Shown here piece after piece: positions 1-64,000 of a stretch of 64,000 nucleotides of DNA. The DNA is from Desulforapulum autotrophicum (GTDB lineage Bacteria > Desulfobacterota > Desulfobacteria > Desulfobacterales > Desulfolunaceae): assembly GCA_020723285.1 (NCBI GenBank), contig DYJE01000002.1, positions 186,001-250,000 of the forward strand, read 5' to 3'. The stretch's first letter is position 1. Every line of letters begins with the position of its first letter. Under the pieces are notes generated by a model, which was not told the origin of the DNA, did not search any database, and saw only the letters and a program-made list of their open reading frames with translations. The position numbers and the translations under genes were made by a program.

Positions 1-2230
1 TCAAAGGAAATGGGATATACCGGCCAAGGGTCAGCTTGTATTTGGTGAACCCGATATCACCTCCTAAAAAACCGCCGGCGTATTCAACGGACAAAGCGCA
101 GTCCGATCCTTCCGTGGCCTGGGCGTTGTAAGCCCGATCCCTGGAGTCCAGATGAATGGTTGCGGTCAGGCTTTGTGTGGTATTTTTCCCTTTAAGCTCG
201 ATGGTGGAATCCGATACATAGGCTTCCTGCATATTGAACAGGTTATTGATTTCATAAGAATATCCAAAGTACAGCCGGGTATAGTCGTACACGGGATAGC
301 CAAATTTCAACGCGCCGCCAACGGTCTCCTTGTCGTAATAATCGTACTCCCGTTCCCAGTCCATCAGTTCTATCTGGGCTGAAAGGGGTATGTCAAACAG
401 CCAGGGTTCGGTAAAACTCACCGAATACTTGTTGCTTTCATCGCCGAATTCGCCCTGGACATTCAAGGTCTGGTCACGCCCGAAAAGATTTCGTTTGGCC
501 ACGGCCACAGTTCCGAAAAGTTTGGATTCACTGCTGTATCCCAGGCCGAAGGTGAATGTTCCGGTGGGTTTCTCTTTGACATCAATGACAAGGTTCATCT
601 TGTCTTCGGAATCCCCTTTTCGGGTATCCACCTTGACATCTTCAAAATAATCCATTCTGTAAAGGTTTCTCACGCTCCGTTTCAGTTTGGAACCGCTGAA
701 AAGCTCTTTTTCGTACACCTGAATCTGGCGTCGGATCACTTTGTCACGGGTTACGGTATTTCCTCCGATGATGATCCGGTCGAAATACACAAGGCCGCCT
801 TTTTTGACTTCAAACACCACGTCGGCGGTTTTCGTTTCATCGTTCCTGTCGATTCGAGGTCTGATATCCACCGATGCGTAACCTTTATCGGAGTACACGT
901 CGTTCAGCGTCATGACATCTTTCTGAAGGACTTCCTTGTTCAGGTTTTCTTCTCTGGTGAGAGCCAGTTTCGCAATCAGGACCTCTTTCGATTCGATCAG
1001 ATCCCCTGCGATATCGATTTTCCCTTTTTTATATTGAATGCCCTCGTCGATTTTGACGGTGATGAAAATCCATTTGCCTTCATATTTGATATCCGGTTCA
1101 CCGATCTTGACATCGATGAAGCCGTTTTTCTGATAATCGGCTCCAATGGTGGCCACATCCATGTTGAGGTCTGACATGTTCAGCTGCCCGGACGAAGTCA
1201 GCCATGAAAAAAAACCCTTCTCATCGGTTTTCATGAGTTTTTTCAGTTTTTTCGAAGTATAGGCCTTGTTGCCCACAAAGGTGATTTCCTTGATGTGGAC
1301 CTTTTCCCCCTCTTCGATGACAAACTCAAGCTCTGCCTGGTTGTTATCCTGAGGATAGGTTTTATACGTGACTTTGGTGTTGTGGTAATGTTTTTCTTCG
1401 TAAAGGGCCTGGATCTGGCTGATGTTTGTCTTGAGTTTTGCGCTGTTCAGAATCGATCCTTCGGTGATGGTGATTTCCTTCATCACCGTTTCCGTTTCAA
1501 TGGCGCTGTTTCCTTTGATTTTTATCCGCTTGACCGTGGGTTTTTCCTTGACGGTGAATATGATCCGTGTTTTTGAAACGCCCTCTTTTTTCAGAGGTTC
1601 CGCCTCGATTCGAATATCCTCGAAATAACCCATGGAGAAAATTCGTTTGAGATCTTCGGACAGTTTCGATTTCTGATATCGGTCACCGGATTTGGTTTTA
1701 ATGACATTCATGATGGCATCGGATTCGATCCGTTCGTTGCCCCTGATCACAATGTCGGATATGGATTCCAGCTTGAAAACACGGGTCCCCAGCTCTGTGG
1801 CCACCTTGTTCACTGTGGAAAGAAGGTTTTCGATATCATCGCCTTCCGCATAGATAAATTCGGGGCCCTGGCTGTTTTTCATGTCAATGAGCCTGACATC
1901 GAGACTGATCCGCTTTCCTGTCCGTGTCAGACTGCCCCAGATCACATGATCCGCATTCAGTTCAGCACCCAGCGACCTTGCTTTTTCTGTGTCAAAAATC
2001 GTGTTTTCGTCGAAGGTTTTGACAGACGATGGATCGGCAAGGCTTCCACCGTCTTTTTCAAGCTGCCCTGAAATAATGGCGGGAATCTGGGTCCGAAGAT
2101 AGGACAGGTCTTTATCCGAGTGGATTTCAAAAGGTAAAACCACAATCTTCGTCGAAACATCGGCATATGTGTCAGAACCGATAAAAAGAAATAAAACTGA
2201 AAAGAAAAAAAACGACAAACGTTTGATCAT
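1..2230 (-). CDS. bamA: BamA outer-membrane assembly factor (C-terminus off window)
   Basis: Core of the BAM complex that folds and inserts beta-barrel proteins in the outer membrane. About 743 residues are visible. A signal peptide (about 1-22) is followed by an extra domain (about 23-150) resembling a TolB-N/CsgG-like alpha/beta fold (KIVVLPFEIHSDKDL, then DHVIWGSLTRTGKRISLDVR). Five POTRA repeats follow from about residue 155, each opening with an I-x-G-N-type strand (IVIRGNERIE, IKIKGNSAIE, ITFVGNKAY, IDIAGDLIES, IIIGGNTVTR). The start of the Omp85 barrel (TFTFGLGYSSESK) comes next. The barrel end lies beyond base 1, so the frame is open at the edge. The ATG overlaps the lolD stop by four bases (ATGA), which suggests translational coupling. 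The N-terminal extension is absent from E. coli BamA. Identity is secure; the extension's fold is inferred. Confidence 0.95.
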   Translation of the reverse strand, partial: MIKRLSFFFFSVLFLFIGSDTYADVSTKIVVLPFEIHSDKDLSYLRTQIPAIISGQLEKDGGSLADPSSVKTFDENTIFDTEKARSLGAELNADHVIWGSLTRTGKRISLDVRLIDMKNSQGPEFIYAEGDDIENLLSTVNKVATELGTRVFKLESISDIVIRGNERIESDAIMNVIKTKSGDRYQKSKLSEDLKRIFSMGYFEDIRIEAEPLKKEGVSKTRIIFTVKEKPTVKRIKIKGNSAIETETVMKEITITEGSILNSAKLKTNISQIQALYEEKHYHNTKVTYKTYPQDNNQAELEFVIEEGEKVHIKEITFVGNKAYTSKKLKKLMKTDEKGFFSWLTSSGQLNMSDLNMDVATIGADYQKNGFIDVKIGEPDIKYEGKWIFITVKIDEGIQYKKGKIDIAGDLIESKEVLIAKLALTREENLNKEVLQKDVMTLNDVYSDKGYASVDIRPRIDRNDETKTADVVFEVKKGGLVYFDRIIIGGNTVTRDKVIRRQIQVYEKELFSGSKLKRSVRNLYRMDYFEDVKVDTRKGDSEDKMNLVIDVKEKPTGTFTFGLGYSSESKLFGTVAVAKRNLFGRDQTLNVQGEFGDESNKYSVSFTEPWLFDIPLSAQIELMDWEREYDYYDKETVGGALKFGYPVYDYTRLYFGYSYEINNLFNMQEAYVSDSTIELKGKNTTQSLTATIHLDSRDRAYNAQATEGSDCALSVEYAGGFLGGDIGFTKYKLTLGRYIPFPL

Positions 2231-2946
2231 GTATTGCACTCCGTATCACCCGTATAATTACCGTTTTGTATTTGCCCGTCCACAAGAGTGACTGTTTTTT
2301 TCATGCATGCGGCAAGGGCCATATTGTGTGTGACGACAAGGGTCGTCATGTTCATTTCCTGGTTTAGTTCGGTCAAAAGCTCATGGACGTGTTCGCCGTT
2401 TTTTTTATCCAGATTGCCGGTGGGCTCGTCGGCAAGCAGAATACCCGGTTCACGGACAAGGGCTCGGGCGATGGCGACACGCTGCTGCTCTCCTCCGGAG
2501 AGTTCCCCCGGCCTGTTGGCCAATCTGTTTCCGAGCCCGACACGAATCAATAAGGCCTCTGCACGATCATAGGATTCAACTTTCGAAATACCTTTGATTC
2601 TTAACGGCATGGCCACATTTTCCACCGCAGAAAATTCCGGCAGCAGATGATGAAACTGGAACACAAAACCGATGGTATCGTTTCTGAATTCCGCCAGACG
2701 TTCATCGGAAAACTCGAACACATTGGATGAGTTGAAATAAAGAACACCTGTATCCGGCCGGTCAAGGGTTCCGATAATATGCAGAAGGGTTGACTTCCCG
2801 ATTCCCGAAGCCCCTACAATGGCGACGGACGCTCCTTTTTCAAGATTGAAGTCAAGATTTCTCAGCACATCGTACCGATCGCAACCAATCGTATAACCTT
2901 TTGTAATTCCGTTTAATACAATCTGATAAGACGGATTGTCAACCAT
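2227..2946 (-). CDS. lolD: LolD-type lipoprotein-release ABC ATPase
   Basis: Cytoplasmic ATPase that powers extraction of lipoproteins from the inner membrane for the outer membrane. The protein has 239 residues. It shows Walker A GASGIGKST, a Q-loop region (GFVFQFHHLLPEF), the signature LSGGEQQRVAIARAL and Walker B ILLADEPTGNLD followed by an H-loop (VVTHN). The VFQFHHLLPEF stretch is typical of the LolD/MacB class. I chose the ATG at 2946 (MVDNPSYQ), which overlaps the end of the upstream permease by eight bases. A longer frame to 2970 would run further into that gene. It lies between lolC and bamA, so all three probably share one message devoted to outer-membrane biogenesis. Confidence 0.93.
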   Translation of the reverse strand: MVDNPSYQIVLNGITKGYTIGCDRYDVLRNLDFNLEKGASVAIVGASGIGKSTLLHIIGTLDRPDTGVLYFNSSNVFEFSDERLAEFRNDTIGFVFQFHHLLPEFSAVENVAMPLRIKGISKVESYDRAEALLIRVGLGNRLANRPGELSGGEQQRVAIARALVREPGILLADEPTGNLDKKNGEHVHELLTELNQEMNMTTLVVTHNMALAACMKKTVTLVDGQIQNGNYTGDTECNT

Positions 2947-4171
2947 AACGAATAGCCTCGACAGGATCAATATCAGCCGCCTGATAAGCCGGGTAGAGCG
3001 TGGACAAAAAGCATATGACCATGGCGGATACAGCTATGATCAAAACGTCCTGCAATTCAAGCTGGACAGGGAGAGTGGAAAACGCATAGACCGAAGGCAG
3101 TTTGATGATTTTAAAATTTTTCAGGATAAAGCACAGCAGAAGCCCGAGAGACAAACCGATGGACGTTCCGATCATGCCGATGATGGTTCCCTGGTACACA
3201 AATATCTTTCGGATACTTTTATTGGTAGCCCCCATGGTTTTCAGTATGGCGATATCCTTGCTCTTTTCCATGACCATCATGATGAGGGTGCTGGCGATAT
3301 TAAATGCGGCGACAAGGACGATGAGAATCAGGATGACGAACATCGCCGCTTTTTCCAGAGCCAGGGCAGAAAAGAGACTGGAATTGATCTGCATCCAGTC
3401 CTGAGCCCAGTATCCCGGCCCCAGCTTTGCGAGGATTTCTTTCTTGATACGTTCGGCGTGATACAGGTCGTGAACCCAGACGTCAAGGCCTGTAATGCCA
3501 TCGTTCATTCGAAGCATGCTCTGGGCGTCATGGATATCCATGTAAGCGAAAAAAGCATCGTATTCAAACATTCCGGATTTAAACGTCCCGGAAACGACGA
3601 ATTTTCTCATCGACGGAATCTGGCCCACAGGGGATATCATCCCTTTGGGTGAGATGATGTAGAGGGTGTCTCCGACACTTACACCGATGTTCATGGCCAG
3701 ATCTTCCCCGACAATAATCGACGGGATCTCAGCTCCATTTTCAGATGTTTTTCTTTTTTTCAACGTCTCTTTCAGTTTCAAAGGACCGTATCCTTCGATG
3801 ACTTTCACACTGACAGTCGGATCGATTCCCCGGATGGATGCACCGGAAACGCCGTAAGCCGTTCTTAAAAGAACCTGGCTGCTGACATAGGGAGAAACGG
3901 CAATAATGTCGTTGTGGGAGGCAATGTTCTTTTTGACCTCCATGAAGTCATTGAACTCCCCTCCCCGATAAAACACACTGATATGGGACTGGAAACCCAG
4001 GATTCTCTTCTTGAAATCAGATTCCGCACCGCTCATGACCGCAATGACCACCACAAGTGCCATAACACCGACAGCGACCCCGGCAATGGACAGGACCGTG
4101 ATAAGAGAGATGAAGGTCTGTTTTCGCTTCGCTTTGAGGTATCGAAGCGCAATAAAGGATTCATAGGTCAT
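2939..4171 (-). CDS. lolC: LolC/LolE-type lipoprotein-release permease
   Basis: Inner-membrane permease of the lipoprotein-releasing ABC transporter; partner of the adjacent LolD. The protein has 410 residues. It has an N-terminal LolC/E signature (FIALRYLKAKRKQTFISLIT), TM1 at about 22-48, a large periplasmic MacB-type domain (about 50-265), and three C-terminal TM segments (FVILILIVLVAAFNIAST, GTIIGMIGTSIGLSLGLLLCF, VLIIAVSAMVICFLSTLYPA), ending in the usual ADIDPVEAIRYG. Only one permease gene is present, so the transporter is probably a homodimer, as in other bacteria with a single LolC/E (often called LolF). The gene begins only six bases after the lysS stop. Assignment to LolC rather than LolE is arbitrary. 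Confidence 0.93.
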   Translation of the reverse strand: MTYESFIALRYLKAKRKQTFISLITVLSIAGVAVGVMALVVVIAVMSGAESDFKKRILGFQSHISVFYRGGEFNDFMEVKKNIASHNDIIAVSPYVSSQVLLRTAYGVSGASIRGIDPTVSVKVIEGYGPLKLKETLKKRKTSENGAEIPSIIVGEDLAMNIGVSVGDTLYIISPKGMISPVGQIPSMRKFVVSGTFKSGMFEYDAFFAYMDIHDAQSMLRMNDGITGLDVWVHDLYHAERIKKEILAKLGPGYWAQDWMQINSSLFSALALEKAAMFVILILIVLVAAFNIASTLIMMVMEKSKDIAILKTMGATNKSIRKIFVYQGTIIGMIGTSIGLSLGLLLCFILKNFKIIKLPSVYAFSTLPVQLELQDVLIIAVSAMVICFLSTLYPAYQAADIDPVEAIRYG

Positions 4172-4177
4172 GGAGCG

Positions 4178-5659
4178 TCACTTTTTCTTCATCAAAGGAA
4201 AAAGGATTACTTCGCGGATGGACGCCGCATCGGTGAGAAGCATGACCAGACGGTCGATGCCGATGCCTTCGCCTGCCGTTGGAGGCATGCCGTATTCCAG
4301 GGCTTCAATGTAATCGCTGTCCATGGCATGGGCTTCGGAATTTCCGGCTTCCTTGTCTGCCATCTGCTGCATGAACCGGTCTTTCTGGTCATCGGGATCG
4401 TTCAATTCCGAAAATCCGTTGGCAATTTCACGGCCGGCAATGAATAGTTCGAAACGATCCGTCAATTCGGGCTGAGTGTCGCTTCGTCGTGACAAAGGAG
4501 AAACTTCAACAGGATAACCTGTAATAAATGTGGGCTGAATCAGCTGGGGTTCAACCCGTTCATCAAACAGTTTGGTGATGACCTTGCCCCACCGGTCCGC
4601 TTTAGTGATGTGGATTTCATGGTCTTTGGCAAATGCAAGAAGCGCTTCGTGATTGTAGAGTATCTCCCGGTCAATGCCGCCAATCTCAACCAGAGCGTCC
4701 ATCAACGCGATACGCTTCCATGGTTTTTCAAAATCAATGGCGTGACCCTGATAATGGACGGTAGCTGAGCCTGTGACTTCTTTTGCAACCTCTTTGAACA
4801 TTTCTTCCGTAAGATTCATGAGATCCGTATAGGTCGCGTATGCCTGATAAAATTCCACCATAGTAAATTCAGGATTGTGGCGTGTTGAAACACCTTCATT
4901 TCTGAAATTCCGGTTGATCTCAAACACACGCTCGAAACCTCCCACAACCAAACGTTTGAGATAAAGCTCCGGAGCGATTCGAAGATAGAGTTCCATATCA
5001 AGGGCGTTGTGATGAGTGATAAAAGGTGTGGCCTCGGCCCCGCCCGCCATGGGCTGCATCATGGGTGTTTCCACTTCGAGGTAATCCCGTGACAGAAGGA
5101 ATTTTCTGACCGACTGAACAGTCCTGCTCCGTCTTAAAAAAATCTCTCGGACATCGGCGTTCATGACCAGGTCAACGTATCGTTGTCTGTATCGTTTTTC
5201 AGGATCTTTCAATCCGTGAAACTTTTCAGGCAAAGGTCTTGATGATTTGCAGACCAGCTTAAGTTCTGTTGCAAGAAGTGTCCATTCCCCTGTCTTTGTC
5301 TGAAACAAGCCGCCTTTCAAACCGATAAAATCACCAATATCGAGTTTTTTGAAGAGATCGTAGGGTTCATCACCCACTTTGTCTTTCTGAAGATAAGCCT
5401 GAAGCTGTCCTGTTCTGTCTTTAAAGCGGATAAACGAGGATTTACCCATCTTGTTGATGGCCATCATCCGACCGGCCATGCACACAGTAACACCCTCAAG
5501 GTCAGATGGGCTTTCAGCGCGGTCAATCATCGTTACAACGTCCTGGACAGTGTGGGAAACATGAAAATCGTTGGGGAAAAGGTTCACACCCGCCGCTTTC
5601 AATTCGGCGTTTTTAATTTTCCTGTTGTCTATTACGTCGTTTTTTACATCTTCACTCAT
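4178..5659 (-). CDS. lysS: Lysyl-tRNA synthetase, class II
   Basis: Charges tRNA-Lys with lysine in the cytoplasm. The protein has 493 residues, the usual length. It has an N-terminal OB-fold anticodon-binding domain (about 55-160, including VCMAGRMMAINKMGKSSFI) and a class II catalytic core with motif 2 (RNEGVSTRHNPEFTMVEFY) and motif 3 (GEGIGIDRLVMLL). A good ribosome site (GAGGAAAATCC) precedes the ATG at 5659. It is first in an apparent four-gene operon with lolC, lolD and bamA, which joins translation to envelope biogenesis. Such linkage is common in delta-proteobacterial genomes. Confidence 0.98.
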   Translation of the reverse strand: MSEDVKNDVIDNRKIKNAELKAAGVNLFPNDFHVSHTVQDVVTMIDRAESPSDLEGVTVCMAGRMMAINKMGKSSFIRFKDRTGQLQAYLQKDKVGDEPYDLFKKLDIGDFIGLKGGLFQTKTGEWTLLATELKLVCKSSRPLPEKFHGLKDPEKRYRQRYVDLVMNADVREIFLRRSRTVQSVRKFLLSRDYLEVETPMMQPMAGGAEATPFITHHNALDMELYLRIAPELYLKRLVVGGFERVFEINRNFRNEGVSTRHNPEFTMVEFYQAYATYTDLMNLTEEMFKEVAKEVTGSATVHYQGHAIDFEKPWKRIALMDALVEIGGIDREILYNHEALLAFAKDHEIHITKADRWGKVITKLFDERVEPQLIQPTFITGYPVEVSPLSRRSDTQPELTDRFELFIAGREIANGFSELNDPDDQKDRFMQQMADKEAGNSEAHAMDSDYIEALEYGMPPTAGEGIGIDRLVMLLTDAASIREVILFPLMKKK

Positions 5660-5739
5660 GGATTTTCCTCAAATATGATCCGTGTTAACGGAAGGTTATC
5701 TGAACAGGTCTTGTCCCGTATTTAGGGAGGACAGGTCTA

Positions 5740-5767
5740 ATTATCCTATTTGACATGAAGGTGTCAA
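5740..5767 (-). promoter_or_regulatory. Sigma-70-type promoter for lysS operon
   Basis: Read on the minus strand: TTGACA (5767-5762), a 16-base spacer, then GATAAT (5745-5740). It sits about 80 bases upstream of the lysS ATG. It is the best promoter match in the 298-base gap between pilS and lysS (5660-5957). The rest of that gap holds no gene I can support. Confidence 0.6.
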
Positions 5768-5957
5768 CACTAACCCATGCAAGTGAAAGGATTATAAAAA
5801 CAGTGACGACATTGTAACCAGCTGAAAAAAAACCGTGTAGAAATGAGTCATCTGATTATGTCGTTACCGATATGTTCAATGTATTGTAAAATCATGTTTT
5901 CATCGGAATTCGGCAGGCTCTGTATATATAAGGTGGATAAAAAAGAAACGTTCACAG

Positions 5958-7283
5958 TTAGAATTCGGATTGAAAAATGATGGTAAAATCAGATCCTGAA
6001 CCTTTTTCACTGTTCACATTGATTCTGTAGTTATAACTCTCAAGGATCCGAAGAACGATGGACAATCCAAGCCCTGTGCCTTTATTCTTTGTGGTGAAAA
6101 ACGGATCAAAAATATTTTTGACAATATGCTCATCCATTCCCTCTCCGTTATCTTTGACAGAAAGACGGATTGAGCCGTCATGTCCATGATATGACGACAC
6201 GGTGATTTCACCATCGTTATCCCCGATTGCTTCCGCAGCGTTGATCAGAAGATTGATAAACACCTGCCTTAAATGTCCGGGGTCCATGTTGACGGTAAGG
6301 TTTTTTTCTTCATGCTTTATAATGACGGTACGTCCTCTGTATTTTTCGTGATGATTGAATAAAACCAGAGTGTCTTCGATTTCCTGCGTAAGGTCGAGAT
6401 TTTTTACCGTACCAGTGACCGGTCTCGCGAAAAGAAGAAAATCATTCACCAGAGTATTCAGGCGTTCCGCTTCCCTTGCAGCAATGGTCATCAGTTTCCG
6501 TCGTTCACGGTGATCGCTTTCATCCTGCAGACCTGTTTCCGTAAGCATCTGAATGGAACCTGAAAGCGACGCCAGTGGATTTTTGATTTCATGGGCAAGC
6601 CCTGCGGCCATTTGGCCAACCAGAGCCATCCGCTCCACGCGCTTGACATGATCTTCCATGGCCAGAAGATCACTTTTCGCCCTTCGTTCTTTTTCAGCAA
6701 GGTAACTGCTCAGAATCATGGTAAGGACACATGCCATCATGACTGTACACATTTTGTAGATAACCTGATTCCACTGGAAATTTTCGTAAAGATAACCTTT
6801 TTGAGCAAACACAGGCCGGATTACGTTGAAATATTCAAGATCAACCATGACACCATATTCGAGGCAGCACAGTCCGGCAATGATCATCGCCCCTTTTCTG
6901 CTGACAAACATGCTCGAACAGATGATGACAATGAGGTACAAAAACGTGAACAAGCTTGAAAAGCTTCCGGTGAGAAAAATAATGGCAGAAACGATCATCG
7001 TATCGATGCCGAGCTGAAGGTAAATAAAATACGATTCGTTTTTAAATAATGGATATACAAGCGTATAGCACAAAGACAGAAGAATGATCCATCCGGACAG
7101 CCAGTACAGATGAACAAAAGGTTGTGCAAAAAAAGGGAGGTTTTCGTGGGCTCTGAAAACAATAGTCCCGCCCAGAAGAAGAAGGGCCGCCAGAAGTCTG
7201 AAGAGCATCAGCCATTTCAGCTTCTGGCGAAGTTCACTGTTTTTTTTTTTGATCATATTGCCCATGGGGCCTTCAATCATCAT
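5958..7283 (-). CDS. pilS: PilS-like membrane sensor histidine kinase
   Basis: Membrane histidine kinase of the NtrB/PilS type. The protein has 441 residues. It has about six hydrophobic segments in the first 195 residues, a linker helix, a HisKA H-box ([16 protein letters not shown], phospho-acceptor His231) and an HATPase domain with N-box ([13 protein letters not shown]), G1 (DNGEGMD), F-box (FDPFFTTK) and G2 (GTGLGLSI). The HEIKNPL form of the H-box is typical of kinases that partner sigma-54 activators such as PilR/NtrC. The start overlaps the pilC stop (ATGA-type), so the two genes are coupled. No response regulator gene follows; lysS does. The PilS name rests on architecture and on the pilC neighbour. 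Confidence 0.8.
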
Positions 7284-8491
7284 CCACCGACGGCACTGGC
7301 CATTTTGAAAATCGGGAGATACATGGAGATGACAAGTCCGCCGATAACCACACCCAGAAAAACGAGCATGAAGGGTTCAATCAAAGCTGTGAGATTCTCA
7401 ACGGCCTGATCCACTTCATCATCGTAGAAGTCTGCGATTTTTTCGAGCATGGTGTCCAGAGCACCGGTTGATTCGCCCACGGCAATCATGGAACAGACCA
7501 TGGACGGGAATATTCCGGATTCAGTGAGGGGTTCGGCCATGGTCCGTCCTTCTGAAATCCCTGACCGCACCTTGTATATGGCCTGTTCCACAACGACATT
7601 CCCGGCTGTTTTTGCAACGATATCCAGGGCTTCGAGAATAGCAACGCCGCTGTTCAGCATGGTGCCCATGGTCCGCGTGAACTTGGATACGGCCACTTTA
7701 CGGATCAGGATGCCGAAAACTGGAAGTTTCAGATACAGTTTGTCCAAAAAAAGACGGCCGGCCGGTGTTTTGCCCACCTGTTTGTAGCCGATGATCGCAA
7801 GAATGATTCCCACAATGATCCACAGGATATTTCCCACCACAAAATTACTAAGGCCGATAACAATCATGGTCGGAGCGGGAAGAGCGCTTCCGAAGCTTGA
7901 AAACATGTCAACAAAGGTCGGGATAACGAAAACAAGAATAACACCGACAACCACCGCAGCGATAACCAGGGTGACGATGGGATAGGTCATGGCACCCTTG
8001 ACCTGACGTTTGAGTTTGGCCATTTTTTCCATGTAGGCTGAAAGTCTTCTCAAAATCACGTCCAGGATACCGCCAGCCTCTCCGGCCGCGACCATGTTGA
8101 CAAAAAGATCGTCAAACTGTTTGGGGTGCTTCTTTAATGCTTCGGCAAAAGTCTGTCCCCCCTCGACATCCGACTTGATCGTTCGGATAATTTTTTTGAA
8201 TGTCAGGTTTTCCTGCTGGCTGTGGAGAATGTCAAGACATTGGATAATGGGGAGACCCGCATCGATCATGGTGGAGAACTGTCTTGAAAAGACAATGACG
8301 TTTTCAACCGTGACTTTGGGTTGAAACATTTCGACGTTTTCAAAAATATCTTTGGGTTTCTTTTTTATTTTGGTCGGAGTGATCTTGATTCGGGTGAGGT
8401 GCGCCCTTAGGGTTTCTTCCGATGCAGACTCCATTTCCCCTTTTCGGACTTCATTTTTTTTGTTCTTACCTTCCCACAGATAAACCGGCAT
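7280..8491 (-). CDS. pilC: PilC-type inner-membrane platform protein (T2SS F family)
   Basis: Polytopic inner-membrane platform of type IV pilus assembly, expected to contact the PilB/PilT ATPases. The protein has 403 residues from the chosen ATG. It shows two T2SSF repeats (about 65-190 and 265-395; the first contains FSRQFSTMIDAGLPIIQCLDIL) and three main TM stretches (about 165-190, 215-235 and 370-395). The ATG at 8491 (MPVYLWEGK) has AGGGAGG seven bases upstream. A frame extension to 8509 would place that ribosome site inside the gene, so I reject it. No pilB, pilT or pilin gene is in the window. The closely related GspF remains possible, but the pilS neighbour favours the pilus system. 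Confidence 0.88.
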   Translation of the reverse strand: MPVYLWEGKNKKNEVRKGEMESASEETLRAHLTRIKITPTKIKKKPKDIFENVEMFQPKVTVENVIVFSRQFSTMIDAGLPIIQCLDILHSQQENLTFKKIIRTIKSDVEGGQTFAEALKKHPKQFDDLFVNMVAAGEAGGILDVILRRLSAYMEKMAKLKRQVKGAMTYPIVTLVIAAVVVGVILVFVIPTFVDMFSSFGSALPAPTMIVIGLSNFVVGNILWIIVGIILAIIGYKQVGKTPAGRLFLDKLYLKLPVFGILIRKVAVSKFTRTMGTMLNSGVAILEALDIVAKTAGNVVVEQAIYKVRSGISEGRTMAEPLTESGIFPSMVCSMIAVGESTGALDTMLEKIADFYDDEVDQAVENLTALIEPFMLVFLGVVIGGLVISMYLPIFKMASAVGG

Positions 8492-8736
8492 ACGTTTCCT
8501 CCCTGACATTCAACAAAGAACGGCTTTATGGCTGTTCCCGGACCAAGCGACAGGATTATTCATGTTAACGTGTTAATTATTATGGAAATTTTAGACTTAT
8601 TTTACCTGCTGTTTCAGAATACGTTGATCTGTTCAACACACCACAGCGTTTAAATCTTTTGAACAATAAACAATAATCATTAACATTTCCAGAGTTTTTT
8701 TGTTTATGAACACGTGTGGTTAAAAAAAGAATCTTT

Positions 8737-9678
8737 TCAGATGGACTTATAGAACAACCCTCTTTCCATAACTTCAGAATATATCTTATGGTCCGATACA
8801 AGGCGCTCAAGAGATTCTTCAAGATTTTCTTTCGAAAGACCGGTGCTTTTCATGAGGTCAGCCAGGGTGCAGGGCCGACGTTTAATCAGATTGAAAATCA
8901 GTGATTCATCTGGAACAGATTGATGAGACGCCCCAACACCCCGGTTTGTTTCAGTACCGATATACGAATGGCAATCAAAGTAACTCTGAATCCTCTCAAG
9001 GTCACTTTTTTCAGGTTTTTTTACCCAGGATTCAGTGCCTGGACGATCCAGGGAGTTGATCTGGATTTTATCAGCGCCGATATGTTTCACTGACTTTGAA
9101 AGGAGCCTCAGCTCTTTGTCTGTATCGTTCACGCCAGGAACGATGAATATTTCAAGCCATAGTTCATGGTTGAATTCTTTTCTCAAATCAACAAGTCCCT
9201 GTATGATTCTGTCAGGATCAAGCGAGGGATGCGGTCTGTTCAGGCGTTTGAATACCTCCTGAGATACGGCATCGAGTGAAGCGATGATCAGATCGACATC
9301 AAGGACATCTTTTCTTGCCTGTTCAAGAAAAAAAAGCGTGCCATTGGTCAGAAGCGCAATTTTGTAAAAGGGATATCGATTTTTCAGATAGCTGACAACC
9401 TTGGGCAAGGCTGGACTCAAAACCGGTTCCCCCCATCCTGAGAATGTCACATGATCCAGCTGCGGTTTAAACCTCAGATGGTCGTCCAGTTCTGCAATGA
9501 TGTTATCAGCAGGAATATATTCCTTGCGCTCGATCGTGAGAGCTGTGGTTTTTCCACTTTCACAGTACACACAGTCCAGCGAACATGTTTTGGGAACAAG
9601 AAGATCGACGCCCAGGGACATCCCCAGGCGACGCGAAGGAACTGGGCCAAAAACATGCTTATACGATTTTGACGTCAT
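8737..9678 (-). CDS. Radical SAM protein (COG0731-like)
   Basis: The 313-residue radical SAM enzyme has the cluster motif CSLDCVYC (about 32-39) after FGPVPSRRLGMSLGVDLL. That opening is typical of the COG0731 Fe-S oxidoreductases related to wybutosine synthesis proteins but found widely in anaerobes. SAM-binding features follow (TFSGWGEPVLS, IALLTNGT). The C-terminal about 60 residues (SLIFNLIKRRPCTLADLMKSTG) look like a winged-helix domain that could bind nucleic acid or a partner. The ATG lies only two bases after the SDR stop, so it is probably co-translated with that gene. The substrate is unknown. The 245 bases between this gene and pilC (8492-8736) hold no gene I can support. Confidence 0.8.
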   Translation of the reverse strand: MTSKSYKHVFGPVPSRRLGMSLGVDLLVPKTCSLDCVYCESGKTTALTIERKEYIPADNIIAELDDHLRFKPQLDHVTFSGWGEPVLSPALPKVVSYLKNRYPFYKIALLTNGTLFFLEQARKDVLDVDLIIASLDAVSQEVFKRLNRPHPSLDPDRIIQGLVDLRKEFNHELWLEIFIVPGVNDTDKELRLLSKSVKHIGADKIQINSLDRPGTESWVKKPEKSDLERIQSYFDCHSYIGTETNRGVGASHQSVPDESLIFNLIKRRPCTLADLMKSTGLSKENLEESLERLVSDHKIYSEVMERGLFYKSI

Positions 9679-9680
9679 TT

Positions 9681-10508
9681 TCAGACTCCGAGAAATTTAT
9701 CGCCGAAACCCCGTTTGTAACCCCAGCCCATAATATTGAAGTAAAGTTCCGGCGTAAGGCGTTTGGAAAACCACGTGAATTTACCGTCAGTCTGTGTGAT
9801 GGCATACAGTTTGTTTTTGTCGACCACCTTGACGACGTGTCGTGCGATGTCCTGGGATGTGGCTTTGGATTTGTCAAAAAAAGCGGACGCCATTTTCTTC
9901 TGTCGGTCGTCAGGAGATTTGAACTGATCCATGAGATTGGTTTTGAAAAATGTGGGAGCTACGACAGAAACACCGATGTTTTTGGGTTTCAGTTCGGCTC
10001 TGAGGGTTTCGGAAAGAGAAATGACGCCCGCTTTGGTTACGTTGTAGCAGCTCATTTCTGGTAGTGAGGCGATACCGGCGTTGGAAGCCACGTTGACGAT
10101 ATGACCTCCGCCCTGTTTCTCAAGTATAGGTATGAATGTCCGGCATCCGTATATGACACTTTTAAGATTGATGTCGATGATCCAGTCCCAGGTTTCAAGG
10201 GGGATTTTTTCCATAAAACCGGCCGCCGCCACTCCGGCATTGTTCACCACGATGTCAACTCCGCCCCACTGTTTCATGAGAGATTCTCCAAGCGCATCAA
10301 GCTGATCTGGCTTGGTCACATCGCAGAACACTGCAAAACCGTTACCGCCGCTCTTTTTAACCATGGCCAACGTTTCATCGGCACGTTCCTGATTGATGTC
10401 CGAAACACAGATGTTCCATCCCATTCCGGCGAATTCCATGGCTATTGCTCGTCCCAATCCTGACCCTGCCCCGGTGATCATGATTCGTTTTTTCGGGAAT
10501 CTCTTCAT
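9681..10508 (-). CDS. Short-chain dehydrogenase/reductase
   Basis: NAD(P)-dependent oxidoreductase of the classical SDR family, 275 residues. It shows the Rossmann glycine motif TGAGSGLGRAIA near the start, the NNAG motif (VVNNAGVAAAG), a catalytic Ser (NVASNAG) and the YxxxK pair (CYNVTKAG). The ATG at 10508 (MKRFPKKRIMIT) is preceded by GAGGAGAAGG. The longer frame to 10607 would overlap the GntR gene and lacks a ribosome site. Lying between a FadR-like regulator and the divergent acyl-CoA cluster, it may reduce or oxidise a hydroxyacyl or ketone intermediate, but the substrate cannot be read from sequence. Confidence 0.85.
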   Translation of the reverse strand: MKRFPKKRIMITGAGSGLGRAIAMEFAGMGWNICVSDINQERADETLAMVKKSGGNGFAVFCDVTKPDQLDALGESLMKQWGGVDIVVNNAGVAAAGFMEKIPLETWDWIIDINLKSVIYGCRTFIPILEKQGGGHIVNVASNAGIASLPEMSCYNVTKAGVISLSETLRAELKPKNIGVSVVAPTFFKTNLMDQFKSPDDRQKKMASAFFDKSKATSQDIARHVVKVVDKNKLYAITQTDGKFTWFSKRLTPELYFNIMGWGYKRGFGDKFLGV

Positions 10509-10578
10509 AACCTTCTCCTCATGTTTTGTTTGTTTAAAATTGTCACCTTTCGAATATTGATTTGGATGAACGAAAAAA

Positions 10579-11355
10579 TTATCTTTCATCCTGTAAACAG
10601 GAATCATTTGAAGTACTTCGCTCCCTTAATGCGCTAGCCCAGGAACTTTTTACAAGATCACGGTGATAACTTAACATTTTTCTGTGTTCTCTTGAAAACA
10701 CATCAGGGTCTGTTATTTCTCCCGTGAGATATCCTCTCAGCAGCGAACGTTTGAATTCCACATGCTCGCGAACAATGGAACGATCAATGGCATTGATAAA
10801 GATTCTTACAATTTTAAGCCTCATCTGACGAGTGGAATTTGAAATCAGAAGCATCAGTAAATTTCCGGATTTTTCAGCAACCAGGTCCTGTGACAAAACC
10901 TCCAGCTGAGCAATTTTTTCTTTGTCGTCCAGGTTTTCAAGTTCCTCCTCGAAAATATCGAGCATCTGTTTCATTTCCATGGTCGTGATTCTTGAAAGGG
11001 CGAGCCGGATCATCATCGGCATGAATTCCATCCAGAATGACCAGACTTCTTCAAAAAGGTAGGCGTCAACGATGATATCTTCCCCCTCGTCTTCCTGCTG
11101 CATGAAAAGTGCCCGCAGAAAATCCACACCGGCGTGCTTCCTGTAATCCCTGACGTAAATTCCGTCTCCCTGCCTGATATCCAGCACCTGCATGCTTTCG
11201 AGCTGCTTGAGAGCGATACGCAGAGAAGTCCTGTCTATGCCCAAGTCTGCGGAAAGCTGTCGTTCCGTAGGCATTTTTGCCCCTGCTTTCAGCTTGTTGT
11301 TAAAAATATCCAGCAGTAATTTTTTAACAACCACTTCGTGTTTCTGTAAGGCCAT
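10579..11355 (-). CDS. GntR/FadR-type transcriptional regulator
   Basis: DNA-binding regulator of 258 residues. The N-terminal winged helix (about 5-70: LKAGAKMPTERQLSADLGIDRTS, ending GDGIYVRDY) is characteristic of GntR proteins. The C-terminal part is all-helical and FCD/FadR-like in size, but I do not see an obvious metal-binding His set. It is transcribed away from the thiolase operon. A 15-base TGGT-N3-ACCA palindrome lies in the shared intergenic region, matching the half-site pattern of GntR/FadR operators. It probably controls the divergent acyl-CoA genes in response to an acyl-CoA or related ligand (inference). Confidence 0.82.
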   Translation of the reverse strand: MALQKHEVVVKKLLLDIFNNKLKAGAKMPTERQLSADLGIDRTSLRIALKQLESMQVLDIRQGDGIYVRDYRKHAGVDFLRALFMQQEDEGEDIIVDAYLFEEVWSFWMEFMPMMIRLALSRITTMEMKQMLDIFEEELENLDDKEKIAQLEVLSQDLVAEKSGNLLMLLISNSTRQMRLKIVRIFINAIDRSIVREHVEFKRSLLRGYLTGEITDPDVFSREHRKMLSYHRDLVKSSWASALRERSTSNDSCLQDER

Positions 11356-11501
11356 AACAATTATCCTGTTTAATCTTGAAAATCATGATCGGCGAATTTC
11401 TGATCGTATCTACACTGATTTTATTCATCAGGCAAGATCCTGAAATTTTTTTTTAATATTGTACACTTTTTTATTGACATATGATCATTTATTTACGAGT
11501 T

Positions 11502-11516
11502 ATTGGTTTAACCAAT
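11502..11516. promoter_or_regulatory. Palindromic operator candidate (TGGT-N3-ACCA)
   Basis: A perfect 7-bp inverted repeat around one base, ATTGGTT-T-AACCAAT, lies in the 263-base region between the GntR-type regulator and the thiolase operon. Its core TGGT-TTA-ACCA fits GntR/FadR operators. A TTGACA hexamer at 11474-11479 lies just upstream, so the palindrome would fall at or next to the -10 region of a plus-strand promoter. That position suits repression. The -10 hexamer itself is poor. Confidence 0.55.
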
Positions 11517-11618
11517 TATTGCAACTTAATCAATATCTGATCGTGGTTTTCTTCAGATAACATTGTATCGAAAAGCGTTTGCATGACTTTATCGTAACCC
11601 TATTTCCAGGAGAAAAGA

Positions 11619-13025
11619 ATGAACGACGTGTATGTCATCGGCGTGGATACCCTGAGATTCGGGAAATATCTTCACAGAAGCATCAAGGAACTTGCGTCAG
11701 AAACTGTTTGTGGTTGCCTGAACGATGCCGGTATAGACAAGAAGGATATTCAGGCACTCTGGTTTTCCAATTCAGGCTGGGGGGACCAGAAAGGTCAAAG
11801 CTGTATTCGAGGACAGGTGGCTCTCCGACCTATGGGAATCGATACCATACCCATCACAAACGTGGAAAACGCCTGTGCCAGCGGTTCCACCGCTTTCCAT
11901 CATGCCTGGCTGGGCGTCGCAAGCGGTCTTTACGACATCACCATGGCCGTGGGTGCTGAAAAACTGTACATGGAGAATAAAATGGCGGTTTTCGTAGGAT
12001 TCATGGCTGGAATCGACATTGAAAACGTGGTGGAAATCAGTAAAAGCCTTTCTGTTTTCACCATGACAGAGTCTGAAAAACGCATCATGGAAGCGTTCAG
12101 GAACAAGTACCATGGCACTCATAATGGCTCAAAGAAATCAGTCAAAAAAACGGCCACACAACGAATCAGAGAGATACGTGACCAGTTGGCCGTGGCTGTC
12201 ATCATGGGTGAACGACTGGGATACGGCACAGTGAAAGAGCTGCGACGCATTACCGGTAAAACCGATCATTCACCGTTTATGGATATCTATGGGTACGCTG
12301 CCCGTCAGCATATGAAAAAATATGGCAGCACAGTGGAACAACTGGCGATCATCGCTTCGAAAAACCATTTCAACAGCACCCTGAATCCCAACGCGCAATA
12401 CCGCTTTGAAGTTCCTGTTGAAAAGGTTCTTTCGGACAGGATCGTCAGTTTTCCCATTACACGGGCCATGTGCGCTCCCATTGGAGATGGCGCTGCTTCA
12501 GCCATTGTCTGTTCTGAAAAAATGGTCCGGCAGCTGGGACTTTCATCACGGGCAGTCAAAGTGAGGGCATCCATTCTCGGATCAGGTCAGCAATACGAAG
12601 AACAGGGAAGCGTCCCAGACATTGGTGAGCGCCTCGCCATCAAGGCATACAATGTGGCCGGTGTGGGTCCACAAGATATCCATCTGGCAGAGGTTCATGA
12701 TGCCACATCCTTTGGCGAGCTTCACCAGGCCGAAAATCTGGGTTTTTGTCCAAGAGGTGAAGGAGGCATCTTTGCCGAATCCGGAGCCACAAAGCTTGAC
12801 GGTCAGATCCCCATGAACACAAGCGGTGGACTCACGTCCCGTGGCCATCCCATCGGAGCATCCGGCCTAGCTCAAATCCATGAACTGGTGATACAGCTCC
12901 GTGGCGAAGCCGGTAAGCGGCAGGTAAAAAAACATGTATTAGGCATGGCTGAAAACGGAGGTGGCGCACTCGGGCATGAAGAAGCGGCGATGTGCATGCA
13001 TATTCTTGAATCTCCATCACGATAG
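11619..13025 (+). CDS. Thiolase (SCP-x/acetyl-CoA acetyltransferase-like)
   Basis: Thiolase-superfamily enzyme of 468 residues, likely cleaving or forming a beta-ketoacyl-CoA. The nucleophile motif is NACASGSTAFH (Cys86). The C-terminal GHPIGASG carries the catalytic His, followed by NGGGALGHEEAAMCMHI. The HEAA/MCMHI ending and lack of a typical bacterial FadA N-terminus place it in the sterol-carrier-protein thiolase branch, often linked to branched or unusual substrates. There is an insertion at about 125-180 rich in charged residues. It is the first gene of an eight-gene plus-strand run; AGGAGAA precedes the ATG. The substrate is unknown. Confidence 0.85.
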   Translation: MNDVYVIGVDTLRFGKYLHRSIKELASETVCGCLNDAGIDKKDIQALWFSNSGWGDQKGQSCIRGQVALRPMGIDTIPITNVENACASGSTAFHHAWLGVASGLYDITMAVGAEKLYMENKMAVFVGFMAGIDIENVVEISKSLSVFTMTESEKRIMEAFRNKYHGTHNGSKKSVKKTATQRIREIRDQLAVAVIMGERLGYGTVKELRRITGKTDHSPFMDIYGYAARQHMKKYGSTVEQLAIIASKNHFNSTLNPNAQYRFEVPVEKVLSDRIVSFPITRAMCAPIGDGAASAIVCSEKMVRQLGLSSRAVKVRASILGSGQQYEEQGSVPDIGERLAIKAYNVAGVGPQDIHLAEVHDATSFGELHQAENLGFCPRGEGGIFAESGATKLDGQIPMNTSGGLTSRGHPIGASGLAQIHELVIQLRGEAGKRQVKKHVLGMAENGGGALGHEEAAMCMHILESPSR

Positions 13026-13073
13026 AAACATACTATTAATCGGCCCACGGATCTCAATACGAAAGGAATAATC

Positions 13074-13799
13074 ATGCAGGAGCATCAGGAACTCATTGAA
13101 TGGACTTCGGTGGAAGAAGTGATTCTGAATCGCCGGAGCACCCGCGCATTTAAGAATGAACCTATTCCCGACTTCATGATCCGGCGGATTCTTGAAGCTG
13201 GTAGATACGCCCCTTCCGCCGGAAATTCACAGCCATGGAAATTCGCCGTGGTCAAAAGCGCTGAAATCATCGAGGCCATGGAAAAAGACGCCGTGAAAGT
13301 CGCCAGACTGTTCATGTGGCTGCTTGATTACAACAGGCCTTCATTTTTCAGACGCGTGGTCCTCAAACCCTACACAAAACTGATCATTCGACTTCAGAAG
13401 AATCAGCTTCATCCTGTTCCCTTTGGTCTTCTTTCAGAAATCGCCAAAGGCAACGCCCCTGTCTTTCATGGTGCCCCGACTCTCATTCTTTTATATGAAG
13501 ACGTTCGCGGTGTCTCATGTCCGGCGACGGACATAGGAATCTGCGGACAGAACATGGTTCTCGCAGCCCACAGCATGGGGGCGGCCACATGCTGGATCGG
13601 TCTTGTAAAACTTCTCATGTACCTGCCCAAATGGAGAAAATTTTTCGGAGTGACATATCCATACACATTAAATGACCTCATCGCTGTAGGTTGGCCCAAA
13701 GTGAAATCGGACGGCATTGTCCCCAAGGAGGTCCAGCTTGTGGACTGGTACGAAGGCGGAATGAACAGCAGACCAAGAGTTGAAAGGCAGGGTGAATAA
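13074..13799 (+). CDS. Nitroreductase-family flavoprotein
   Basis: FMN-dependent nitroreductase-fold protein of 241 residues. The N-terminal signature RRSTRAFKNEPIPDFMIRRI is followed by the FMN-contact stretch YAPSAGNSQPWKF. The central CPATDIGICGQNMVLAAHSMGAATCWIG is a common feature of the family. An insertion of about 50 residues (85-135) with aromatic/hydrophobic content may shape the active site or bind the membrane surface. The ATG is preceded by GAAAGGAATAATC. Within an acyl-CoA operon it is more likely a reductase of an enone or an electron carrier than a nitro-drug enzyme. The second nitroreductase of the run (19.7 kb) is fused to a ferredoxin. Confidence 0.82.
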   Translation: MQEHQELIEWTSVEEVILNRRSTRAFKNEPIPDFMIRRILEAGRYAPSAGNSQPWKFAVVKSAEIIEAMEKDAVKVARLFMWLLDYNRPSFFRRVVLKPYTKLIIRLQKNQLHPVPFGLLSEIAKGNAPVFHGAPTLILLYEDVRGVSCPATDIGICGQNMVLAAHSMGAATCWIGLVKLLMYLPKWRKFFGVTYPYTLNDLIAVGWPKVKSDGIVPKEVQLVDWYEGGMNSRPRVERQGE

Positions 13800-13801
13800 A
13801 A

Positions 13802-15931
13802 ATGACATCACACGACGTTAAACCCTGGACGAGGATACCCGATTACAACTCGGACAAGGAAATGAGCACGGCACTCCTTGCTTTTGACCGTGATAAATGT
13901 AAGCGTTGCGATATCTGTACATTCATCTGCCCTGCCCGTTCCATTGTCAGAGACAGCGTTTCGCTATGGAACGGCGGCATTCCTTTTCTGAGATCCTGTG
14001 CCCCTGGTATCACCAACTGTGTGGGCTGCGGATGCTGTGTGGCGGCATGTCCGGCGGACGCCATACAAATCACCCGGAATTTCAATCCTGGCGGGTATTA
14101 CACCCGTCTCTCGCAGAGCCGTGACATGACGTGGCCCAAAAAATATCTGCCGTCACCGGATTCTGACATATCATCTGATCGAAAATCCCCAGCTCCGGAG
14201 TCTGCCGCTATGATCCAGCCTGTTTCACTGTATCGCACCGTAAAGCAGAAATTATATACCGCGATATGGATCAAACGCGGCATATGGGGTCTGGCATCAT
14301 TTTTCTTTCACGAGATCAAACACAAACGTGCCATGAACACTGTGAAGAAAATATTACATGGTGAAAAATTTGATATATCCTGGGCCAGCCTTCTGGAAGA
14401 AAGCGCCTTGAAAGTCCCCGACAAACCATGCCTTCTCTACAACGACGAACGATACACTTACAGGGAGATGAACGAAAACGCCAACCGGATTGCAAACCAT
14501 TTACATGAGACCGGTGGCGGGAAAGGTCAAGGGATCGGAATCATCATGAGAAACTCACCCCGGTTTCTCGATATCTTCTTCGGATCGCAAAAAATCGGCA
14601 TGTATACAGTCCCCATCAACCCTGAACTCAAAGGGGACGGTCTTGTATACATAATCAACCACAGCGATATCACGTCGCTGGTTGTGGATGCTGAACTTCT
14701 TGGCCCTGTGATTGAAAATATCGAACGGTTTGAACGTATCACGATGGATAATATCATCGTGGACGATATCGAAGAAGAAGCCAAGGGCGTTGAAATCCCG
14801 AAAGGTTTGAAAAAACTGAGCGACGCGTACCTGAAACCACCCACAGATCCCGGAGTCGGATATAACCCCGACGATATGTGCCTGATCATTTACACGTCCG
14901 GTACAACCGGCCCGCCCAAAGGGGTTGTGTATCGTTACAACACATCAGGGGTTCAGCTTTTGTCCCTGGCCGGAAGGGTCTTCTTTAAAAAAAGCGACGT
15001 GTATTATACCTATCTGTCCCTGTGTCACGGAAACGCTCTGTTCATCACAGTGACCATGTCGCTGGCTGTCCGCTGCACCATCGCCCTGTCCCGAAAATTT
15101 TCGGCCAGCAGATTCTGGGATACAGTTCGAAATTACGATGCCACAGTGTTCAACACCATTGGCTCCATCATTCCCATTCTTATGAAACAACCTGAACGAC
15201 ACGATGATCGGGTCAACCGGGTCCGCGTGATTCTTTCAGCGGCCTGTCCTTCAGACATGTGGGAGCCTTTTGAACAGCGGTTCGGTATTACGATTTTTGA
15301 AGGTTACGGTGCTGTTGATGGTGGAGGCAAAGGTCTCATGAACCTGGGTACGGCTCCTCCCGGATCCCTTGGGAAACCCCCAAGCATGAAATCCATACGG
15401 ATTGTGGATGAACATGGACATGATGTCCAGGATCATGAACCCGGAGAGCTTCTCTTTGCCATCAAAAACAAAAAAAGCCTGGTGGAATATTACAAGAATC
15501 CGGAAGCCTCCGAAAAAAAATCAAAAGACGGCTGGCTGCATACCGGAGACATCGTCAAGCGGGACAGCAAGGGATATTTCTATTTTGTTGGAAGAAACAC
15601 GGAGTCCATGCGTAAAGGGGGTGAAAACGTGTCTGCTTACGAAGTGGAGCATGTGATCATGCAGCACAGTGCCGTTGAGGATGTTGCGGTTTATGCGGTT
15701 CCATCGGAACTCGGGGAGGATGAAATCATGGCCGCCATCAAACCGGTCAACGGCAGCAATCCCGATCCTCGTGAAATTCGTTCGTTTCTCTCCGACAAAC
15801 TTGCCCGCTACGCCATTCCCCGGTTTATTCGTTATGTGGAGGAGTTTCCCAAAACAAACACACATCGCATTATAAAAAAATCACTTGAAGATCAGGGTGT
15901 CACCGAAGATACATTTGACGCCATGAGATAA
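13802..15931 (+). CDS. Ferredoxin-acyl-CoA synthetase fusion
   Basis: A 709-residue two-part protein. Residues 33-84 hold two complete CxxCxxCxxxCP sets (Cys33/36/39/43 and Cys73/76/79/83), predicting two [4Fe-4S] clusters. A linker of about 90 residues with a short hydrophobic stretch (about 155-170) leads to an AMP-forming acyl-CoA synthetase of the FadD/FATP type. That part has the AMP-binding loop YTSGTTGPPKGVV, the hinge region LHTGDIVKRDSKGYFYFVGR and the C-terminal Lys region (HRIIKKSLED). Its role would be activating a carboxylic acid with ATP and CoA; what the clusters do is not evident. The frame is continuous, and the internal Met178 lacks a ribosome site, so a real fusion is likely. 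It starts three bases after the nitroreductase ends. Confidence 0.88.
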   Translation: MTSHDVKPWTRIPDYNSDKEMSTALLAFDRDKCKRCDICTFICPARSIVRDSVSLWNGGIPFLRSCAPGITNCVGCGCCVAACPADAIQITRNFNPGGYYTRLSQSRDMTWPKKYLPSPDSDISSDRKSPAPESAAMIQPVSLYRTVKQKLYTAIWIKRGIWGLASFFFHEIKHKRAMNTVKKILHGEKFDISWASLLEESALKVPDKPCLLYNDERYTYREMNENANRIANHLHETGGGKGQGIGIIMRNSPRFLDIFFGSQKIGMYTVPINPELKGDGLVYIINHSDITSLVVDAELLGPVIENIERFERITMDNIIVDDIEEEAKGVEIPKGLKKLSDAYLKPPTDPGVGYNPDDMCLIIYTSGTTGPPKGVVYRYNTSGVQLLSLAGRVFFKKSDVYYTYLSLCHGNALFITVTMSLAVRCTIALSRKFSASRFWDTVRNYDATVFNTIGSIIPILMKQPERHDDRVNRVRVILSAACPSDMWEPFEQRFGITIFEGYGAVDGGGKGLMNLGTAPPGSLGKPPSMKSIRIVDEHGHDVQDHEPGELLFAIKNKKSLVEYYKNPEASEKKSKDGWLHTGDIVKRDSKGYFYFVGRNTESMRKGGENVSAYEVEHVIMQHSAVEDVAVYAVPSELGEDEIMAAIKPVNGSNPDPREIRSFLSDKLARYAIPRFIRYVEEFPKTNTHRIIKKSLEDQGVTEDTFDAMR

Positions 15932-15947
15932 TAACCAAGGAGGAACC

Positions 15948-17060
15948 ATGGACAGCACAAAAAAAGAGCTGGGACTTTTAGCCAAAGCAGCATCGGAATT
16001 TGCAAAAAAACAACTGGCACCGGACCGTGAGGCAAACGACCAATACCCGTTCGGTCCCTTTTTCGGCTCGGTTCTTCAAAAAGCTTTCGAAGTTGATTTC
16101 TTTCACGTCCTTTTGCCGGAAAGCATGAACGGCATGAATCAGGGAATGTCCGCGCTTTCAGTCGTTCTTGAAAGCATCTGCCAGGAAGACAGCAGTCTTG
16201 GCGGAATCATTTTCACAACAACTGCGGCTCAGGAGCTGATACTTGCCGCAGGATCATACAGCCAGCTTGAAACAATCTCCAAAGCAGAAACAATCAGTGA
16301 TTTTTTAATCGCTCTTCCTGTTTTCAATAATCCATCCGAAGTCAAACACATGGTTCAGTATAAAAAATCAGGTGATGATTACGTCCTTTCCGGCAACCTT
16401 GATTATGTGGTTCTTGGTGGACTTGCTGGCCACGCCCTGATTCCTGCAAACAGCCCTGGCTCTACGAAATACGCCTATTTCCTCGTGGATCTGCATCAAA
16501 ACGGGATTACAAAAAGTGAGCCGGTTCTCAGTCTGGGCCTGCACGCCTGTCCGGCCGTTGACATAGCAATGAACAACGTGAAAGGCGTTCTGATAGGTGA
16601 AGAGCATAAAGGATCGGAGTGCTTTCAAAGGATGTCGGACCGTATGCATGCCGCCTCCGCGTCCATGTCCCTTGGAATCATGAAGGGATCGTTCAGAGAG
16701 GCCTTGGATTACGCCAGGAAGCGAGAACAGGGGGGCCAGACGATCATCAACTGGTCTGAAGTAAAAATGCTTCTTTCCAACATGGCCATAAAAATCGCCA
16801 ATGCCGAAATGATACTGGAAAGCGCCTGCAAATCAATCGATCTCAAAGAGTCCAGATGGGAAGCCCGCTCAAGGGCGGCGGCCCTGCATATCCAGGACAT
16901 GGCCTCCGAACTTACTACCGACGGAATACAAGTTTTGGGGGGAGTGGGTTATATGAAAGATTTCGGTCAGGAAAAAAGATTCCGGGATGCCAAACAAGTC
17001 CAGTCTCTTCTTGGAATCACTCCCGTGAAAAAAATATCATTCATCGAAAACATGATCTGA
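15948..17060 (+). CDS. Acyl-CoA dehydrogenase-like protein lacking catalytic Glu motif
   Basis: Acyl-CoA dehydrogenase fold, 370 residues. The middle strand region is divergent, while the C-terminal domain is clear (ALDYARKREQGGQTIINW; then IQVLGGVGYMKDFGQEKRFRDAKQVQS). Where active family members have QIYEGT (catalytic Glu) this one reads SLLGIT. At the alternative base position used by isovaleryl-/long-chain enzymes I see Asp (RMSDRMH) rather than Glu. It may therefore be an inactive partner of the next gene, as in heteromeric alpha2beta2 acyl-CoA dehydrogenases of steroid-degrading actinobacteria. Spacing to the previous gene is 16 bases, with AAGGAGGAACC before the ATG. The fold is sure; inactivity is inference. 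Confidence 0.85.
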   Translation: MDSTKKELGLLAKAASEFAKKQLAPDREANDQYPFGPFFGSVLQKAFEVDFFHVLLPESMNGMNQGMSALSVVLESICQEDSSLGGIIFTTTAAQELILAAGSYSQLETISKAETISDFLIALPVFNNPSEVKHMVQYKKSGDDYVLSGNLDYVVLGGLAGHALIPANSPGSTKYAYFLVDLHQNGITKSEPVLSLGLHACPAVDIAMNNVKGVLIGEEHKGSECFQRMSDRMHAASASMSLGIMKGSFREALDYARKREQGGQTIINWSEVKMLLSNMAIKIANAEMILESACKSIDLKESRWEARSRAAALHIQDMASELTTDGIQVLGGVGYMKDFGQEKRFRDAKQVQSLLGITPVKKISFIENMI

Positions 17061-17098
17061 AACGAATTAATAAAACCTCAAGGACCAAGGAGGATCAA

Positions 17099-18607
17099 GT
17101 GATAACACGAAAAGAAATCCATTCTTATCTGTCACGGGAACCGCAGTTTGACGACATCACATGCAGTTTGAAAGCGATATCTCGACAACCCAAAGGAATC
17201 ATGAACGAAACAAAAAAAGTGATCGCCATGGCCCGAAAGTTCAGTGACGAGGTTTTAAGGCCCTATGCCCTTGAAATGGACCGGACCATGCAAATGACTC
17301 CGGACTACCTTCCCTGGGATCTGGTCAAAAAAGCCAACGAATGGGGGTTTTTTACATTATGGATTCCAAAAATTTTTGGCGGTCATGGATACAGCATTCC
17401 GACCCTTTCATATTTTATGGAAGAAACCGGTTCGGTCTGCCTGGGTCTTTCCAATCTGATCTGTGTTCATTACCTGGCTGTTTCAACGATTTTCGGCTCT
17501 TGGAACCTGAAAATGATCAACACGATCTGCCGGTATGTGGCCGAAGGCGAACGCACGGGAATTCCCTGTCTGCTTTCCACCGCCATCACCGAGCCCGGGG
17601 CCGGAACCGATGTTGAAGACGTGGAGCTTGTGGATCATGCCAACGTGGCATGCCACGCGAAAAAAGTGGACGGCGGTTATCTGATCAACGGATCAAAAGT
17701 CTTTATATCAAGCGGCCATGTGTCCACATGGCATATGGTGATCTGTTACACCGATCTTGAAAACCCATCGTCCAACATGATCATTCTCCCTGTAAAAACA
17801 GGTACAAAGGGTTTTAGTTTCGGGCGGGTTGAACATAAAATGGGTGTCAAAATCTGCCCAGCCAGTGAACTGGTCTTTGATAACTGCTTTGTGCCTGACG
17901 ATTGGGTCCTTTGCGGACCTGAAGACGGTGCTCGGACAAAAAGGGGCGCCAAAGGAACCAACGCCCAGGTTCTGGATTACGTCCTGAGTTCATCCCGTGC
18001 GGGGGTTGGAGCCTGGGGAGCCGGTGCCGCTCGCGGTGCGTTTGAAACAGCCTTGGATTTCGCCATGAAAACGGAAGTCAACGGCAAACTGCTGGTGAAC
18101 CATGAATGGGCGCAGTCCATGCTCGCTGAAATGTATAAAAATGTGAGCATCGCACGCCTTGCCTATGTTGAATCCAATTACGCCAACGGACTCTATGGAA
18201 TGTTCAAGTCCATTCAGGTGAAACCTGTGTATTACTATCTCAAATTCTTACCTAAATCTCTGGCAGATAAAATTGCTGGACCCATATTGAATCTTTACCA
18301 GTCCACGTGGCTGTTCAGAAAAATCCATCTGGACTGGCAGAAGGATGAAGAATTCCATCGAACCGCCGGCTGGGGTTCACTGGCCAAATTCAGCGGGACG
18401 GATCTGGGTATGAAGAATTGTCATATGGCTCTTGATATGATGGGGCAGGCGGGACTTCGGCATGACCATCGTGCTGAAAAAATGTTCCGGGATTCCAAAC
18501 TTCTTCAGATCTACGAAGGGACGAACCAGCTCAACCGCCTGAATATGTTCAAATGCATGGTGGCCCGGAATTACCCCCAGGTTAAAGTTTTTGAAAAAGA
18601 GCAGTAA
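17099..18607 (+). CDS. Acyl-CoA dehydrogenase (catalytic-type)
   Basis: FAD-dependent acyl-CoA dehydrogenase, 502 residues, about 120 longer than the usual family length. The N-terminal helical domain and the middle beta-domain (TAITEPGAGTDVEDVEL; NGSKVFISSGHVS) are standard. The C-terminal domain keeps QIYEGTNQLNRL with the catalytic Glu, plus FRDSK. An insertion of about 60 residues between helices (NYANGLYGMFKSIQVKPVYY onward) accounts for much of the extra length and may form a partner or membrane contact. The start is GTG at 17099 because AAGGAGG sits just upstream; the open frame extends back into the previous gene but without a start signal. It probably pairs with the preceding gene product. 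Confidence 0.88.
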   Translation: MITRKEIHSYLSREPQFDDITCSLKAISRQPKGIMNETKKVIAMARKFSDEVLRPYALEMDRTMQMTPDYLPWDLVKKANEWGFFTLWIPKIFGGHGYSIPTLSYFMEETGSVCLGLSNLICVHYLAVSTIFGSWNLKMINTICRYVAEGERTGIPCLLSTAITEPGAGTDVEDVELVDHANVACHAKKVDGGYLINGSKVFISSGHVSTWHMVICYTDLENPSSNMIILPVKTGTKGFSFGRVEHKMGVKICPASELVFDNCFVPDDWVLCGPEDGARTKRGAKGTNAQVLDYVLSSSRAGVGAWGAGAARGAFETALDFAMKTEVNGKLLVNHEWAQSMLAEMYKNVSIARLAYVESNYANGLYGMFKSIQVKPVYYYLKFLPKSLADKIAGPILNLYQSTWLFRKIHLDWQKDEEFHRTAGWGSLAKFSGTDLGMKNCHMALDMMGQAGLRHDHRAEKMFRDSKLLQIYEGTNQLNRLNMFKCMVARNYPQVKVFEKEQ

Positions 18608-18725
18608 ATCTGACGCTTGAAAAAATCGTCGTTCCTGTTATGGTTGTTTTTTGGGACAAGGAACCTGTTCCTCATCAGGAATATCTGGATCAGAAAGGCA
18701 GATAACGTTCATGGAAGATCGCTAA

Positions 18726-19724
18726 GTGAATCCGTCACTGATATATCCGGGCATATACAGAATCAGGCTCCCCCTTGCAGGAAAAAAACCGGGCCCTGTG
18801 AATGTCTATCTTTTCAAGGGAAAAGACAATATCACCCTGCTTGACACAGGAACGGATCTTTCCTGGCGTTATCTTGAATCTCACCTGAAAAAAATCGGTG
18901 TCTGTTTCAGCCACATTCACCGCATCATCATGACCCATGGCCATGTGGATCATTATGGTGCGGCGAGCCGGATTTTTTTCAACGGGAAACGAAATGCCAC
19001 AGTCATAGCCCATGCCGCTGACCGGCGTCCCATCGAGACAGGAACAGATGTTCCTTCTGATGCATACCGGCGATTTCTTGTGGCAACGGGAACGCCTGTC
19101 ATATACCATTTCGGAATCGTTCCCATGTTTTTTCTTTTTCGAAAACGGCTGGCCAGACCCTGCCCTGTCCATGAAACACTCAACCTGTCAGAGCCTCTTC
19201 TCATGGGGGATTACAGGGCCAAAGTCATTGAAACACCCGGCCACACGCGGGGTTCGGTCTGTCTTCTTCTGGAAAAGGAAGGGATCCTTTTTTCCGGAGA
19301 CCATATCCTTCCGCACATCACGCCCAACGCGTTCCCCATGCTTGAAAAAAGCGGCCTGCCTGTTCGAAGCAGCCAGAATGAATTTTACGAATCCCTTGAA
19401 CGAATCAAAATCATAGCTCCGCAGATTATTTATCCGGCCCACGGAAAAATGATACGGGATTTTGAATCGGTTCATAATATGTACAAAACCTGTTTCGCCC
19501 AGCGTCAGGATTCGATTTTAAGAACGGTTCAAAACAATCCCGGCAAATCCATATACGATATGGCCCGGATCCATTTTCCAGAAATCAGCGGTTCCCGCCG
19601 TTTTATACTTGATCTTTATCTTGCGGTGTCCGAGGTTTATACGCACATTCAGGTCCTCGAAAAACTCGGGCGGGTCAGGACCCTTTTCACAAACCGAATC
19701 CTTCTTGTGGAGTATATTCAATGA
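18726..19724 (+). CDS. MBL-fold metallohydrolase
   Basis: Metallo-beta-lactamase-fold hydrolase of 332 residues. The metal ligands are visible: THGHVDH (HxHxDH), then ETPGHTRGSV, FSGDH and a late His (YPAHGK). The opening (PGIYRIRLPLAGKKPGPVNVYLF) and the overall pattern resemble glyoxalase-II-like and acyl-thioester hydrolases. A C-terminal helical extension (about 255-330) looks like the winged-helix-like tail of the LACTB2/BLACT type. The GTG start at 18726 has GGAAG upstream. In this operon a thioesterase-type role is plausible, not antibiotic resistance. The preceding 118-base gap holds no gene. Confidence 0.82.
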   Translation: MNPSLIYPGIYRIRLPLAGKKPGPVNVYLFKGKDNITLLDTGTDLSWRYLESHLKKIGVCFSHIHRIIMTHGHVDHYGAASRIFFNGKRNATVIAHAADRRPIETGTDVPSDAYRRFLVATGTPVIYHFGIVPMFFLFRKRLARPCPVHETLNLSEPLLMGDYRAKVIETPGHTRGSVCLLLEKEGILFSGDHILPHITPNAFPMLEKSGLPVRSSQNEFYESLERIKIIAPQIIYPAHGKMIRDFESVHNMYKTCFAQRQDSILRTVQNNPGKSIYDMARIHFPEISGSRRFILDLYLAVSEVYTHIQVLEKLGRVRTLFTNRILLVEYIQ

Positions 19725-20593
19725 AAATCCAGCGAATCAAAGACCGTTGCAACCTGTGTATGCTATGCGTCCGAGACTGTGTATCCGGTGCCTGGCGTGA
19801 AGTGAACGGCGAACCGGTGATGGCCGCGCCGGACCTGTGCAACCGGTGCAGCCATTGCGTGGCGGTCTGCCCCCAGTCCGCCATATATCACGAAGCCCTG
19901 GACTATACCCAGGTCGACCGCATAAACAGTCATCTCGTCAAGCCCGATGTGTACAAACATATCGCGTCAGGCCGCCGAAGCATCCGCCAGTACAAGAAAG
20001 ACACTGTGTCCCGTGAAATCATTGAGGACATCCTGAATCTGGCCAGCCACTCACCCACGGCCAGTAACAAACAGAACGTGGCCTACACGGTGATCAACGA
20101 CAGAAAAATATTACGGGAGATATCGAACCGTGTTTTCGGGTTCAGCAAAAACATATACAGGCTCTCCCAGAAAGGGATCGGCAAAAAGGTTTATACAGTG
20201 GTTAAACGCTTTTACCCTGACGGAATCAGCCGTTATCTGGACCCCATGGACTTCTACATCGCCGAAGCTGAAAAAGGCCGCGATTATATCCTGCACGGTG
20301 CACCGGTTCTGATTCTCGTCCATGGACCTAAAAAAGGCAGTTTAATCAATGAAAACTGCAACATTGCCGCGACAAACATCATGAATTACGCCCACAGCCT
20401 GGGTCTTGGAACCTGCTACATCGGATTTCTCAATCTGGCCCTTGCCCGCTTTTCTTCGTTAAGACAACTGGCCTCGGTTCCGAAAAACAGGAAAGTTTAC
20501 GCCTGCCTCACCCTGGGTTATCCGTCAGTGAGGCATTCGTTCACTGCGTCAAGGAAAGCACCGCAGATACAATGGATGATCGGACATGAATGA
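19721..20593 (+). CDS. Ferredoxin-nitroreductase fusion
   Basis: A 290-residue protein with an N-terminal 2[4Fe-4S] ferredoxin domain (Cys10/13/16/20 and Cys40/43/46/50; the second set ends CVAVCP). A nitroreductase domain (RRSIRQYKKDTVSREIIEDIL; SHSPTASNKQNVAY; CNIAATNIMNYAHSLGLGTCYIGF) is joined to it. This predicts ferredoxin-to-FMN electron transfer within one chain, a layout common in strict anaerobes. The ATG overlaps the upstream stop by four bases and the hydrolase gene overlaps its end by eight, so all three are tightly coupled. Like the 13.1 kb nitroreductase it has an insertion of about 45 residues in the middle. The substrate is unknown. Confidence 0.87.
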   Translation: MKIQRIKDRCNLCMLCVRDCVSGAWREVNGEPVMAAPDLCNRCSHCVAVCPQSAIYHEALDYTQVDRINSHLVKPDVYKHIASGRRSIRQYKKDTVSREIIEDILNLASHSPTASNKQNVAYTVINDRKILREISNRVFGFSKNIYRLSQKGIGKKVYTVVKRFYPDGISRYLDPMDFYIAEAEKGRDYILHGAPVLILVHGPKKGSLINENCNIAATNIMNYAHSLGLGTCYIGFLNLALARFSSLRQLASVPKNRKVYACLTLGYPSVRHSFTASRKAPQIQWMIGHE

Positions 20594-21656
20594 TTTCAAG
20601 GACGTGGGCCGGTTCAAACGAAGCCTGGATTTCATCGGAGGCTGTGTTGACGAGGTTTTTCTTTCAGTTCCTAAAATTGCAAAACCTTTTAAACCTGTAA
20701 GAAACATCTGCTATTCCGATTATATGCGACAGGTGGATTTTTATTTTGAAAACGGGTATGTGGAAAATCCCACGGACTTTTTTTCCATATCGGACATCGT
20801 CCCGGAAAACCGTATCATCGAAGATGAACCGTTCAAGGACGGACGGTATCAGGTCATCACCTACCCCAGTCTCCATACGGTAAAAAATCCTTGGATCTCT
20901 GAAAGATATCTGTCTTTTCAAAACAACAGAACCGGATACCTTGTCCGGTGGTTACATCCGAAGCCTTCCTGTAAAACCGTTCTTTGTCTTCACGGCTACA
21001 TGCTTGGCGAGCCTCAACAGGCCCGCACCATGTTTCATGTGGACAAGCTTTACAGCATGGGTCTTGATGTCGCTCTTTACATCACCCCGTTTCATTGGCG
21101 AAGAGCTCCGGAATCCCGTTTGCAAAGGGGCATATTTCTTCAGACCGACGACGTGGCCATGACCTGTGAAGCCATGGGACAGAGCATGGCCGATCTCCAT
21201 ACCTGTTTTCAGATTTTAAAGCAAAGGGATGCCGGAGACATCGGCCTGATCGGTGCCAGCCTGGGAGGCTACAACGCTTCTTTGTATTCCTGCCTTTCAA
21301 ATCGCCATGCTTTTGCAGCCATGATGGTCCCGGCCGTGAATTTTTCAAAACCTTACGGCCCCAGGTTTGCAAAGCTCCCATTCAAGGTTGATTCCTCCTT
21401 CATGAAAAAAATCGAAAAAGTCTGGGAACTTCATTCTCCCCTGAACCATTTACCAAAACTTTCCATGGATCGCATGCTTTTTGTGGCATCACGGGGTGAT
21501 CGCCTCTGTCCTTTCGGATATCTGGCTGAACTCCATCAAAAATGGGGTTTCAGGCGTTACAGATATATGACAGGCGGCCACTGGCTGATATTCAACGGAC
21601 GGTCACGGGGTAAAGCGTGGTACTCTTTTCTTTCGGACATGGGTTTTACATTTTAA
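20586..21656 (+). CDS. Alpha/beta hydrolase
   Basis: Predicted alpha/beta-hydrolase of 356 residues. It has an oxyanion-side strand KTVLCLHGYM and a nucleophile elbow GLIGASLGGYNASL (GxSxG). A late acid/His region is consistent with the fold: VASRGDRLCPFG carries a candidate Asp, and GGHWLIFNG a candidate His. The first about 130 residues form an unusual N-terminal extension without a recognised motif. The start overlaps the ferredoxin-nitroreductase stop by eight bases. It closes the acyl-CoA gene run, and could release or hydrolyse an ester or thioester, but no specific substrate can be assigned. Confidence 0.75.
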   Translation: MNDFKDVGRFKRSLDFIGGCVDEVFLSVPKIAKPFKPVRNICYSDYMRQVDFYFENGYVENPTDFFSISDIVPENRIIEDEPFKDGRYQVITYPSLHTVKNPWISERYLSFQNNRTGYLVRWLHPKPSCKTVLCLHGYMLGEPQQARTMFHVDKLYSMGLDVALYITPFHWRRAPESRLQRGIFLQTDDVAMTCEAMGQSMADLHTCFQILKQRDAGDIGLIGASLGGYNASLYSCLSNRHAFAAMMVPAVNFSKPYGPRFAKLPFKVDSSFMKKIEKVWELHSPLNHLPKLSMDRMLFVASRGDRLCPFGYLAELHQKWGFRRYRYMTGGHWLIFNGRSRGKAWYSFLSDMGFTF

Positions 21657-21966
21657 AACCGATAAAAACCGGAGACGAATAAACAAAGGCTATCCGAATA
21701 AACTATGACTTTGGACCTCCGTTGTCTTTTGCTTTGACTTCCTGGTGCTGTATCATTTATTATAAATCATAAAATACACATACATACTGGCCGACCTCAT
21801 CTTCCGGCCTCTCTATCAGCTGGTTCCGACACATTGTATGACCGTTGATCCTGACCTGACTTTTTTTCATGACCTTGAATAATTGATCTTCATTTTTTTC
21901 TTTCTGCCGGAAACTGGACCGGGCCTTATGTTTCATGAACCCTTGTCTAATATGGAGAATATTGCC
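21657..21966. other. Intergenic region upstream of PilZ gene
   Basis: These 310 bases carry no gene I can support. They hold one plausible plus-strand promoter (21734-21763) and a long leader of almost 200 bases before the PilZ start. An in-frame extension of the PilZ gene to 21883 is possible but has no ribosome site. Confidence 0.5.
21734..21763 (+). promoter_or_regulatory. Sigma-70-like promoter candidate for PilZ gene
   Basis: TTGACT (21734-21739), an 18-base spacer and TATTAT (21758-21763). It is the best match between the end of the hydrolase gene and the PilZ gene; the long leader lowers confidence. Confidence 0.45.
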
Positions 21967-22389
21967 ATGGTTGAATCAAACAGGATGTTTCAAAGAAAAA
22001 AAGTCAGTATCCCTGTCACTGTCACTCCGGATAATTTACCGCTGGTGGCATCACACACGGAGGTTCTTCCCATGACACCGATAGGTACCATTTTCAGAGA
22101 ATCATACGGTGCATCCATGAAAAACACCAGTGTGGACGGTTTCTGTTTTGTCACCGGGAAAAAAATGGAGCCAGGAACAGAGATTGAAGTCAAAATGGTG
22201 AATTTCAATCCCATTCCCATGGGTGAAAAAAAATTGACGGAATGTCAGGCCAAGGTGGTTTGGTGCAACACCATCCCGCAGACCGGGGCGGGAAAATGCT
22301 ATGAAATGGGGGCAAGACGCAGCCGGCGTGAAAATCTTCCCATCTTAAACTTGAAGAGCCATCATTTCGCTTCAATCAAATGCATGTAA
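21967..22389 (+). CDS. PilZ-domain protein
   Basis: Small cytoplasmic protein of 140 residues with PilZ-type c-di-GMP binding features. A basic N-terminal box (MFQRKKVSIPVTV) corresponds to the RxxxR loop in a reduced form, and NTSVDGFCFVT matches the N/DxSxxG strand motif. A beta-strand pattern ending in AKVVWCN and YEMGAR follows. The ATG at 21967 (MVESNRMF) has GGAG at a nine-base distance. The gene converges on the dynamin-like GTPase gene with only seven bases between stops. With only one clear Arg-type box, c-di-GMP binding needs testing. Confidence 0.7.
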   Translation: MVESNRMFQRKKVSIPVTVTPDNLPLVASHTEVLPMTPIGTIFRESYGASMKNTSVDGFCFVTGKKMEPGTEIEVKMVNFNPIPMGEKKLTECQAKVVWCNTIPQTGAGKCYEMGARRSRRENLPILNLKSHHFASIKCM

Positions 22390-22396
22390 AACACCG

Positions 22397-23836
22397 TCAT
22401 GATGACAGTTCAGTTTTCATGTCATCCATCGAAGACTGACTGTCGACGTCCATACTTTCATCATCGCGGATGGTCAGCAACTCAGCCAATGCCTCTCGAA
22501 TTTCTTTTACACCGGCAGTGGCGACCCAGTGAACCATATCGTGCTCACGTTTCAGACGGTTCAGTGGAAAACGCCATTTATGTTCTTCAAGATAGGTCTC
22601 CGACAGTTTTCTGATCACGCTCCAGGTATCTCGTCTGCGCTGATTTTCAAGAGATGTTATCGTATCAAAATCATTAATTATTTTTTTATGGAAACGATTT
22701 TTGAACACATTTTTAAAAGCCGCCACAAAAGTAATATAACAAAGGACGGAACCCGCCATCCCGAACGTCATCAAAAGCTGAACAGGCATCCCGCCAAGTG
22801 CCCCTGAAAGACTTAAGAAAAAAATAACGGCAAAGCTTACGATGAGGCTGAAAACACTGGCTGTCACTCCGAAACGGACATCGAACCCCAGGGCCTTTTT
22901 TTTGTAATTCACCAATGCCTCAAGAAAATGATCGAGACTTTCAGAATGATTTTCAACAAAACCCGCAAGATGATCCAGTCTTAAATCAGGAGCGCTCAAG
23001 ATCGTTTCTCTGAGTTCGTCTCTCTGGTTTTCCAGATATTTCAAGTAGTCTGTTTTTTCGGACATTCGTGCGGCGCAGGATGAATAGGTCAGATGAATAC
23101 GCGGAATATCTTTCCGGCCAGTCATCTGTGACAGATTCCAGCAGAGCGTTCCATAAACCTGAAGCATGTCAGTCATGGATTCGCATTCGTCAATACGGTT
23201 CAGCACAAACAGAATCCGTTCTTCGAACGTATTTGCCGGCAATGTTTCCCGAAGGGCCACATAGGTTTCCTGAACCGTCCCCGCTTTATGCGGATCGAAA
23301 AGAACAAGAATAAGGTCTGCAATCCGTGCAAAATCTCCGATCACGTCCTGATAATTGTAGCCACGATCCCTTTCTGTGACACTGTCCAACATCCCCGGCG
23401 TGTCAATAATGGCAAGATTTTTCAAAAAAGGTGAATTCACTTTTTTCAGTCTGAAATGCGAGGCAAAACGCCTGCCATATTTTTTCAGTTTTTCGAAAGG
23501 GAATTCCGGATCGTTCAACAGGTAGGCCCCATCATGTTCCTCCGTAACACGAATGACATGATCCTCACTTTCTGAAGGGTCATAGGTGATCACAGTGAAA
23601 GAGTCATCCGTAGGTGCCTGCCCTGTATCTTGTATGTATCCGCCGATATATTCATTGATTAATGTCGATTTTCCTGAAGAATAATTCCCCAGGATCAGAA
23701 CCACCGGCTTCCATTTGATGGTGGATTCCAACGGCACTTCACTGTACTTGTACTTCAGGGCCACTGGAGTCAGTTTTTCCTCCACCATTTCAATAAGGTC
23801 TTTCTGAAGCGACGTCTTGTAATTTTCCCGGAACAT
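22397..23836 (-). CDS. EHD/dynamin-like membrane GTPase
   Basis: Large GTPase of 479 residues. G1 is GNYSSGKST (50-58), resembling the EHD form GQYSTGKTT. G3 is DTPG (IIDTPGMLDS) and G4 is NRID (LFVLNRIDE) in place of NKxD. Two adjacent hydrophobic segments (about 328-350 and 355-378) would anchor or insert the protein in the membrane. They are followed by a helical tail rich in charged residues and an acidic C-terminus. This layout fits bacterial dynamin/EHD relatives that remodel membranes, but no family was confirmed by search. It is divergent from the sigma-54-driven unknown/LonB operon and may share control with it. Confidence 0.75.
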   Translation of the reverse strand: MFRENYKTSLQKDLIEMVEEKLTPVALKYKYSEVPLESTIKWKPVVLILGNYSSGKSTLINEYIGGYIQDTGQAPTDDSFTVITYDPSESEDHVIRVTEEHDGAYLLNDPEFPFEKLKKYGRRFASHFRLKKVNSPFLKNLAIIDTPGMLDSVTERDRGYNYQDVIGDFARIADLILVLFDPHKAGTVQETYVALRETLPANTFEERILFVLNRIDECESMTDMLQVYGTLCWNLSQMTGRKDIPRIHLTYSSCAARMSEKTDYLKYLENQRDELRETILSAPDLRLDHLAGFVENHSESLDHFLEALVNYKKKALGFDVRFGVTASVFSLIVSFAVIFFLSLSGALGGMPVQLLMTFGMAGSVLCYITFVAAFKNVFKNRFHKKIINDFDTITSLENQRRRDTWSVIRKLSETYLEEHKWRFPLNRLKREHDMVHWVATAGVKEIREALAELLTIRDDESMDVDSQSSMDDMKTELSS

Positions 23837-23911
23837 GACATTCTCCGTTTAAAGTCTTCGTGTTGTCTATGATAAAACGCTTCATGGCTATCAGAACGTT
23901 TTTTTCCGGTC

Positions 23912-23934
23912 AACTGAATTGCGTGAATTCAGTT
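23912..23934. promoter_or_regulatory. 9-bp inverted repeat, candidate activator site
   Basis: AACTGAATT-GCGTG-AATTCAGTT is a perfect 9-bp inverted repeat with a 5-base spacer. It sits about 50 bases upstream of the -24 element of a sigma-54 promoter and about 75 bases upstream of the divergent GTPase start codon on the other side. Position and symmetry fit an enhancer-binding-protein site. A hairpin in the divergent transcript is the alternative. Confidence 0.5.
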
Positions 23935-23982
23935 TTTCGATAGCATATGGAATCTGTCTTGATCTTTTTTCAGCTGGATTCC

Positions 23983-23998
23983 TGGCACCTATCTTGCT
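23983..23998 (+). promoter_or_regulatory. Sigma-54 (-24/-12) promoter
   Basis: TGGCAC-CTATC-TTGCT has GG (23984-23985) and GC (23996-23997) exactly 12 bases apart. It matches the RpoN consensus TGGCAC-N5-TTGCW at every conserved position. Transcription would begin near 24009, about 97 bases before the ATG of the unknown 393-residue protein. This predicts dependence on a bacterial enhancer-binding protein. Confidence 0.82.
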
Positions 23999-24105
23999 TT
24001 ACCGTAAAGGGAAAACCGAAATCAGGATTTGTATTGCAAGTCACTGAATAATATGTAAATGTCCGTTTTTCGGTTTTCAAATGGATTCATAAAATGAGGT
24101 CAGAC

Positions 24106-25287
24106 ATGGGCGTTCAAATCAGCGAAATTAACACCAATAGCGTATGGATCATTTCAGAAAGCAAACCCACGGATTTCAATCCGGAGTCACTTGGGGAAAA
24201 CAATATTCAAGGGCCGATTCGGGAATACGCCATATCCGATCTTGCCCTTTACCTGCTCAATCCAGATCCCATCATCATTCAGGACAAACTGGTCGGTTGT
24301 TACCTGACCTATAAAAAAACGCGTCTTCAAAAATGGAGATCTTTCTTCTCCGCTCCTTTTTCGAAAAAGAAAGATGATGATTCAAAAAACGATCCCATGA
24401 CAAGGGAATATGTTTCAAATCTGCATATGAAAACCTACACATTTAAGGACAGACCCCTTGAGGACCACTTCAAACGGATATACAAAGCCATGAGGCCCTA
24501 CGATGGTCTCTTGCGTTTTCTCGGCCTGATGGATCACGCAAAGGTCCATGATATCACAGGAATCTGTGAAGATATTGCCGGAAATCGATACAAGCTCGAC
24601 CTGTCAGGCAATGTCAAGGACAAGCTGAACTACATGGCCACCTATCTGCTGACCCCTGTAAAAATCACCATGAAACGGGCATATCTCACCAAAGGCCTGT
24701 TTGAACTTCGGGGCTACAAATTTGAAACGTTCAAAGCTGAAACGCGATACAGGCTCGTCCGGTTTTACCAGGATGGAAAGACAACGTTCTGCGTTATGGG
24801 CAGCAATGACAAAAAAGGTTTTTTTGTTCAGGACCCTAAACTGGTTTACTGGTTGCAACTGTTCCAGCAGTCCCTTAAAACCAATGAAACACTCTCGGAA
24901 TCATTGAATCTCTGTGTCAAGGGAGATGCCAAACCCTTCAAGCTATTTTTTACAAAACAGCTTGAATTTTCCTATTCTCAGAATCATCTACCAAAAATTT
25001 TCAGGAACAGCTACGACGTGTCGCGCATGGCTCCGGAAGATAAAAACGCCATTGCTGAAACGCTGAACAATCAGCAGCGTGTCATATCGTTCAACTATAT
25101 TCCACATTCAAATACCGGTGAAGAAAAAATGCATACACATATCTCTGTGATGCACGACTTCAAGGCTCTTGAACCGTTGAAAGACCATTTTCCGGATCTT
25201 TACAACGAAATATCGGAGAACGCTCCGGCCACAGATGCCGGAAAGTTTTACCTTCTTGACTCCATCAAAGGGTGCCAGGATGAATAG
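24106..25287 (+). CDS. Unknown protein in sigma-54 operon with LonB-like protease
   Basis: Protein of 393 residues that I do not recognise. It has no signal peptide or TM segment. A low-complexity basic/acidic patch (FSKKKDDDSKNDPM) lies near residue 90. Two regions around 145-200 and 200-245 look like successive small beta-rich units (TGICEDIAGNRYKLDLSG; KGLFELRGYKFETFKA). The start chosen is ATG 24106, with GAGG six bases upstream; the ATG at 24094 lacks a ribosome site. The stop overlaps the start of the LonB-like gene by eight bases, so the two are translationally coupled. It may be an adaptor, substrate or regulator of that protease, but this rests on gene order only. Confidence 0.8.
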   Translation: MGVQISEINTNSVWIISESKPTDFNPESLGENNIQGPIREYAISDLALYLLNPDPIIIQDKLVGCYLTYKKTRLQKWRSFFSAPFSKKKDDDSKNDPMTREYVSNLHMKTYTFKDRPLEDHFKRIYKAMRPYDGLLRFLGLMDHAKVHDITGICEDIAGNRYKLDLSGNVKDKLNYMATYLLTPVKITMKRAYLTKGLFELRGYKFETFKAETRYRLVRFYQDGKTTFCVMGSNDKKGFFVQDPKLVYWLQLFQQSLKTNETLSESLNLCVKGDAKPFKLFFTKQLEFSYSQNHLPKIFRNSYDVSRMAPEDKNAIAETLNNQQRVISFNYIPHSNTGEEKMHTHISVMHDFKALEPLKDHFPDLYNEISENAPATDAGKFYLLDSIKGCQDE

Positions 25288-27577
25288 TGTGTATACCAAA
25301 CAAGATTATGATGCCGTCGATGAGCTGTTGCATTATCCGGAATTTCTCGACAGACATCTGTCCGGTTTTCAGGACACGTCTGAAATCACTGTACCGGACG
25401 ACCCCATCGAAAAAGTGATATTTCAGAACGAGGCCAAAAAAGCCATCCGGAAAATCGCACAGAACAAAGGACATATCCTCATGGTGGGGAGACCCGGAAC
25501 CGGGAAATCCCTTCTTGCCAACATGTTCAAGGATGTCATTGACGTGTCTTTGGGGGACTATATCAGGCCCAAAGAATCCATTGCCGCCTTTCCTGGCAAA
25601 GACGACAATCATGTCCGGTTTGCCTACGCCTCTCCGGAAATACTCGACAAGCAGATTGAAAAAATCACCGAAGATATTGACAACGCCCGGTGCAACGTGG
25701 AGCCCTTTTCCCTGAAAGAGCAGATACGCCAGGTGAACAAAGTACGCAACGTCCTTCTTTTCATGACCCTTTCAAGTCTTTGTTTAGGATTTGTATTTCC
25801 ACAGGTATTCATCCTGACCGGTCTCTGCGGTATCGGATCCATTTTCATGTTCATGCAGGCCAACAATCACAAAGTTCAGGAACGGATTCAGCAGGACAAT
25901 CAGACCGGACGAAAAAATGAAATGAAGCAGCTTGTGGATATGATACCCGAGGTGCTTTACGATCCAAGAAAAGACAAAGATCTCATGGTCTGCATTTCAG
26001 AGCCTGATGCCAGAAGCATGAAAGGCGGTTTCAGACATGATCCCTACCAGTCGGGAAATCTCCAGACACCGATCCATAAACGGACCTATCTTGGAGCTCA
26101 CGCCAAATCACCCATCATTTATATAGATGAACTGAAAACACTGGTCCGGTCAGGCTACATGTCAAGCCTCCTTGAAATCATGCAGAACAAGGAATACATC
26201 CTGGAAGGTGGTAAAAACACTGGCAGCGGTGCCGCAGACCGTTCTGAAAACATGCTCAAGGCGAACAACATCATCATCGCCTGCTGCAACCATGACACCC
26301 TGTCCTTTCTTCAAAGTGAAGGTGACGGTGCTTTTTTAAGCCGGATTGAAGACAAAGGGGAAATCGTCCAGATGGAATCCAGCGTGGAAGAAACACCCGA
26401 AACCCTGATGCAGACCGCAAGGTACATCAAGCAGGAAATCATTTCCATCGGAACAGAGTTCAGAGATACCTGGGGAGAAATCATCGAAAAGGAAGGTTAC
26501 ATCGGTGTCAGACAGAGAAGTGAAAAAATATTCGGCCGAACTCTTCCCGCAGGATATGTGCTGAAGGAAAGGGAGTTTACACGTAATGCCGTGGCCGAAA
26601 TAGTCAAAGAGCTTCGATGCAGAGCATCCGATGGAAAATTGAGCGCCATTTTGCGGCCCATAAACGGAATCATCAAGACCGCCGAGCATGAAGCCATCCT
26701 TGAAAATGCCGATTTTGTCACAGCAAGGCATGTCAAAAAAGCGCTGATCGAGCACATGAGCCTTGAAGGCTCCTTGTCTAAGGATTCCATCCGTCATAAA
26801 AAAGAGCTGAAAAACTACATCAGTTCCATGACCGACGCCATCGGTTATGTTGTGGGTCTTGCCGTCATTTCATCCCAGGCCAGCGGTCAGATGTTCGGGC
26901 AGCCCTTGCCCATCCACTGTCAGATAAACCCCGGCGGAGCGGATACGGTGGCCGCATCAGGAAAAACCGGTGATATTGCCAAAGCCGCGGCTCAAAACGT
27001 ACGCGCCTCCATCAAGAAAACATTCAGAACAATCGGTGCGCCCTATATCGGTTACGAGATGCATATCGAGTATATTCAAGCCCATGGCGGTGTTGAAGGC
27101 GACAGTGCATCCATTGCCATGGACGTTGCCCTGATCAGTGATTATATCAAAGTCCCTGTGAACCAGAAATTCGGAATCACCGGTTCGCTTACAGGAGACA
27201 TCATTCTTGCCGTTGGAGGGGTTACGGAAAAAGTCCGTTCGATCATGGACCCGGATCTGGATATGATGGGTGCCTGCGTTCCCTGGCAGAACAGAGAAGA
27301 CATTGAACCTCTTCTGGTAAACGTGGAGTGCGAAATGACCACGAACGGCGAAATACCGGGTGTAAGGATTTACAGAACCGAAGGTAAAAAAGATCCGTTC
27401 GACATTTTTTTTATAAAAACCAAATATCACGCTTATAAAATCCTTATGGGAATCGAAAAAAATGAGTTCGAAGATCGTATGGCTGATAGGAGCCGTAAAG
27501 ATTTCGAATTCATGAAATCCATGAAAAAGCCGGAACTTGAAGAAGATAATCATAATTCTAACACTTTTTTAACATGA
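25280..27577 (+). CDS. Membrane-anchored LonB-like ATP-dependent protease
   Basis: AAA+ Ser-Lys protease of 765 residues with the layout of archaeal LonB. Walker A is GRPGTGKS (70-77) and Walker B is IIYIDE (279-284). Two hydrophobic segments (about 156-172 and 174-193) are inserted between them, so the protein should sit in the inner membrane facing the cytoplasm. A sensor/lid region is followed by the C-terminal Lon protease domain with catalytic Ser609 (EGDSAS) and Lys651 (GGVTEKV), 42 residues apart as expected. The large N-terminal substrate domain of classical LonA is absent. It is coupled by an 8-base overlap to the unknown 393-residue protein and driven by sigma-54. It probably degrades membrane or misfolded proteins under a specific signal. 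Confidence 0.9.
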   Translation: MNSVYTKQDYDAVDELLHYPEFLDRHLSGFQDTSEITVPDDPIEKVIFQNEAKKAIRKIAQNKGHILMVGRPGTGKSLLANMFKDVIDVSLGDYIRPKESIAAFPGKDDNHVRFAYASPEILDKQIEKITEDIDNARCNVEPFSLKEQIRQVNKVRNVLLFMTLSSLCLGFVFPQVFILTGLCGIGSIFMFMQANNHKVQERIQQDNQTGRKNEMKQLVDMIPEVLYDPRKDKDLMVCISEPDARSMKGGFRHDPYQSGNLQTPIHKRTYLGAHAKSPIIYIDELKTLVRSGYMSSLLEIMQNKEYILEGGKNTGSGAADRSENMLKANNIIIACCNHDTLSFLQSEGDGAFLSRIEDKGEIVQMESSVEETPETLMQTARYIKQEIISIGTEFRDTWGEIIEKEGYIGVRQRSEKIFGRTLPAGYVLKEREFTRNAVAEIVKELRCRASDGKLSAILRPINGIIKTAEHEAILENADFVTARHVKKALIEHMSLEGSLSKDSIRHKKELKNYISSMTDAIGYVVGLAVISSQASGQMFGQPLPIHCQINPGGADTVAASGKTGDIAKAAAQNVRASIKKTFRTIGAPYIGYEMHIEYIQAHGGVEGDSASIAMDVALISDYIKVPVNQKFGITGSLTGDIILAVGGVTEKVRSIMDPDLDMMGACVPWQNREDIEPLLVNVECEMTTNGEIPGVRIYRTEGKKDPFDIFFIKTKYHAYKILMGIEKNEFEDRMADRSRKDFEFMKSMKKPELEEDNHNSNTFLT

Positions 27578-27582
27578 TCTTA

Positions 27583-27611
27583 TTGACAATCTTACATCAT
27601 ATCTGTATTTT
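27583..27611 (+). promoter_or_regulatory. Sigma-70-type promoter for fusA
   Basis: TTGACA (27583-27588), a 17-base spacer and TATTTT (27606-27611), immediately after the protease gene. It gives a leader of about 180 bases before the EF-G ATG. No gene or clear riboregulator was seen in the leader. Confidence 0.6.
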
Positions 27612-27800
27612 ACCGGACTTGTTGATTTCAGTTTACCACCATGTATTTTCCGCACCCTGTGATGAAAGCCCGGAAATTTCATGAAAATCTGAAAAGTTAT
27701 CTTAAATGAAGGTGAATTCTCCTTTTTGGGATACGGCATTCATCACGTTTCGTCATATGTGCATGCAATAAAACGTGTACTTGTGTGAAGGATTAGCTCC

Positions 27801-29882
27801 ATGAAAAACGATTTGTCAAAAGTTAGAAACATCGGCATCAGCGCCCATATCGACTCGGGCAAAACAACACTCACTGAACGCATCCTGTTTTACACGAACA
27901 GAATTCACGCCATTCATGATGTCAAGGGGAAAGACGGCGTCGGTGCCGTGATGGACTCCATGGAACTGGAGAAAGAACGCGGCATCACCATCGCTTCCGC
28001 TGCGACGTTCTGTGAGTGGAAAGACAACGAGATCAACATCATCGACACCCCGGGTCATGTGGATTTCACCATTGAGGTTGAACGCTCCTTAAGGGTTCTT
28101 GACGGTGCCATTCTCGTTCTCTGCTCCGTTTCCGGCGTCCAGAGTCAGTCCATTACCGTGGACAACCAGATGAAGCGTTACAACGTACCCTGTATCGCCT
28201 TTATCAACAAATGCGACCGGAGTGGTGCGAACCCCTACCGTGTTATCACTCAGCTCAAAGAAAAACTGGGGCACAATCCTCTGGCCCTCCAGATTCCAGT
28301 AGGCCTTGAAGACAAACATAACGGCGTGATTGACCTCCTCACCATGAAAGCCCTTTATTTTGACGGAAAAAATGGTGAGAACATCATCGAGGAGGATATT
28401 CCTAAAGAACTGCTGGACGAAGCCACATCCAAACGTGAAGAGCTTATCGAAACAGCGTCACTTTTCTCCGACGAACTCACGGAAGCCATTCTCGAAGAAG
28501 CTGAGATCACTCCCGGACTGATCATCGAAGCCGTCAGACGTGGAACCATTCAGCGTAAACTGACACCGGTTCTTATGGGCTCTGCTTACAAGAACAAAGG
28601 AGTTCAGCCGCTTCTTGATGCTGTTTCACGTTACCTTCCGGCCCCTTATGACATCCAGAACGATGCCCTTGACATGGACAACAATGAAAAACCTGTTGTT
28701 CTTAAAAGCGATTCCAATGAAAAAACGGTTGCCCTTGCGTTCAAACTTGAAGATGGTCACTACGGCCAGCTGACCTATATCAGGGTTTATCAGGGCGCGA
28801 TTAAAAAAGGCGATACCGTGATCAACACCAAGAACGGACGAAAAGTGAAAATCGGCCGTGTTGTCCGTATGCACGCCGCTGAAATGGAAGACATTGAAAT
28901 GGTTCCTGCCGGTTATATCGGCGCTCTTTTCGGAATCGAGTGCGCTTCAGGCGATACGTTTACCGATCCGTCCATCAATCTGTCCATGCTGTCCATGTTC
29001 GTTCCGGCACCGGTTATCTCCCTTGCGGTTAAGCCCAAGGATAACAAGTCCCAGATCAACATGTCCAAGGCGCTTTCAAGGTTCACCAAGGAAGACCCCA
29101 CATTCAAGACCCACATCGATCCTGAAACCAATGAAACCATTATCGAAGGCATGGGCGAACTTCACCTTGAAGTCTATGTGGAACGCATGTTCAGAGAATA
29201 CAAAGCCGAAGTCGAAACCGGCAAACCCCGGGTTGCCTACAGAGAAACCATCACCCAGCGTGCTGAATATGATTACGTTCATAAGAAACAGACAGGGGGC
29301 TCCGGCCAGTACGCCAAAGTCATGGGCTTCATCGAACCGATTGAAGACGAGCACTTCATTTTTGAAAACAAGGTTACCGGCGGCCGTATCCCTACCAATT
29401 ACATTCCTGCCTGTGAAAAAGGTTTCACGCTCTGTATGAACAAAGGTCCGAAAATGGAATACCCCGTGACCGGTGTCAAGGTAACTCTGACCGATGGGGC
29501 TTTCCATGCGGTGGACAGCTCGGATATGGCGTTCCAGACTGCGGCCCGTGGCGCTTTTATCGAAGCATACCTTAAAGCGAAACCCGTAATCCATGAACCC
29601 ATCATGAAAGTTGAAATCGAGACACCCACTGAATTCCAGGGCAACTGCATGGGCTTGATCAACCAGCGTCGCGGTATGATTCTCGGTTCACAGGACGAAG
29701 GGGTCATGTGCCGGATCGAAGCCCAGGTTCCCCTTTCTGAAATGTTCGGATTTTCAACCATTCTTCGATCAAACACACAGGGCAAGGCCCAATTCACCAT
29801 GGAATTCTGCATGTACAAACAGGTGCCGCAGATGGTCGCCGAGGCATTGATCAAAGCGGCTCAGGATGAGAAAAAGAAATAA
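27801..29882 (+). CDS. fusA: Elongation factor G (spdEFG1/mitochondrial-like type)
   Basis: Ribosomal translocase GTPase, 693 residues, five-domain EF-G. G1 is AHIDSGKTT, switch regions include ERGITI, G3 is DTPGH and G4 is NKCD. Domain IV contains the [12 protein letters not shown] loop and domain V closes with [19 protein letters not shown]. The opening [22 protein letters not shown] uses Ser where typical bacterial EF-G has Ala in AHIDAGKTT. This form is typical of the spdEFG1/mitochondrial EF-G1 lineage, found with a second EF-G in spirochaetes, planctomycetes and delta-proteobacteria (family knowledge). It is not next to rpsL/rpsG, which fits a non-canonical copy. AAGGA lies upstream of the ATG. 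Confidence 0.93.
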
Positions 29883-29901
29883 CCGATAAGGAAATAAGAA
29901 T

Positions 29902-30597
29902 ATGAACGAAAACACCCTTAAACTTGACAACCCCCTGTCTCAGCTCGGTTTTGAAACTGATAGCCTGATTACTCCCGGACAAATGGGAGCCATCTGCGCC
30001 AGAGCCGGAATCGGTAAAACATCTTTTCTCGTTCAAATCGGACTCTACGCCATGGCAAGGGGACAGAAGGTTCTCCATATAAGCCTTGATGAGCCTGTGA
30101 CCAAAATAAATATTTGGTACCGTGAGATGTTCAACCTTATGGCACCTAAAAACGGAATAACCATGATCAATCAGGCCTGGGACACCATAATTTCCAATCG
30201 CCTGATCATGACTCTGAAACTTGACGGTTTTTCTGTTCCACGTCTTGAAGAACGCCTGGCCGATCTTATCGAGCAGGATATTTTCAAGCCAGACACCCTG
30301 GTCGTGGACGGTTTTCCCTTTGAAAAATGTGACCGCTGTCTTCTCAAGGACCTTAAAATTCTTGTGGAAAAAATGGGTATGAATGTCTGGTTCACTGTGA
30401 ACACCCATCGTCATGAGCCTCCGGATCAGGACGGATATCCTGTCCAGCTCACCGGTATGAGCGATCTTTTCAACACGGTCATCCAGCTGATCTCAGAAAA
30501 AAAGATCGTGGATCTTCAGATCCTTAAAGGACAGGTTGATTCAGAAAAAGCGGCATCTCTTTTCATCGATACGGATACCATGCTGATCAGTGCGTGA
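29902..30597 (+). CDS. RecA-like/KaiC-type small ATPase
   Basis: P-loop protein of 231 residues with Walker A CARAGIGKTSF (about 33-43), a strand then HISLDEP, and a Walker B-like segment DTLVVDGFPF. The order fits a single RecA/KaiC-like ATPase domain without further modules. It starts 20 bases after fusA (AAGGAAATAAGAAT before the ATG) and a strong terminator follows, so it is probably co-transcribed with the EF-G gene. No partner protein is nearby and the role is unknown. The conserved pairing with EF-G, if seen in relatives, would point to a translation-linked job. Confidence 0.65.
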   Translation: MNENTLKLDNPLSQLGFETDSLITPGQMGAICARAGIGKTSFLVQIGLYAMARGQKVLHISLDEPVTKINIWYREMFNLMAPKNGITMINQAWDTIISNRLIMTLKLDGFSVPRLEERLADLIEQDIFKPDTLVVDGFPFEKCDRCLLKDLKILVEKMGMNVWFTVNTHRHEPPDQDGYPVQLTGMSDLFNTVIQLISEKKIVDLQILKGQVDSEKAASLFIDTDTMLISA

Positions 30598-30633
30598 TAT
30601 TTTATAACTGCCTACGGCATGATGGAATCAAAG

Positions 30634-30670
30634 AACCCCGGATCGAAATGATCCGGGGTTTTCATTTTTA
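30634..30670 (+). terminator. Rho-independent terminator
   Basis: A perfect 11-bp stem AACCCCGGATC / GATCCGGGGTT with a 5-base loop (30645-30649) is followed by TTTCATTTTT. It ends the fusA-ATPase transcript 36 bases after the stop codon. Confidence 0.92.
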
Positions 30671-30749
30671 AAAGTTTTAAACAGATAACATAAATCAATC
30701 ATAAAATTTCAATATAACAGAGCGAATGTGGGACCGAACAGCCATGGTG

Positions 30750-31643
30750 TTATAAATAAACATGCCCCCCTTTCCCCTTACTCATGTATGGATTCACAGC
30801 TCTGATATCACTCAGTCTCCTGATCCTTTCTTCTGTAGGAGGATGAGTTCTGAACAAAACAGAGACATCGTTAGAAGTTTTTGTCGGGAAAAAAAATCCT
30901 TTGACTCCCTTAGTATCATAATCAATCTTTGAGAGTGCTGAAATCAGTGGCTCCGGACTTCCCAACAATTCAGCCGATCCCAGGTCCGCATTGAACTCGT
31001 TATTTCTGGACATAGTCAGTTGAACCAGATATGAAAAAAAAGGAGCGATTATCAAGACAGCAATGAGCATCACGTTAACATAAATCCCATTTATAATAAT
31101 GAACGGCAGACTGATCAACAAAATCACCTGACCCCAAAGAGACAAGGATTCAGTTAACCGGCCCAGAAGCAAAGCGAACCACATGGAACGCATGTCGTTA
31201 TTTTTAATATGGCTGATTTCATGGGCAGTGATCCCTGCTATTTCAGCGTCGCTCAATCTGTTTATAATCCCTGCAGAAATCGCCACGGCAGATTTGTTCC
31301 GCGTCCCAGTGGCGAAGGCGGCGAGAGTATCCGAAGGTATCAGATAGATTTCAGGCATTTTTTCAAGATCCGCTCTTCTGCTCAGGATGTTGACCATTCG
31401 GTGAACATGGGGTGCATCGTAAAAACTCAAAGGTCTTACCTTGAATAATCCCATCATCAGCTTCGGCGCGATGTTCGGGCTAAACAGATACAAAACTCCA
31501 ATGCCTGCCAATATTATGAACACCAGAAAAGGACCTGCGATAACGTATGCGATCAGTCCCAAGGTCGCTGTGAGAACCCAAATAAGAACAGCAGATATCA
31601 AAACGTTTTCAATTTTTTGTTTCATCCATTTCGTTCTGTTCAT
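30750..31643 (-). CDS. htpX: HtpX-like M48 membrane metalloprotease
   Basis: Inner-membrane zinc protease for quality control of membrane proteins, 297 residues. Two N-terminal TM segments (about 12-60) precede the zinc motif HEISH (ITAHEISHIKNND). Two further hydrophobic segments (about 150-195) and the downstream Glu of the NEFNADLGSAELLG region follow. The ATG at 31643 has GGGAGG six bases upstream; the frame to 31661 has none. This gives the window a second membrane protease besides the LonB-like one 3 kb away. The gene is transcribed towards the fusA terminator. Confidence 0.93.
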   Translation of the reverse strand: MNRTKWMKQKIENVLISAVLIWVLTATLGLIAYVIAGPFLVFIILAGIGVLYLFSPNIAPKLMMGLFKVRPLSFYDAPHVHRMVNILSRRADLEKMPEIYLIPSDTLAAFATGTRNKSAVAISAGIINRLSDAEIAGITAHEISHIKNNDMRSMWFALLLGRLTESLSLWGQVILLISLPFIIINGIYVNVMLIAVLIIAPFFSYLVQLTMSRNNEFNADLGSAELLGSPEPLISALSKIDYDTKGVKGFFFPTKTSNDVSVLFRTHPPTEERIRRLSDIRAVNPYMSKGKGGHVYL

Positions 31644-31861
31644 GCATGACCTCCCTATCAAGCGATATCACGATTATGACATAATATAGGGATCTGCCTT
31701 GACAATTTCAACCCGAGTCGAATGGATCAGGCGTTATACATCCGTAAATATGATTGAGTTTTGTTTTTCATGATGATATATTTTCATATACTTATATCAT
31801 ATCTATAGAATATCAGCATCCTGACCACCGTATTCTGACTATATAATCGGCAAAGAAGACC

Positions 31862-34399
31862 ATGACCTTACTTCTGTTCCAGAAAAATGGCGATAGAAAC
31901 ATCATTGACAGTGGGTCACTTGACAATCCGGGTATAATCATCAAACGAACGGATTCAGTAGGTGAAACAATCGAAATGATGATTGCATGCGATGTCTTGG
32001 TGCTTTTCATGGATGTCGACGATAACCTCTTCAATTTGAAGCAAGCCATACACACAGTTGAACTGATTCGCAGCAGTGAAAGACATAAACAGATCCCCGT
32101 GGTTTATCTGCTTCAAAGTATACCCGAATCCGATATCGAATTCTATAGACCGGGAGATGGTCCGGTAGACTATATTATTAAACCACTGAATCACAGTGTG
32201 ATTAAAAATAAAATAAAATGCTATAAGGATTTAATGTATTACAGGTCCAATGATAAGAGAATCAGCTCTACTCAAAACGTTTACCGCCGTTTTTTTGAGA
32301 ACGGTCCTTCAGCGTTTGTGATGATAGACCAGCATGGTTACATTCTTGATCTTAACTCATCGTTTCTTCATAACATTGCAAAGCCAGGCCATGACAAACT
32401 GGATTACATCGGGCAGCACATTTTTTCACAAACCGATTTATTCCATTCTAAAATCTTCGATATGTTCAAAAATATTATGGCCGGGAAAAAAACTCCAAAA
32501 ACAGATATTGTGGTGACAGCATCGCCTCATGCGTCTGACAAATATTATTCGGTCAATTCTTCACCCATAATCAGAGGTAACCACATTGAATTCGTTATTT
32601 TTATTTTTGAAGATATCAGTGAAAGGATTGAAGCTGAAAATGATCTCAGTCTATCGCGTAATGAACTTGTAAGAGCGAATTCAGAACTTCAACGCATGAC
32701 AGAAGATCTTGAAAAGGCTATTTCCAAAGCCAACAAAATGGCTGTTGAAGCTGAAATCGCAACCATTTCAAAAAGCGGATTTCTTGCGAGTATGAGCCAT
32801 GAAATCAGAACACCTCTCAATGCGGTCGTTGGCTTTACAGATCTTATGCTTTCTACGAAATTATCGGAAGAACAGAAGGAGTACATTGAATCTATAAGGG
32901 ATTCTTCTCAGACATTTCTTGGGTTGATCAACGACATTCTTGATTTTTCAAAAATTGAAGCTGATCGGGTCGAGCTCGAAAAAATACCATTTAAACTTGA
33001 TTCAATTATGGACGAAGTCGTCAACACGACAGGTTTAAGGGCCTATGAAAAGAATATCGAAATAGCTTGCCAGATACAACCTGGGATTCCAACGTTTCTT
33101 GACGGAGATCCTGTACGCCTGAAACAGATCCTTGTCAATATCATTGGTAATGCAGTCAAATTCACGTCGATGGGCCATATTTTTATCCGTGTCTTTCTTG
33201 TCTCACTACGTGATCATATGGCAACTGTCCGTTTCAGCATTTCAGACACAGGAATAGGCATTCCATCGAACAAAATCGAAAAAATTTTTCAACCCTTCTC
33301 TCAAGCCTCAACATCCACAACCCGTGAGTTCGGAGGCACAGGTCTTGGCCTTGCTATTTCTAAAAAACTGGCTGAACTGATGAAGGGTTCAATCTCCGTC
33401 CAAAGCCCCAATCCTGAAAGCCATCTAAACCCTGGAACCGTCTTTCATATTGAAACAAAATTCAGCTTTGACCCCAAAAAATCGACAGAGAAAGACGCCC
33501 CTGAGCAAAATATCCATGGGAAACATGTCGCTATCATGTCAGGTGACTGGACATTGTTGGAGTTTTACAGCAAAATGCTCATAGACGCCGGTATGACCGT
33601 CACTCCTGTCAATAATCCTTCAGAAATATTTAAAATTTTATCTCAAGATGAAACGACGGATCATGAGCACTCCCTTCTTCTCATCGATGACACAATACCT
33701 TTATCCTCTCTAAAAAAAGCTATTGATTACATATCTGATGGAAGCCTCGAAAAAGTTAATGCCGCCTTGATGCTTTCGCCATATTCTGCGATGGAAAAAG
33801 AAATTCTGGACATTTATCCCCATGTTTTCTCATTTATAACATTACTCAAAAAGCCTTTTAAGCTGTCCCATATAAGTAAATTGCTGGCACGACAAGACCA
33901 TGAAGCTGACAGAACATGTCTGCCTGATGAGAACGGGAATGTGGATGCAGCTTGCATCGGATACAATATACTGCTTGTAGAAGACAACAAGATAAATCAA
34001 AAAGTTGCCATAAAAATGTTGAAAAAAATGGGGCATACCGTTACAGTTGCAGATAATGGAAACGAAGCCCTGGATATTTTAAAAAACAATATAAGTTTCG
34101 ACCTTGTTCTCATGGATGGCCAGATGCCCGTGATGGATGGTTTCAAGGCAACTGAAATCATAAGACGAAATGAGCAATCCAAACCGGACGCGACGAGGCT
34201 TCCGATCATTGCTCTTACGGCCAACGCCATGAAGGGCGACAGAGACAGATACCTGAACGCAGGAATGGATGATTATATAGCTAAACCCGTTAAATTCAAT
34301 GATCTTTCCACAATGATCACTGACATCATGAGGCGAAAAATTTCAGGTAATCTTGTCAGACATAACACCATGATCTCTCAGGATTCTCCTGAATTCTGA
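31862..34399 (+). CDS. Hybrid sensor histidine kinase
   Basis: Cytoplasmic or peripheral hybrid kinase of 845 residues, without clear TM segments. The order is: an N-terminal receiver-like domain (about 1-125, lacking an obvious phospho-acceptor set); a PAS domain (about 135-260, ENGPSAFVMIDQHGYILDLN); a coiled coil (265-300); and HisKA with MSHEIRTPLNAV (His313). HATPase follows (IVNIIGNAVKFTS, DTGIGIP, GGTGLGLAISK), then a degenerate receiver (about 555-675, LLIDDTIPL) and a full C-terminal receiver with VLMDGQMPVMDG (Asp752). A possible divergent operator (31773-31800) separates it from htpX. The next gene encodes a small periplasmic protein that may feed it a signal. Confidence 0.9.
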   Translation: MTLLLFQKNGDRNIIDSGSLDNPGIIIKRTDSVGETIEMMIACDVLVLFMDVDDNLFNLKQAIHTVELIRSSERHKQIPVVYLLQSIPESDIEFYRPGDGPVDYIIKPLNHSVIKNKIKCYKDLMYYRSNDKRISSTQNVYRRFFENGPSAFVMIDQHGYILDLNSSFLHNIAKPGHDKLDYIGQHIFSQTDLFHSKIFDMFKNIMAGKKTPKTDIVVTASPHASDKYYSVNSSPIIRGNHIEFVIFIFEDISERIEAENDLSLSRNELVRANSELQRMTEDLEKAISKANKMAVEAEIATISKSGFLASMSHEIRTPLNAVVGFTDLMLSTKLSEEQKEYIESIRDSSQTFLGLINDILDFSKIEADRVELEKIPFKLDSIMDEVVNTTGLRAYEKNIEIACQIQPGIPTFLDGDPVRLKQILVNIIGNAVKFTSMGHIFIRVFLVSLRDHMATVRFSISDTGIGIPSNKIEKIFQPFSQASTSTTREFGGTGLGLAISKKLAELMKGSISVQSPNPESHLNPGTVFHIETKFSFDPKKSTEKDAPEQNIHGKHVAIMSGDWTLLEFYSKMLIDAGMTVTPVNNPSEIFKILSQDETTDHEHSLLLIDDTIPLSSLKKAIDYISDGSLEKVNAALMLSPYSAMEKEILDIYPHVFSFITLLKKPFKLSHISKLLARQDHEADRTCLPDENGNVDAACIGYNILLVEDNKINQKVAIKMLKKMGHTVTVADNGNEALDILKNNISFDLVLMDGQMPVMDGFKATEIIRRNEQSKPDATRLPIIALTANAMKGDRDRYLNAGMDDYIAKPVKFNDLSTMITDIMRRKISGNLVRHNTMISQDSPEF

Positions 34400-34433
34400 A
34401 GGATTACAACATAATATAAAGGGAGGTTGTTCT

Positions 34434-34847
34434 ATGAAAATCTGCGTACTCTGTCTTTCTGTATTCTTACTTACTTCGATTGCAGCACAGGCCGAACTTC
34501 TTATTATTACGAATAAGTCAGTCGCCCAATCCAGCCTTTCAAAGCAGGATATCAAGGATATTTTTTTAGGAAACAAACAGTATTGGACAGACAAATCGAA
34601 AATTTCTTTTGCTGTCGTCGGAGAAGGTGACGTTGCGAACAGCTTTTTCAAAACTTATCTTGGCATGAGCACGGCACAATACAATGGATTGTGGAGTGAA
34701 AAACTATATACTGGCGGTAAAACATTGCCAAAACGATTCAAATCTTCCAAACAGGTCATCGATTTTATTTCTCAGACTGCGGGCGCCATCGGTTTTATTG
34801 ACAACGTCCCGCAGCCCAAAGATGTCAATGTGATTGAAATCAAATAA
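34434..34847 (+). CDS. Small periplasmic PstS-like substrate-binding protein
   Basis: Exported protein of 137 residues with a signal peptide (MKICVLCLSVFLLTSIAAQA, cleavage about 20). The mature part starts ELLIITNKSVAQSSLSKQDIKDIFLG. This is a common opening of PstS-type phosphate-binding-like domains that occur alone as one lobe. It continues through YNGLWSEKLYTGG to GAIGFIDN. GGGAGG precedes the ATG at good spacing. It begins 34 bases after the hybrid kinase and could be its ligand-binding partner, though the kinase shows no periplasmic domain. The 3' end overlaps the convergent argC by eight bases. Confidence 0.82.
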   Translation: MKICVLCLSVFLLTSIAAQAELLIITNKSVAQSSLSKQDIKDIFLGNKQYWTDKSKISFAVVGEGDVANSFFKTYLGMSTAQYNGLWSEKLYTGGKTLPKRFKSSKQVIDFISQTAGAIGFIDNVPQPKDVNVIEIK

Positions 34848-35862
34848 GACCGGTCGTTTCATCAAAGCCGAGCATGATATTCATGTTCTGCACTGCCTGT
34901 CCCGACGCACCTTTAACAAGATTGTCGATGGCCGAAACGATGACGACCTGCCCTGTTTCCTTGTTCAAATGCAATCCGATATCGCAAAAGTTTGTGTTTT
35001 GAACATGTCTGACATCGGGCGGCTGGTTCACATCGGGCAACAATCTTACAAAAGGCCGGTTTTTGTAAAACGTTTCAAGACATTGCATCATGTCATCCGA
35101 GGAATGATTACCACGAACTTTTGTATACAACGTTGTAAGCATTCCTCTCGTCAAAGGAAGAAGATGGGGCACAAAGGTCAGATTGATTTTTTTTCCTGCC
35201 TCTTTTGAAAGTACTTCTTCCATTTCAGGTCTGTGTCTGTGTCCATCGATTTTGTAGGCTCTGAAGCCCTCGTTCACCTCACAGAAATGAGTGCCGAGGG
35301 CTACAGACCGTCCTGCTCCGCTTACACCTGATTTTGAATCCGCGATGAGAAAATCGCAATCAATCATTCCGTTACGAATCAGTGGAATGAGGGGAAGGAG
35401 TACTGTTGTCGGATAACATCCCGGATTACCGACAAGACAAGAATTCGCAATACGTTCGTAATAGATTTCGCTAAGACCATAAACCGATTTTTCTAATATT
35501 TCTTTTGCGGTGTGCGGTTGATAATAATCTTCATAAGTCGCTACATCGGAAAATCTAAAATCAGCTGAAAGATCAATGACCTTTTTCCCTTTTTCAATGA
35601 GCTTAGGAACAATGGAAAGTGGAAGCTTATGAGGTAGAGCGGTAAATACCACATCCGTTTTATCCGAAAATGAATCAATGTCGAAATTTTCACAAACAAG
35701 ATCGGTTCTGCCACGCATAGTCGGGAATACTTCATAAAAAGGTGTCCCGGCATATTGCCTTGAAGTAATGGACGTGAGACAGACATGGGGATGGGACGAC
35801 AATATCTTTACAAGTTCGGCTCCCGCGTATCCAGTTGCACCTACAATTCCGACACGTATCAT
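34840..35862 (-). CDS. argC: N-acetyl-gamma-glutamyl-phosphate reductase
   Basis: Third step of arginine synthesis: NADPH reduction of N-acetylglutamyl phosphate to the semialdehyde. The protein has 340 residues. It has a Rossmann start GIVGATGYAGAELVKIL, a catalytic Cys in VGNPGCYPTTVLLPL and the HRHRPEMEEV segment containing conserved His/Glu. The length and ends are typical. No other arg gene is adjacent, so it stands alone. The 3' end runs into the PstS-like gene by eight bases. The leader side opens into a 488-base A+T-rich gap. Confidence 0.97.
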   Translation of the reverse strand: MIRVGIVGATGYAGAELVKILSSHPHVCLTSITSRQYAGTPFYEVFPTMRGRTDLVCENFDIDSFSDKTDVVFTALPHKLPLSIVPKLIEKGKKVIDLSADFRFSDVATYEDYYQPHTAKEILEKSVYGLSEIYYERIANSCLVGNPGCYPTTVLLPLIPLIRNGMIDCDFLIADSKSGVSGAGRSVALGTHFCEVNEGFRAYKIDGHRHRPEMEEVLSKEAGKKINLTFVPHLLPLTRGMLTTLYTKVRGNHSSDDMMQCLETFYKNRPFVRLLPDVNQPPDVRHVQNTNFCDIGLHLNKETGQVVIVSAIDNLVKGASGQAVQNMNIMLGFDETTGLI

Positions 35863-36161
35863 ATTAAAACCTCTTTTTATTTCTTAATATTTTTAACCTG
35901 ATCCTAATGAATCCAACATATAAATCATACACATGAAACATACATTAAAAAAAACATCATTTATTTATCAAAGGTCCACTTGATTATCAACGAGTTATGC
36001 AATGGAATCATGACATAATGCACAAACAGTTTCCTGATAATTTAGAAAATAAATCCAAAATAAAAATTAATATTATAATTTATATATAATATAAGACAGT
36101 TAAAATCTTAAAAATTAATCCTTTCCAGCAATTAATATTTTGTGCATTGCAATATTTTATC

Positions 36162-36190
36162 TTGACTTATGAATGGCAGATCATTATATT
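36162..36190 (+). promoter_or_regulatory. Sigma-70-type promoter for phasin gene
   Basis: TTGACT (36162-36167), 17 bases, TATATT (36185-36190). It would give a leader of about 150 bases to the phasin-like gene. Confidence 0.65.
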
Positions 36191-36203
36191 AATACAATTA
36201 AAA

Positions 36204-36225
36204 AATTTTGATAATGGTCAAAATT
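36204..36225. promoter_or_regulatory. Inverted repeat just downstream of phasin promoter
   Basis: AATTTTGA-TAATGG-TCAAAATT: an 8-bp perfect inverted repeat with a 6-base spacer. It begins about seven bases after the expected transcription start. The position suits a repressor site or a 5' hairpin. A+T richness makes chance occurrence fairly likely. Confidence 0.35.
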
Positions 36226-36350
36226 AAAGTCTCTAAATCTGCAAAAGATTGTTTTTCAAAAAAAAACACCGGATCAAAAAACAAACCAAGTCTGGAAAAC
36301 AGACTTTGATCCCATCAAGAATAACATTAATGATCAGTAAGGAGGTCAAA

Positions 36351-36734
36351 ATGCAGGACATGATGAAAAACATGATGAATGAAATGTGGAAAAATATGGA
36401 TACTTTCAAAACATTCGATTTTTCAAAAAAAATGGATTTTATGAAAGATTTCAACGCAGCAAAGCTGGGTCTTCAGGTTCTTGATTTTCAAAAAAGCACT
36501 TTCAACAATACGTACAACACTTTTCTGAAAATTCAGGAACAGACAGAAAAAATCGCAGACTCATTCATGAAAGACAACTCAGCGATACCCGCTGAAGGCC
36601 GCAAAATCCTTGATGAGTGGCGCCTTGTGCTTAAAAAAGGACAGAATGAAATCAAAAAATCGATTGATGAAGGCTTCATGAAAGCTGAATCGATGTTCAC
36701 TGAGACAAATCAAGCGGCTAAACCTTCAAAATAA
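36351..36734 (+). CDS. Phasin-like protein
   Basis: Small helical protein of 127 residues, rich in Met, Lys and Phe, with the amphipathic heptad character of phasins. A long central helix (LQVLDFQKSTFNNTYNTFLK and onward) and the closing WRLVLKKGQNEIKKSIDEGF resemble phasin-family C-termini. The start is ATG 36351, preceded by a perfect AAGGAGG; the frame to 36249 has no ribosome site. It stands at the head of the PHA neighbourhood (PhaE-like at 36.8 kb, PhaC at 40 kb) and would coat polymer granules. Low sequence complexity makes family placement moderately sure. Confidence 0.72.
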   Translation: MQDMMKNMMNEMWKNMDTFKTFDFSKKMDFMKDFNAAKLGLQVLDFQKSTFNNTYNTFLKIQEQTEKIADSFMKDNSAIPAEGRKILDEWRLVLKKGQNEIKKSIDEGFMKAESMFTETNQAAKPSK

Positions 36735-36751
36735 TTGTATTATATTGAAAA

Positions 36752-36803
36752 AAGGCGTTAGCATATAATCTTGATCACGGTCTTAAGATTATATGCTATC
36801 CTT
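36752..36803 (+). terminator. Long hairpin between phasin and PhaE-like genes
   Basis: A perfect 14-bp stem TAGCATATAATCTT / AAGATTATATGCTA (36759-36772 and 36785-36798) with a 12-base loop can be lengthened at its base by AAGG/CCTT. It is followed by a weak T-run (TTATTTTGA). It could be an attenuating terminator, limiting PhaE-like expression relative to phasin, or an operator. Confidence 0.55.
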
Positions 36804-36832
36804 ATTTTGATTGATTGAAACAAGGATTATTT

Positions 36833-37531
36833 ATGTCAAATCAAAGCATGAATGACTGGAACAATATATTTTCTGATATGTTCGAAAAAAGTAACGGTTT
36901 AATGAGACTGGATACTGTTTTCAAAGATGCCATGTCACGTTTTAGTGAAATGTCGGCTGTGTTTCAAAGAATGAGCGGAATGCAAGCCTTCTTTGAAAAT
37001 GATAATGATTTTATGAATAATTTATACGAAAACAGCGTGGCCAACTTCAATGAACTTACCCGAATAACTCATGCATTCAATCCTGTTATATTTTTCATGC
37101 CCGAATCAGCATCTTTCAGCCAGGATTATAAAAAAAAAATGGATTCATTTCTAAAGTTGATGGGCCTCATATCCATTGACGAATATCAGGCTTTGATAAA
37201 AAAATATGATGAAATTAAAAAACAAAGCGATGATCTTGAGAAAATTCATCATGAACAAAACAAAAGGATTGAGGAATTAAACAAAGTAGCTTCTGCTGAA
37301 AAAAAGAAGACATCATCCCATAATAAAGCGGCCGAAGAAGCCAAGAACAGGCTTGATGAACAGAAAAAAATTGTTTCAAACCTGACCAAAGACCTGGAAA
37401 TCCAGAAAAAAAATGTCTTGTCACTTGAAAAAGAAGTGGAAAAACTTCAGAATCTGGCTGACTCATTAAAACAACAGTTGAGTGACAAAGATCAGCTTCC
37501 TGAAAAAAAAGCTGAGAAAGTAAAAATCTGA
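36833..37531 (+). CDS. PhaE-like/PHA granule coiled-coil protein
   Basis: Protein of 232 residues. The first half (about 1-125) is helical with FSEMSAVFQRMSGMQAFFEN and a hydrophobic NPVIFFMPE, resembling PhaE/phasin-type proteins. The second half (about 130-232) is a continuous Lys/Glu-rich coiled coil. The start is ATG 36833 after CAAGGATTATTT; a TTG at 36815 is less likely. It is next to a phasin-like gene and 3 kb from phaC, so it may tether synthase to granules as PhaE does for class III enzymes. The PhaC here (517 residues) is longer than class III synthases, so true PhaE identity is uncertain. Confidence 0.6.
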   Translation: MSNQSMNDWNNIFSDMFEKSNGLMRLDTVFKDAMSRFSEMSAVFQRMSGMQAFFENDNDFMNNLYENSVANFNELTRITHAFNPVIFFMPESASFSQDYKKKMDSFLKLMGLISIDEYQALIKKYDEIKKQSDDLEKIHHEQNKRIEELNKVASAEKKKTSSHNKAAEEAKNRLDEQKKIVSNLTKDLEIQKKNVLSLEKEVEKLQNLADSLKQQLSDKDQLPEKKAEKVKI

Positions 37532-37725
37532 AGACATAGTCATTCGTGAATATACCTATTTATTTAAAGACCTTGTACAGGCACAGCCTCCGCATTGAGT
37601 TGTTTCCAAGTCATATATTCATTTTCATATCAAGTGAACACTCGACACAATACGCTATATGAGTTATGAACGATTCATGGATTCCGGTTCAAAGGTTCAC
37701 GTTTATAGCGGGAGGGGTGTCAGAT

Positions 37726-38409
37726 ATGATCCAGGATGATGTAAAACGGTTGATAAAAAAAACTGAAAAACTCGTATCAGAAATCATTTCAGTTCATGGA
37801 ATTAGCAGAGAATCAATCCTGTCTATCATCGAAAGCGTATATCGTGATGGCGATGAGTACGTTTCAGTTTCAGAGCTTAAAGAAAATGTCGCATCCAGAA
37901 TCGAATGTAATGTGGGTTGTTGTTACTGCTGTCATACCCGTGTAAGCGTGACACCTGCTGAATCCTTGATCATCTGCCACCATATCAAATCGCGTTATTC
38001 TTTGAAGCAGATGGACACACTCATGAAACGAATCGTTTCTATTTTAAGGCAATTGAAAGAAAAGGCTGAGAACGAACTTGAGCTGTTCTGGAGTAAAACC
38101 CCGTGCGTATTTCTTGATAACGATAAGTGTTCGATATACAGTGTAAGGCCTTTTATCTGCAGGGCCTGGCACTCCTTAAGTAAAGATCAATGTCAAAGGG
38201 CTTTTGAATCCGAAAATCAGGATGCTGAAATTGACAGTACCCCATTCAGGGGAATGATATACGGAACACTTCGTAAGTTCTTGAACGATTTCTCAGAATC
38301 AAACGGATGCTCAACAACCCGAAGAGACCTCCCCACTGCACTGAGAATCACTCTTGCACACAACGATCCTTTCGAGGCTTGGCTCAGGGGTGAAAATCTT
38401 TTTCAATAG
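37726..38409 (+). CDS. YkgJ-type cysteine-cluster protein
   Basis: Protein of 227 residues with the YkgJ/UPF0153 Cys pattern: CNVGCCYCC near residue 70, then CVFLDNDKCSIYSVRPFICRAW near 130-155. These Cys residues probably bind zinc or an Fe-S cluster. The ATG at 37726 has GGAGGGG at eight bases; the 60-base longer frame to 37666 lacks a ribosome site. It converges with a second YkgJ-type gene and their 3' ends overlap by 26 bases. The molecular role of the family is not established. Confidence 0.8.
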   Translation: MIQDDVKRLIKKTEKLVSEIISVHGISRESILSIIESVYRDGDEYVSVSELKENVASRIECNVGCCYCCHTRVSVTPAESLIICHHIKSRYSLKQMDTLMKRIVSILRQLKEKAENELELFWSKTPCVFLDNDKCSIYSVRPFICRAWHSLSKDQCQRAFESENQDAEIDSTPFRGMIYGTLRKFLNDFSESNGCSTTRRDLPTALRITLAHNDPFEAWLRGENLFQ

Positions 38410-39058
38410 GCCCCCAATCCCTGTTTTTCAGGCGAGACGCAATACTGGGCCAGTTGATATCCTGCATATTCTTGACAAACCTGATCATGTAACCGGCCTT
38501 CATAGCTTCACGCCGTTCTGAACGCTGAGTAAATCCGTAATATGGAAGCATTTTTGAAACGGCCTTGTTCTTGAGTTTTTCGTCAGGTGTCCAAACATCT
38601 CTCCGTCTAGAATAATATGGATCTTCATTTTCTTCACAAGGTTTTGTAAACACATTAAAAAAACGGCAGGCAAGCGGTCTGACAGAGTGTATTCCGCATG
38701 CGCCCTCAACAAGATAAGGACAGCCTTTTCCTGGGAAAAAATGCATCAGCTGATGAAGAATGATTTCACTATTATTGGGGCTGACTCTGCACATCATAAA
38801 CCAGTATATCCCCATAAGCTCCAATGGATATACAGGAATGGTCACATGGGTTTTACAGCAGGCAGAACATCCTTTTGAACAAGCCAAACGGAATCCTTTT
38901 TTCATCTCGGATTCCATAGCCTCGTAAATACCCTCATCGGCGGTATAATAAGCATCAAAAATAAATGACAGCCATTTATGGGACCGTTCGCTTTCAACCT
39001 CATTCAAACGTTGCGGTGCTGCGTATGATGTTTTGTGTTTTACCTTATTTTTTGCCAT
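38384..39058 (-). CDS. Second YkgJ-type cysteine-cluster protein
   Basis: Protein of 224 residues sharing the motif order with its neighbour: CSKGCSACC near 60-70 and CPYLVEGACGIHSVRPLACRFFNVF near 115-140. The remainder differs clearly, so it is not a recent duplicate. The C-terminal half contains a basic helical stretch (RRDVWTPDEKLKNKAVSKM). The ATG at 39058 follows GGGGAAAGAT; a TTG further up is weaker. The tail-to-tail overlap with the plus-strand family member suggests an old, functionally linked pair. Confidence 0.8.
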   Translation of the reverse strand: MAKNKVKHKTSYAAPQRLNEVESERSHKWLSFIFDAYYTADEGIYEAMESEMKKGFRLACSKGCSACCKTHVTIPVYPLELMGIYWFMMCRVSPNNSEIILHQLMHFFPGKGCPYLVEGACGIHSVRPLACRFFNVFTKPCEENEDPYYSRRRDVWTPDEKLKNKAVSKMLPYYGFTQRSERREAMKAGYMIRFVKNMQDINWPSIASRLKNRDWGPIEKDFHP

Positions 39059-39433
39059 ATCTTTCCCCAACAAAAATTTTCAGAATGCTGACCTTATTAA
39101 TTTTGTCGTTTGTATATTCGTAAACGCTTTTCAAAACCATATTTTTTTAAAAAAAAACATTTTAAAAAATGAAGCACTGGAAACCCTGCCAATACGCAAT
39201 GTCATTCAAATTATAAATAACATCCTGAATTTTAATTAATATTTATTGACAGATTCACTATAAAATATGTATTATTACTAAAAAATATTCATTGATGCCG
39301 ATTTGAATCATCCGCCCGCCTCTCCTTTCATTTATGTTAGATACGTATTTCAAATCTTGTTCCGTCATATGAATAGACCAAGAAAGAAAGTGTGATACTT
39401 AATATTTTCGAGTATTATATTGTGGAGGCAATC
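39059..39433. other. A+T-rich divergent intergenic region
   Basis: These 375 bases between the second YkgJ gene and the PilZ/zinc-ribbon gene hold no gene I can support. They contain long A and T runs (39145-39170) and the promoter at 39246-39275. Confidence 0.5.
39246..39275 (+). promoter_or_regulatory. Sigma-70-type promoter for PilZ/zinc-ribbon gene
   Basis: TTGACA (39246-39251), 18 bases, TATTAT (39270-39275), about 150 bases upstream of the PilZ-type gene. Confidence 0.55.
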
Positions 39434-39934
39434 ATGTATCAAGATAAACGAAGATCATGTCCTCGTGACAGTTTACTGGCCCCTATTCTCATATCTGAAA
39501 CCATGGACGGAGACTATCTCAATGCAACCATGCTCAATCAAAGTCGCAGTGGAATGTATCTGGTTACACCACAGCCGCTTGATTGCGAATCAGGACTTTA
39601 TGTCAATATGCTTCAATCCGTTGAAAATCATATCTACCGTGGTTTTTACGGTCGGGTCAAATGGTGCCGAGAATTAAAAAGATCCAATGATATTGAAGAC
39701 CATTTCGGAGTGGGGATCCATTTTGTCATAAAAAGTCATCAGTATTTCGGAGGTATTGGCTGCATGGCCGAATACTGCTGTGATATTTGTGGAGTTAAAA
39801 TGCCTTTTCAAAAATTGATAAAAACTCGGGAATTTGTGCTGGAATGCAGTTCATGCCACGCGTCCCTGGAAAGGTATCCGGAAGGAAGCCTCAAGGCAAG
39901 CATCAATAATTATCTGATGGGAAACATACTGTAA
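39434..39934 (+). CDS. PilZ-like domain with C-terminal zinc ribbon
   Basis: Protein of 166 residues. The N-terminal about 110 residues match PilZ: a basic start QDKRRSCPRDSLLAPILI, NQSRSGMYLVT (the N/DxSxxG strand) and GRVKWCREL followed by FGVGIHF. The last 50 residues add a CDIC...CSSC pair (YCCDICGVKMPFQK; LECSSCHASLER) that should bind zinc. GGAGG lies five bases before the ATG at 39434. It converges on phaC with a 52-base gap. It may couple c-di-GMP to a zinc-ribbon contact with nucleic acid or protein. The ribbon is clear; ligand binding is inferred. Confidence 0.72.
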   Translation: MYQDKRRSCPRDSLLAPILISETMDGDYLNATMLNQSRSGMYLVTPQPLDCESGLYVNMLQSVENHIYRGFYGRVKWCRELKRSNDIEDHFGVGIHFVIKSHQYFGGIGCMAEYCCDICGVKMPFQKLIKTREFVLECSSCHASLERYPEGSLKASINNYLMGNIL

Positions 39935-39986
39935 AAATTCGATGACTTTTTATACATTTCACGACGTCGCAGTTATTTAAAAACAC

Positions 39987-41540
39987 TCAACGGTTTTTTA
40001 CGCTTTGATCCAGCTGAAATCGAACAGGGCCTCTGTGTTTCCGTTCACCGTAAACCTTATGAAGTCCGTATGCAGAATTCGGATTTGACCAAGAAGTGGC
40101 TATTGCGACATGCCCTTTGGGAAAAGGTGTCACTTCAACATCCATAAAATTGAGTGGGGCCAGCGCGGAAGGGGCTTCAACAAGATCGTCGTTTTCTCCG
40201 TAACATATTAACCAGGCTATATTTTTCTCTTTAATCCTCTTGATATTCAGTTTCCGTCCAAACAGCTTGACCGGAAGAGTACCGTCTTTTTCGATGGGAT
40301 GGTTGAATGAATCGAAACTCATTTTCGTGATCCCAAGGGGGATATCGGTCTTGTCGTATTTGAGCCAATAATTCAGAGCTGTTGCCGTTTTGTTGAACTC
40401 AAATTCCCTTTGTCCGTTCTGGCTCAGCATAATCAAATCCCTGAAAAAAGAAACCACGGGAGATTCAGTATCGATGCTTTTGAGTTTATACACCCAGCTC
40501 ATCAGTTCCCCATCGGCCACGATGTTCCCGTTGGGCAATGTTTTTCCGCCGTAAGCCAAATCGTTATAACGTGCCGGAAGCCCTTTCAGAAATTGCGCCA
40601 ATCCCGTACATTTGGACCCGTCAATGGGAGCGACACAGGTGATCAGGGTATCCACCAGGCCGTCAAGTTCACCTGTGGCAAGATCGCAGACCGTAATGAA
40701 TCCACCCTGGCAATATCCGTTGAGAGTCACAGGCTGACCATGGCGTTTATAGAGATGCTCGCAGAAATATTTCAGATCCCTGACATCATCCTCCCCTTCC
40801 ATCGTCTGTACTGCATCATGATCCGAAACAGTTTTAAGAACACGTATGTATGTTGGTATGGCCTGATTGGCAAATGCATGGGTATAACTTCTGTTTTCAT
40901 GTGGAAGAAACGCGAGGATATTCTGTCCCAGAACATAAGGTGGAATCACGATCACCGGTTTTAAAGCGTCATCCACCCTGACCCCTTTATCAGTCGGGCT
41001 GACTTTGTAAAGTATGAACCTGTCAGTTTCAGCAACGATGTCGTGATGGCCTCTTTCAAAATGAAAACCAAATTCCGTTCCAACCTCAAAGATGGCTTTG
41101 GGATATTCCACGGCAATCCGATTCAAGGTTTCCGCTTTATTTTTGAAGACGTTTTTTAGTGTTTCTCCTTCGCCGGGACATATCGTGTTGAAAAGGGCGT
41201 CGATCAGTTCCTGTCGTTCTCTGTTGGAATAATCATTCAAAAACGTCAATACTCCGTTAAATCCTTTCATGGCGATTTCAAGATTGAAACGCAAAAGATC
41301 CAGCTGGGATTCGACATTTTCATAAGGAGATTTTTCAAGAGCCTTTAAATTTTCAACAGCACCAAAATAGTTTGAGGCTGAAATCAAAGGGGAAATGAAT
41401 TCATTCATATAATTAATCAGACCAACCCAGAAATTCTGAACGGCTTTCGCCGAATTTAAACCGTCAATGATGGGAGACGTGAAGTCTTTGTATAACAAAT
41501 CAGAATTGATAAGATTTTCGATCAAGTTGCAGTTCTTCAT
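39987..41540 (-). CDS. phaC: PhaC-type polyhydroxyalkanoate synthase
   Basis: Predicted PHA polymerase of 517 residues. The lipase-like box is GYCQGG (catalytic Cys), with the other triad members visible as GENDDLV (Asp) and FPKGHVAIATS (His). The alpha/beta core starts about residue 165 (KPVIVIPPYVLGQN). The N-terminal about 160 helical residues are shorter than in class I enzymes. It would polymerise hydroxyacyl-CoA on granules coated by the phasin-like proteins encoded 2.5-3.6 kb away. The start at 41540 (MKNCNL) has GAGG eight bases upstream; the ATG six bases earlier is too close to it. No phaA or phaB is nearby. Confidence 0.88.
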   Translation of the reverse strand: MKNCNLIENLINSDLLYKDFTSPIIDGLNSAKAVQNFWVGLINYMNEFISPLISASNYFGAVENLKALEKSPYENVESQLDLLRFNLEIAMKGFNGVLTFLNDYSNRERQELIDALFNTICPGEGETLKNVFKNKAETLNRIAVEYPKAIFEVGTEFGFHFERGHHDIVAETDRFILYKVSPTDKGVRVDDALKPVIVIPPYVLGQNILAFLPHENRSYTHAFANQAIPTYIRVLKTVSDHDAVQTMEGEDDVRDLKYFCEHLYKRHGQPVTLNGYCQGGFITVCDLATGELDGLVDTLITCVAPIDGSKCTGLAQFLKGLPARYNDLAYGGKTLPNGNIVADGELMSWVYKLKSIDTESPVVSFFRDLIMLSQNGQREFEFNKTATALNYWLKYDKTDIPLGITKMSFDSFNHPIEKDGTLPVKLFGRKLNIKRIKEKNIAWLICYGENDDLVEAPSALAPLNFMDVEVTPFPKGHVAIATSWSNPNSAYGLHKVYGERKHRGPVRFQLDQSVKNR

Positions 41541-41679
41541 AATCATGACCTCAATGTGATTTTTAAACGTGCAATCGAATTAACCAGGGTACAAGCCGTC
41601 GGAATTTGGTCGTTTTACTTTTGTGGATAAACGTGCATCAGAAACATAAAATATGATTATTTCTTTTTAATTTTAGATA

Positions 41680-41708
41680 ATTATAAATAACATCAACAAC
41701 AGCGTCAA
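41680..41708 (-). promoter_or_regulatory. Strong sigma-70 promoter for phaC
   Basis: On the minus strand: TTGACG (41708-41703), 17 bases, TATAAT (41685-41680). The near-consensus match lies about 140 bases upstream of phaC. Confidence 0.75.
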
Positions 41709-41738
41709 GCAAAACTTCATGATTTCCCATGAAATGGG

Positions 41739-42704
41739 TTATATGGAAATCTTCCAGCAGCGGTGAATCCGTTTACGCATGCTGACATAGTCCACCGGAA
41801 TGGTCTGGTCGGTGATTTCATTGATCTCCTTGACGTTCAAGTCACTGAAATACGGTTCAAATCCCTGGTGGTTTGTGGAGAAAAAGACAATACCGTCCTT
41901 TCTCATCAATTGCACGACCATGCGAAGAAGCAAAGGATGGTCCCTCATGATATCGAAATCCGAGCCGGTGGATCGTGTGGTGGAAAAAGATGGCGGATCA
42001 ACCACAGCAAGATCGAATTCCATCCCTTTGGATACGGCTTTTTTTAAAAACGTCATCGTATGCTGCTGAACAAGCGTATGATCCTTTTCAGAAATTCCGT
42101 TCAATGCAAAGTTGTCTTTAGCCCAGGCGATGGCTGTTTCGGATCTGTCCACCGAGACGCTGGATTTAGCCCCGCCTTTAGCCGCATAGCATGTAAAAGA
42201 CCCGGTATAACAATAAAGATTGAGGAAATCCTTTCCATGCGAAAGATTTCGCACCATGACCCGTGTATTTCGATGGTCGGAAAAAAGTCCTGTGTCTACA
42301 TAATCATATGGGTTGACATACAATCGGACATCCCTTTCGTTCATCACGATTTTCTGGTCCGTAAAATTCACTCGTTTGTAACGGTTTCCATCTTTTTTTC
42401 CGTAAAACCGTTCTTTGAGATGAACGTTTTCCGGGGCGACGTTCATGGCTTTTCCCAAGGCTTCACCCATCAAGGGCAACCATTCCGGAACGCTTTGCTT
42501 TCGAGTGTATTCACCCACCACGAGATGACCGCCGTACCAGTCCACAACAGCTCTGATTTCGGGAATGTCCCAATCGTAAAGCCGAAAAACGTCGATACGT
42601 TCACGTTCGAACTTTTTTTTAAGATGTTTGAATTTCTTAACCACCCTGTTTGAGAGCATTTCGGCCTGATTCTGAAATTTTTTCAGATGTATATCGTCAA
42701 TCAT
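41739..42704 (-). CDS. RlmK-like 23S rRNA methyltransferase
   Basis: Class I SAM-dependent methyltransferase of 321 residues, matching the C-terminal (RlmK) half of the fused E. coli RlmKL, which makes m7G2069 of 23S rRNA. The N-terminal unit holds DIPEIRAVVDWYGGHLVV and LKERFYGKKDG. SAM motifs are NLYCYTGSFTCYAAKGGA (I), DRSETAIAWAKDN (II) and VVDPPSFS (IV). AGGGAT precedes the ATG. The RlmL counterpart lies separately at 46.7 kb on the opposite strand. Related RlmI-type m5C enzymes share this core, so specificity is inferred. Confidence 0.82.
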   Translation of the reverse strand: MIDDIHLKKFQNQAEMLSNRVVKKFKHLKKKFERERIDVFRLYDWDIPEIRAVVDWYGGHLVVGEYTRKQSVPEWLPLMGEALGKAMNVAPENVHLKERFYGKKDGNRYKRVNFTDQKIVMNERDVRLYVNPYDYVDTGLFSDHRNTRVMVRNLSHGKDFLNLYCYTGSFTCYAAKGGAKSSVSVDRSETAIAWAKDNFALNGISEKDHTLVQQHTMTFLKKAVSKGMEFDLAVVDPPSFSTTRSTGSDFDIMRDHPLLLRMVVQLMRKDGIVFFSTNHQGFEPYFSDLNVKEINEITDQTIPVDYVSMRKRIHRCWKISI

Positions 42705-42807
42705 ATGAAGTATCCCTATAAAATTGGTTTGAAGTTAAATAGCGTATACGGCCTAAAAAAACAAGCCGCTGCACCCGTGTTACTTGCTGAATTTTCGGAC
42801 AATCGAA

Positions 42808-42836
42808 TTGACTCTTTCCGACCGTTAAATTATATC
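42808..42836 (+). promoter_or_regulatory. Sigma-70-type promoter for LVIVD gene
   Basis: TTGACT (42808-42813), 17 bases, TATATC (42831-42836), about 58 bases upstream of the GTG start at 42894. It is in the divergent gap with the RlmK-like gene. Confidence 0.6.
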
Positions 42837-42893
42837 TAAGCCATCTTATGCAATCATGACCGTGTCGGATCAATACTTAAGAAAGGTTATGCC

Positions 42894-45494
42894 GTGAAGT
42901 TTTCCTTGAAGTTAACAAAACTCCTTTTCATTCTTTTCATCATGCCTGTGATGAATGTTCATGCGGATGAATTCGCCGGAACCGGATCACGATGGCCCGT
43001 GCCTCAGCTCAAATCCATCGTAACCGACAGCACCAACACCTACGTCTTTGTCGGGGACGGTGATATATTGAATGTATTCCGGCGAAGCGACACCGATTTC
43101 AAACGCATCGCCCATTTACGCATCGGCAACACAACGGAAGGCATAAGAACACTGGCTTATTACGAAACTCAGACCGCGAAAGTAATCTACGCCGCCTGTG
43201 GATACTCGGGCGTCCAGGTGGTGAACGTTGAAAATCCCCGAAAGCCGACACAACAGCATGTATCATCCTACACCACCTCTGCCATCGGAACCCAACAAGG
43301 CACGAATTACGTCCGGGCATACGATATCGCCATTCACGGAAAATACGCCTATATCGCTGACAACACTTTCGGTATACGTGTATTGTACCTGAACACGCCC
43401 CTGGCTCCACAGGAAATCGGAACACTCAACATGATTAATAATGGGACAGAGTATGAGTATCATGCTCTTGGGGTTGATATTTATGCCACGGGCTATCAAT
43501 CCGATGTCACCGCCGTCGCACTCTTCAATACCATTTACGGGCCGGTGATCGGGAGAATCCTTGTCACCAATATCGGTTCTTCACCCATCGAACTCACCAG
43601 GGATACGGCTACCAATCTTCCATCGATCATGGGAAGCATGAGCGTTCATGTCCGTGATTTCGATAACGGAACCACAGACAAATACGCATATTGCGTGGAT
43701 AGTTTCGGAAACGACATTCTGATCTACGACGTTCACCAGATCAAAGTTTCACCTCGCCCTGTTTTCAGTCAGAGCCGTTCAGGATATGGTGACAACTACC
43801 TCGCCTTGTTCCAGCCCCGTGCCATAGATTTCAGAACCGTCACGACGAACGACACCACCCATTTATACGCCTACGTCACGACCCATTATCCGGCAAAAAA
43901 TGAAGAAACGGGATTTGTCCTGAATCCGGGCCTTTCCATTATCAACATGGACGATGTCACCCATCCAACAGTTTCGAATACCGGCCGTATCATTTTTCCG
44001 GGTGCCAACAGCGTCAAAGTGGCCGGTGACGATGTGTATGTTGCTTCACAGGTAGATGGAATATACCGGATAAAAATTACGGCGGACAGCAACGGCAACC
44101 TGATCCCTCCAGCCGATGACACATCCGGTTACAATCTGGCCAGGACACCCATTAATGCCGAAGATATTTACATCGTCAACAATGAATTCGTTTTCCTCTG
44201 CGACAATCTTGACAGCGTTGATTATGCTGAACCGGATGAGGCGTCCGATATTCATTACGGCGGCCTTACCATACTTCGCGTCAAACCCATGATCAATGCC
44301 GCCGCCGGGACATCCAGCGACCTTGCTAGCCCTGCCTTTCCGGTTCATGAAACATTTCTTCAAACACCGGGTAAAGCCAAAGCGTTCTGCATCAAAGACT
44401 CTTATGAAAACGGATATATCGCCGATGGCAGCGAGGGGATACAGTTTATTTTTTTTGACGAAGGAAACCTGTCATCCCCTCGAATCATTTCCGGCTCCAA
44501 TCTTCCTGTGGCTCAGGGTTACGAAGTCATCGACGTGGACACCAACGGCGACAACACCCTGATCGCCCTTTCAACTGAACCCTCTGGAGAAATTTGGGGG
44601 GTTGACGTCACCACCTCCATTATTTCGAAAGATATTCCGATCAATTACACCGACAAACTTTCGAAGGCCGATCTCCCCGGAGATGGAACAGCCCTCAAAA
44701 TCAAGACATACAAAGGTCAAACAGGCTTGTACGCACTTGTCGCAAACGGAATAAACGGACTTGCCATCGTCAAGGTCATACCGGACACTGAGAATCCGGT
44801 CATCACCCTTCCCCCTCAACCATCAGATATCGTCACCGTGAACACCGGAGAGACCGTCAACGTCTTCGCTGATCCCGAACGAACCGGGATCTACGCTTTC
44901 ACCGTTTCCCAGACCGGAACCGACAGCGTCACAGGAAAAAAACAATTCGGTGTTAAAATTGTCCGTCTCTTCGATGAAAACAACCTGTCACTCATCGATC
45001 CTCAAATCGTCACCACCATAGATACATCCACATACGGAAACGCTGTGGACGTCAGTTATTTTGAGGGCCATCTCTACGTTTTGACGGACAACCCTGACAG
45101 CGCCATGCTTCTATACAATATGGACGACATCCAGAATCCTGTGTTTAAAGGTTATTCAAATTCCTATGGAAGAGGTCGCGCCTTATGGACAACCCGGATC
45201 ACCCTCCCCTGCGAAGATTGTTTGACCGGATATTCTTACATCAAAGGTGTTTTTATCGCCGATGGTCCCGGTGGACTCTCTTTCCGACAGGTGACCAATG
45301 ACAGCAGCGGAATCAGCGACCGAGTGTGGCCGGGTGACGAAGTGTGTTTTATTTCATCGGTCGCAGGTCAAAACATGAAAACAGGCCTGTTCCCCGTATT
45401 TGTTTTTCTTTCGGTCTGCATGGGTTTTGTAGTGATTTGCATGATCCTGATCCGGCATCATGGAATCAACCGGAAAAAACATAAAGAATGTTGA
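42894..45494 (+). CDS. Exported LVIVD-repeat protein with C-terminal anchor
   Basis: Secreted protein of 866 residues. A signal peptide (about 1-24, ending MNVHADEF) is followed by a long series of beta-propeller-like LVIVD repeats. Each has a V-x-V-A-x-x-x-x-G-I/V-x-I/V-x-V/N core (YAACGYSGVQVVNVENPRKP; YIADNTFGIRVLYL; VYVASQVDGIYRIKI; GYIADGSEGIQFIFF). Near the end comes a single TM helix (FPVFVFLSVCMGFVVICMILI) with a short basic tail, so the repeats face the periplasm. The GTG start follows AAAGG. It has no enzyme motif, and the role is unknown; such repeats usually bind partners or build surface assemblies. Confidence 0.78.
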   Translation: MKFSLKLTKLLFILFIMPVMNVHADEFAGTGSRWPVPQLKSIVTDSTNTYVFVGDGDILNVFRRSDTDFKRIAHLRIGNTTEGIRTLAYYETQTAKVIYAACGYSGVQVVNVENPRKPTQQHVSSYTTSAIGTQQGTNYVRAYDIAIHGKYAYIADNTFGIRVLYLNTPLAPQEIGTLNMINNGTEYEYHALGVDIYATGYQSDVTAVALFNTIYGPVIGRILVTNIGSSPIELTRDTATNLPSIMGSMSVHVRDFDNGTTDKYAYCVDSFGNDILIYDVHQIKVSPRPVFSQSRSGYGDNYLALFQPRAIDFRTVTTNDTTHLYAYVTTHYPAKNEETGFVLNPGLSIINMDDVTHPTVSNTGRIIFPGANSVKVAGDDVYVASQVDGIYRIKITADSNGNLIPPADDTSGYNLARTPINAEDIYIVNNEFVFLCDNLDSVDYAEPDEASDIHYGGLTILRVKPMINAAAGTSSDLASPAFPVHETFLQTPGKAKAFCIKDSYENGYIADGSEGIQFIFFDEGNLSSPRIISGSNLPVAQGYEVIDVDTNGDNTLIALSTEPSGEIWGVDVTTSIISKDIPINYTDKLSKADLPGDGTALKIKTYKGQTGLYALVANGINGLAIVKVIPDTENPVITLPPQPSDIVTVNTGETVNVFADPERTGIYAFTVSQTGTDSVTGKKQFGVKIVRLFDENNLSLIDPQIVTTIDTSTYGNAVDVSYFEGHLYVLTDNPDSAMLLYNMDDIQNPVFKGYSNSYGRGRALWTTRITLPCEDCLTGYSYIKGVFIADGPGGLSFRQVTNDSSGISDRVWPGDEVCFISSVAGQNMKTGLFPVFVFLSVCMGFVVICMILIRHHGINRKKHKEC

Positions 45495-45549
45495 GTTCCC
45501 GTTCAACTTCCTCTAAAACAGTTGAAACACAACTTAAAAGGGGGAAACC

Positions 45550-46539
45550 ATGAACAGACTCGTTAAATCAGACGGGACCATCGATTTTGGCATTTTTAAT
45601 CATGCTTTAAATTCAATCAATTATCTTGACTATGCTTTAAAAAGCCCCATGGGACGGACGATTTTCAAGCCGTTCAAGTATCTTCGTTTTAAACAGTTTC
45701 ATTTTATCGGAATCATAGGTCCGGATCTTATGGCGGGCCTTGCCGTCATCGATCTGAAATACGCGGCCAACGGTTTTTTCTATGTGTATGACCGGTCGTC
45801 CGATTGTGTCACGGAAACCAAAGAGATCGCACCTTTCTTCAGCGCGAGAATCAAGCCCGATCCGTCAATACCGGATTCTTCGTTTTCATTCAGAAAGCTT
45901 AAAATATCCATCGAAGGTGGGAAAGTGACCGCCACAGGTGACGATATTTCCATCACCGCAAATCTCGATTTTACAAATTCGAATCCCCTTCGGATCTGCA
46001 CCAGGGCCGGTTACAAAGGCTGGGTCTACACAGAAAAAACCACGCCGCTTCCTCTCACAGGCACCCTCACCTGCAAAGGTAAATCGTGGGATCTTTCTTC
46101 TCCCGCCTACATGGCCCTTTCAGACTGGTCCGCCGGTTTCATGAGACGTGAAACCTGCTGGAACTGGGCGTCCATGGCGTCCACTCTGCCGGATGGAAGA
46201 ACCCTTGGCCTCAACCTGGCCAGCGGCGTAAACGAAACATCCTTTACGGAAAACGCATTCTGGATCAACGGGGCTCTGGTGAAAACCGACACGGTGAATT
46301 TCATCCACCACCCCGAAGATCTCATGAAACCCTGGAACATACGATCCGCTGACGGAAAAATTGATCTGGAATTTCAGCCTATGAACAAAAGGGAAGAAAA
46401 AACAAACGCCCTTCTGGTCGCCACCTGTTTTACCCAGCTCATGGGAACCTATCACGGGAAACTCATCACGGAACAGGGCGAAACCCTAAGTATTTCTGAC
46501 GTTCCTGGATACGCTGAAGACCATTTCGCCCGCTGGTAA
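45550..46539 (+). CDS. DUF2804-domain protein
   Basis: Protein of 329 residues matching the DUF2804 pattern. The key central segment is ALSDWSAGFMRRETCWNWAS, followed by GRTLGLNLASGV and LEFQPMNKREEKTN, then GTYHGKL near the end. GGGGGAAACC lies before the ATG. No signal peptide or TM is seen. The family is of unknown function, and its lipocalin-like all-beta pattern with conserved aromatic residues hints at a hydrophobic ligand. It lies between the LVIVD gene and the RlmL-like gene in the same direction. Confidence 0.85.
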   Translation: MNRLVKSDGTIDFGIFNHALNSINYLDYALKSPMGRTIFKPFKYLRFKQFHFIGIIGPDLMAGLAVIDLKYAANGFFYVYDRSSDCVTETKEIAPFFSARIKPDPSIPDSSFSFRKLKISIEGGKVTATGDDISITANLDFTNSNPLRICTRAGYKGWVYTEKTTPLPLTGTLTCKGKSWDLSSPAYMALSDWSAGFMRRETCWNWASMASTLPDGRTLGLNLASGVNETSFTENAFWINGALVKTDTVNFIHHPEDLMKPWNIRSADGKIDLEFQPMNKREEKTNALLVATCFTQLMGTYHGKLITEQGETLSISDVPGYAEDHFARW

Positions 46540-46663
46540 AACGGTTCGTTCCCATTTGCCCCCATCAGCCCATAAAAAAAACTGCGGTTGTTCTTGACAA
46601 TCGAGCCGACTTCGGGAATGGTGTGCCGCATTTGCAAAAAAACAAAAAAAACGGGGAAACACC

Positions 46664-47806
46664 ATGTACCTTTATCAGAGCAACAACGAATATTACGGAC
46701 AGATTTCCGATGGCCTGGAAGATCTGGGAAGAAAAGAACTGGCCTGGCTTGGAATCAGCCAGATGACCCCTGAACACCGGGGTTTCCGGTTCAAGGCCGA
46801 CCATGCCTCCCTGTACCGGGCCAACTACAAGTCACGGTTGTTCACCCGTATCCTGGCGCCCCTTGTCTCTTTCCCTTGTCACGATGAAAAAAAACTGTAC
46901 GACATGGCCCGTAACATCAACTGGAGCGACTTCATTCAAGAAACCGGCTCCTTTGCTGTTTTCGCCAATATCTCCGACAGCAAAATCAACAATTCCCATT
47001 TCGCATCCCTGAAAGTCAAGGACGCCATTGTGGACCAGTTCAGGGACAAAACCGGTGTTCGTCCCAATGTGGACACCAAATTCCCCGATGTCTGGTTCAA
47101 CTTGCACATCCGGGAAAACAAAGCCGTGATCAGTCTTGACACATCCGGAGGAAGCCTGCATCGGCGCGGTTACCGGCGCAAAACCGTGGACGCTCCCATG
47201 CAGGAGACTCTGGCCGCAGCCATCATCCAGATGACCGAATGGGACGGGGACGAAACACCGCTTTACGATCCCATGTGCGGTTCAGGAACCCTTTTGTGCG
47301 AAGCCCTGATGTACTGCTGCAACATCCCGGCCGGTTATCTCAGGAACGATTTCGGATTCACACGCCTTCCCGACTTCGACAACGCTCTGTGGCAGGATAT
47401 CCGAAACAAAAGCCGGAAACAGATCCGAAAAATACCCGAGCAGCTCATCTCGGGAAGCGACATATCACCCCAGGCTGTTTCAGCGGCCCTTGCCAACATC
47501 AACAAGCTTCCCGGCGGTAAAGTTGTGGATATCATGAAAACCCCTTTTGAAAATATCGGGAATCTTCAGAACACCCTGATCGTCTGTAATCCGCCATACG
47601 GCATACGGCTTGACAAAGGCAAAGACATGGGGCCGTTCTACAAAAAGCTCGGGGATTTTCTGAAATGCAACTGTCAGGGTTCCACAGCGTATATCTATTT
47701 CGGCGACAGGGAATACATCAAAAAGGTGGGACTCAAAGCCGAAAGTAAAATTCCCATGAAAAACGGAGGTCTTGACGGACGCCTTGTGAAATACGTGATG
47801 TATTGA
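46664..47806 (+). CDS. RlmL-like 23S rRNA methyltransferase (THUMP)
   Basis: Methyltransferase of 380 residues matching the N-terminal (RlmL) half of E. coli RlmKL, which makes m2G2445 of 23S rRNA. It has an N-terminal ferredoxin-like/THUMP region (about 1-155) and the UPF0020 catalytic domain with DPMCGSGTLLCEAL (SAM motif I), GSDISPQAVSAALAN and CNPPYGIRL (NPPY catalytic motif). GGGGAAACACC precedes the ATG. The RlmK-like half is a separate gene 4 kb upstream on the other strand. Other THUMP methyltransferases are similar, so the exact base is inferred. Confidence 0.85.
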   Translation: MYLYQSNNEYYGQISDGLEDLGRKELAWLGISQMTPEHRGFRFKADHASLYRANYKSRLFTRILAPLVSFPCHDEKKLYDMARNINWSDFIQETGSFAVFANISDSKINNSHFASLKVKDAIVDQFRDKTGVRPNVDTKFPDVWFNLHIRENKAVISLDTSGGSLHRRGYRRKTVDAPMQETLAAAIIQMTEWDGDETPLYDPMCGSGTLLCEALMYCCNIPAGYLRNDFGFTRLPDFDNALWQDIRNKSRKQIRKIPEQLISGSDISPQAVSAALANINKLPGGKVVDIMKTPFENIGNLQNTLIVCNPPYGIRLDKGKDMGPFYKKLGDFLKCNCQGSTAYIYFGDREYIKKVGLKAESKIPMKNGGLDGRLVKYVMY

Positions 47807-47816
47807 TTCTCCGTTA

Positions 47817-48794
47817 TCATCCCGGTTTAACGGCAATGATTTTCTGGTTCGAGGTGGTCTTCCCGGACAAACGGGCCAGAAGATCTACAGCCGTAAACAC
47901 CGCAAGGACCATAGGATTCCTGTCACTCAGGATGAAAGACAGCGTATTCTTAATCTTTCCCTCAGGAAGCCTGTGACATAACAAAGCGTGAACACTGAAA
48001 ACCCAGATCACCGGTGCCAGAAGATCCTCAGTACAAACCACCTTGAGCCCACAACGTTCAACCAATTCGATCAAACCGCCCCTGTCGAACAGGTGAAGGT
48101 GTCTTGGAAAATAATACCCGCCCCAGAATGAACGCTTGAAAAACCTCCGGTCATATCCATCCCTGTTCGGTGTTTCAATGCTGACAAATCCGCCGGGCTT
48201 GAGGCTTTTCGCCAGTTTGTTCATCACCGCAACCGGATCGGCCACATGCTCGATAAGCTGGTTCATGATGATCAGATCAAAACTCTGATCTTCCAGATTT
48301 GCTCGTTCAACGGCCACCGATTCAATCGGAATGCCCAGAGATCGGCACCGGTCAAGTGTTTCACGGCTAATTTTCATGTCCAGCCCCGTCACGGTGAGAG
48401 AGGGGTGCTTTTTTTTCAATTCCACAAGAAGCGAGCTGTCACCGCAACCCACTTCGAGAATATGAGATGATTTTCTGAACACCTTGCGGAAATATCCGAG
48501 CCTACGTCGGATCACCACGGATTTCAGACGTGCGACAAGGCGTGACTCAGCGGATGTGTGACGCCCGGACACGGTGTAGTAATCGGAAGGATAAGCCAGG
48601 TGAAGACTCTCATCCGACGGCCTCGGATCAAGATAGACGTGACCGCAGCTTAGACAATTTCTAAATGTGAACGTCTGATTCGAGGTGTTGTATTCGTAGT
48701 CTTTCCCGGTTGCGAAAACCGTTGAATCATCAGAGCCGCAGAGACCACAGACTGTTTCGTCGCAGGATATAACCGCCGGATTATTTGTGTTCAT
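47817..48794 (-). CDS. SAM-dependent methyltransferase with zinc ribbon
   Basis: Class I methyltransferase of 325 residues. The N-terminus carries a four-Cys ribbon (CGLCGSDD; CLSCGHVYLDPRP), as in Methyltransf_13/23 fusions. Then motif I ILEVGCGDSSLLVEL, LIIMNQLIEHVADP and GGFVSIETPNRDG follow. A hydrophobic region near the C-terminus (about 275-305) may touch the membrane. The ATG at 48794 overlaps the upstream radical SAM gene by 14 bases, so the two are co-translated. GGGGATAAGTGTA is a fair ribosome site. The substrate is unknown; related enzymes act in sugar, lipid or cofactor synthesis. Confidence 0.82.
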   Translation of the reverse strand: MNTNNPAVISCDETVCGLCGSDDSTVFATGKDYEYNTSNQTFTFRNCLSCGHVYLDPRPSDESLHLAYPSDYYTVSGRHTSAESRLVARLKSVVIRRRLGYFRKVFRKSSHILEVGCGDSSLLVELKKKHPSLTVTGLDMKISRETLDRCRSLGIPIESVAVERANLEDQSFDLIIMNQLIEHVADPVAVMNKLAKSLKPGGFVSIETPNRDGYDRRFFKRSFWGGYYFPRHLHLFDRGGLIELVERCGLKVVCTEDLLAPVIWVFSVHALLCHRLPEGKIKNTLSFILSDRNPMVLAVFTAVDLLARLSGKTTSNQKIIAVKPG

Positions 48795-49869
48795 TACACT
48801 TATCCCCATCCGTTTTATGATCAAAAACGGTCTGATAATCCACAGGAAGATCCCCCATATCCGGCAGCCTGGAAAGAACCTCCCGCTGGAAATGATGATC
48901 CTCCGCCGCCACGCAAATACCGGGATACCCTTTGAGATAAGGATTGTTCCTCATTTTCATGACCACGTCCTTCAATTTCCCTGTTCTGACATTGCCAAAA
49001 GAGATGTGCATGAACGGACAGGGCAGAATGTCTCCGTAAGGCGTGATATAAATCTTTTCCATGGCGGCCGGACATCCTTTGCCATTTCGTCCGGGTTCAT
49101 GGTCAGTTGACGTGGCGGGAAACCTGTCCATGAGCTGTTGAAGATATTCCCGGTCAGAACCTTTTAAAATCACATGGCGGTTGCCGGTCCAGTTGCCGCA
49201 GGGAACCGCAAGATTGAAAAGGCAGATCGCTCCAAGACCGTTCACGAGCCTGATCATGCTTTCAAGCTCTTTTGATCGCAGATTGTCATGGGTTACCGTA
49301 GTTCCCACAAGAACCTGCATCCCGGCTTTTTTCGCATGCCTCACCGCATGCATCACACCGTCATATGAATGTTTCGATCCCCTGAACCGGTTATGCACAT
49401 CGCGATACGGACTGTCCAGACTGGTGGTGATGCAGTTGACACCCAGCCTGGCAAGCGTATCCGCCTTTTCTTTTGAAAGGAGCATTCCGTTGGTTTGGAT
49501 CGAGATGTAATGCTTTCCAGGCTTGAGGGCCGGAATCAGATCATAAAGTCCGGGCCAGAGCAGAGGTTCGCCACCCGTGATGTTGAATGAAAGGTTATCC
49601 AGACTTTCGGCCTGTTTCACGATGTTTCTGTAATCGTCAAGGCTCAGCACTCCCCTTTCCTTATTCAAAAGCCCGGTCGAACAGTGAGCGCAGGCGAGAT
49701 TGCACTGGTAGGACACGGCCAGATCGATGATCCGCATTCCCTGTTTTTTTTTAACCAGCGACTCCATCCGGTTCATCACCTGATGTTTCACAAGAGAAAA
49801 CCGGAAGGGTTTCAATGTGTAATAGATAAACAGGCCATGCCTGATCATATCCGAGCGTTTCAATGCCAT
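48781..49869 (-). CDS. Radical SAM protein (SPASM-like)
   Basis: Radical SAM enzyme of 362 residues with cluster motif CNLACAHC (about 55-62) followed by FNITGGEPLLWP and SIQTNGML. A C-terminal Cys group (CPAAMEKIYITPYGDILPCPFMHISFG) suggests a SPASM/twitch-type auxiliary cluster. AGGATGAT precedes the ATG at 49869. It runs into the methyltransferase gene by 14 bases, a pair that suggests stepwise modification of one substrate. No precursor peptide was seen nearby. The adjacent divergent gene is nuoA. Confidence 0.85.
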   Translation of the reverse strand: MALKRSDMIRHGLFIYYTLKPFRFSLVKHQVMNRMESLVKKKQGMRIIDLAVSYQCNLACAHCSTGLLNKERGVLSLDDYRNIVKQAESLDNLSFNITGGEPLLWPGLYDLIPALKPGKHYISIQTNGMLLSKEKADTLARLGVNCITTSLDSPYRDVHNRFRGSKHSYDGVMHAVRHAKKAGMQVLVGTTVTHDNLRSKELESMIRLVNGLGAICLFNLAVPCGNWTGNRHVILKGSDREYLQQLMDRFPATSTDHEPGRNGKGCPAAMEKIYITPYGDILPCPFMHISFGNVRTGKLKDVVMKMRNNPYLKGYPGICVAAEDHHFQREVLSRLPDMGDLPVDYQTVFDHKTDGDKCNEHK

Positions 49870-49984
49870 ATCATCCTGATCAAATAATTGCGTGTGAATT
49901 GGTTTAACAGCTTCCAGTCAAGCCTTATATAAACAAAAACAGTCTGTCAAACAGGATTCCGCGTATCACCATGATTTCCCATGC

Positions 49985-50014
49985 TTGACACAAGGGTGAA
50001 AAAAATAATATAAA
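49985..50014 (+). promoter_or_regulatory. Sigma-70-type promoter for nuo operon
   Basis: TTGACA (49985-49990), 18 bases, TATAAA (50009-50014), about 97 bases before nuoA. It is the best match in the 241-base gap. Confidence 0.65.
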
Positions 50015-50110
50015 TTCTTATTCTTCACGGTAAACGATTCATTCATTTTCTAAACAACATCAGCTCATTGTTTATTTAATAACCTCATAATATCAGCAGG
50101 ATCGTATGGC

Positions 50111-50521
50111 ATGACCGAATCTCTTAACGTTCCTCTCTGGCCTTTGACTCTCTACATTGCGGCTGTTCTACTCATGGCCGCCGCCATTGTCATCCTTTCG
50201 TTTTTCATGGGAGAGCGTCATTCTGAACGGACCACCGGCGAACCCTATGAATCCGGTATTGCCCCCACAGGATCGGCGAGAATCAGGTTCGATATCAAAT
50301 TTTACCTCTCGGCCATGTTTTTCGTGCTGTTCGACCTTGAAGCCGTCTTTCTTTTCGCCTGGGCCATTGCAGCGCGTCCCCTGGGCTGGTTCGGTTATCT
50401 GGAAGTGGCGATTTTTATCGGCGTTCTCATGCTGGCCCTGTTCTATCTCTTTCGGGTGGGCGCGCTGGACTGGAGAACATCGGGGCAACGAAAACCAGGA
50501 ATCGGTAAATACGGTAAATAA
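50111..50521 (+). CDS. nuoA: NADH-quinone oxidoreductase subunit A
   Basis: Membrane subunit of complex I, 136 residues. Three TM segments (about 9-31, 62-85 and 92-115) are seen, with the typical [21 protein letters not shown] loop. First gene of the nuo operon; the nuoB ATG begins four bases after its stop. Confidence 0.96.
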
Positions 50522-50525
50522 ATCC

Positions 50526-51140
50526 ATGAATACAAAGAGGAAAAATTCGCCGGATGGGACTCTTGAAGACGTCGTGAAGCAGAACATCACCTTTGCGAAA
50601 TTGCAGGATCTTGTAGCCTGGGGGCGAAAAAATTCCATCTGGCCCTTTGGCTTCGGCCTGTCCTGCTGTTTTGTCGAACTGGCCACCAGCCTCACAAGCC
50701 GCTATGACATTGCCAGGTTTGGCGCGGAGGTGATCCGGGGAACACCTAGGGAGGCGGATCTCATGATCATCGCCGGAACGCCTTTCATCAAGATGGCTCC
50801 GGTCATTTTGAGGCTTTACGAGCAGATGATGGAACCGCGATGGGTGATATCCATGGGGTCCTGCGCCAACTCCGGGGGCATGTACGACATCTACAGTGTG
50901 ATCCAGGGTGTGGACAAAATTTTACCCGTGGATGTGTACATTCCCGGTTGTCCGCCCAATCCGGCGGCGTTTCTCCATGGGGTGATGCTTCTTCAGGATT
51001 TGATCGGAAAGGAACGGAGGCCTGTGAGCTGGATCGCTGGCCCACAGGGCGTGAGTCGCGGGCCTGTACCGTCGATGAAAAACCTGAAACGCACAGAGCG
51101 GATGGCGACGACGGTACTTGAATCGCCGGATCATGTTTAA
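50526..51140 (+). CDS. nuoB: NADH-quinone oxidoreductase subunit B
   Basis: Peripheral-arm subunit carrying the last Fe-S cluster (N2) before quinone, 204 residues. Ligands are visible in [12 protein letters not shown] (CC pair), [11 protein letters not shown] and PGCPPNP. The ATG is at 50526, just after the nuoA stop; the open frame extends upstream into nuoA but without a start signal. Confidence 0.97.
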
Positions 51141-51166
51141 TATGAATCTCGAAGGATGATTACCGG

Positions 51167-52918
51167 ATGATAACCTCTGCCACAGACAGCGCGGACAAAC
51201 TGATGGAACGTTTCGGAGGTTCTGTCTTGAAGAAACAGCAGGCGCAGGACGGTACACCCACGTTCTGGCTCCATGCCGACAGCTTTAAAGACGCCCTTCG
51301 GTATTTGAAAGAGCAGGCTGAGCCCCCCTATTCCATGCTCTACGATCTCACCGCCCTGGACGAGCGCAGACGAAAAAAAGAAGACGGAATTCCATCTTAC
51401 GACTTTACCGTGGTTTATCACCTCATGTCGTTTGAACGAAACGAAGACCTGAGGATCAAAGTCCCCTTGAACGGAGAATATCCGGCCCTTGACTCCATCA
51501 CATCGTTCTGGCCCGCCGCAGACTGGTATGAGCGCGAAATCTGGGACATGTTCGGAATTACGTTCACCGGCCATCCATCCCTTCGCCGCATTCTCATGCC
51601 CCGTTCGTGGAAAGGCCATCCGCTTCGGAAAGAACACCCGGCCAGGGCCACAGAAATGGGCCCGTTCACGATGCCTCTTGAAGACATAATCCGTGAAGAG
51701 GAAGCCTTGCGTTTCCGTCCTTCGGATTTTGGACTGTCAGAAGGACTCGAAGACACGGACTTCATGTTTCTGAATCTCGGCCCCCAGCATCCGGGAACGC
51801 ACGGTTTGTTAAGAATCGCCCTGCAACTGGACGGTGAAGAGATCGTGGACGCCATTCCCGAAATCGGATTCCACCACCGGGGCGCTGAAAAAATGGGCGA
51901 ACGCCAGACATGGCACACATACATTCCCTACACTGACCGCATCGATTATCTGGGCGGCGTGATGAACAACCTCCCCTACGTGCTTGCCGTTGAAAAACTC
52001 GCCGGGATCACCGTGCCTGACCGGGTGAACGTGATCCGCATTCTTTTATGCGAGCTGTTCCGGGCAGCCAACCATCTGGTCTGGCTGGGGACCTTCGTGA
52101 CGGACGTGGGGGCCATGTCGCCTGTTTTTTTCACTTTCAACGACAGGGAGCATATTTTTGAAATCATCACCGCCATCACAGGCGGCCGCATGCATCCCAG
52201 CTGGTTCCGCATCGGTGGCGTGGCCCAGGATCTTCCCGCAGGATGGGACACTCTGGTGCGGCGTTTTCTCGCCTACCTCCCTCCACGGCTCAAGGAATAC
52301 CACACCCTGATCATGGGAAACTCCATTTTTAAAGCCAGAACCAAGGGCGTAGGTGCTTACACCGTGAAAGACGCCATGAACTGGGGCGTCACCGGACCGG
52401 GCTTGAGAGCCTGTGGTTATGAATGGGACTTGCGGAAAAAACGTCCGTATTCCGGTTATGACGCCTTTGATTTCGACATCCCCACCGCGTCAAAGGGTGA
52501 CTGTTATGACCGGGCCGTGGTCAGGCTTGAGGAAATCCGCCAAAGTTTAAAAATTATCGAGCAATGCCTGAACAATATGCCCGAAGGTCCGTATAAAGCG
52601 GACCATCCCCTGACCACGCCGCCGTCCAAAGAACGGACGCTCAAAGACATCGACACCCTGATTCCGCATTTTCTCGGAGTGGGCTGGGGGCCGGTGATCC
52701 CTAAAGGTGAGGTATGCGTTCCCATCGAAGCCAACAAAGGTTTGAACAGCTATTATCTGGTGAGCGAAGGAGATATCCATGCCTACCGGGTTCGGATCAG
52801 GACGCCGTCCTTTCCCCATCTCCAGATGGTCCCGGCCATCACCCGGGGCCTTCTGGTGCCCGATCTCCTGGCGATTCTGGGGAGTATCGATTATGTTCTG
52901 GCGGACCTGGACAGATAG
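51167..52918 (+). CDS. nuoCD: NADH-quinone oxidoreductase subunits C and D, fused
   Basis: Fused 30-kDa plus 49-kDa subunits, 583 residues. The NuoC part (about 1-170) ends with [20 protein letters not shown]. The NuoD part starts near residue 200 with [16 protein letters not shown] and closes with [20 protein letters not shown] and [12 protein letters not shown]. The same fusion occurs in E. coli. Lying between B and E, it forms the quinone-site core of the peripheral arm. Confidence 0.97.
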
Positions 52919-52951
52919 AGAGACCTGAAACACTGAAGGAATAACAAGCCC

Positions 52952-53416
52952 ATGCTGAGTCACGAAGAAATCGAAGAAATTCAGGATGCCCTGTCACATT
53001 GTGAAAAAAAACGGGCGGCGGGCCTTGACGCCCTGAAAATTGTCCAGCGTCACCGTGGCTGGGTGTCTGACGAGTCCTTGAAAGACGTGGCTGAAATCCT
53101 TGACATGAGCCCTTCGGAACTGGATTCCGTGGCCACCTTTTACAGCCTGATCTTCAGAAGGCCGGTCGGCCGCCATGTGATACTGCTCTGCGACAGTGTC
53201 AGCTGCTGGGTCATGGGCTACGAATCGGTTTACGACACCCTGAAGAGAAAACTGGGCATAGTCTTCGGCGAAACCACAAAAGACGGCCGGTTCACCCTGC
53301 TTCCCCACCCCTGCCTGGGAGCCTGTGATCGCGCACCGGCCATGATGGTGGACAACGAACTTTACGGCCCGCTTGACGAAGGGCTTATTGATCAGATTCT
53401 CAATAGTTGCGAATAA
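52952..53416 (+). CDS. nuoE: NADH-quinone oxidoreductase subunit E
   Basis: 24-kDa-type subunit of the NADH-oxidising module, 154 residues, with a thioredoxin-like [2Fe-2S] domain. Ligand Cys residues appear in CDSVSCWVMGYES and HPCLGACDRAPAMMVDN. Its presence with F and G means this complex has the full NADH dehydrogenase module, which many anaerobe Nuo operons lack. Confidence 0.95.
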   Translation: MLSHEEIEEIQDALSHCEKKRAAGLDALKIVQRHRGWVSDESLKDVAEILDMSPSELDSVATFYSLIFRRPVGRHVILLCDSVSCWVMGYESVYDTLKRKLGIVFGETTKDGRFTLLPHPCLGACDRAPAMMVDNELYGPLDEGLIDQILNSCE

Positions 53417-53462
53417 TATGAACTATACCTTCTGTCCAAAACAAAGAGGTTGAAAACAAACC

Positions 53463-54737
53463 TTGGAAAAGCCACTCACACAGAACATGAACCCCAACCG
53501 GAAGCCGTTTTCCCTTGATGAATATGAGCAGGCCGGAGGGTATGAGGCCATGCGGCTTGCGCTGACATCCATGGAACCCGCCGAGATCCGGACTCTTGTT
53601 GAAAAAGCCGGACTCAGGGGACGGGGCGGGGCTGGTTTTTCCACAGGAAGGAAATGGGGCTTCGTGCCCATGGGGCCTGATGCGCCCAAGCCCAAATATC
53701 TGACCATCAACGCCGATGAAATGGAACCGGCCACCTTCAAAGACCGGGTCCTGATGGAAGGTGATCCTCATCAGCTGATTGAAGGCATCATCATCACGGC
53801 CTTCACCATTCAGGCCGAAACCGCGTACATTTTCATACGCCAGTGTTACACCGAGGCAAGCAGACGGCTGACCAAAGCCATAAACGAAACCTATGCCAAA
53901 GGCTATCTTGGAAAAAACATCCTTGAAACCGGATTCAACCTGGAACTTCACCTGCACGAAAGCGCAGGGCGTTACATCTGCGGCGAGGAAACCGCCCTGT
54001 TGAACGCCCTTGAAGGAAAACGGCCCAATCCCCGTTCCAAACCCCCCTTTCCTCCGGTGGTGGGTCTCTGGGGCAAACCCACCATCACCAACAACGTGGA
54101 AACCGCCTGTAACATTCCCCACATCGTTAAAAACGGTGCCGAATGGTACAGGTCGCTGAGTCGTGTCGGAGACGGAGGGACCAAAATATACGGTGCCAGC
54201 GGGAAAGTGAACACGCCCGGTGCCTTTGAACTGCCCCTGGGGACGACCTTAAGAGAAATCATCGAGCACCACGCCGGTGGTATGAAACCCGGAACAAAGC
54301 TCAAGGCCATTCTGCCCGGCGGTGCGTCAACCGGCCTGCTGACCCCGGACCACCTGGATGTCAAAATGGATTTCGACAGCGTTCAGGCCGCTGGAAGCCG
54401 CATGGGAACAGGAACCCTGGTGGCCATCGATGAAAAAACATGCATCGTGGGACTTGTCTTGAATCTCGTGCGATTTTTCGCCCGTGAGTCCTGCGGCTGG
54501 TGTACCCCCTGCCGCGAAGGTTTGCCTTGGGTTGTCAAGCTACTTTCCGCCATCGAACATGGCGATGGACGCCCGGAAGACCTGGAACAGCTGAAACACC
54601 AGATCCGGTTTATCGCGCCGGGACGCACGTTCTGTCCCTTAGGCCCCGGAGCCATGGACCCCTTGAAAAGCGCCCTTCATTATTTCGAGGAAGATTTCAA
54701 ACGCCATATTCAGGAAAAAAAATGCCCATGGACATGA
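53463..54737 (+). CDS. nuoF: NADH-quinone oxidoreductase subunit F
   Basis: 51-kDa-type subunit that binds NADH, FMN and the N3 [4Fe-4S] cluster; 424 residues. It shows the GRGGAGFSTGRKW and GEETALLNALEG loops and the cluster motif ESCGWCTPCREG, with a fourth Cys in FCPLGPGA. The start is uncertain: TTG at 53463 is the longest frame, and ATG at 53487 is possible; neither has a good ribosome site. The end overlaps nuoG. Confidence 0.96.
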   Translation: MEKPLTQNMNPNRKPFSLDEYEQAGGYEAMRLALTSMEPAEIRTLVEKAGLRGRGGAGFSTGRKWGFVPMGPDAPKPKYLTINADEMEPATFKDRVLMEGDPHQLIEGIIITAFTIQAETAYIFIRQCYTEASRRLTKAINETYAKGYLGKNILETGFNLELHLHESAGRYICGEETALLNALEGKRPNPRSKPPFPPVVGLWGKPTITNNVETACNIPHIVKNGAEWYRSLSRVGDGGTKIYGASGKVNTPGAFELPLGTTLREIIEHHAGGMKPGTKLKAILPGGASTGLLTPDHLDVKMDFDSVQAAGSRMGTGTLVAIDEKTCIVGLVLNLVRFFARESCGWCTPCREGLPWVVKLLSAIEHGDGRPEDLEQLKHQIRFIAPGRTFCPLGPGAMDPLKSALHYFEEDFKRHIQEKKCPWT

Positions 54738-57457
54738 CGGAACCGACAAACGATTGGGTCACCATCCACATCGAGGGAAAACCCTTCAGGGCGGATAAAT
54801 CACAAAACCTTCTCCACGCCTGCCTGGCTCTGGGGTTTGACATCCCCCATTTCTGCTGGCATCCTGCCCTGGGTTCCATGGGGGCCTGCCGGCTTTGCGC
54901 CGTCAAACGGTTCCGGGATGATCAAGATACCCAGGGTGAAATCATCATGTCCTGCATGACTCCGGTGTCCGAGGGCCTCAGCATATCCATCCACGATCCC
55001 GAAGCCGCTGAATTCCGCGCTGCCGTGATCGGCTGGCTGATGATCAACCATCCCCACGACTGCCCGGTGTGCGATGAGGGGGGAGAATGCCACCTTCAGG
55101 ACATGACCGTAATGACAGGCCATGCAGCGCGTGAATACCGGTTTAAAAAACGCACCCACCGGAACCAGGACCTCGGCCCGTTCATCAACCACGAAATGAA
55201 CCGTTGCATCCAGTGCTACCGTTGCGTGCGTTTTTACAGAAACATCGCGGGCGGAAGGGACCTGAACGTGTTCGGTGCCCATGATCACCTGTACTTCGGC
55301 CGCCATGAAAACGGCACCCTTGAAAATCCGTTCAGCGGGAATCTCGTTGAAATCTGCCCCACCGGAACCTTCACAGACAAGACACAGAAAGCCCACAACA
55401 CACGTTCCTGGGATCTCCAGACCGCACCATCCGTGTGTGTTCATTGCGGCCTGGGCTGCAACACATTGCCGGGTGAGCGTTACGGACTCCTCAGGCGGAT
55501 GCGAAACAGGTTCAACAGCGACATCAACGGCTATTTCCTCTGTGACCGTGGACGCTTCGGTTACGAATTCGTCAACAGCTTGAGACGGATCAGAACCCCC
55601 TTATTCCGAACCGGAAAAGAGTCGCCACAGGTGTCGACGGATATGAATCAAGCCCTGTCATCTGCGGTGGGAATTCTATCAAACAAAGACCGGGTCATCG
55701 GCATCGGCTCTCCCCGAGCATCCCTTGAAGCCAACACCGCTTTGCGCTCTCTGGTAGGAAAAGACCGGTTCCACGCCGGATTTTCTGAAACAGAAAACCG
55801 CCTGATGACACTGATCGTTCAGATTATGTCAGATGGCCCGGTCAAGACCGGAACCCTCAAGGAAGCCGCCATGGCCGACGCCGTGCTTGTTCTGGGTGAA
55901 GACGTGACCGTCACTGCACCCCGGCTTGCTCTTGCTTTGAGGCAGACGGTTTTCAGCCATGCGGTCCGCTGTGCCGAACGTGTCCATCTTCCAGCCTGGG
56001 ATGATGTGGGCGTCCGCGAAGTTGCCCAGGATGACAAAGGTCATCTGTTCATTGCGACCTCCCAGCCCACAGACCTTGACGACGCGGCCCGTTCCTGCTT
56101 CCGTGGAACGCCGGATGAAATCGTCGCATTTGGATTTGACGTTCACGCCCGGTTAAACAAGGCCCGCAAGAATCAGGAAGATCTTGCCGAACCGGACGGC
56201 ATGTACCATTCCGTCGTCACAGCGTTTCAAAACGCCCGGCGTCCCGTGGTGATTGCCGGACTTTCTTCCGGAAGCGAGGCCATGATCAAGGCCGCGGCCA
56301 ACATCGCCCGGAATCTGGCCGAACAGGGCAAGGACGTCAGGCTTATCTTCTGCGTTCCCGAATGCAACAGTATGGGACTTGCTCTTCTGAACGGTAAAAG
56401 CCTGGAATCTGCCATCGATGCGGTGAACCGGAATCTGGCGGACACCGTGATCGTCCTTGAAAACGATCTTTTCAGAAGAACCACGTCGCAAAACGCGGAA
56501 TTCTTTTTACAGAAAGCCCGCCGCGTCATCGTTCTCGACCATCTTCAAACCCGGACAACAGCCATGGCGGATCTTGTCCTGCCGGTATCCACCTTTTCCG
56601 AAGGGAACGGAACCCTGGTGAACAACGAAGGAAGAGCCCAGACATATTATGGCGTGATTGCCCCGGACAATTCGCTGATGGAATCATTCCGTGTGCTGAA
56701 CCGGTTTAACGGCAGCGGCCCGGACGATCCTTCCACATCCCGGAACAGGGATGCCGTTCTTCAAGACCTTGCAGAAGATCTGCCTGTTTTCGCGCCGCTT
56801 GCTGAACCCCACGCGCCCCTCGCCTTTCCGGTCCCTTCAGGAAAAGTGCCGCGCCAGTCTTTTGGATACAGCGGCAGGACCGCCATGAACGCCCATGTTT
56901 CCGTTCACGAACCCAGACCGCCGGAAGACCCCGATTCCCTGCTCGCTTTTTCCATGGAAGGATTTGACGGTTCGGCCCCTTCAGATCTTGTCACTCGTTT
57001 CCAGGCTCCGGGATGGAATTCGGTTCAGGCTGTTTTCAAACACCAGACCGAGCCGGGAGGACCGCTCCTGGAAGAATCAAGCGGCCGATGCCTTTTATTT
57101 CCCGCCGAAGAGAACGATGCGTCATATTTCGATCATCACGATCCCTGTGAAATTTCTGAAACCGAATTACGGCCTGTCATCCCCTTGCACCATCTATTTG
57201 GCTCGGATGAGCTGAGCATGGCCGCCCCCGCTGTCGCGTCCCTTGCTCCCGCACCTTACGTGGCCCTATCACCGTCTGACCCGCTGGCGGATTGCGACAC
57301 GGTTTTCTTGTCGTTCAATGATGAAACCATCAAGGTACCGGTCAAGGTTGTCAAGGATCTTCCGCCCAGGGCTGCCGGGATTCCTGCGTCTGTTCCCGGC
57401 ATGATTCCAGGGCCATTACCCGGTCAATGCCGTCTTTCAAGGGAGGGGCAGCCATGA
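54722..57457 (+). CDS. nuoG: NADH-quinone oxidoreductase subunit G
   Basis: 75-kDa-type subunit, 911 residues. It begins with a [2Fe-2S] ferredoxin-like domain ([17 protein letters not shown]), a His-Cys cluster ([19 protein letters not shown]) and a four-Cys set ([12 protein letters not shown]). An extra N7-type cluster, as in E. coli NuoG, is indicated by CVHCGLGC plus the Cys in LCDRGRFG. The rest is a molybdopterin-oxidoreductase-like body. The start at 54722 has AGGA upstream and overlaps nuoF by 16 bases. The C-terminal about 150 residues are less conserved in look. Confidence 0.95.
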
Positions 57458-58404
57458 TTCTCAAACATGTCCTCATCGTCATCGGTGTTCTTGGCGGTGC
57501 CATGAGCGCAAGCGCAGGGCTGGTGTGGCTGGAGCGCCGCCTTCTTGCCGTGTGGCAGGACCGTTACGGTCCAAACCGTGTGGGCCCCTTCGGTCTTCTC
57601 CAGGTGGCGGCAGACGGCATCAAGATGTTCTTTAAGGAAGACTGGGTTCCGCCTTTCGCGGACAAGCCGGTTTTCATTCTGGCACCGGTCCTTGCCATGG
57701 TCACGGCCCTTTTGTCGTTTGCCGTTCTGCCCTTTGCGCCGGGCATCGTGGTGGCCGACCTGAACATCGGTCTTCTGTATTTCCTTGCCGTGGTGGCCTT
57801 GGGTGTTTTCGGCATCGCTCTGGGAGGCTGGTCGTCCAACAACAAATACGCTCTGATCGGCGCAGTGAGGGGCGTGGCCCAGATGCTCAGCTACGAAGTG
57901 TTCATGGGTTTGTCCCTCATGGGTGTGGTGCTGATTGCCGGCACGTTCAACCTTTCAGAAATTGTCATGGCCCAGAAACACATGTGGAATGTCGTTCCGC
58001 AGTTTCCCGGTTTTGTGCTTTTCACCATCGCGGGTTTTGCCGAAACCCACAGGACACCCTTCGATCTTCCCGAAGCGGAAAGCGAGCTGGTGGCCGGCTA
58101 TCACACCGAATATTCCGGAATGAAATTCGGACTTTTTTTCGTCGGGGAATACCTGGGTGTCACCATGACCTCCGCCATGATTGTCATCCTGTTTTTCGGC
58201 GGCTGGATGGGTCCGTTCTTTCCGCCCATCGTGTGGTTTCTGGGCAAGACCTTTGTGTTCATCTGCTTTTTCATTCTAGTTCGGGCAGCTTTGCCCAGGC
58301 CCCGTTACGATCAGCTCATGGGCTATGCCTGGAAAGTTCTGCTGCCGTTGTCATTGCTGAATCTTCTGGTGACCGGTGCATTTGTGGTGGGTGGATATAT
58401 TTAA
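57454..58404 (+). CDS. nuoH: NADH-quinone oxidoreductase subunit H
   Basis: Membrane subunit at the quinone site, 316 residues with about eight TM segments. Typical loops are [20 protein letters not shown] and [20 protein letters not shown]. The ATG at 57454 has GGGAGGGG upstream and overlaps the nuoG stop (ATGA). Confidence 0.97.
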
Positions 58405-58443
58405 ATTCACTAAGGCAGAAATAATAACGTAAGGAATAAAACC

Positions 58444-58959
58444 GTGCTGAGCTTTCTGCAAGGATTCTGGGTGATATTGAAACACACGTTCCGCAAACGG
58501 GAGACGGTCCTCTACCCGGAGGAAAAGATTTATCTTCCGCCCAGATTCAGGGGCCGGATCATCCTTTCCCGCGATCCTGACGGGGCCGAGCGCTGCGTGG
58601 CCTGCCATTTGTGTTCTTCCGTATGCCCGGTGGACTGCATCGCGCTCCAGGCCGCGGAAGATGAAACAGGCCGCCGTTATCCGGAATTCTTCCGGATCAA
58701 TTTTTCCCGGTGCATCCTCTGCGGATTCTGTGAGGAAGCCTGCCCCACCGCAGCCATCCAGCTCACCCCGGACTTTGAAATGGCCGAATACTTAAGGGAG
58801 AATCTGGTCTACGAAAAGGAAGATCTCTTGATCAGCGGACCGGGCAAATATCCGGGTTACAACTTTTACAAGGTGGCCGGACTTGCCGTAGGCGGCAAGG
58901 ACAAAGGCGACGGGGAAAACGAAGAGACACCGGTGGATGTGCATGGATTGCTGCCATAA
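58444..58959 (+). CDS. nuoI: NADH-quinone oxidoreductase subunit I
   Basis: Peripheral 2[4Fe-4S] subunit (N6a/N6b), 171 residues. Two cluster motifs: [12 protein letters not shown] and [12 protein letters not shown]. The GTG start at 58444 follows TAAGGAATAAAACC. The normal nuoJ gene does not follow directly; a HicBA pair intervenes. Confidence 0.96.
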
Positions 58960-59153
58960 GTTTTTGAAATGCAGGCACGATGTCAATCGTATTCAATTAA
59001 TGAAAAATCAGGTTTTTTTATATGCCATGACAGAGTATCTTAAAAAAAATTCTCAGGCACACATATCCGACCGAGAAATGACCCGGAATCTGAAATGATT
59101 GTGGAGAATGTACAAAAATGAGAAATCATCAATTCAAATACGGAGCGTAAACC

Positions 59154-59375
59154 ATGCAAAAACAACTCACAGCGATTATCGAACGAGATGGCGACGGTTA
59201 TGTCGCTCTTTGTCCGGAATTCGATATAGCCAGTCAGGGAGACACCATAGAAGAGGCTCGCGATAATCTTCGGGAAGCTCTTGAACTATTCCTTGAAACA
59301 GCCTCTCCTTCAGAAGTTCAATCTCGTTTTCATGGAGAAGTGTATGTAACCCAGGTGGAGGTTGCCTATGGGTAA
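59154..59375 (+). CDS. hicB: HicB-type antitoxin
   Basis: Short HicB/UPF0150 protein of 73 residues. The fold core is clear: TAIIERDGDGYVALCPEFDIASQGDT followed by IEEARDNLREALELFLE. It lacks the C-terminal DNA-binding part of longer HicB proteins, so autoregulation is unclear. CGGAGCG lies before the ATG. It overlaps the hicA start by eight bases, the usual coupling. Placement inside nuo, between nuoI and nuoJ, is foreign to complex I operons and points to insertion. The 194-base gap after nuoI carries no gene I can support. Confidence 0.88.
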   Translation: MQKQLTAIIERDGDGYVALCPEFDIASQGDTIEEARDNLREALELFLETASPSEVQSRFHGEVYVTQVEVAYG

Positions 59376-59589
59376 AATTCGTATTCTCTCCGGCAAAGAA
59401 GTTTGTGTCATTTTGGAACGCCACGGGTTTAAAGAAATCCGGTAGCGCGGCAGTCATATTGTTATGCAGAAACAATTGCCATCTACAACGATTACCGTAC
59501 CGGTTCCCAATCATCCGGAATTACGGATAGGAACACTGCAATCCATAATTCGTCAATCTTGTATTTCCAAAAGTGAGTTTGAATCATAA
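59368..59589 (+). pseudogene. hicA: HicA-type toxin with in-frame TAG
   Basis: A 74-codon frame reads as HicA throughout but holds TAG at codon 26 (59443-59445). Before it: MGKIRILSGKEVCVILERHG then FKEIR. After it: RGSHIVMQKQ and ITVPVPNHPELRIGTL. The catalytic His of the GSH motif is beyond the stop. In HicA proteins this position is commonly Gln (RQRGSH), so one C-to-T change explains it. The 25-residue product would be inactive and there is no internal start before the His. Sequencing error or amber decoding are the alternatives. Confidence 0.85.
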
Positions 59590-59606
59590 TTCCCCATCAG
59601 GGGAAT
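59589..59606 (+). other. Small stem-loop between hicA and nuoJ
   Basis: ATTCCCC-ATCA-GGGGAAT: a perfect 7-bp stem with a 4-base loop at the hicA end, 23 bases before the nuoJ start. No T-run follows, so it is not a standard terminator. It might protect an mRNA end or reduce read-through. Confidence 0.45.
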
Positions 59607-59629
59607 CGACGAAATAAAAGGAGAGTCCA

Positions 59630-60118
59630 GTGACAAACGTCGTATTTTACATAGCCGCTGCGGTGGCGGTCCTTTCGACGCTGATGGTGATCACCCGGAT
59701 GAATGCGGTACACGCCCTGCTTTACCTGATCGTGTCCCTCCAGGCCGTGGCACTGATCTTTTTTCTGTTGGGAGCGCCTTTTGCTGCTGCCCTTGAGATC
59801 ATCATCTACGCCGGGGCCATCATGATCCTGTTCGTTTTCGTCATCATGATGCTGAATCTTGGGCCGCCCGCCATCGCAAAAGAACGGTTGCTGCTCAAAC
59901 CCCGAATGTGGGTGGGACCAGCCGTTCTTGCCGCCGTGCTACTATCCGAGCTGTTTTACATCCTTGCGAATAAGGGAGGCATCGCAGGCATTGTGGAAGT
60001 TACCCCCAAAGCCGTGGGCCTCGTCCTTTTCGGGCCCTATGTCCTGGGGGTTGAGCTGTCGTCCTTCCTTCTGCTCGCCGGACTGGTGGGCGCGTTTCAT
60101 CTGGCGCGCCAGGAGTGA
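59630..60118 (+). CDS. nuoJ: NADH-quinone oxidoreductase subunit J
   Basis: Membrane subunit, 162 residues with five TM segments. The typical VHALLYLIVSLQAVALIFFL and IIIYAGAIMILFVFVIMML are present. The GTG start at 59630 has AAAGGAGAG upstream. It resumes the nuo operon after the HicBA insertion. Confidence 0.95.
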   Translation: MTNVVFYIAAAVAVLSTLMVITRMNAVHALLYLIVSLQAVALIFFLLGAPFAAALEIIIYAGAIMILFVFVIMMLNLGPPAIAKERLLLKPRMWVGPAVLAAVLLSELFYILANKGGIAGIVEVTPKAVGLVLFGPYVLGVELSSFLLLAGLVGAFHLARQE

Positions 60119-60214
60119 AAATACGGTTCATGTGTCGGGTTTCTTTCATCATCCCGACCTGGGGCAAGCTTTTTTAAAACATTGCAACGTCAATTTAATT
60201 CGGAGTGATAACCC

Positions 60215-60523
60215 ATGCTCACCATCCCCACATCCCACGGTTTAATTCTTGCGGGAATCATATTCGTTCTGGGACTTGTCTGCGTGCTGGTGCGAAGAAA
60301 CATCATCTTTATCCTGCTGGGACTTGAAATCATGTTCAACGCGGTGGGGCTTGCGTTTGTGGTGGCCGGAGCCAAGTGGGGACAGGCGGACGGACAGATC
60401 ATGTTTCTGTTCATTCTGACCACCACGGCGGCAGAGGTCTCCATCGGACTGGCCCTGGTGTTCAAAATGGTTCATCATTTTCATACCCTGGACATTGACC
60501 AGGCTGATCGGATGAAAGGGTAA
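60215..60523 (+). CDS. nuoK: NADH-quinone oxidoreductase subunit K
   Basis: Antiporter-like small membrane subunit, 102 residues with three TM segments. Two conserved membrane Glu residues are visible (LLGLEIMFNAV and TTAAEVSIGLAL). It starts 97 bases after nuoJ and ends four bases before nuoL. Confidence 0.97.
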   Translation: MLTIPTSHGLILAGIIFVLGLVCVLVRRNIIFILLGLEIMFNAVGLAFVVAGAKWGQADGQIMFLFILTTTAAEVSIGLALVFKMVHHFHTLDIDQADRMKG

Positions 60524-60527
60524 GATC

Positions 60528-62405
60528 ATGGAATTTGTCGGGTACATACCGCTTTTGCCATTTGCCGGTTTCCTCGTTCTCGCCTTGGGGGCACAGCGCC
60601 TCACCCGACCCCTGGTGGGCGTGGTGGGGGTTGGCAGCATCGGGGCTTCGGCCCTTCTTTCAGCCTTGACCGCTGCCGGTCTTTTGAAACGCTTGCCCGG
60701 TGAAACCGCGTTCACGAAAACACTGTGGACCTGGATCGATACGGGCGGCCTTCACCTTGACATGGCGTTTTACATCGACTCCCTGACCGTCGTCATGATG
60801 CTGGTGATCACCTTCGTGGGTTTTTTCATTCACCTGTACTCCACAGGCTACATGGCTGAAGACAAGGATTACGCGCGGTTTTTCGCCTGCATGAACCTGT
60901 TTGTCTCGGCCATGCTTGTTCTGGTCATGGCTGAAAACCTGCCCCTTCTTTATCTTGGATGGGAAGGCGTGGGGCTTTGCAGTTATCTTCTCATCGGGTT
61001 CTGGTACACGGATAAGGCCAACGGCTATGCCGCCCGCAAGGCTTTTGTGGTCACACGGGTGGGGGATACGGCCATGGCCGTGGGGCTTTTTCTCCTGTAC
61101 AACCACCTGGGCACCCTGAGCATTCAGCCAACCATGATCAAGGCCTCGTCGCTCTGGCCCCATGGATCGGGCACCCTGACACTTGCGACCCTTCTTCTTC
61201 TGGGAGGGGCCGTGGGAAAATCAGCCCAGCTTCCGCTCCAGACCTGGCTGCCCGACGCCATGGCTGGCCCGACCCCGGTGAGCGCCCTGATCCACGCGGC
61301 CACCATGGTCACCGCCGGTGTTTACCTGATCGCCCGGACCCATGTGCTTTTCATGCTTTCGCCCCTGGCCATGACCGTCACCGCCATGATCGGAGCAGCC
61401 ACTCTTCTGATCGCCGGGTTCAGCGCCCTTTGTCAACACGACATCAAGCGGGTTCTGGCCTATTCCACCATCAGCCAGCTGGGCTACATGTTTCTTGCCC
61501 TGGGTGTGGGGGCGTGGTCGGCAGCTGTATTTCATCTTGTGACCCACGCTTTTTTCAAAGCCCTCCTGTTTCTTGCAGCCGGAGCGGTGATCCATGCCCT
61601 TCACGGAGAACAGGACATGTTCCGCATGGGCGGCCTTAAAAACCGGCTGCCCCTGACGTTCTGGACCTTTCTTGCCGGAGCCGCGTCCCTCGCAGCCTTG
61701 CCCCTTGTCACCGCAGGATTTTACAGCAAGGACATGATCATCTGGGAAGCTTACGCCTCGCCTTTGGGTGGTTATGGATTCTGGCTTGCGGCCATGGCCG
61801 GTGCCCTTGTCACGTCCCTTTACACATCCCGGATGGTGATTCTGACTTTTTTCGGAACGGTAAAGACACCGGTTCACCATCCGCCGGGACTGTCCATGAC
61901 CTTACCCCTTTCAGTGCTGGCCGTCCTTTCTCTTACGGCGGGATTCATGGAAACGCCCCATACTTTGGGCGGCGTTCATATCTTTTCAGGCCTGCTTCAC
62001 TACGCACTGCCGGAAACTAAAATCGTTCAAAGCAGGATAACACTTGAGATTCTTTTCCAGATCCTTGCTGCGACGACGGCGGTGGGGGGCATTGTCTGGG
62101 CTTTTTTTCTGTACAAACCCCAGCCAGAACCCGCACCTTCACGACTTCCAAAATCCATTGACCGTTTCCTTTTCAGTGGCTGGGGGTTTGATGGACTTTA
62201 CGACCGTGTGTTTGTCCGGCCCTATCTGGCCCTGGCCCATCTGGATAAAAACGACATCATCGACCGGTTTTACCTTGCCCTGTCCCAAGCCAGTCTGGGC
62301 TGTAACAGGATTTTCAGCCTGACCCAGAACGGCAGGCTGAGAACCTATGTCTGGGGAATGGGCATCGGAGCGGCGGTGGTGATCTTCATGGCGGTGACCT
62401 TATGA
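60528..62405 (+). CDS. nuoL: NADH-quinone oxidoreductase subunit L
   Basis: Largest proton-pumping antiporter-like subunit, 625 residues. It shows LYLGWEGVGLCSYLLIGFWY, a Lys helix region (KSAQLPLQTWLPDAMAGPTP) and HDIKRVLAYSTISQLGYMFLALG. The C-terminal lateral helix region is present. It overlaps nuoM by four bases. Confidence 0.97.
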   Translation: MEFVGYIPLLPFAGFLVLALGAQRLTRPLVGVVGVGSIGASALLSALTAAGLLKRLPGETAFTKTLWTWIDTGGLHLDMAFYIDSLTVVMMLVITFVGFFIHLYSTGYMAEDKDYARFFACMNLFVSAMLVLVMAENLPLLYLGWEGVGLCSYLLIGFWYTDKANGYAARKAFVVTRVGDTAMAVGLFLLYNHLGTLSIQPTMIKASSLWPHGSGTLTLATLLLLGGAVGKSAQLPLQTWLPDAMAGPTPVSALIHAATMVTAGVYLIARTHVLFMLSPLAMTVTAMIGAATLLIAGFSALCQHDIKRVLAYSTISQLGYMFLALGVGAWSAAVFHLVTHAFFKALLFLAAGAVIHALHGEQDMFRMGGLKNRLPLTFWTFLAGAASLAALPLVTAGFYSKDMIIWEAYASPLGGYGFWLAAMAGALVTSLYTSRMVILTFFGTVKTPVHHPPGLSMTLPLSVLAVLSLTAGFMETPHTLGGVHIFSGLLHYALPETKIVQSRITLEILFQILAATTAVGGIVWAFFLYKPQPEPAPSRLPKSIDRFLFSGWGFDGLYDRVFVRPYLALAHLDKNDIIDRFYLALSQASLGCNRIFSLTQNGRLRTYVWGMGIGAAVVIFMAVTL

Positions 62406-63964
62406 TCATGGCATGGTTGATCCTGATCCCTATTTTCTGCGGAATCCTAGCGTGGATTCTTGATCGACGGATTACCGGATCTGCGCGCTGGACGGCCCTC
62501 GTCGCCCTGTCGTCAAACCTGGGCGTCTTATGTTTCCTTGTCCGGTCCTTTACCGTTTCCGGAGTGACGCAGCAACCGTATCTCATGGATCTCGACATTC
62601 CCTGGATTTCCTCGGCCGGCATCCATTTTCACCTGGCCATGGACGGTCTATCCCTGGTTCTGGTTCTGCTCACTCACCTCCTGGGGCTTGTGGCTGTTTT
62701 GTCTTCATGGAAGGAAATCCGGGAAAAAGAGGGATTCTTTTACTTCAACCTTCTCTGGGTTCTGGGGGGCATCATCGGTGTTTTTCTGTCCATGGACCTG
62801 TTCCTTTTCTATTTTTTCTGGGAAATGATGCTGATCCCCATGTTCTTCTTGATCAGTGTCTACGGCCATGAAAACAGGATTTACGCCTCGGTGAAATTTT
62901 TTCTGTTCACCCAGGTGAGCGGGCTTCTTATGCTCCTTTCCATTCTGGGGCTTTACTTTGTCCACGCAGACATCACGGGAAACTACACTTTCAATTATTT
63001 TGAACTTCTGGGAACACCGGTTTCAGGTATCTTTGGCATCCTATTCATGCTGGGCTTCCTTGTTGCATTCGCCGTGAAACTTCCGGCGTTTCCTTTTCAC
63101 ACCTGGCTTCCCGATGCCCACACCGAAGCACCTACGGCGGGCAGCATCATCCTTGCGGGACTTTTATTGAAAACCGGGGCCTACGGAATGATCCGTTTCG
63201 TCATTCCCTTGTTTCCCGACGCCGCAGCCGCCGTATCGAAAACGGTGATGGTCCTGGCCGTTGCCGGTATCATCTACGGTGCTCTTCTCGCCCTGTCACA
63301 AACGGATTTCAAGCGACTTGTGGCTTACACCAGCGTAAGCCACATGGGTTTCGTCATGCTGGGGATCTTTGCCTGGAACACCCTGGCCCTTCAGGGCGTG
63401 GTCATTCAGCTGATCTGTCACGGACTTTCAACCGGTGCCTTGTTTTTCCTTGCCGGGGTTCTGAAAGACCGGCTTCACACCCGTGATTTGAATAAGATGG
63501 GGGGGCTGTGGGCCGCAGTTCCGAAGATGGCGGTCCTCACCTTGTTTTTTGCCCTGGCGTCTCTTGGACTTCCCGGACTTGGAAACTTCATCGCCGAATT
63601 CACCATTCTTCTCGGGGTTTTCAAGGCCGATAAAATCATGGCGGCTGCCGCATCGGCCGGCCTGGTGGGGGCTGCGGTCTATTCATTGTGGATCATCCAG
63701 TCCGCGTTCCACGGTCCGCTTACAATCAAAGAAACCATAGCCGACCTGTCGTTTCGTGAAACAACCGCCCTTGTTCTCATGCTTCTGGGTCTGGTGTGGC
63801 TCGGCATGAACCCCGGTCCGGTGTTCCGCATGGCCCAGCCGTCTCTGGATCACCTGACCCGTTCTGTTTCCTTTGAACATCCCGGCATGTGCGGCGTTTC
63901 ATCGAAACCCGTCACCTGCCTGCACCCTGAATATTCTGGAGGAACCGTCCATGCAGCGCCTTGA
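62402..63964 (+). CDS. nuoM: NADH-quinone oxidoreductase subunit M
   Basis: Proton-pumping antiporter-like subunit, 520 residues with about 14 TM segments. FFWEMMLIPMFFLI carries the conserved membrane Glu; VKLPAFPFHTWLPDAHTEAP and TDFKRLVAYTSVSHMGFVMLG are diagnostic. The last about 30 residues (PGMCGVSSKPVTCLHPEYSG) extend beyond the final helix and overlap the nuoN start. Confidence 0.97.
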   Translation: MIMAWLILIPIFCGILAWILDRRITGSARWTALVALSSNLGVLCFLVRSFTVSGVTQQPYLMDLDIPWISSAGIHFHLAMDGLSLVLVLLTHLLGLVAVLSSWKEIREKEGFFYFNLLWVLGGIIGVFLSMDLFLFYFFWEMMLIPMFFLISVYGHENRIYASVKFFLFTQVSGLLMLLSILGLYFVHADITGNYTFNYFELLGTPVSGIFGILFMLGFLVAFAVKLPAFPFHTWLPDAHTEAPTAGSIILAGLLLKTGAYGMIRFVIPLFPDAAAAVSKTVMVLAVAGIIYGALLALSQTDFKRLVAYTSVSHMGFVMLGIFAWNTLALQGVVIQLICHGLSTGALFFLAGVLKDRLHTRDLNKMGGLWAAVPKMAVLTLFFALASLGLPGLGNFIAEFTILLGVFKADKIMAAAASAGLVGAAVYSLWIIQSAFHGPLTIKETIADLSFRETTALVLMLLGLVWLGMNPGPVFRMAQPSLDHLTRSVSFEHPGMCGVSSKPVTCLHPEYSGGTVHAAP

Positions 63965-64000
63965 TTTCATCGCTTTGGGACCTCTTCTGATTGTGGCTGT
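63951..64000 (+). CDS. nuoN: NADH-quinone oxidoreductase subunit N (partial)
   Basis: Only the first 16 codons are visible (MQRLDFIALGPLLIVA), cut by the right edge. The ATG at 63951 has GGAGGAACC upstream and overlaps the nuoM stop by 14 bases. Position and the hydrophobic start support nuoN as the last complex I gene. Confidence 0.8.
   Translation, partial: MQRLDFIALGPLLIVA

Follow-up and report, generated by a model that had tools for sequence, protein, structure and literature searches.

Organization of the locus

Within the window (the whole 64-kb stretch of DNA that was analysed), two genes follow each other on the forward strand: UNK (24106..25287), which encodes an uncharacterised and probably soluble protein of 393 aa outside known families, and LON (25280..27577), which encodes a LonB-like ATP-dependent protease of 765 aa predicted to be anchored in the membrane. 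The ATG of LON at 25280 is located within the last codons of UNK, and its stop codon ends at 27577. As an earlier sequence-only reading had noted, the two genes overlap by eight bases (25280..25287, forward strand), an arrangement suggesting translational coupling. Inspection of the sequence places GAGG before the UNK start codon at 24106; an alternative in-frame ATG at 24094, leading to 397 aa, lacks a GAGG-like site. A sigma-70-like site is present just 3' of LON (27583-27611), such sites numbering 10 in the stretch versus 6.2 in shuffles.

Classification of the protease

The sequence-only reading had assigned LON to the archaeal LonB type, with a membrane-spanning stretch between the Walker motifs and intact Ser609 and Lys651. 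All these elements were located, so the anatomy it gave is right. Motif inspection on the forward strand identifies Walker A (GRPGTGKS, residues 70-77, 25487..25510), Walker B (IIYIDE, residues 279-284, including D283-E284, 26114..26131), the catalytic Ser609 in EGDSAS, following Asp608 as in a B-type centre (27104..27106), and the catalytic Lys651 in GGVTEK (27230..27232). Hydropathy predicts a membrane-anchoring segment between the Walker motifs at residues about 155-195 (25742..25864), where the 19-residue Kyte-Doolittle mean reaches 2.05. Among LON homologues, the distance from the Walker A Lys to the Walker B Asp is 206-208 in all 73 sequences having both motifs (3 of 76, giving no pattern match, were left out), and the insert contains strongly hydrophobic windows in 67/73, with a maximum mean of at least 1.61 in 73/73.

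In the available text of PMC9569914, LonB proteases are distinguished by (i) a membrane-anchoring insert, more than 100 residues long, that separates Walker A from Walker B; (ii) an Asp immediately before the catalytic Ser; and (iii) exactly 42 residues between the catalytic Ser and Lys. LON has an insert of this size, and the Asp directly precedes the Ser in 69/69 LON rows with both catalytic motifs (12 of the 81 rows gave no pattern match, some being cut at contig ends). In the same 69 rows, 41 residues separate the two catalytic positions, as between Ser609 and Lys651, one short of the LonB value, and the alignment of LON to 3k1j shows a one-residue gap. The LonB AAA-lid domain PF20436 is detected in LON (28.8 bits, cut-off 22.4) and the best PDB sequence match is an archaeal LonB structure (E 6.2e-54), whereas the score against the NCBIfam LonB equivalog TIGR00764 is 254.8 bits, below the cut-off of 516.6; beyond about residue 690-702, LON is unaligned to LonB or Lon models. 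The features of LonA, an extended N-terminal region and a Pro before the Ser, are not found, Walker A beginning at residue 70 and Asp608 occupying the other position, and the LON N-terminal domain is absent among the 15 Pfam families listed for LON. The loss of essential ATPase residues that marks LonC is not observed either, since Walker A is retained in 79/81 and Walker B in 73/81 rows, cut rows included. Judged by these sequence features, LON is a LonB-like variant: it has the insert and the Asp-Ser motif of LonB, but a short Ser-Lys spacing and a TIGR00764 score far below the cut-off.

The UNK protein

The sequence-only reading left the 393-residue protein unrecognised, and so did profile searches, with 0 Pfam families at E <= 1 and a single, insignificant NCBIfam match (E 0.02). 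The best match in the PDB profile search is a designed protein (E 0.0032, residues 89-171). The predicted models are confident and globular (pLDDT 86 and 90), and a stretch as hydrophobic as a usual membrane span (>1.6) is present in only 1/72 UNK rows. Foldseek returned no match at E <= 0.001 in the PDB, for the whole UNK or its C-terminal half, and nothing at the same threshold among viral structures; the missing fold match is no proof of a new fold. With VIA-align, residues 59-188 match P. furiosus uL3 (81 aligned, 2.6 A, 17% identity) at a Z of 8.2, near the level that VIA-align calls common. The best match of residues about 245-393 is an IcmL-like protein (Z 5.2, 89 residues, 4.6 A), and the C-terminal half gives mainly NTF2-like folds, with many rows at Z 3-4. 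As evidence of a uL3-type beta barrel or an NTF2-like fold, these matches are too weak to use.

C154 is invariant (72/72 rows), and H121, H350 and D115 are nearly so. At the C-terminal end, Y382 is invariant, G379, L384, D385 and G389 are nearly invariant, and residues 379-390 form a confident strand in the predicted model. The first four residues leave an enzyme possible, and the two proteins could share a pathway without contact, UNK being an enzyme or a sensor of membrane or stress state and LON clearing the products. This would also account for the pairing of the genes, but UNK has no enzyme family or fold match and most pairs are not accompanied by a recurring third gene, and we consider such a relationship unlikely.

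Pairing and distribution of the two genes

UNK lies directly 5' of LON in 79/80 named loci, which are the best 80 of 108 found with the LON alignment (28 weaker LON relatives stay outside); the contig start truncates the sole exception, L129. The same order is found in 14/14 relative loci, whose records are partly shared with the named loci. The genes overlap in 68/78 loci, by exactly 8 bases in 42/78. One MAG contains two pairs (L093 and L096), in each of which LON has a UNK of its own, and another genome (G657) has two UNK and two LON. Carriers belong to the Desulfobacterota and Nitrospirota and include the named strain Desulfatibacillum alkenivorans DSM 16219 (L131), which makes the pair open to testing.

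Both genes occur together in 15/58 sampled genomes, in 9/395 sampled from the phylum and in 59/389 sampled from the class (Fisher 7.9e-64 for the latter), these samples all being drawn from the window's own phylum while the adjacency loci reach beyond it. Five genomes of the class sample have one gene unmatched. LON is unmatched where UNK runs off the contig end (G590) or stops at a run of N (G655), and UNK is unmatched where LON starts at base 25 of its contig (G711); the last two genomes (G513, G008) hold weak matches of 52 and 43 residues, probably due to chance, in proteins of ~110 residues resembling HTH regulators by eye. Across the three samples, each exception to the pairing is either incomplete or located at a contig end or gap. 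A search of genome contigs with UNK-only patterns found no relative, the patterns being probably too specific.

This near-constant pairing suggests a dedicated system of two parts for destroying proteins, as supposed from the sequence alone; the contrary observations, a UNK that usually occurs in the absence of LonB or that belongs to a known family, were looked for and neither was found. Overlapping neighbouring genes are common in bacteria, and an ordinary operon could have joined the protease to an unrelated passenger gene. This is already contradicted by the co-occurrence data: presence is one-to-one in three genome samples, adjacency extends across two phyla, and the source genome has only one UNK, although the protease part of the LonB model is matched by at least four further stretches (on contigs C9, C69, C85 and C91). 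We therefore hold a passenger gene to be extremely improbable.

The pairwise divergences of UNK and LON are correlated (r = 0.88 over 2415 non-independent pairs), a result that co-inheritance would produce by itself. UNK diverges about 2.5 times faster than LON (median identity 0.36 vs 0.67), as a recognition component would next to a conserved engine. The main rival to an adaptor role makes UNK the dedicated substrate: LON, produced alongside it, would set the level of this effector or regulator in a controlled-turnover switch. The constant pairing, the gene order with its overlap and the fast change of UNK, as expected of a substrate as of an adaptor, all agree with it, and the conserved C-terminal end (Y382 and its neighbours) could be a degron. 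However, this end is modelled as a confident strand and not as a disordered tag, its DNA overlaps the start of LON in most loci and is thereby constrained too, and neither an effector nor a DNA-binding domain is recognisable in UNK. A substrate role thus appears somewhat unlikely.

Neighbouring genes

The neighbour scan covered 96 first neighbours of 130-900 residues; 19/80 loci were dropped as near-copies, and several loci had no neighbour on one or both sides. A response-regulator domain is found in 12 of them and HATPase_c in 6, and none of the 25 families listed out of 118 is present in more than 12/96 neighbours. A dynamin-like GTPase was rejected as a third member (8/15 carriers vs 13/43 non-carriers among 58 genomes, Fisher p = 0.13). 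The downstream EF-G gene was also rejected, as were kinase, HDOD, T2SSE and DUF1015 neighbours, which are lineage-specific. Close relatives of the EF-G gene lie near LON in L016/L116 and 3.3 kb off in L106/L019, with a distant EF-G-like stretch far from LON in L027. In the source and sister genomes the dynamin-like GTPase gene is a divergent neighbour; in another genome (G020) it is located ~1 kb beyond LON.

The patchy distribution (9/395 of the phylum, 59/389 of the class) and the variable neighbourhoods would suit a mobile or anti-phage defence module with the protease as effector. Against this, UNK matches no PADLOC family at E <= 0.1, and the matches of LON are weak (up to 2.7e-4) and located in the AAA+ part. 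Among the 96 neighbours, 17 of 25 PADLOC families have a single member, TIR and IetA included, the other 8 being sigma-54-activator or MotB models, and no defence system recurs. The LON search gave no relatives in viral contigs or plasmids. Furthermore, in the LON tree 18/18 Nitrospirota rows and 2 labelled Deferribacterota fall on one side of a branch (SH-aLRT 100), suggesting that descent there was mostly vertical. A mobile or defence module is accordingly very unlikely.

Promoter and probable sigma-54 control

The consensus -24/-12 promoter claimed earlier is confirmed as an exact sigma-54 type site, TGGCACCTATCTTGCT (TGGCAC-N5-TTGCT, 23983..23998, forward strand), with 107 bases to the UNK start codon. 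The exact pattern has this 1 match in the window vs 0.05 expected from shuffles; with one mismatch allowed, 2.41 are expected and the site is no longer outstanding. Genome-wide (5.44 Mb), 14 exact sites are found vs 6 for the reversed pattern, and the same genome encodes an RpoN DNA-binding domain (E 2.0e-61). The site is also present in the sister genome (L116/L016), as TGGCACAGGCTTTGCA. Upstream of homologues a comparable site occurs in 11/67 regions vs 16/318 control genes (Fisher p = 0.0026), a strong site being absent from the other 56/67; it is therefore recurrent, yet no defining feature of the module. Control by an activator-dependent promoter, as proposed from the sequence, is thus only partly supported, a site being present in the source and sister genomes and in a minority of the homologous regions.

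A palindrome with perfect 9-bp arms, AACTGAATT-N5-AATTCAGTT (23912..23934), is located 48 bases upstream of the -24 element and is a possible activator site; its conservation was looked for in the sister genome and not found. Two NtrC-type queries found no NtrC-type gene in positions 15001-40000 of the window. Among homologous loci, NtrC-type activators occupy 7/120 positions adjoining pairs vs 5/531 others (p = 0.002), and these 7 fall into about 4 lineages, which supports sigma-54 control in a subset of carriers without making the activator a module component. In the source genome, the module is probably switched on by sigma-54 together with an enhancer-binding activator, and other promoters would have to serve in most other carriers.

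A proposed proteolytic module

Taken together, these data make it quite plausible that the two proteins belong to a single, dedicated module for proteolysis, in which UNK serves LON from the cytosol as an adaptor or regulatory subunit. LON, which keeps Walker A and B, the Ser-Lys dyad and the membrane insert, would be an AAA+ Ser-Lys protease tethered to the membrane and LonB-like in build; homology with archaeal LonB suggests that it is a hexamer and faces the cytosol. UNK would be a soluble protein made in step with LON via translational coupling and, once bound to it, would recognise a substrate class or sense a condition, then present or license the substrate for unfolding and degradation at the membrane. 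Counting against the adaptor role, no adaptor fold was recognised by Foldseek for the whole UNK or its C-terminal half (E <= 0.001).

A broader proposal, which we put forward tentatively, is that bacteria of at least two phyla possess, beside FtsH, a membrane-tethered LonB-like protease working only with an obligate partner in the cytosol, whose fold would be previously unseen. Such a partner would represent a new type of AAA+ protease subunit, and in some species induction would run through sigma-54 and NtrC-type signalling. If true, sulfate reducers and Nitrospirota would have a membrane protease of LonB-like type that depends on an obligate partner, and so tightly coupled a partner would allow direct questions on the substrate choice of LonB-type proteases.

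Comparison with known systems

The soluble adaptors SspB, ClpS, MecA, SmiA and HspQ bring or license substrates for AAA+ proteases, the role proposed here for UNK. We know of no AAA+ protease adaptor strictly paired with its protease gene, and UNK is set apart from the known adaptors by its lack of a significant family or PDB match, and not by one-by-one comparison. FtsH is likewise a membrane-tethered bacterial AAA+ protease with the same presumed workplace as LON; its active site is that of a zinc metalloprotease and its membrane helices are N-terminal, whereas LON has a Ser-Lys dyad and an internal insert.

No paper on the UNK-LON pair was recognised in the literature covered, subscription journals being mostly outside it. 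In the text available for PMC4864567, the membrane-tethered LonB build is described as found only in Archaea, and bacterial LonB-like proteases without membrane segments are mentioned; in the accessible part of PMC2605481, bacterial sequences, a Geobacter protein among them, are reported as LonB-type on the basis of the active-site motif. The Firmicute LonBA (Bacillus subtilis LonB) is, according to the portion of PMC9569914 at hand, bacterial, presumed membrane-bound and without the LonA N-terminal region, like LON. LonBA is anchored N-terminally, has an A-type centre and lacks an insert between its Walker motifs, whereas in LON the insert is present and the centre is B-type.

Another close relative in build is archaeal LonB (MEROPS S16.005 sensu stricto; Thermococcus onnurineus, PDB 3k1j and 4zpx), which shares with LON the domain order, the membrane-anchoring insert between Walker A and B, the Asp before the Ser and the AAA-lid domain. 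LON differs in being bacterial, in the Ser-Lys distance one residue shorter, in the lower TIGR00764 score, in its unaligned end and in its pairing with UNK. In haloarchaea, as stated in the available text of PMC9263693, lonB is co-transcribed with the CAAX-protease-like gene HVO_0784, whereas the partner of LON is UNK.

Conservation of the UNK-LON pair

The gene for an unrecognised protein of 393 residues (UNK, 24106-25287, + strand) and the adjoining gene for a LonB-like protease of 765 residues (LON, 25280-27577, + strand) form a module. Both are located on contig C25 of a 5.44 Mb genome (G000), and the last codons of UNK contain the start of LON. UNK was found in 15 of 58 relatives and LON (E <= 1e-30) in those same 15; in the phylum sample, both were found in the same 9 of 395 genomes, and in the class sample (389 genomes) UNK was present in 63, LON in 60 and both in 59. 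These samples overlap one another, and overall both genes occur in 66 different genomes. Five genomes of the class sample were unmatched. In G513 and G008, the matches are weak (52 residues at E 1.5e-4 and 43 residues at E 5.2e-4, respectively, values computed for one genome though 389 were searched) and sit in proteins of approximately 110 residues resembling HTH regulators by eye. The contig of G590 ends where UNK ends, UNK of G655 stops at a run of N with no LON found elsewhere in this genome (rated 92% complete), and the LON fragment of G711 begins at base 25 of its contig.

With LON as the sole query, the best 80 of 108 loci were retained, so that weaker LON relatives could behave differently; UNK lies directly 5' of LON in 79 of these 80, the remaining locus being cut. 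The recurring link to a LonB-like gene, proposed as a check in the sequence-only reading, is borne out by this adjacency and by the co-occurrence in the three genome samples. The genes overlap in 68 of the 78 measured loci (exactly 8 bases in 42, 11 bases in 20) and are separated by 1 to 54 bases in 10. Two full pairs, with an own UNK for each LON, occur within one genome, a MAG (L093 and L096; G657 contigs C146 and C194). The LON frame of one locus (L089:1573-3855) and the UNK frame of another (L059:7814-9005) are split in two, either by assembly errors or as decayed copies.

Carriers belong to Desulfobacterota, Nitrospirota and some records under other labels. A LON tree, built quickly from 76 rows and left unrooted, separates the 18 Nitrospirota and 2 'Deferribacterota' rows by one branch (SH-aLRT 100); many 'Deltaproteobacteria' MAGs in the tree data are filed as Myxococcota. 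Searches of viral contigs and of plasmids returned no copy. The surroundings of the pair vary, with no third gene recurring in most loci. The divergent gene that begins at 23836 (22397-23836, - strand) encodes a dynamin-like GTPase with weak LeoA/LeoBC similarity; such a gene lies approximately 1 kb from LON in G020 (L022), and no statistical linkage with the pair was found across 58 genomes. Downstream of LON, an EF-G gene begins at 27801, followed immediately 3' by a gene (29902-30597, + strand) with weak RecA/DnaB-like ATPase similarity; these two are kept together in the sister genome (L016) and in locus L019.

Promoter and regulation

The consensus -24/-12 promoter claimed earlier was recovered as an exact sigma-54 element upstream of UNK (23983-23998), with 0.05 matches expected in the window by shuffling. 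G000 encodes RpoN and has 14 exact sites genome-wide, versus 6 for the reversed pattern. A comparable site was observed within 200 bases upstream of 11 of 67 homologues, whereas the remaining genes in these loci had one in 16 of 318 cases (p = 0.0026). With 300 bases, it was present for 14 of 69 homologues versus 0.6% of shuffles. NtrC-type activator genes, stemming from about four lineages, occupy 7 of 120 adjacent neighbour positions versus 5 of 531 others (p = 0.002). Because of these counts, predicted sigma-54 control of the pair recurs but is not general. A search of positions 15001-40000 of the window turned up no NtrC-type activator gene. A 9-bp palindrome (23912-23934) may be an enhancer site, but its conservation does not extend to the sister genome. 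In what is presumably the untranslated leader of UNK, a perfect inverted repeat of 11 bp (GAAAACCGAAA ... TTTCGGTTTTC, 24011-24078) begins near the predicted start of the sigma-54 transcript.

The UNK protein and its possible role

UNK is soluble by hydropathy and, as claimed, unrecognised: searches of Pfam, NCBIfam, PHROGs and PADLOC yielded no significant hit. Sequence comparison with solved structures gave nothing significant (best E 0.2 for UNK alone; 0.0032, to a designed protein, for its profile). AlphaFold2 modelled the whole protein with 72 homologues at a pLDDT of 85.9 and a pTM of 0.84, and the C-terminal half alone at 89.5 and 0.84. At E <= 0.001, Foldseek returned nothing for the whole model in PDB or viral models, nor for the C-terminal half in PDB. 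A second structure aligner retrieved uL3 proteins for residues 59-188 (best Z 8.2) and, for the C-terminal half, mostly NTF2-like folds (best Z 5.2), both at about the tool's 'common' level. Residues W14, S44, Y49, P53, C154, P296, L355, P363 and Y382 are invariant in the 72 UNK rows.

That the two genes are paired in a fixed order, overlap and are duplicated together points to products that would be needed jointly. We favour, at about even chances, UNK being an adaptor or regulatory subunit of LON. The divergence of UNK is approximately 2.5 times as fast as that of LON; this agrees with a recognition part next to a conserved engine and equally with a dedicated substrate of LON, a reading that we rank second and consider rather unlikely. 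A pathway partner or enzyme acting without contact with LON is ranked third, as slightly less probable still.

Comparison of LON with LonB proteases

The genome G000 contains 20 stretches matching the LonB model, some in the AAA+ part only; at least four protease-part matches lie outside LON (on C9, C69, C85 and C91), so that other Lon-type genes coexist with the module.

Two Pfam domains, the Lon protease domain (PF05362) and the LonB AAA-lid (PF20436), are recognised in LON, and among solved structures Thermococcus LonB resembles it most in sequence. Between its two Walker motifs, LON carries the membrane insert that an excerpt of PMC9569914 lists as characteristic of LonB. The Walker A-to-B distance is 206-208 in all 73 LON rows with both motifs, and Asp precedes the catalytic Ser in all 69 rows with both catalytic motifs. 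An excerpt of PMC4864567 describes LonB with membrane segments as restricted to Archaea and also mentions bacterial LonB-like proteases without them. The archaeal LonB type assigned in the sequence-only reading thus holds for the insert, the Asp and the AAA-lid, and does not hold for the Ser-Lys spacing and the NCBIfam LonB cut-off, which no match reached in the 21 genomes searched. Since the Ser-Lys distance is 42 positions in LON (41 residues between) versus 43 in LonB, and LON falls far under this cut-off, LON is, judged by its sequence, a LonB-like variant and not a strict LonB member.
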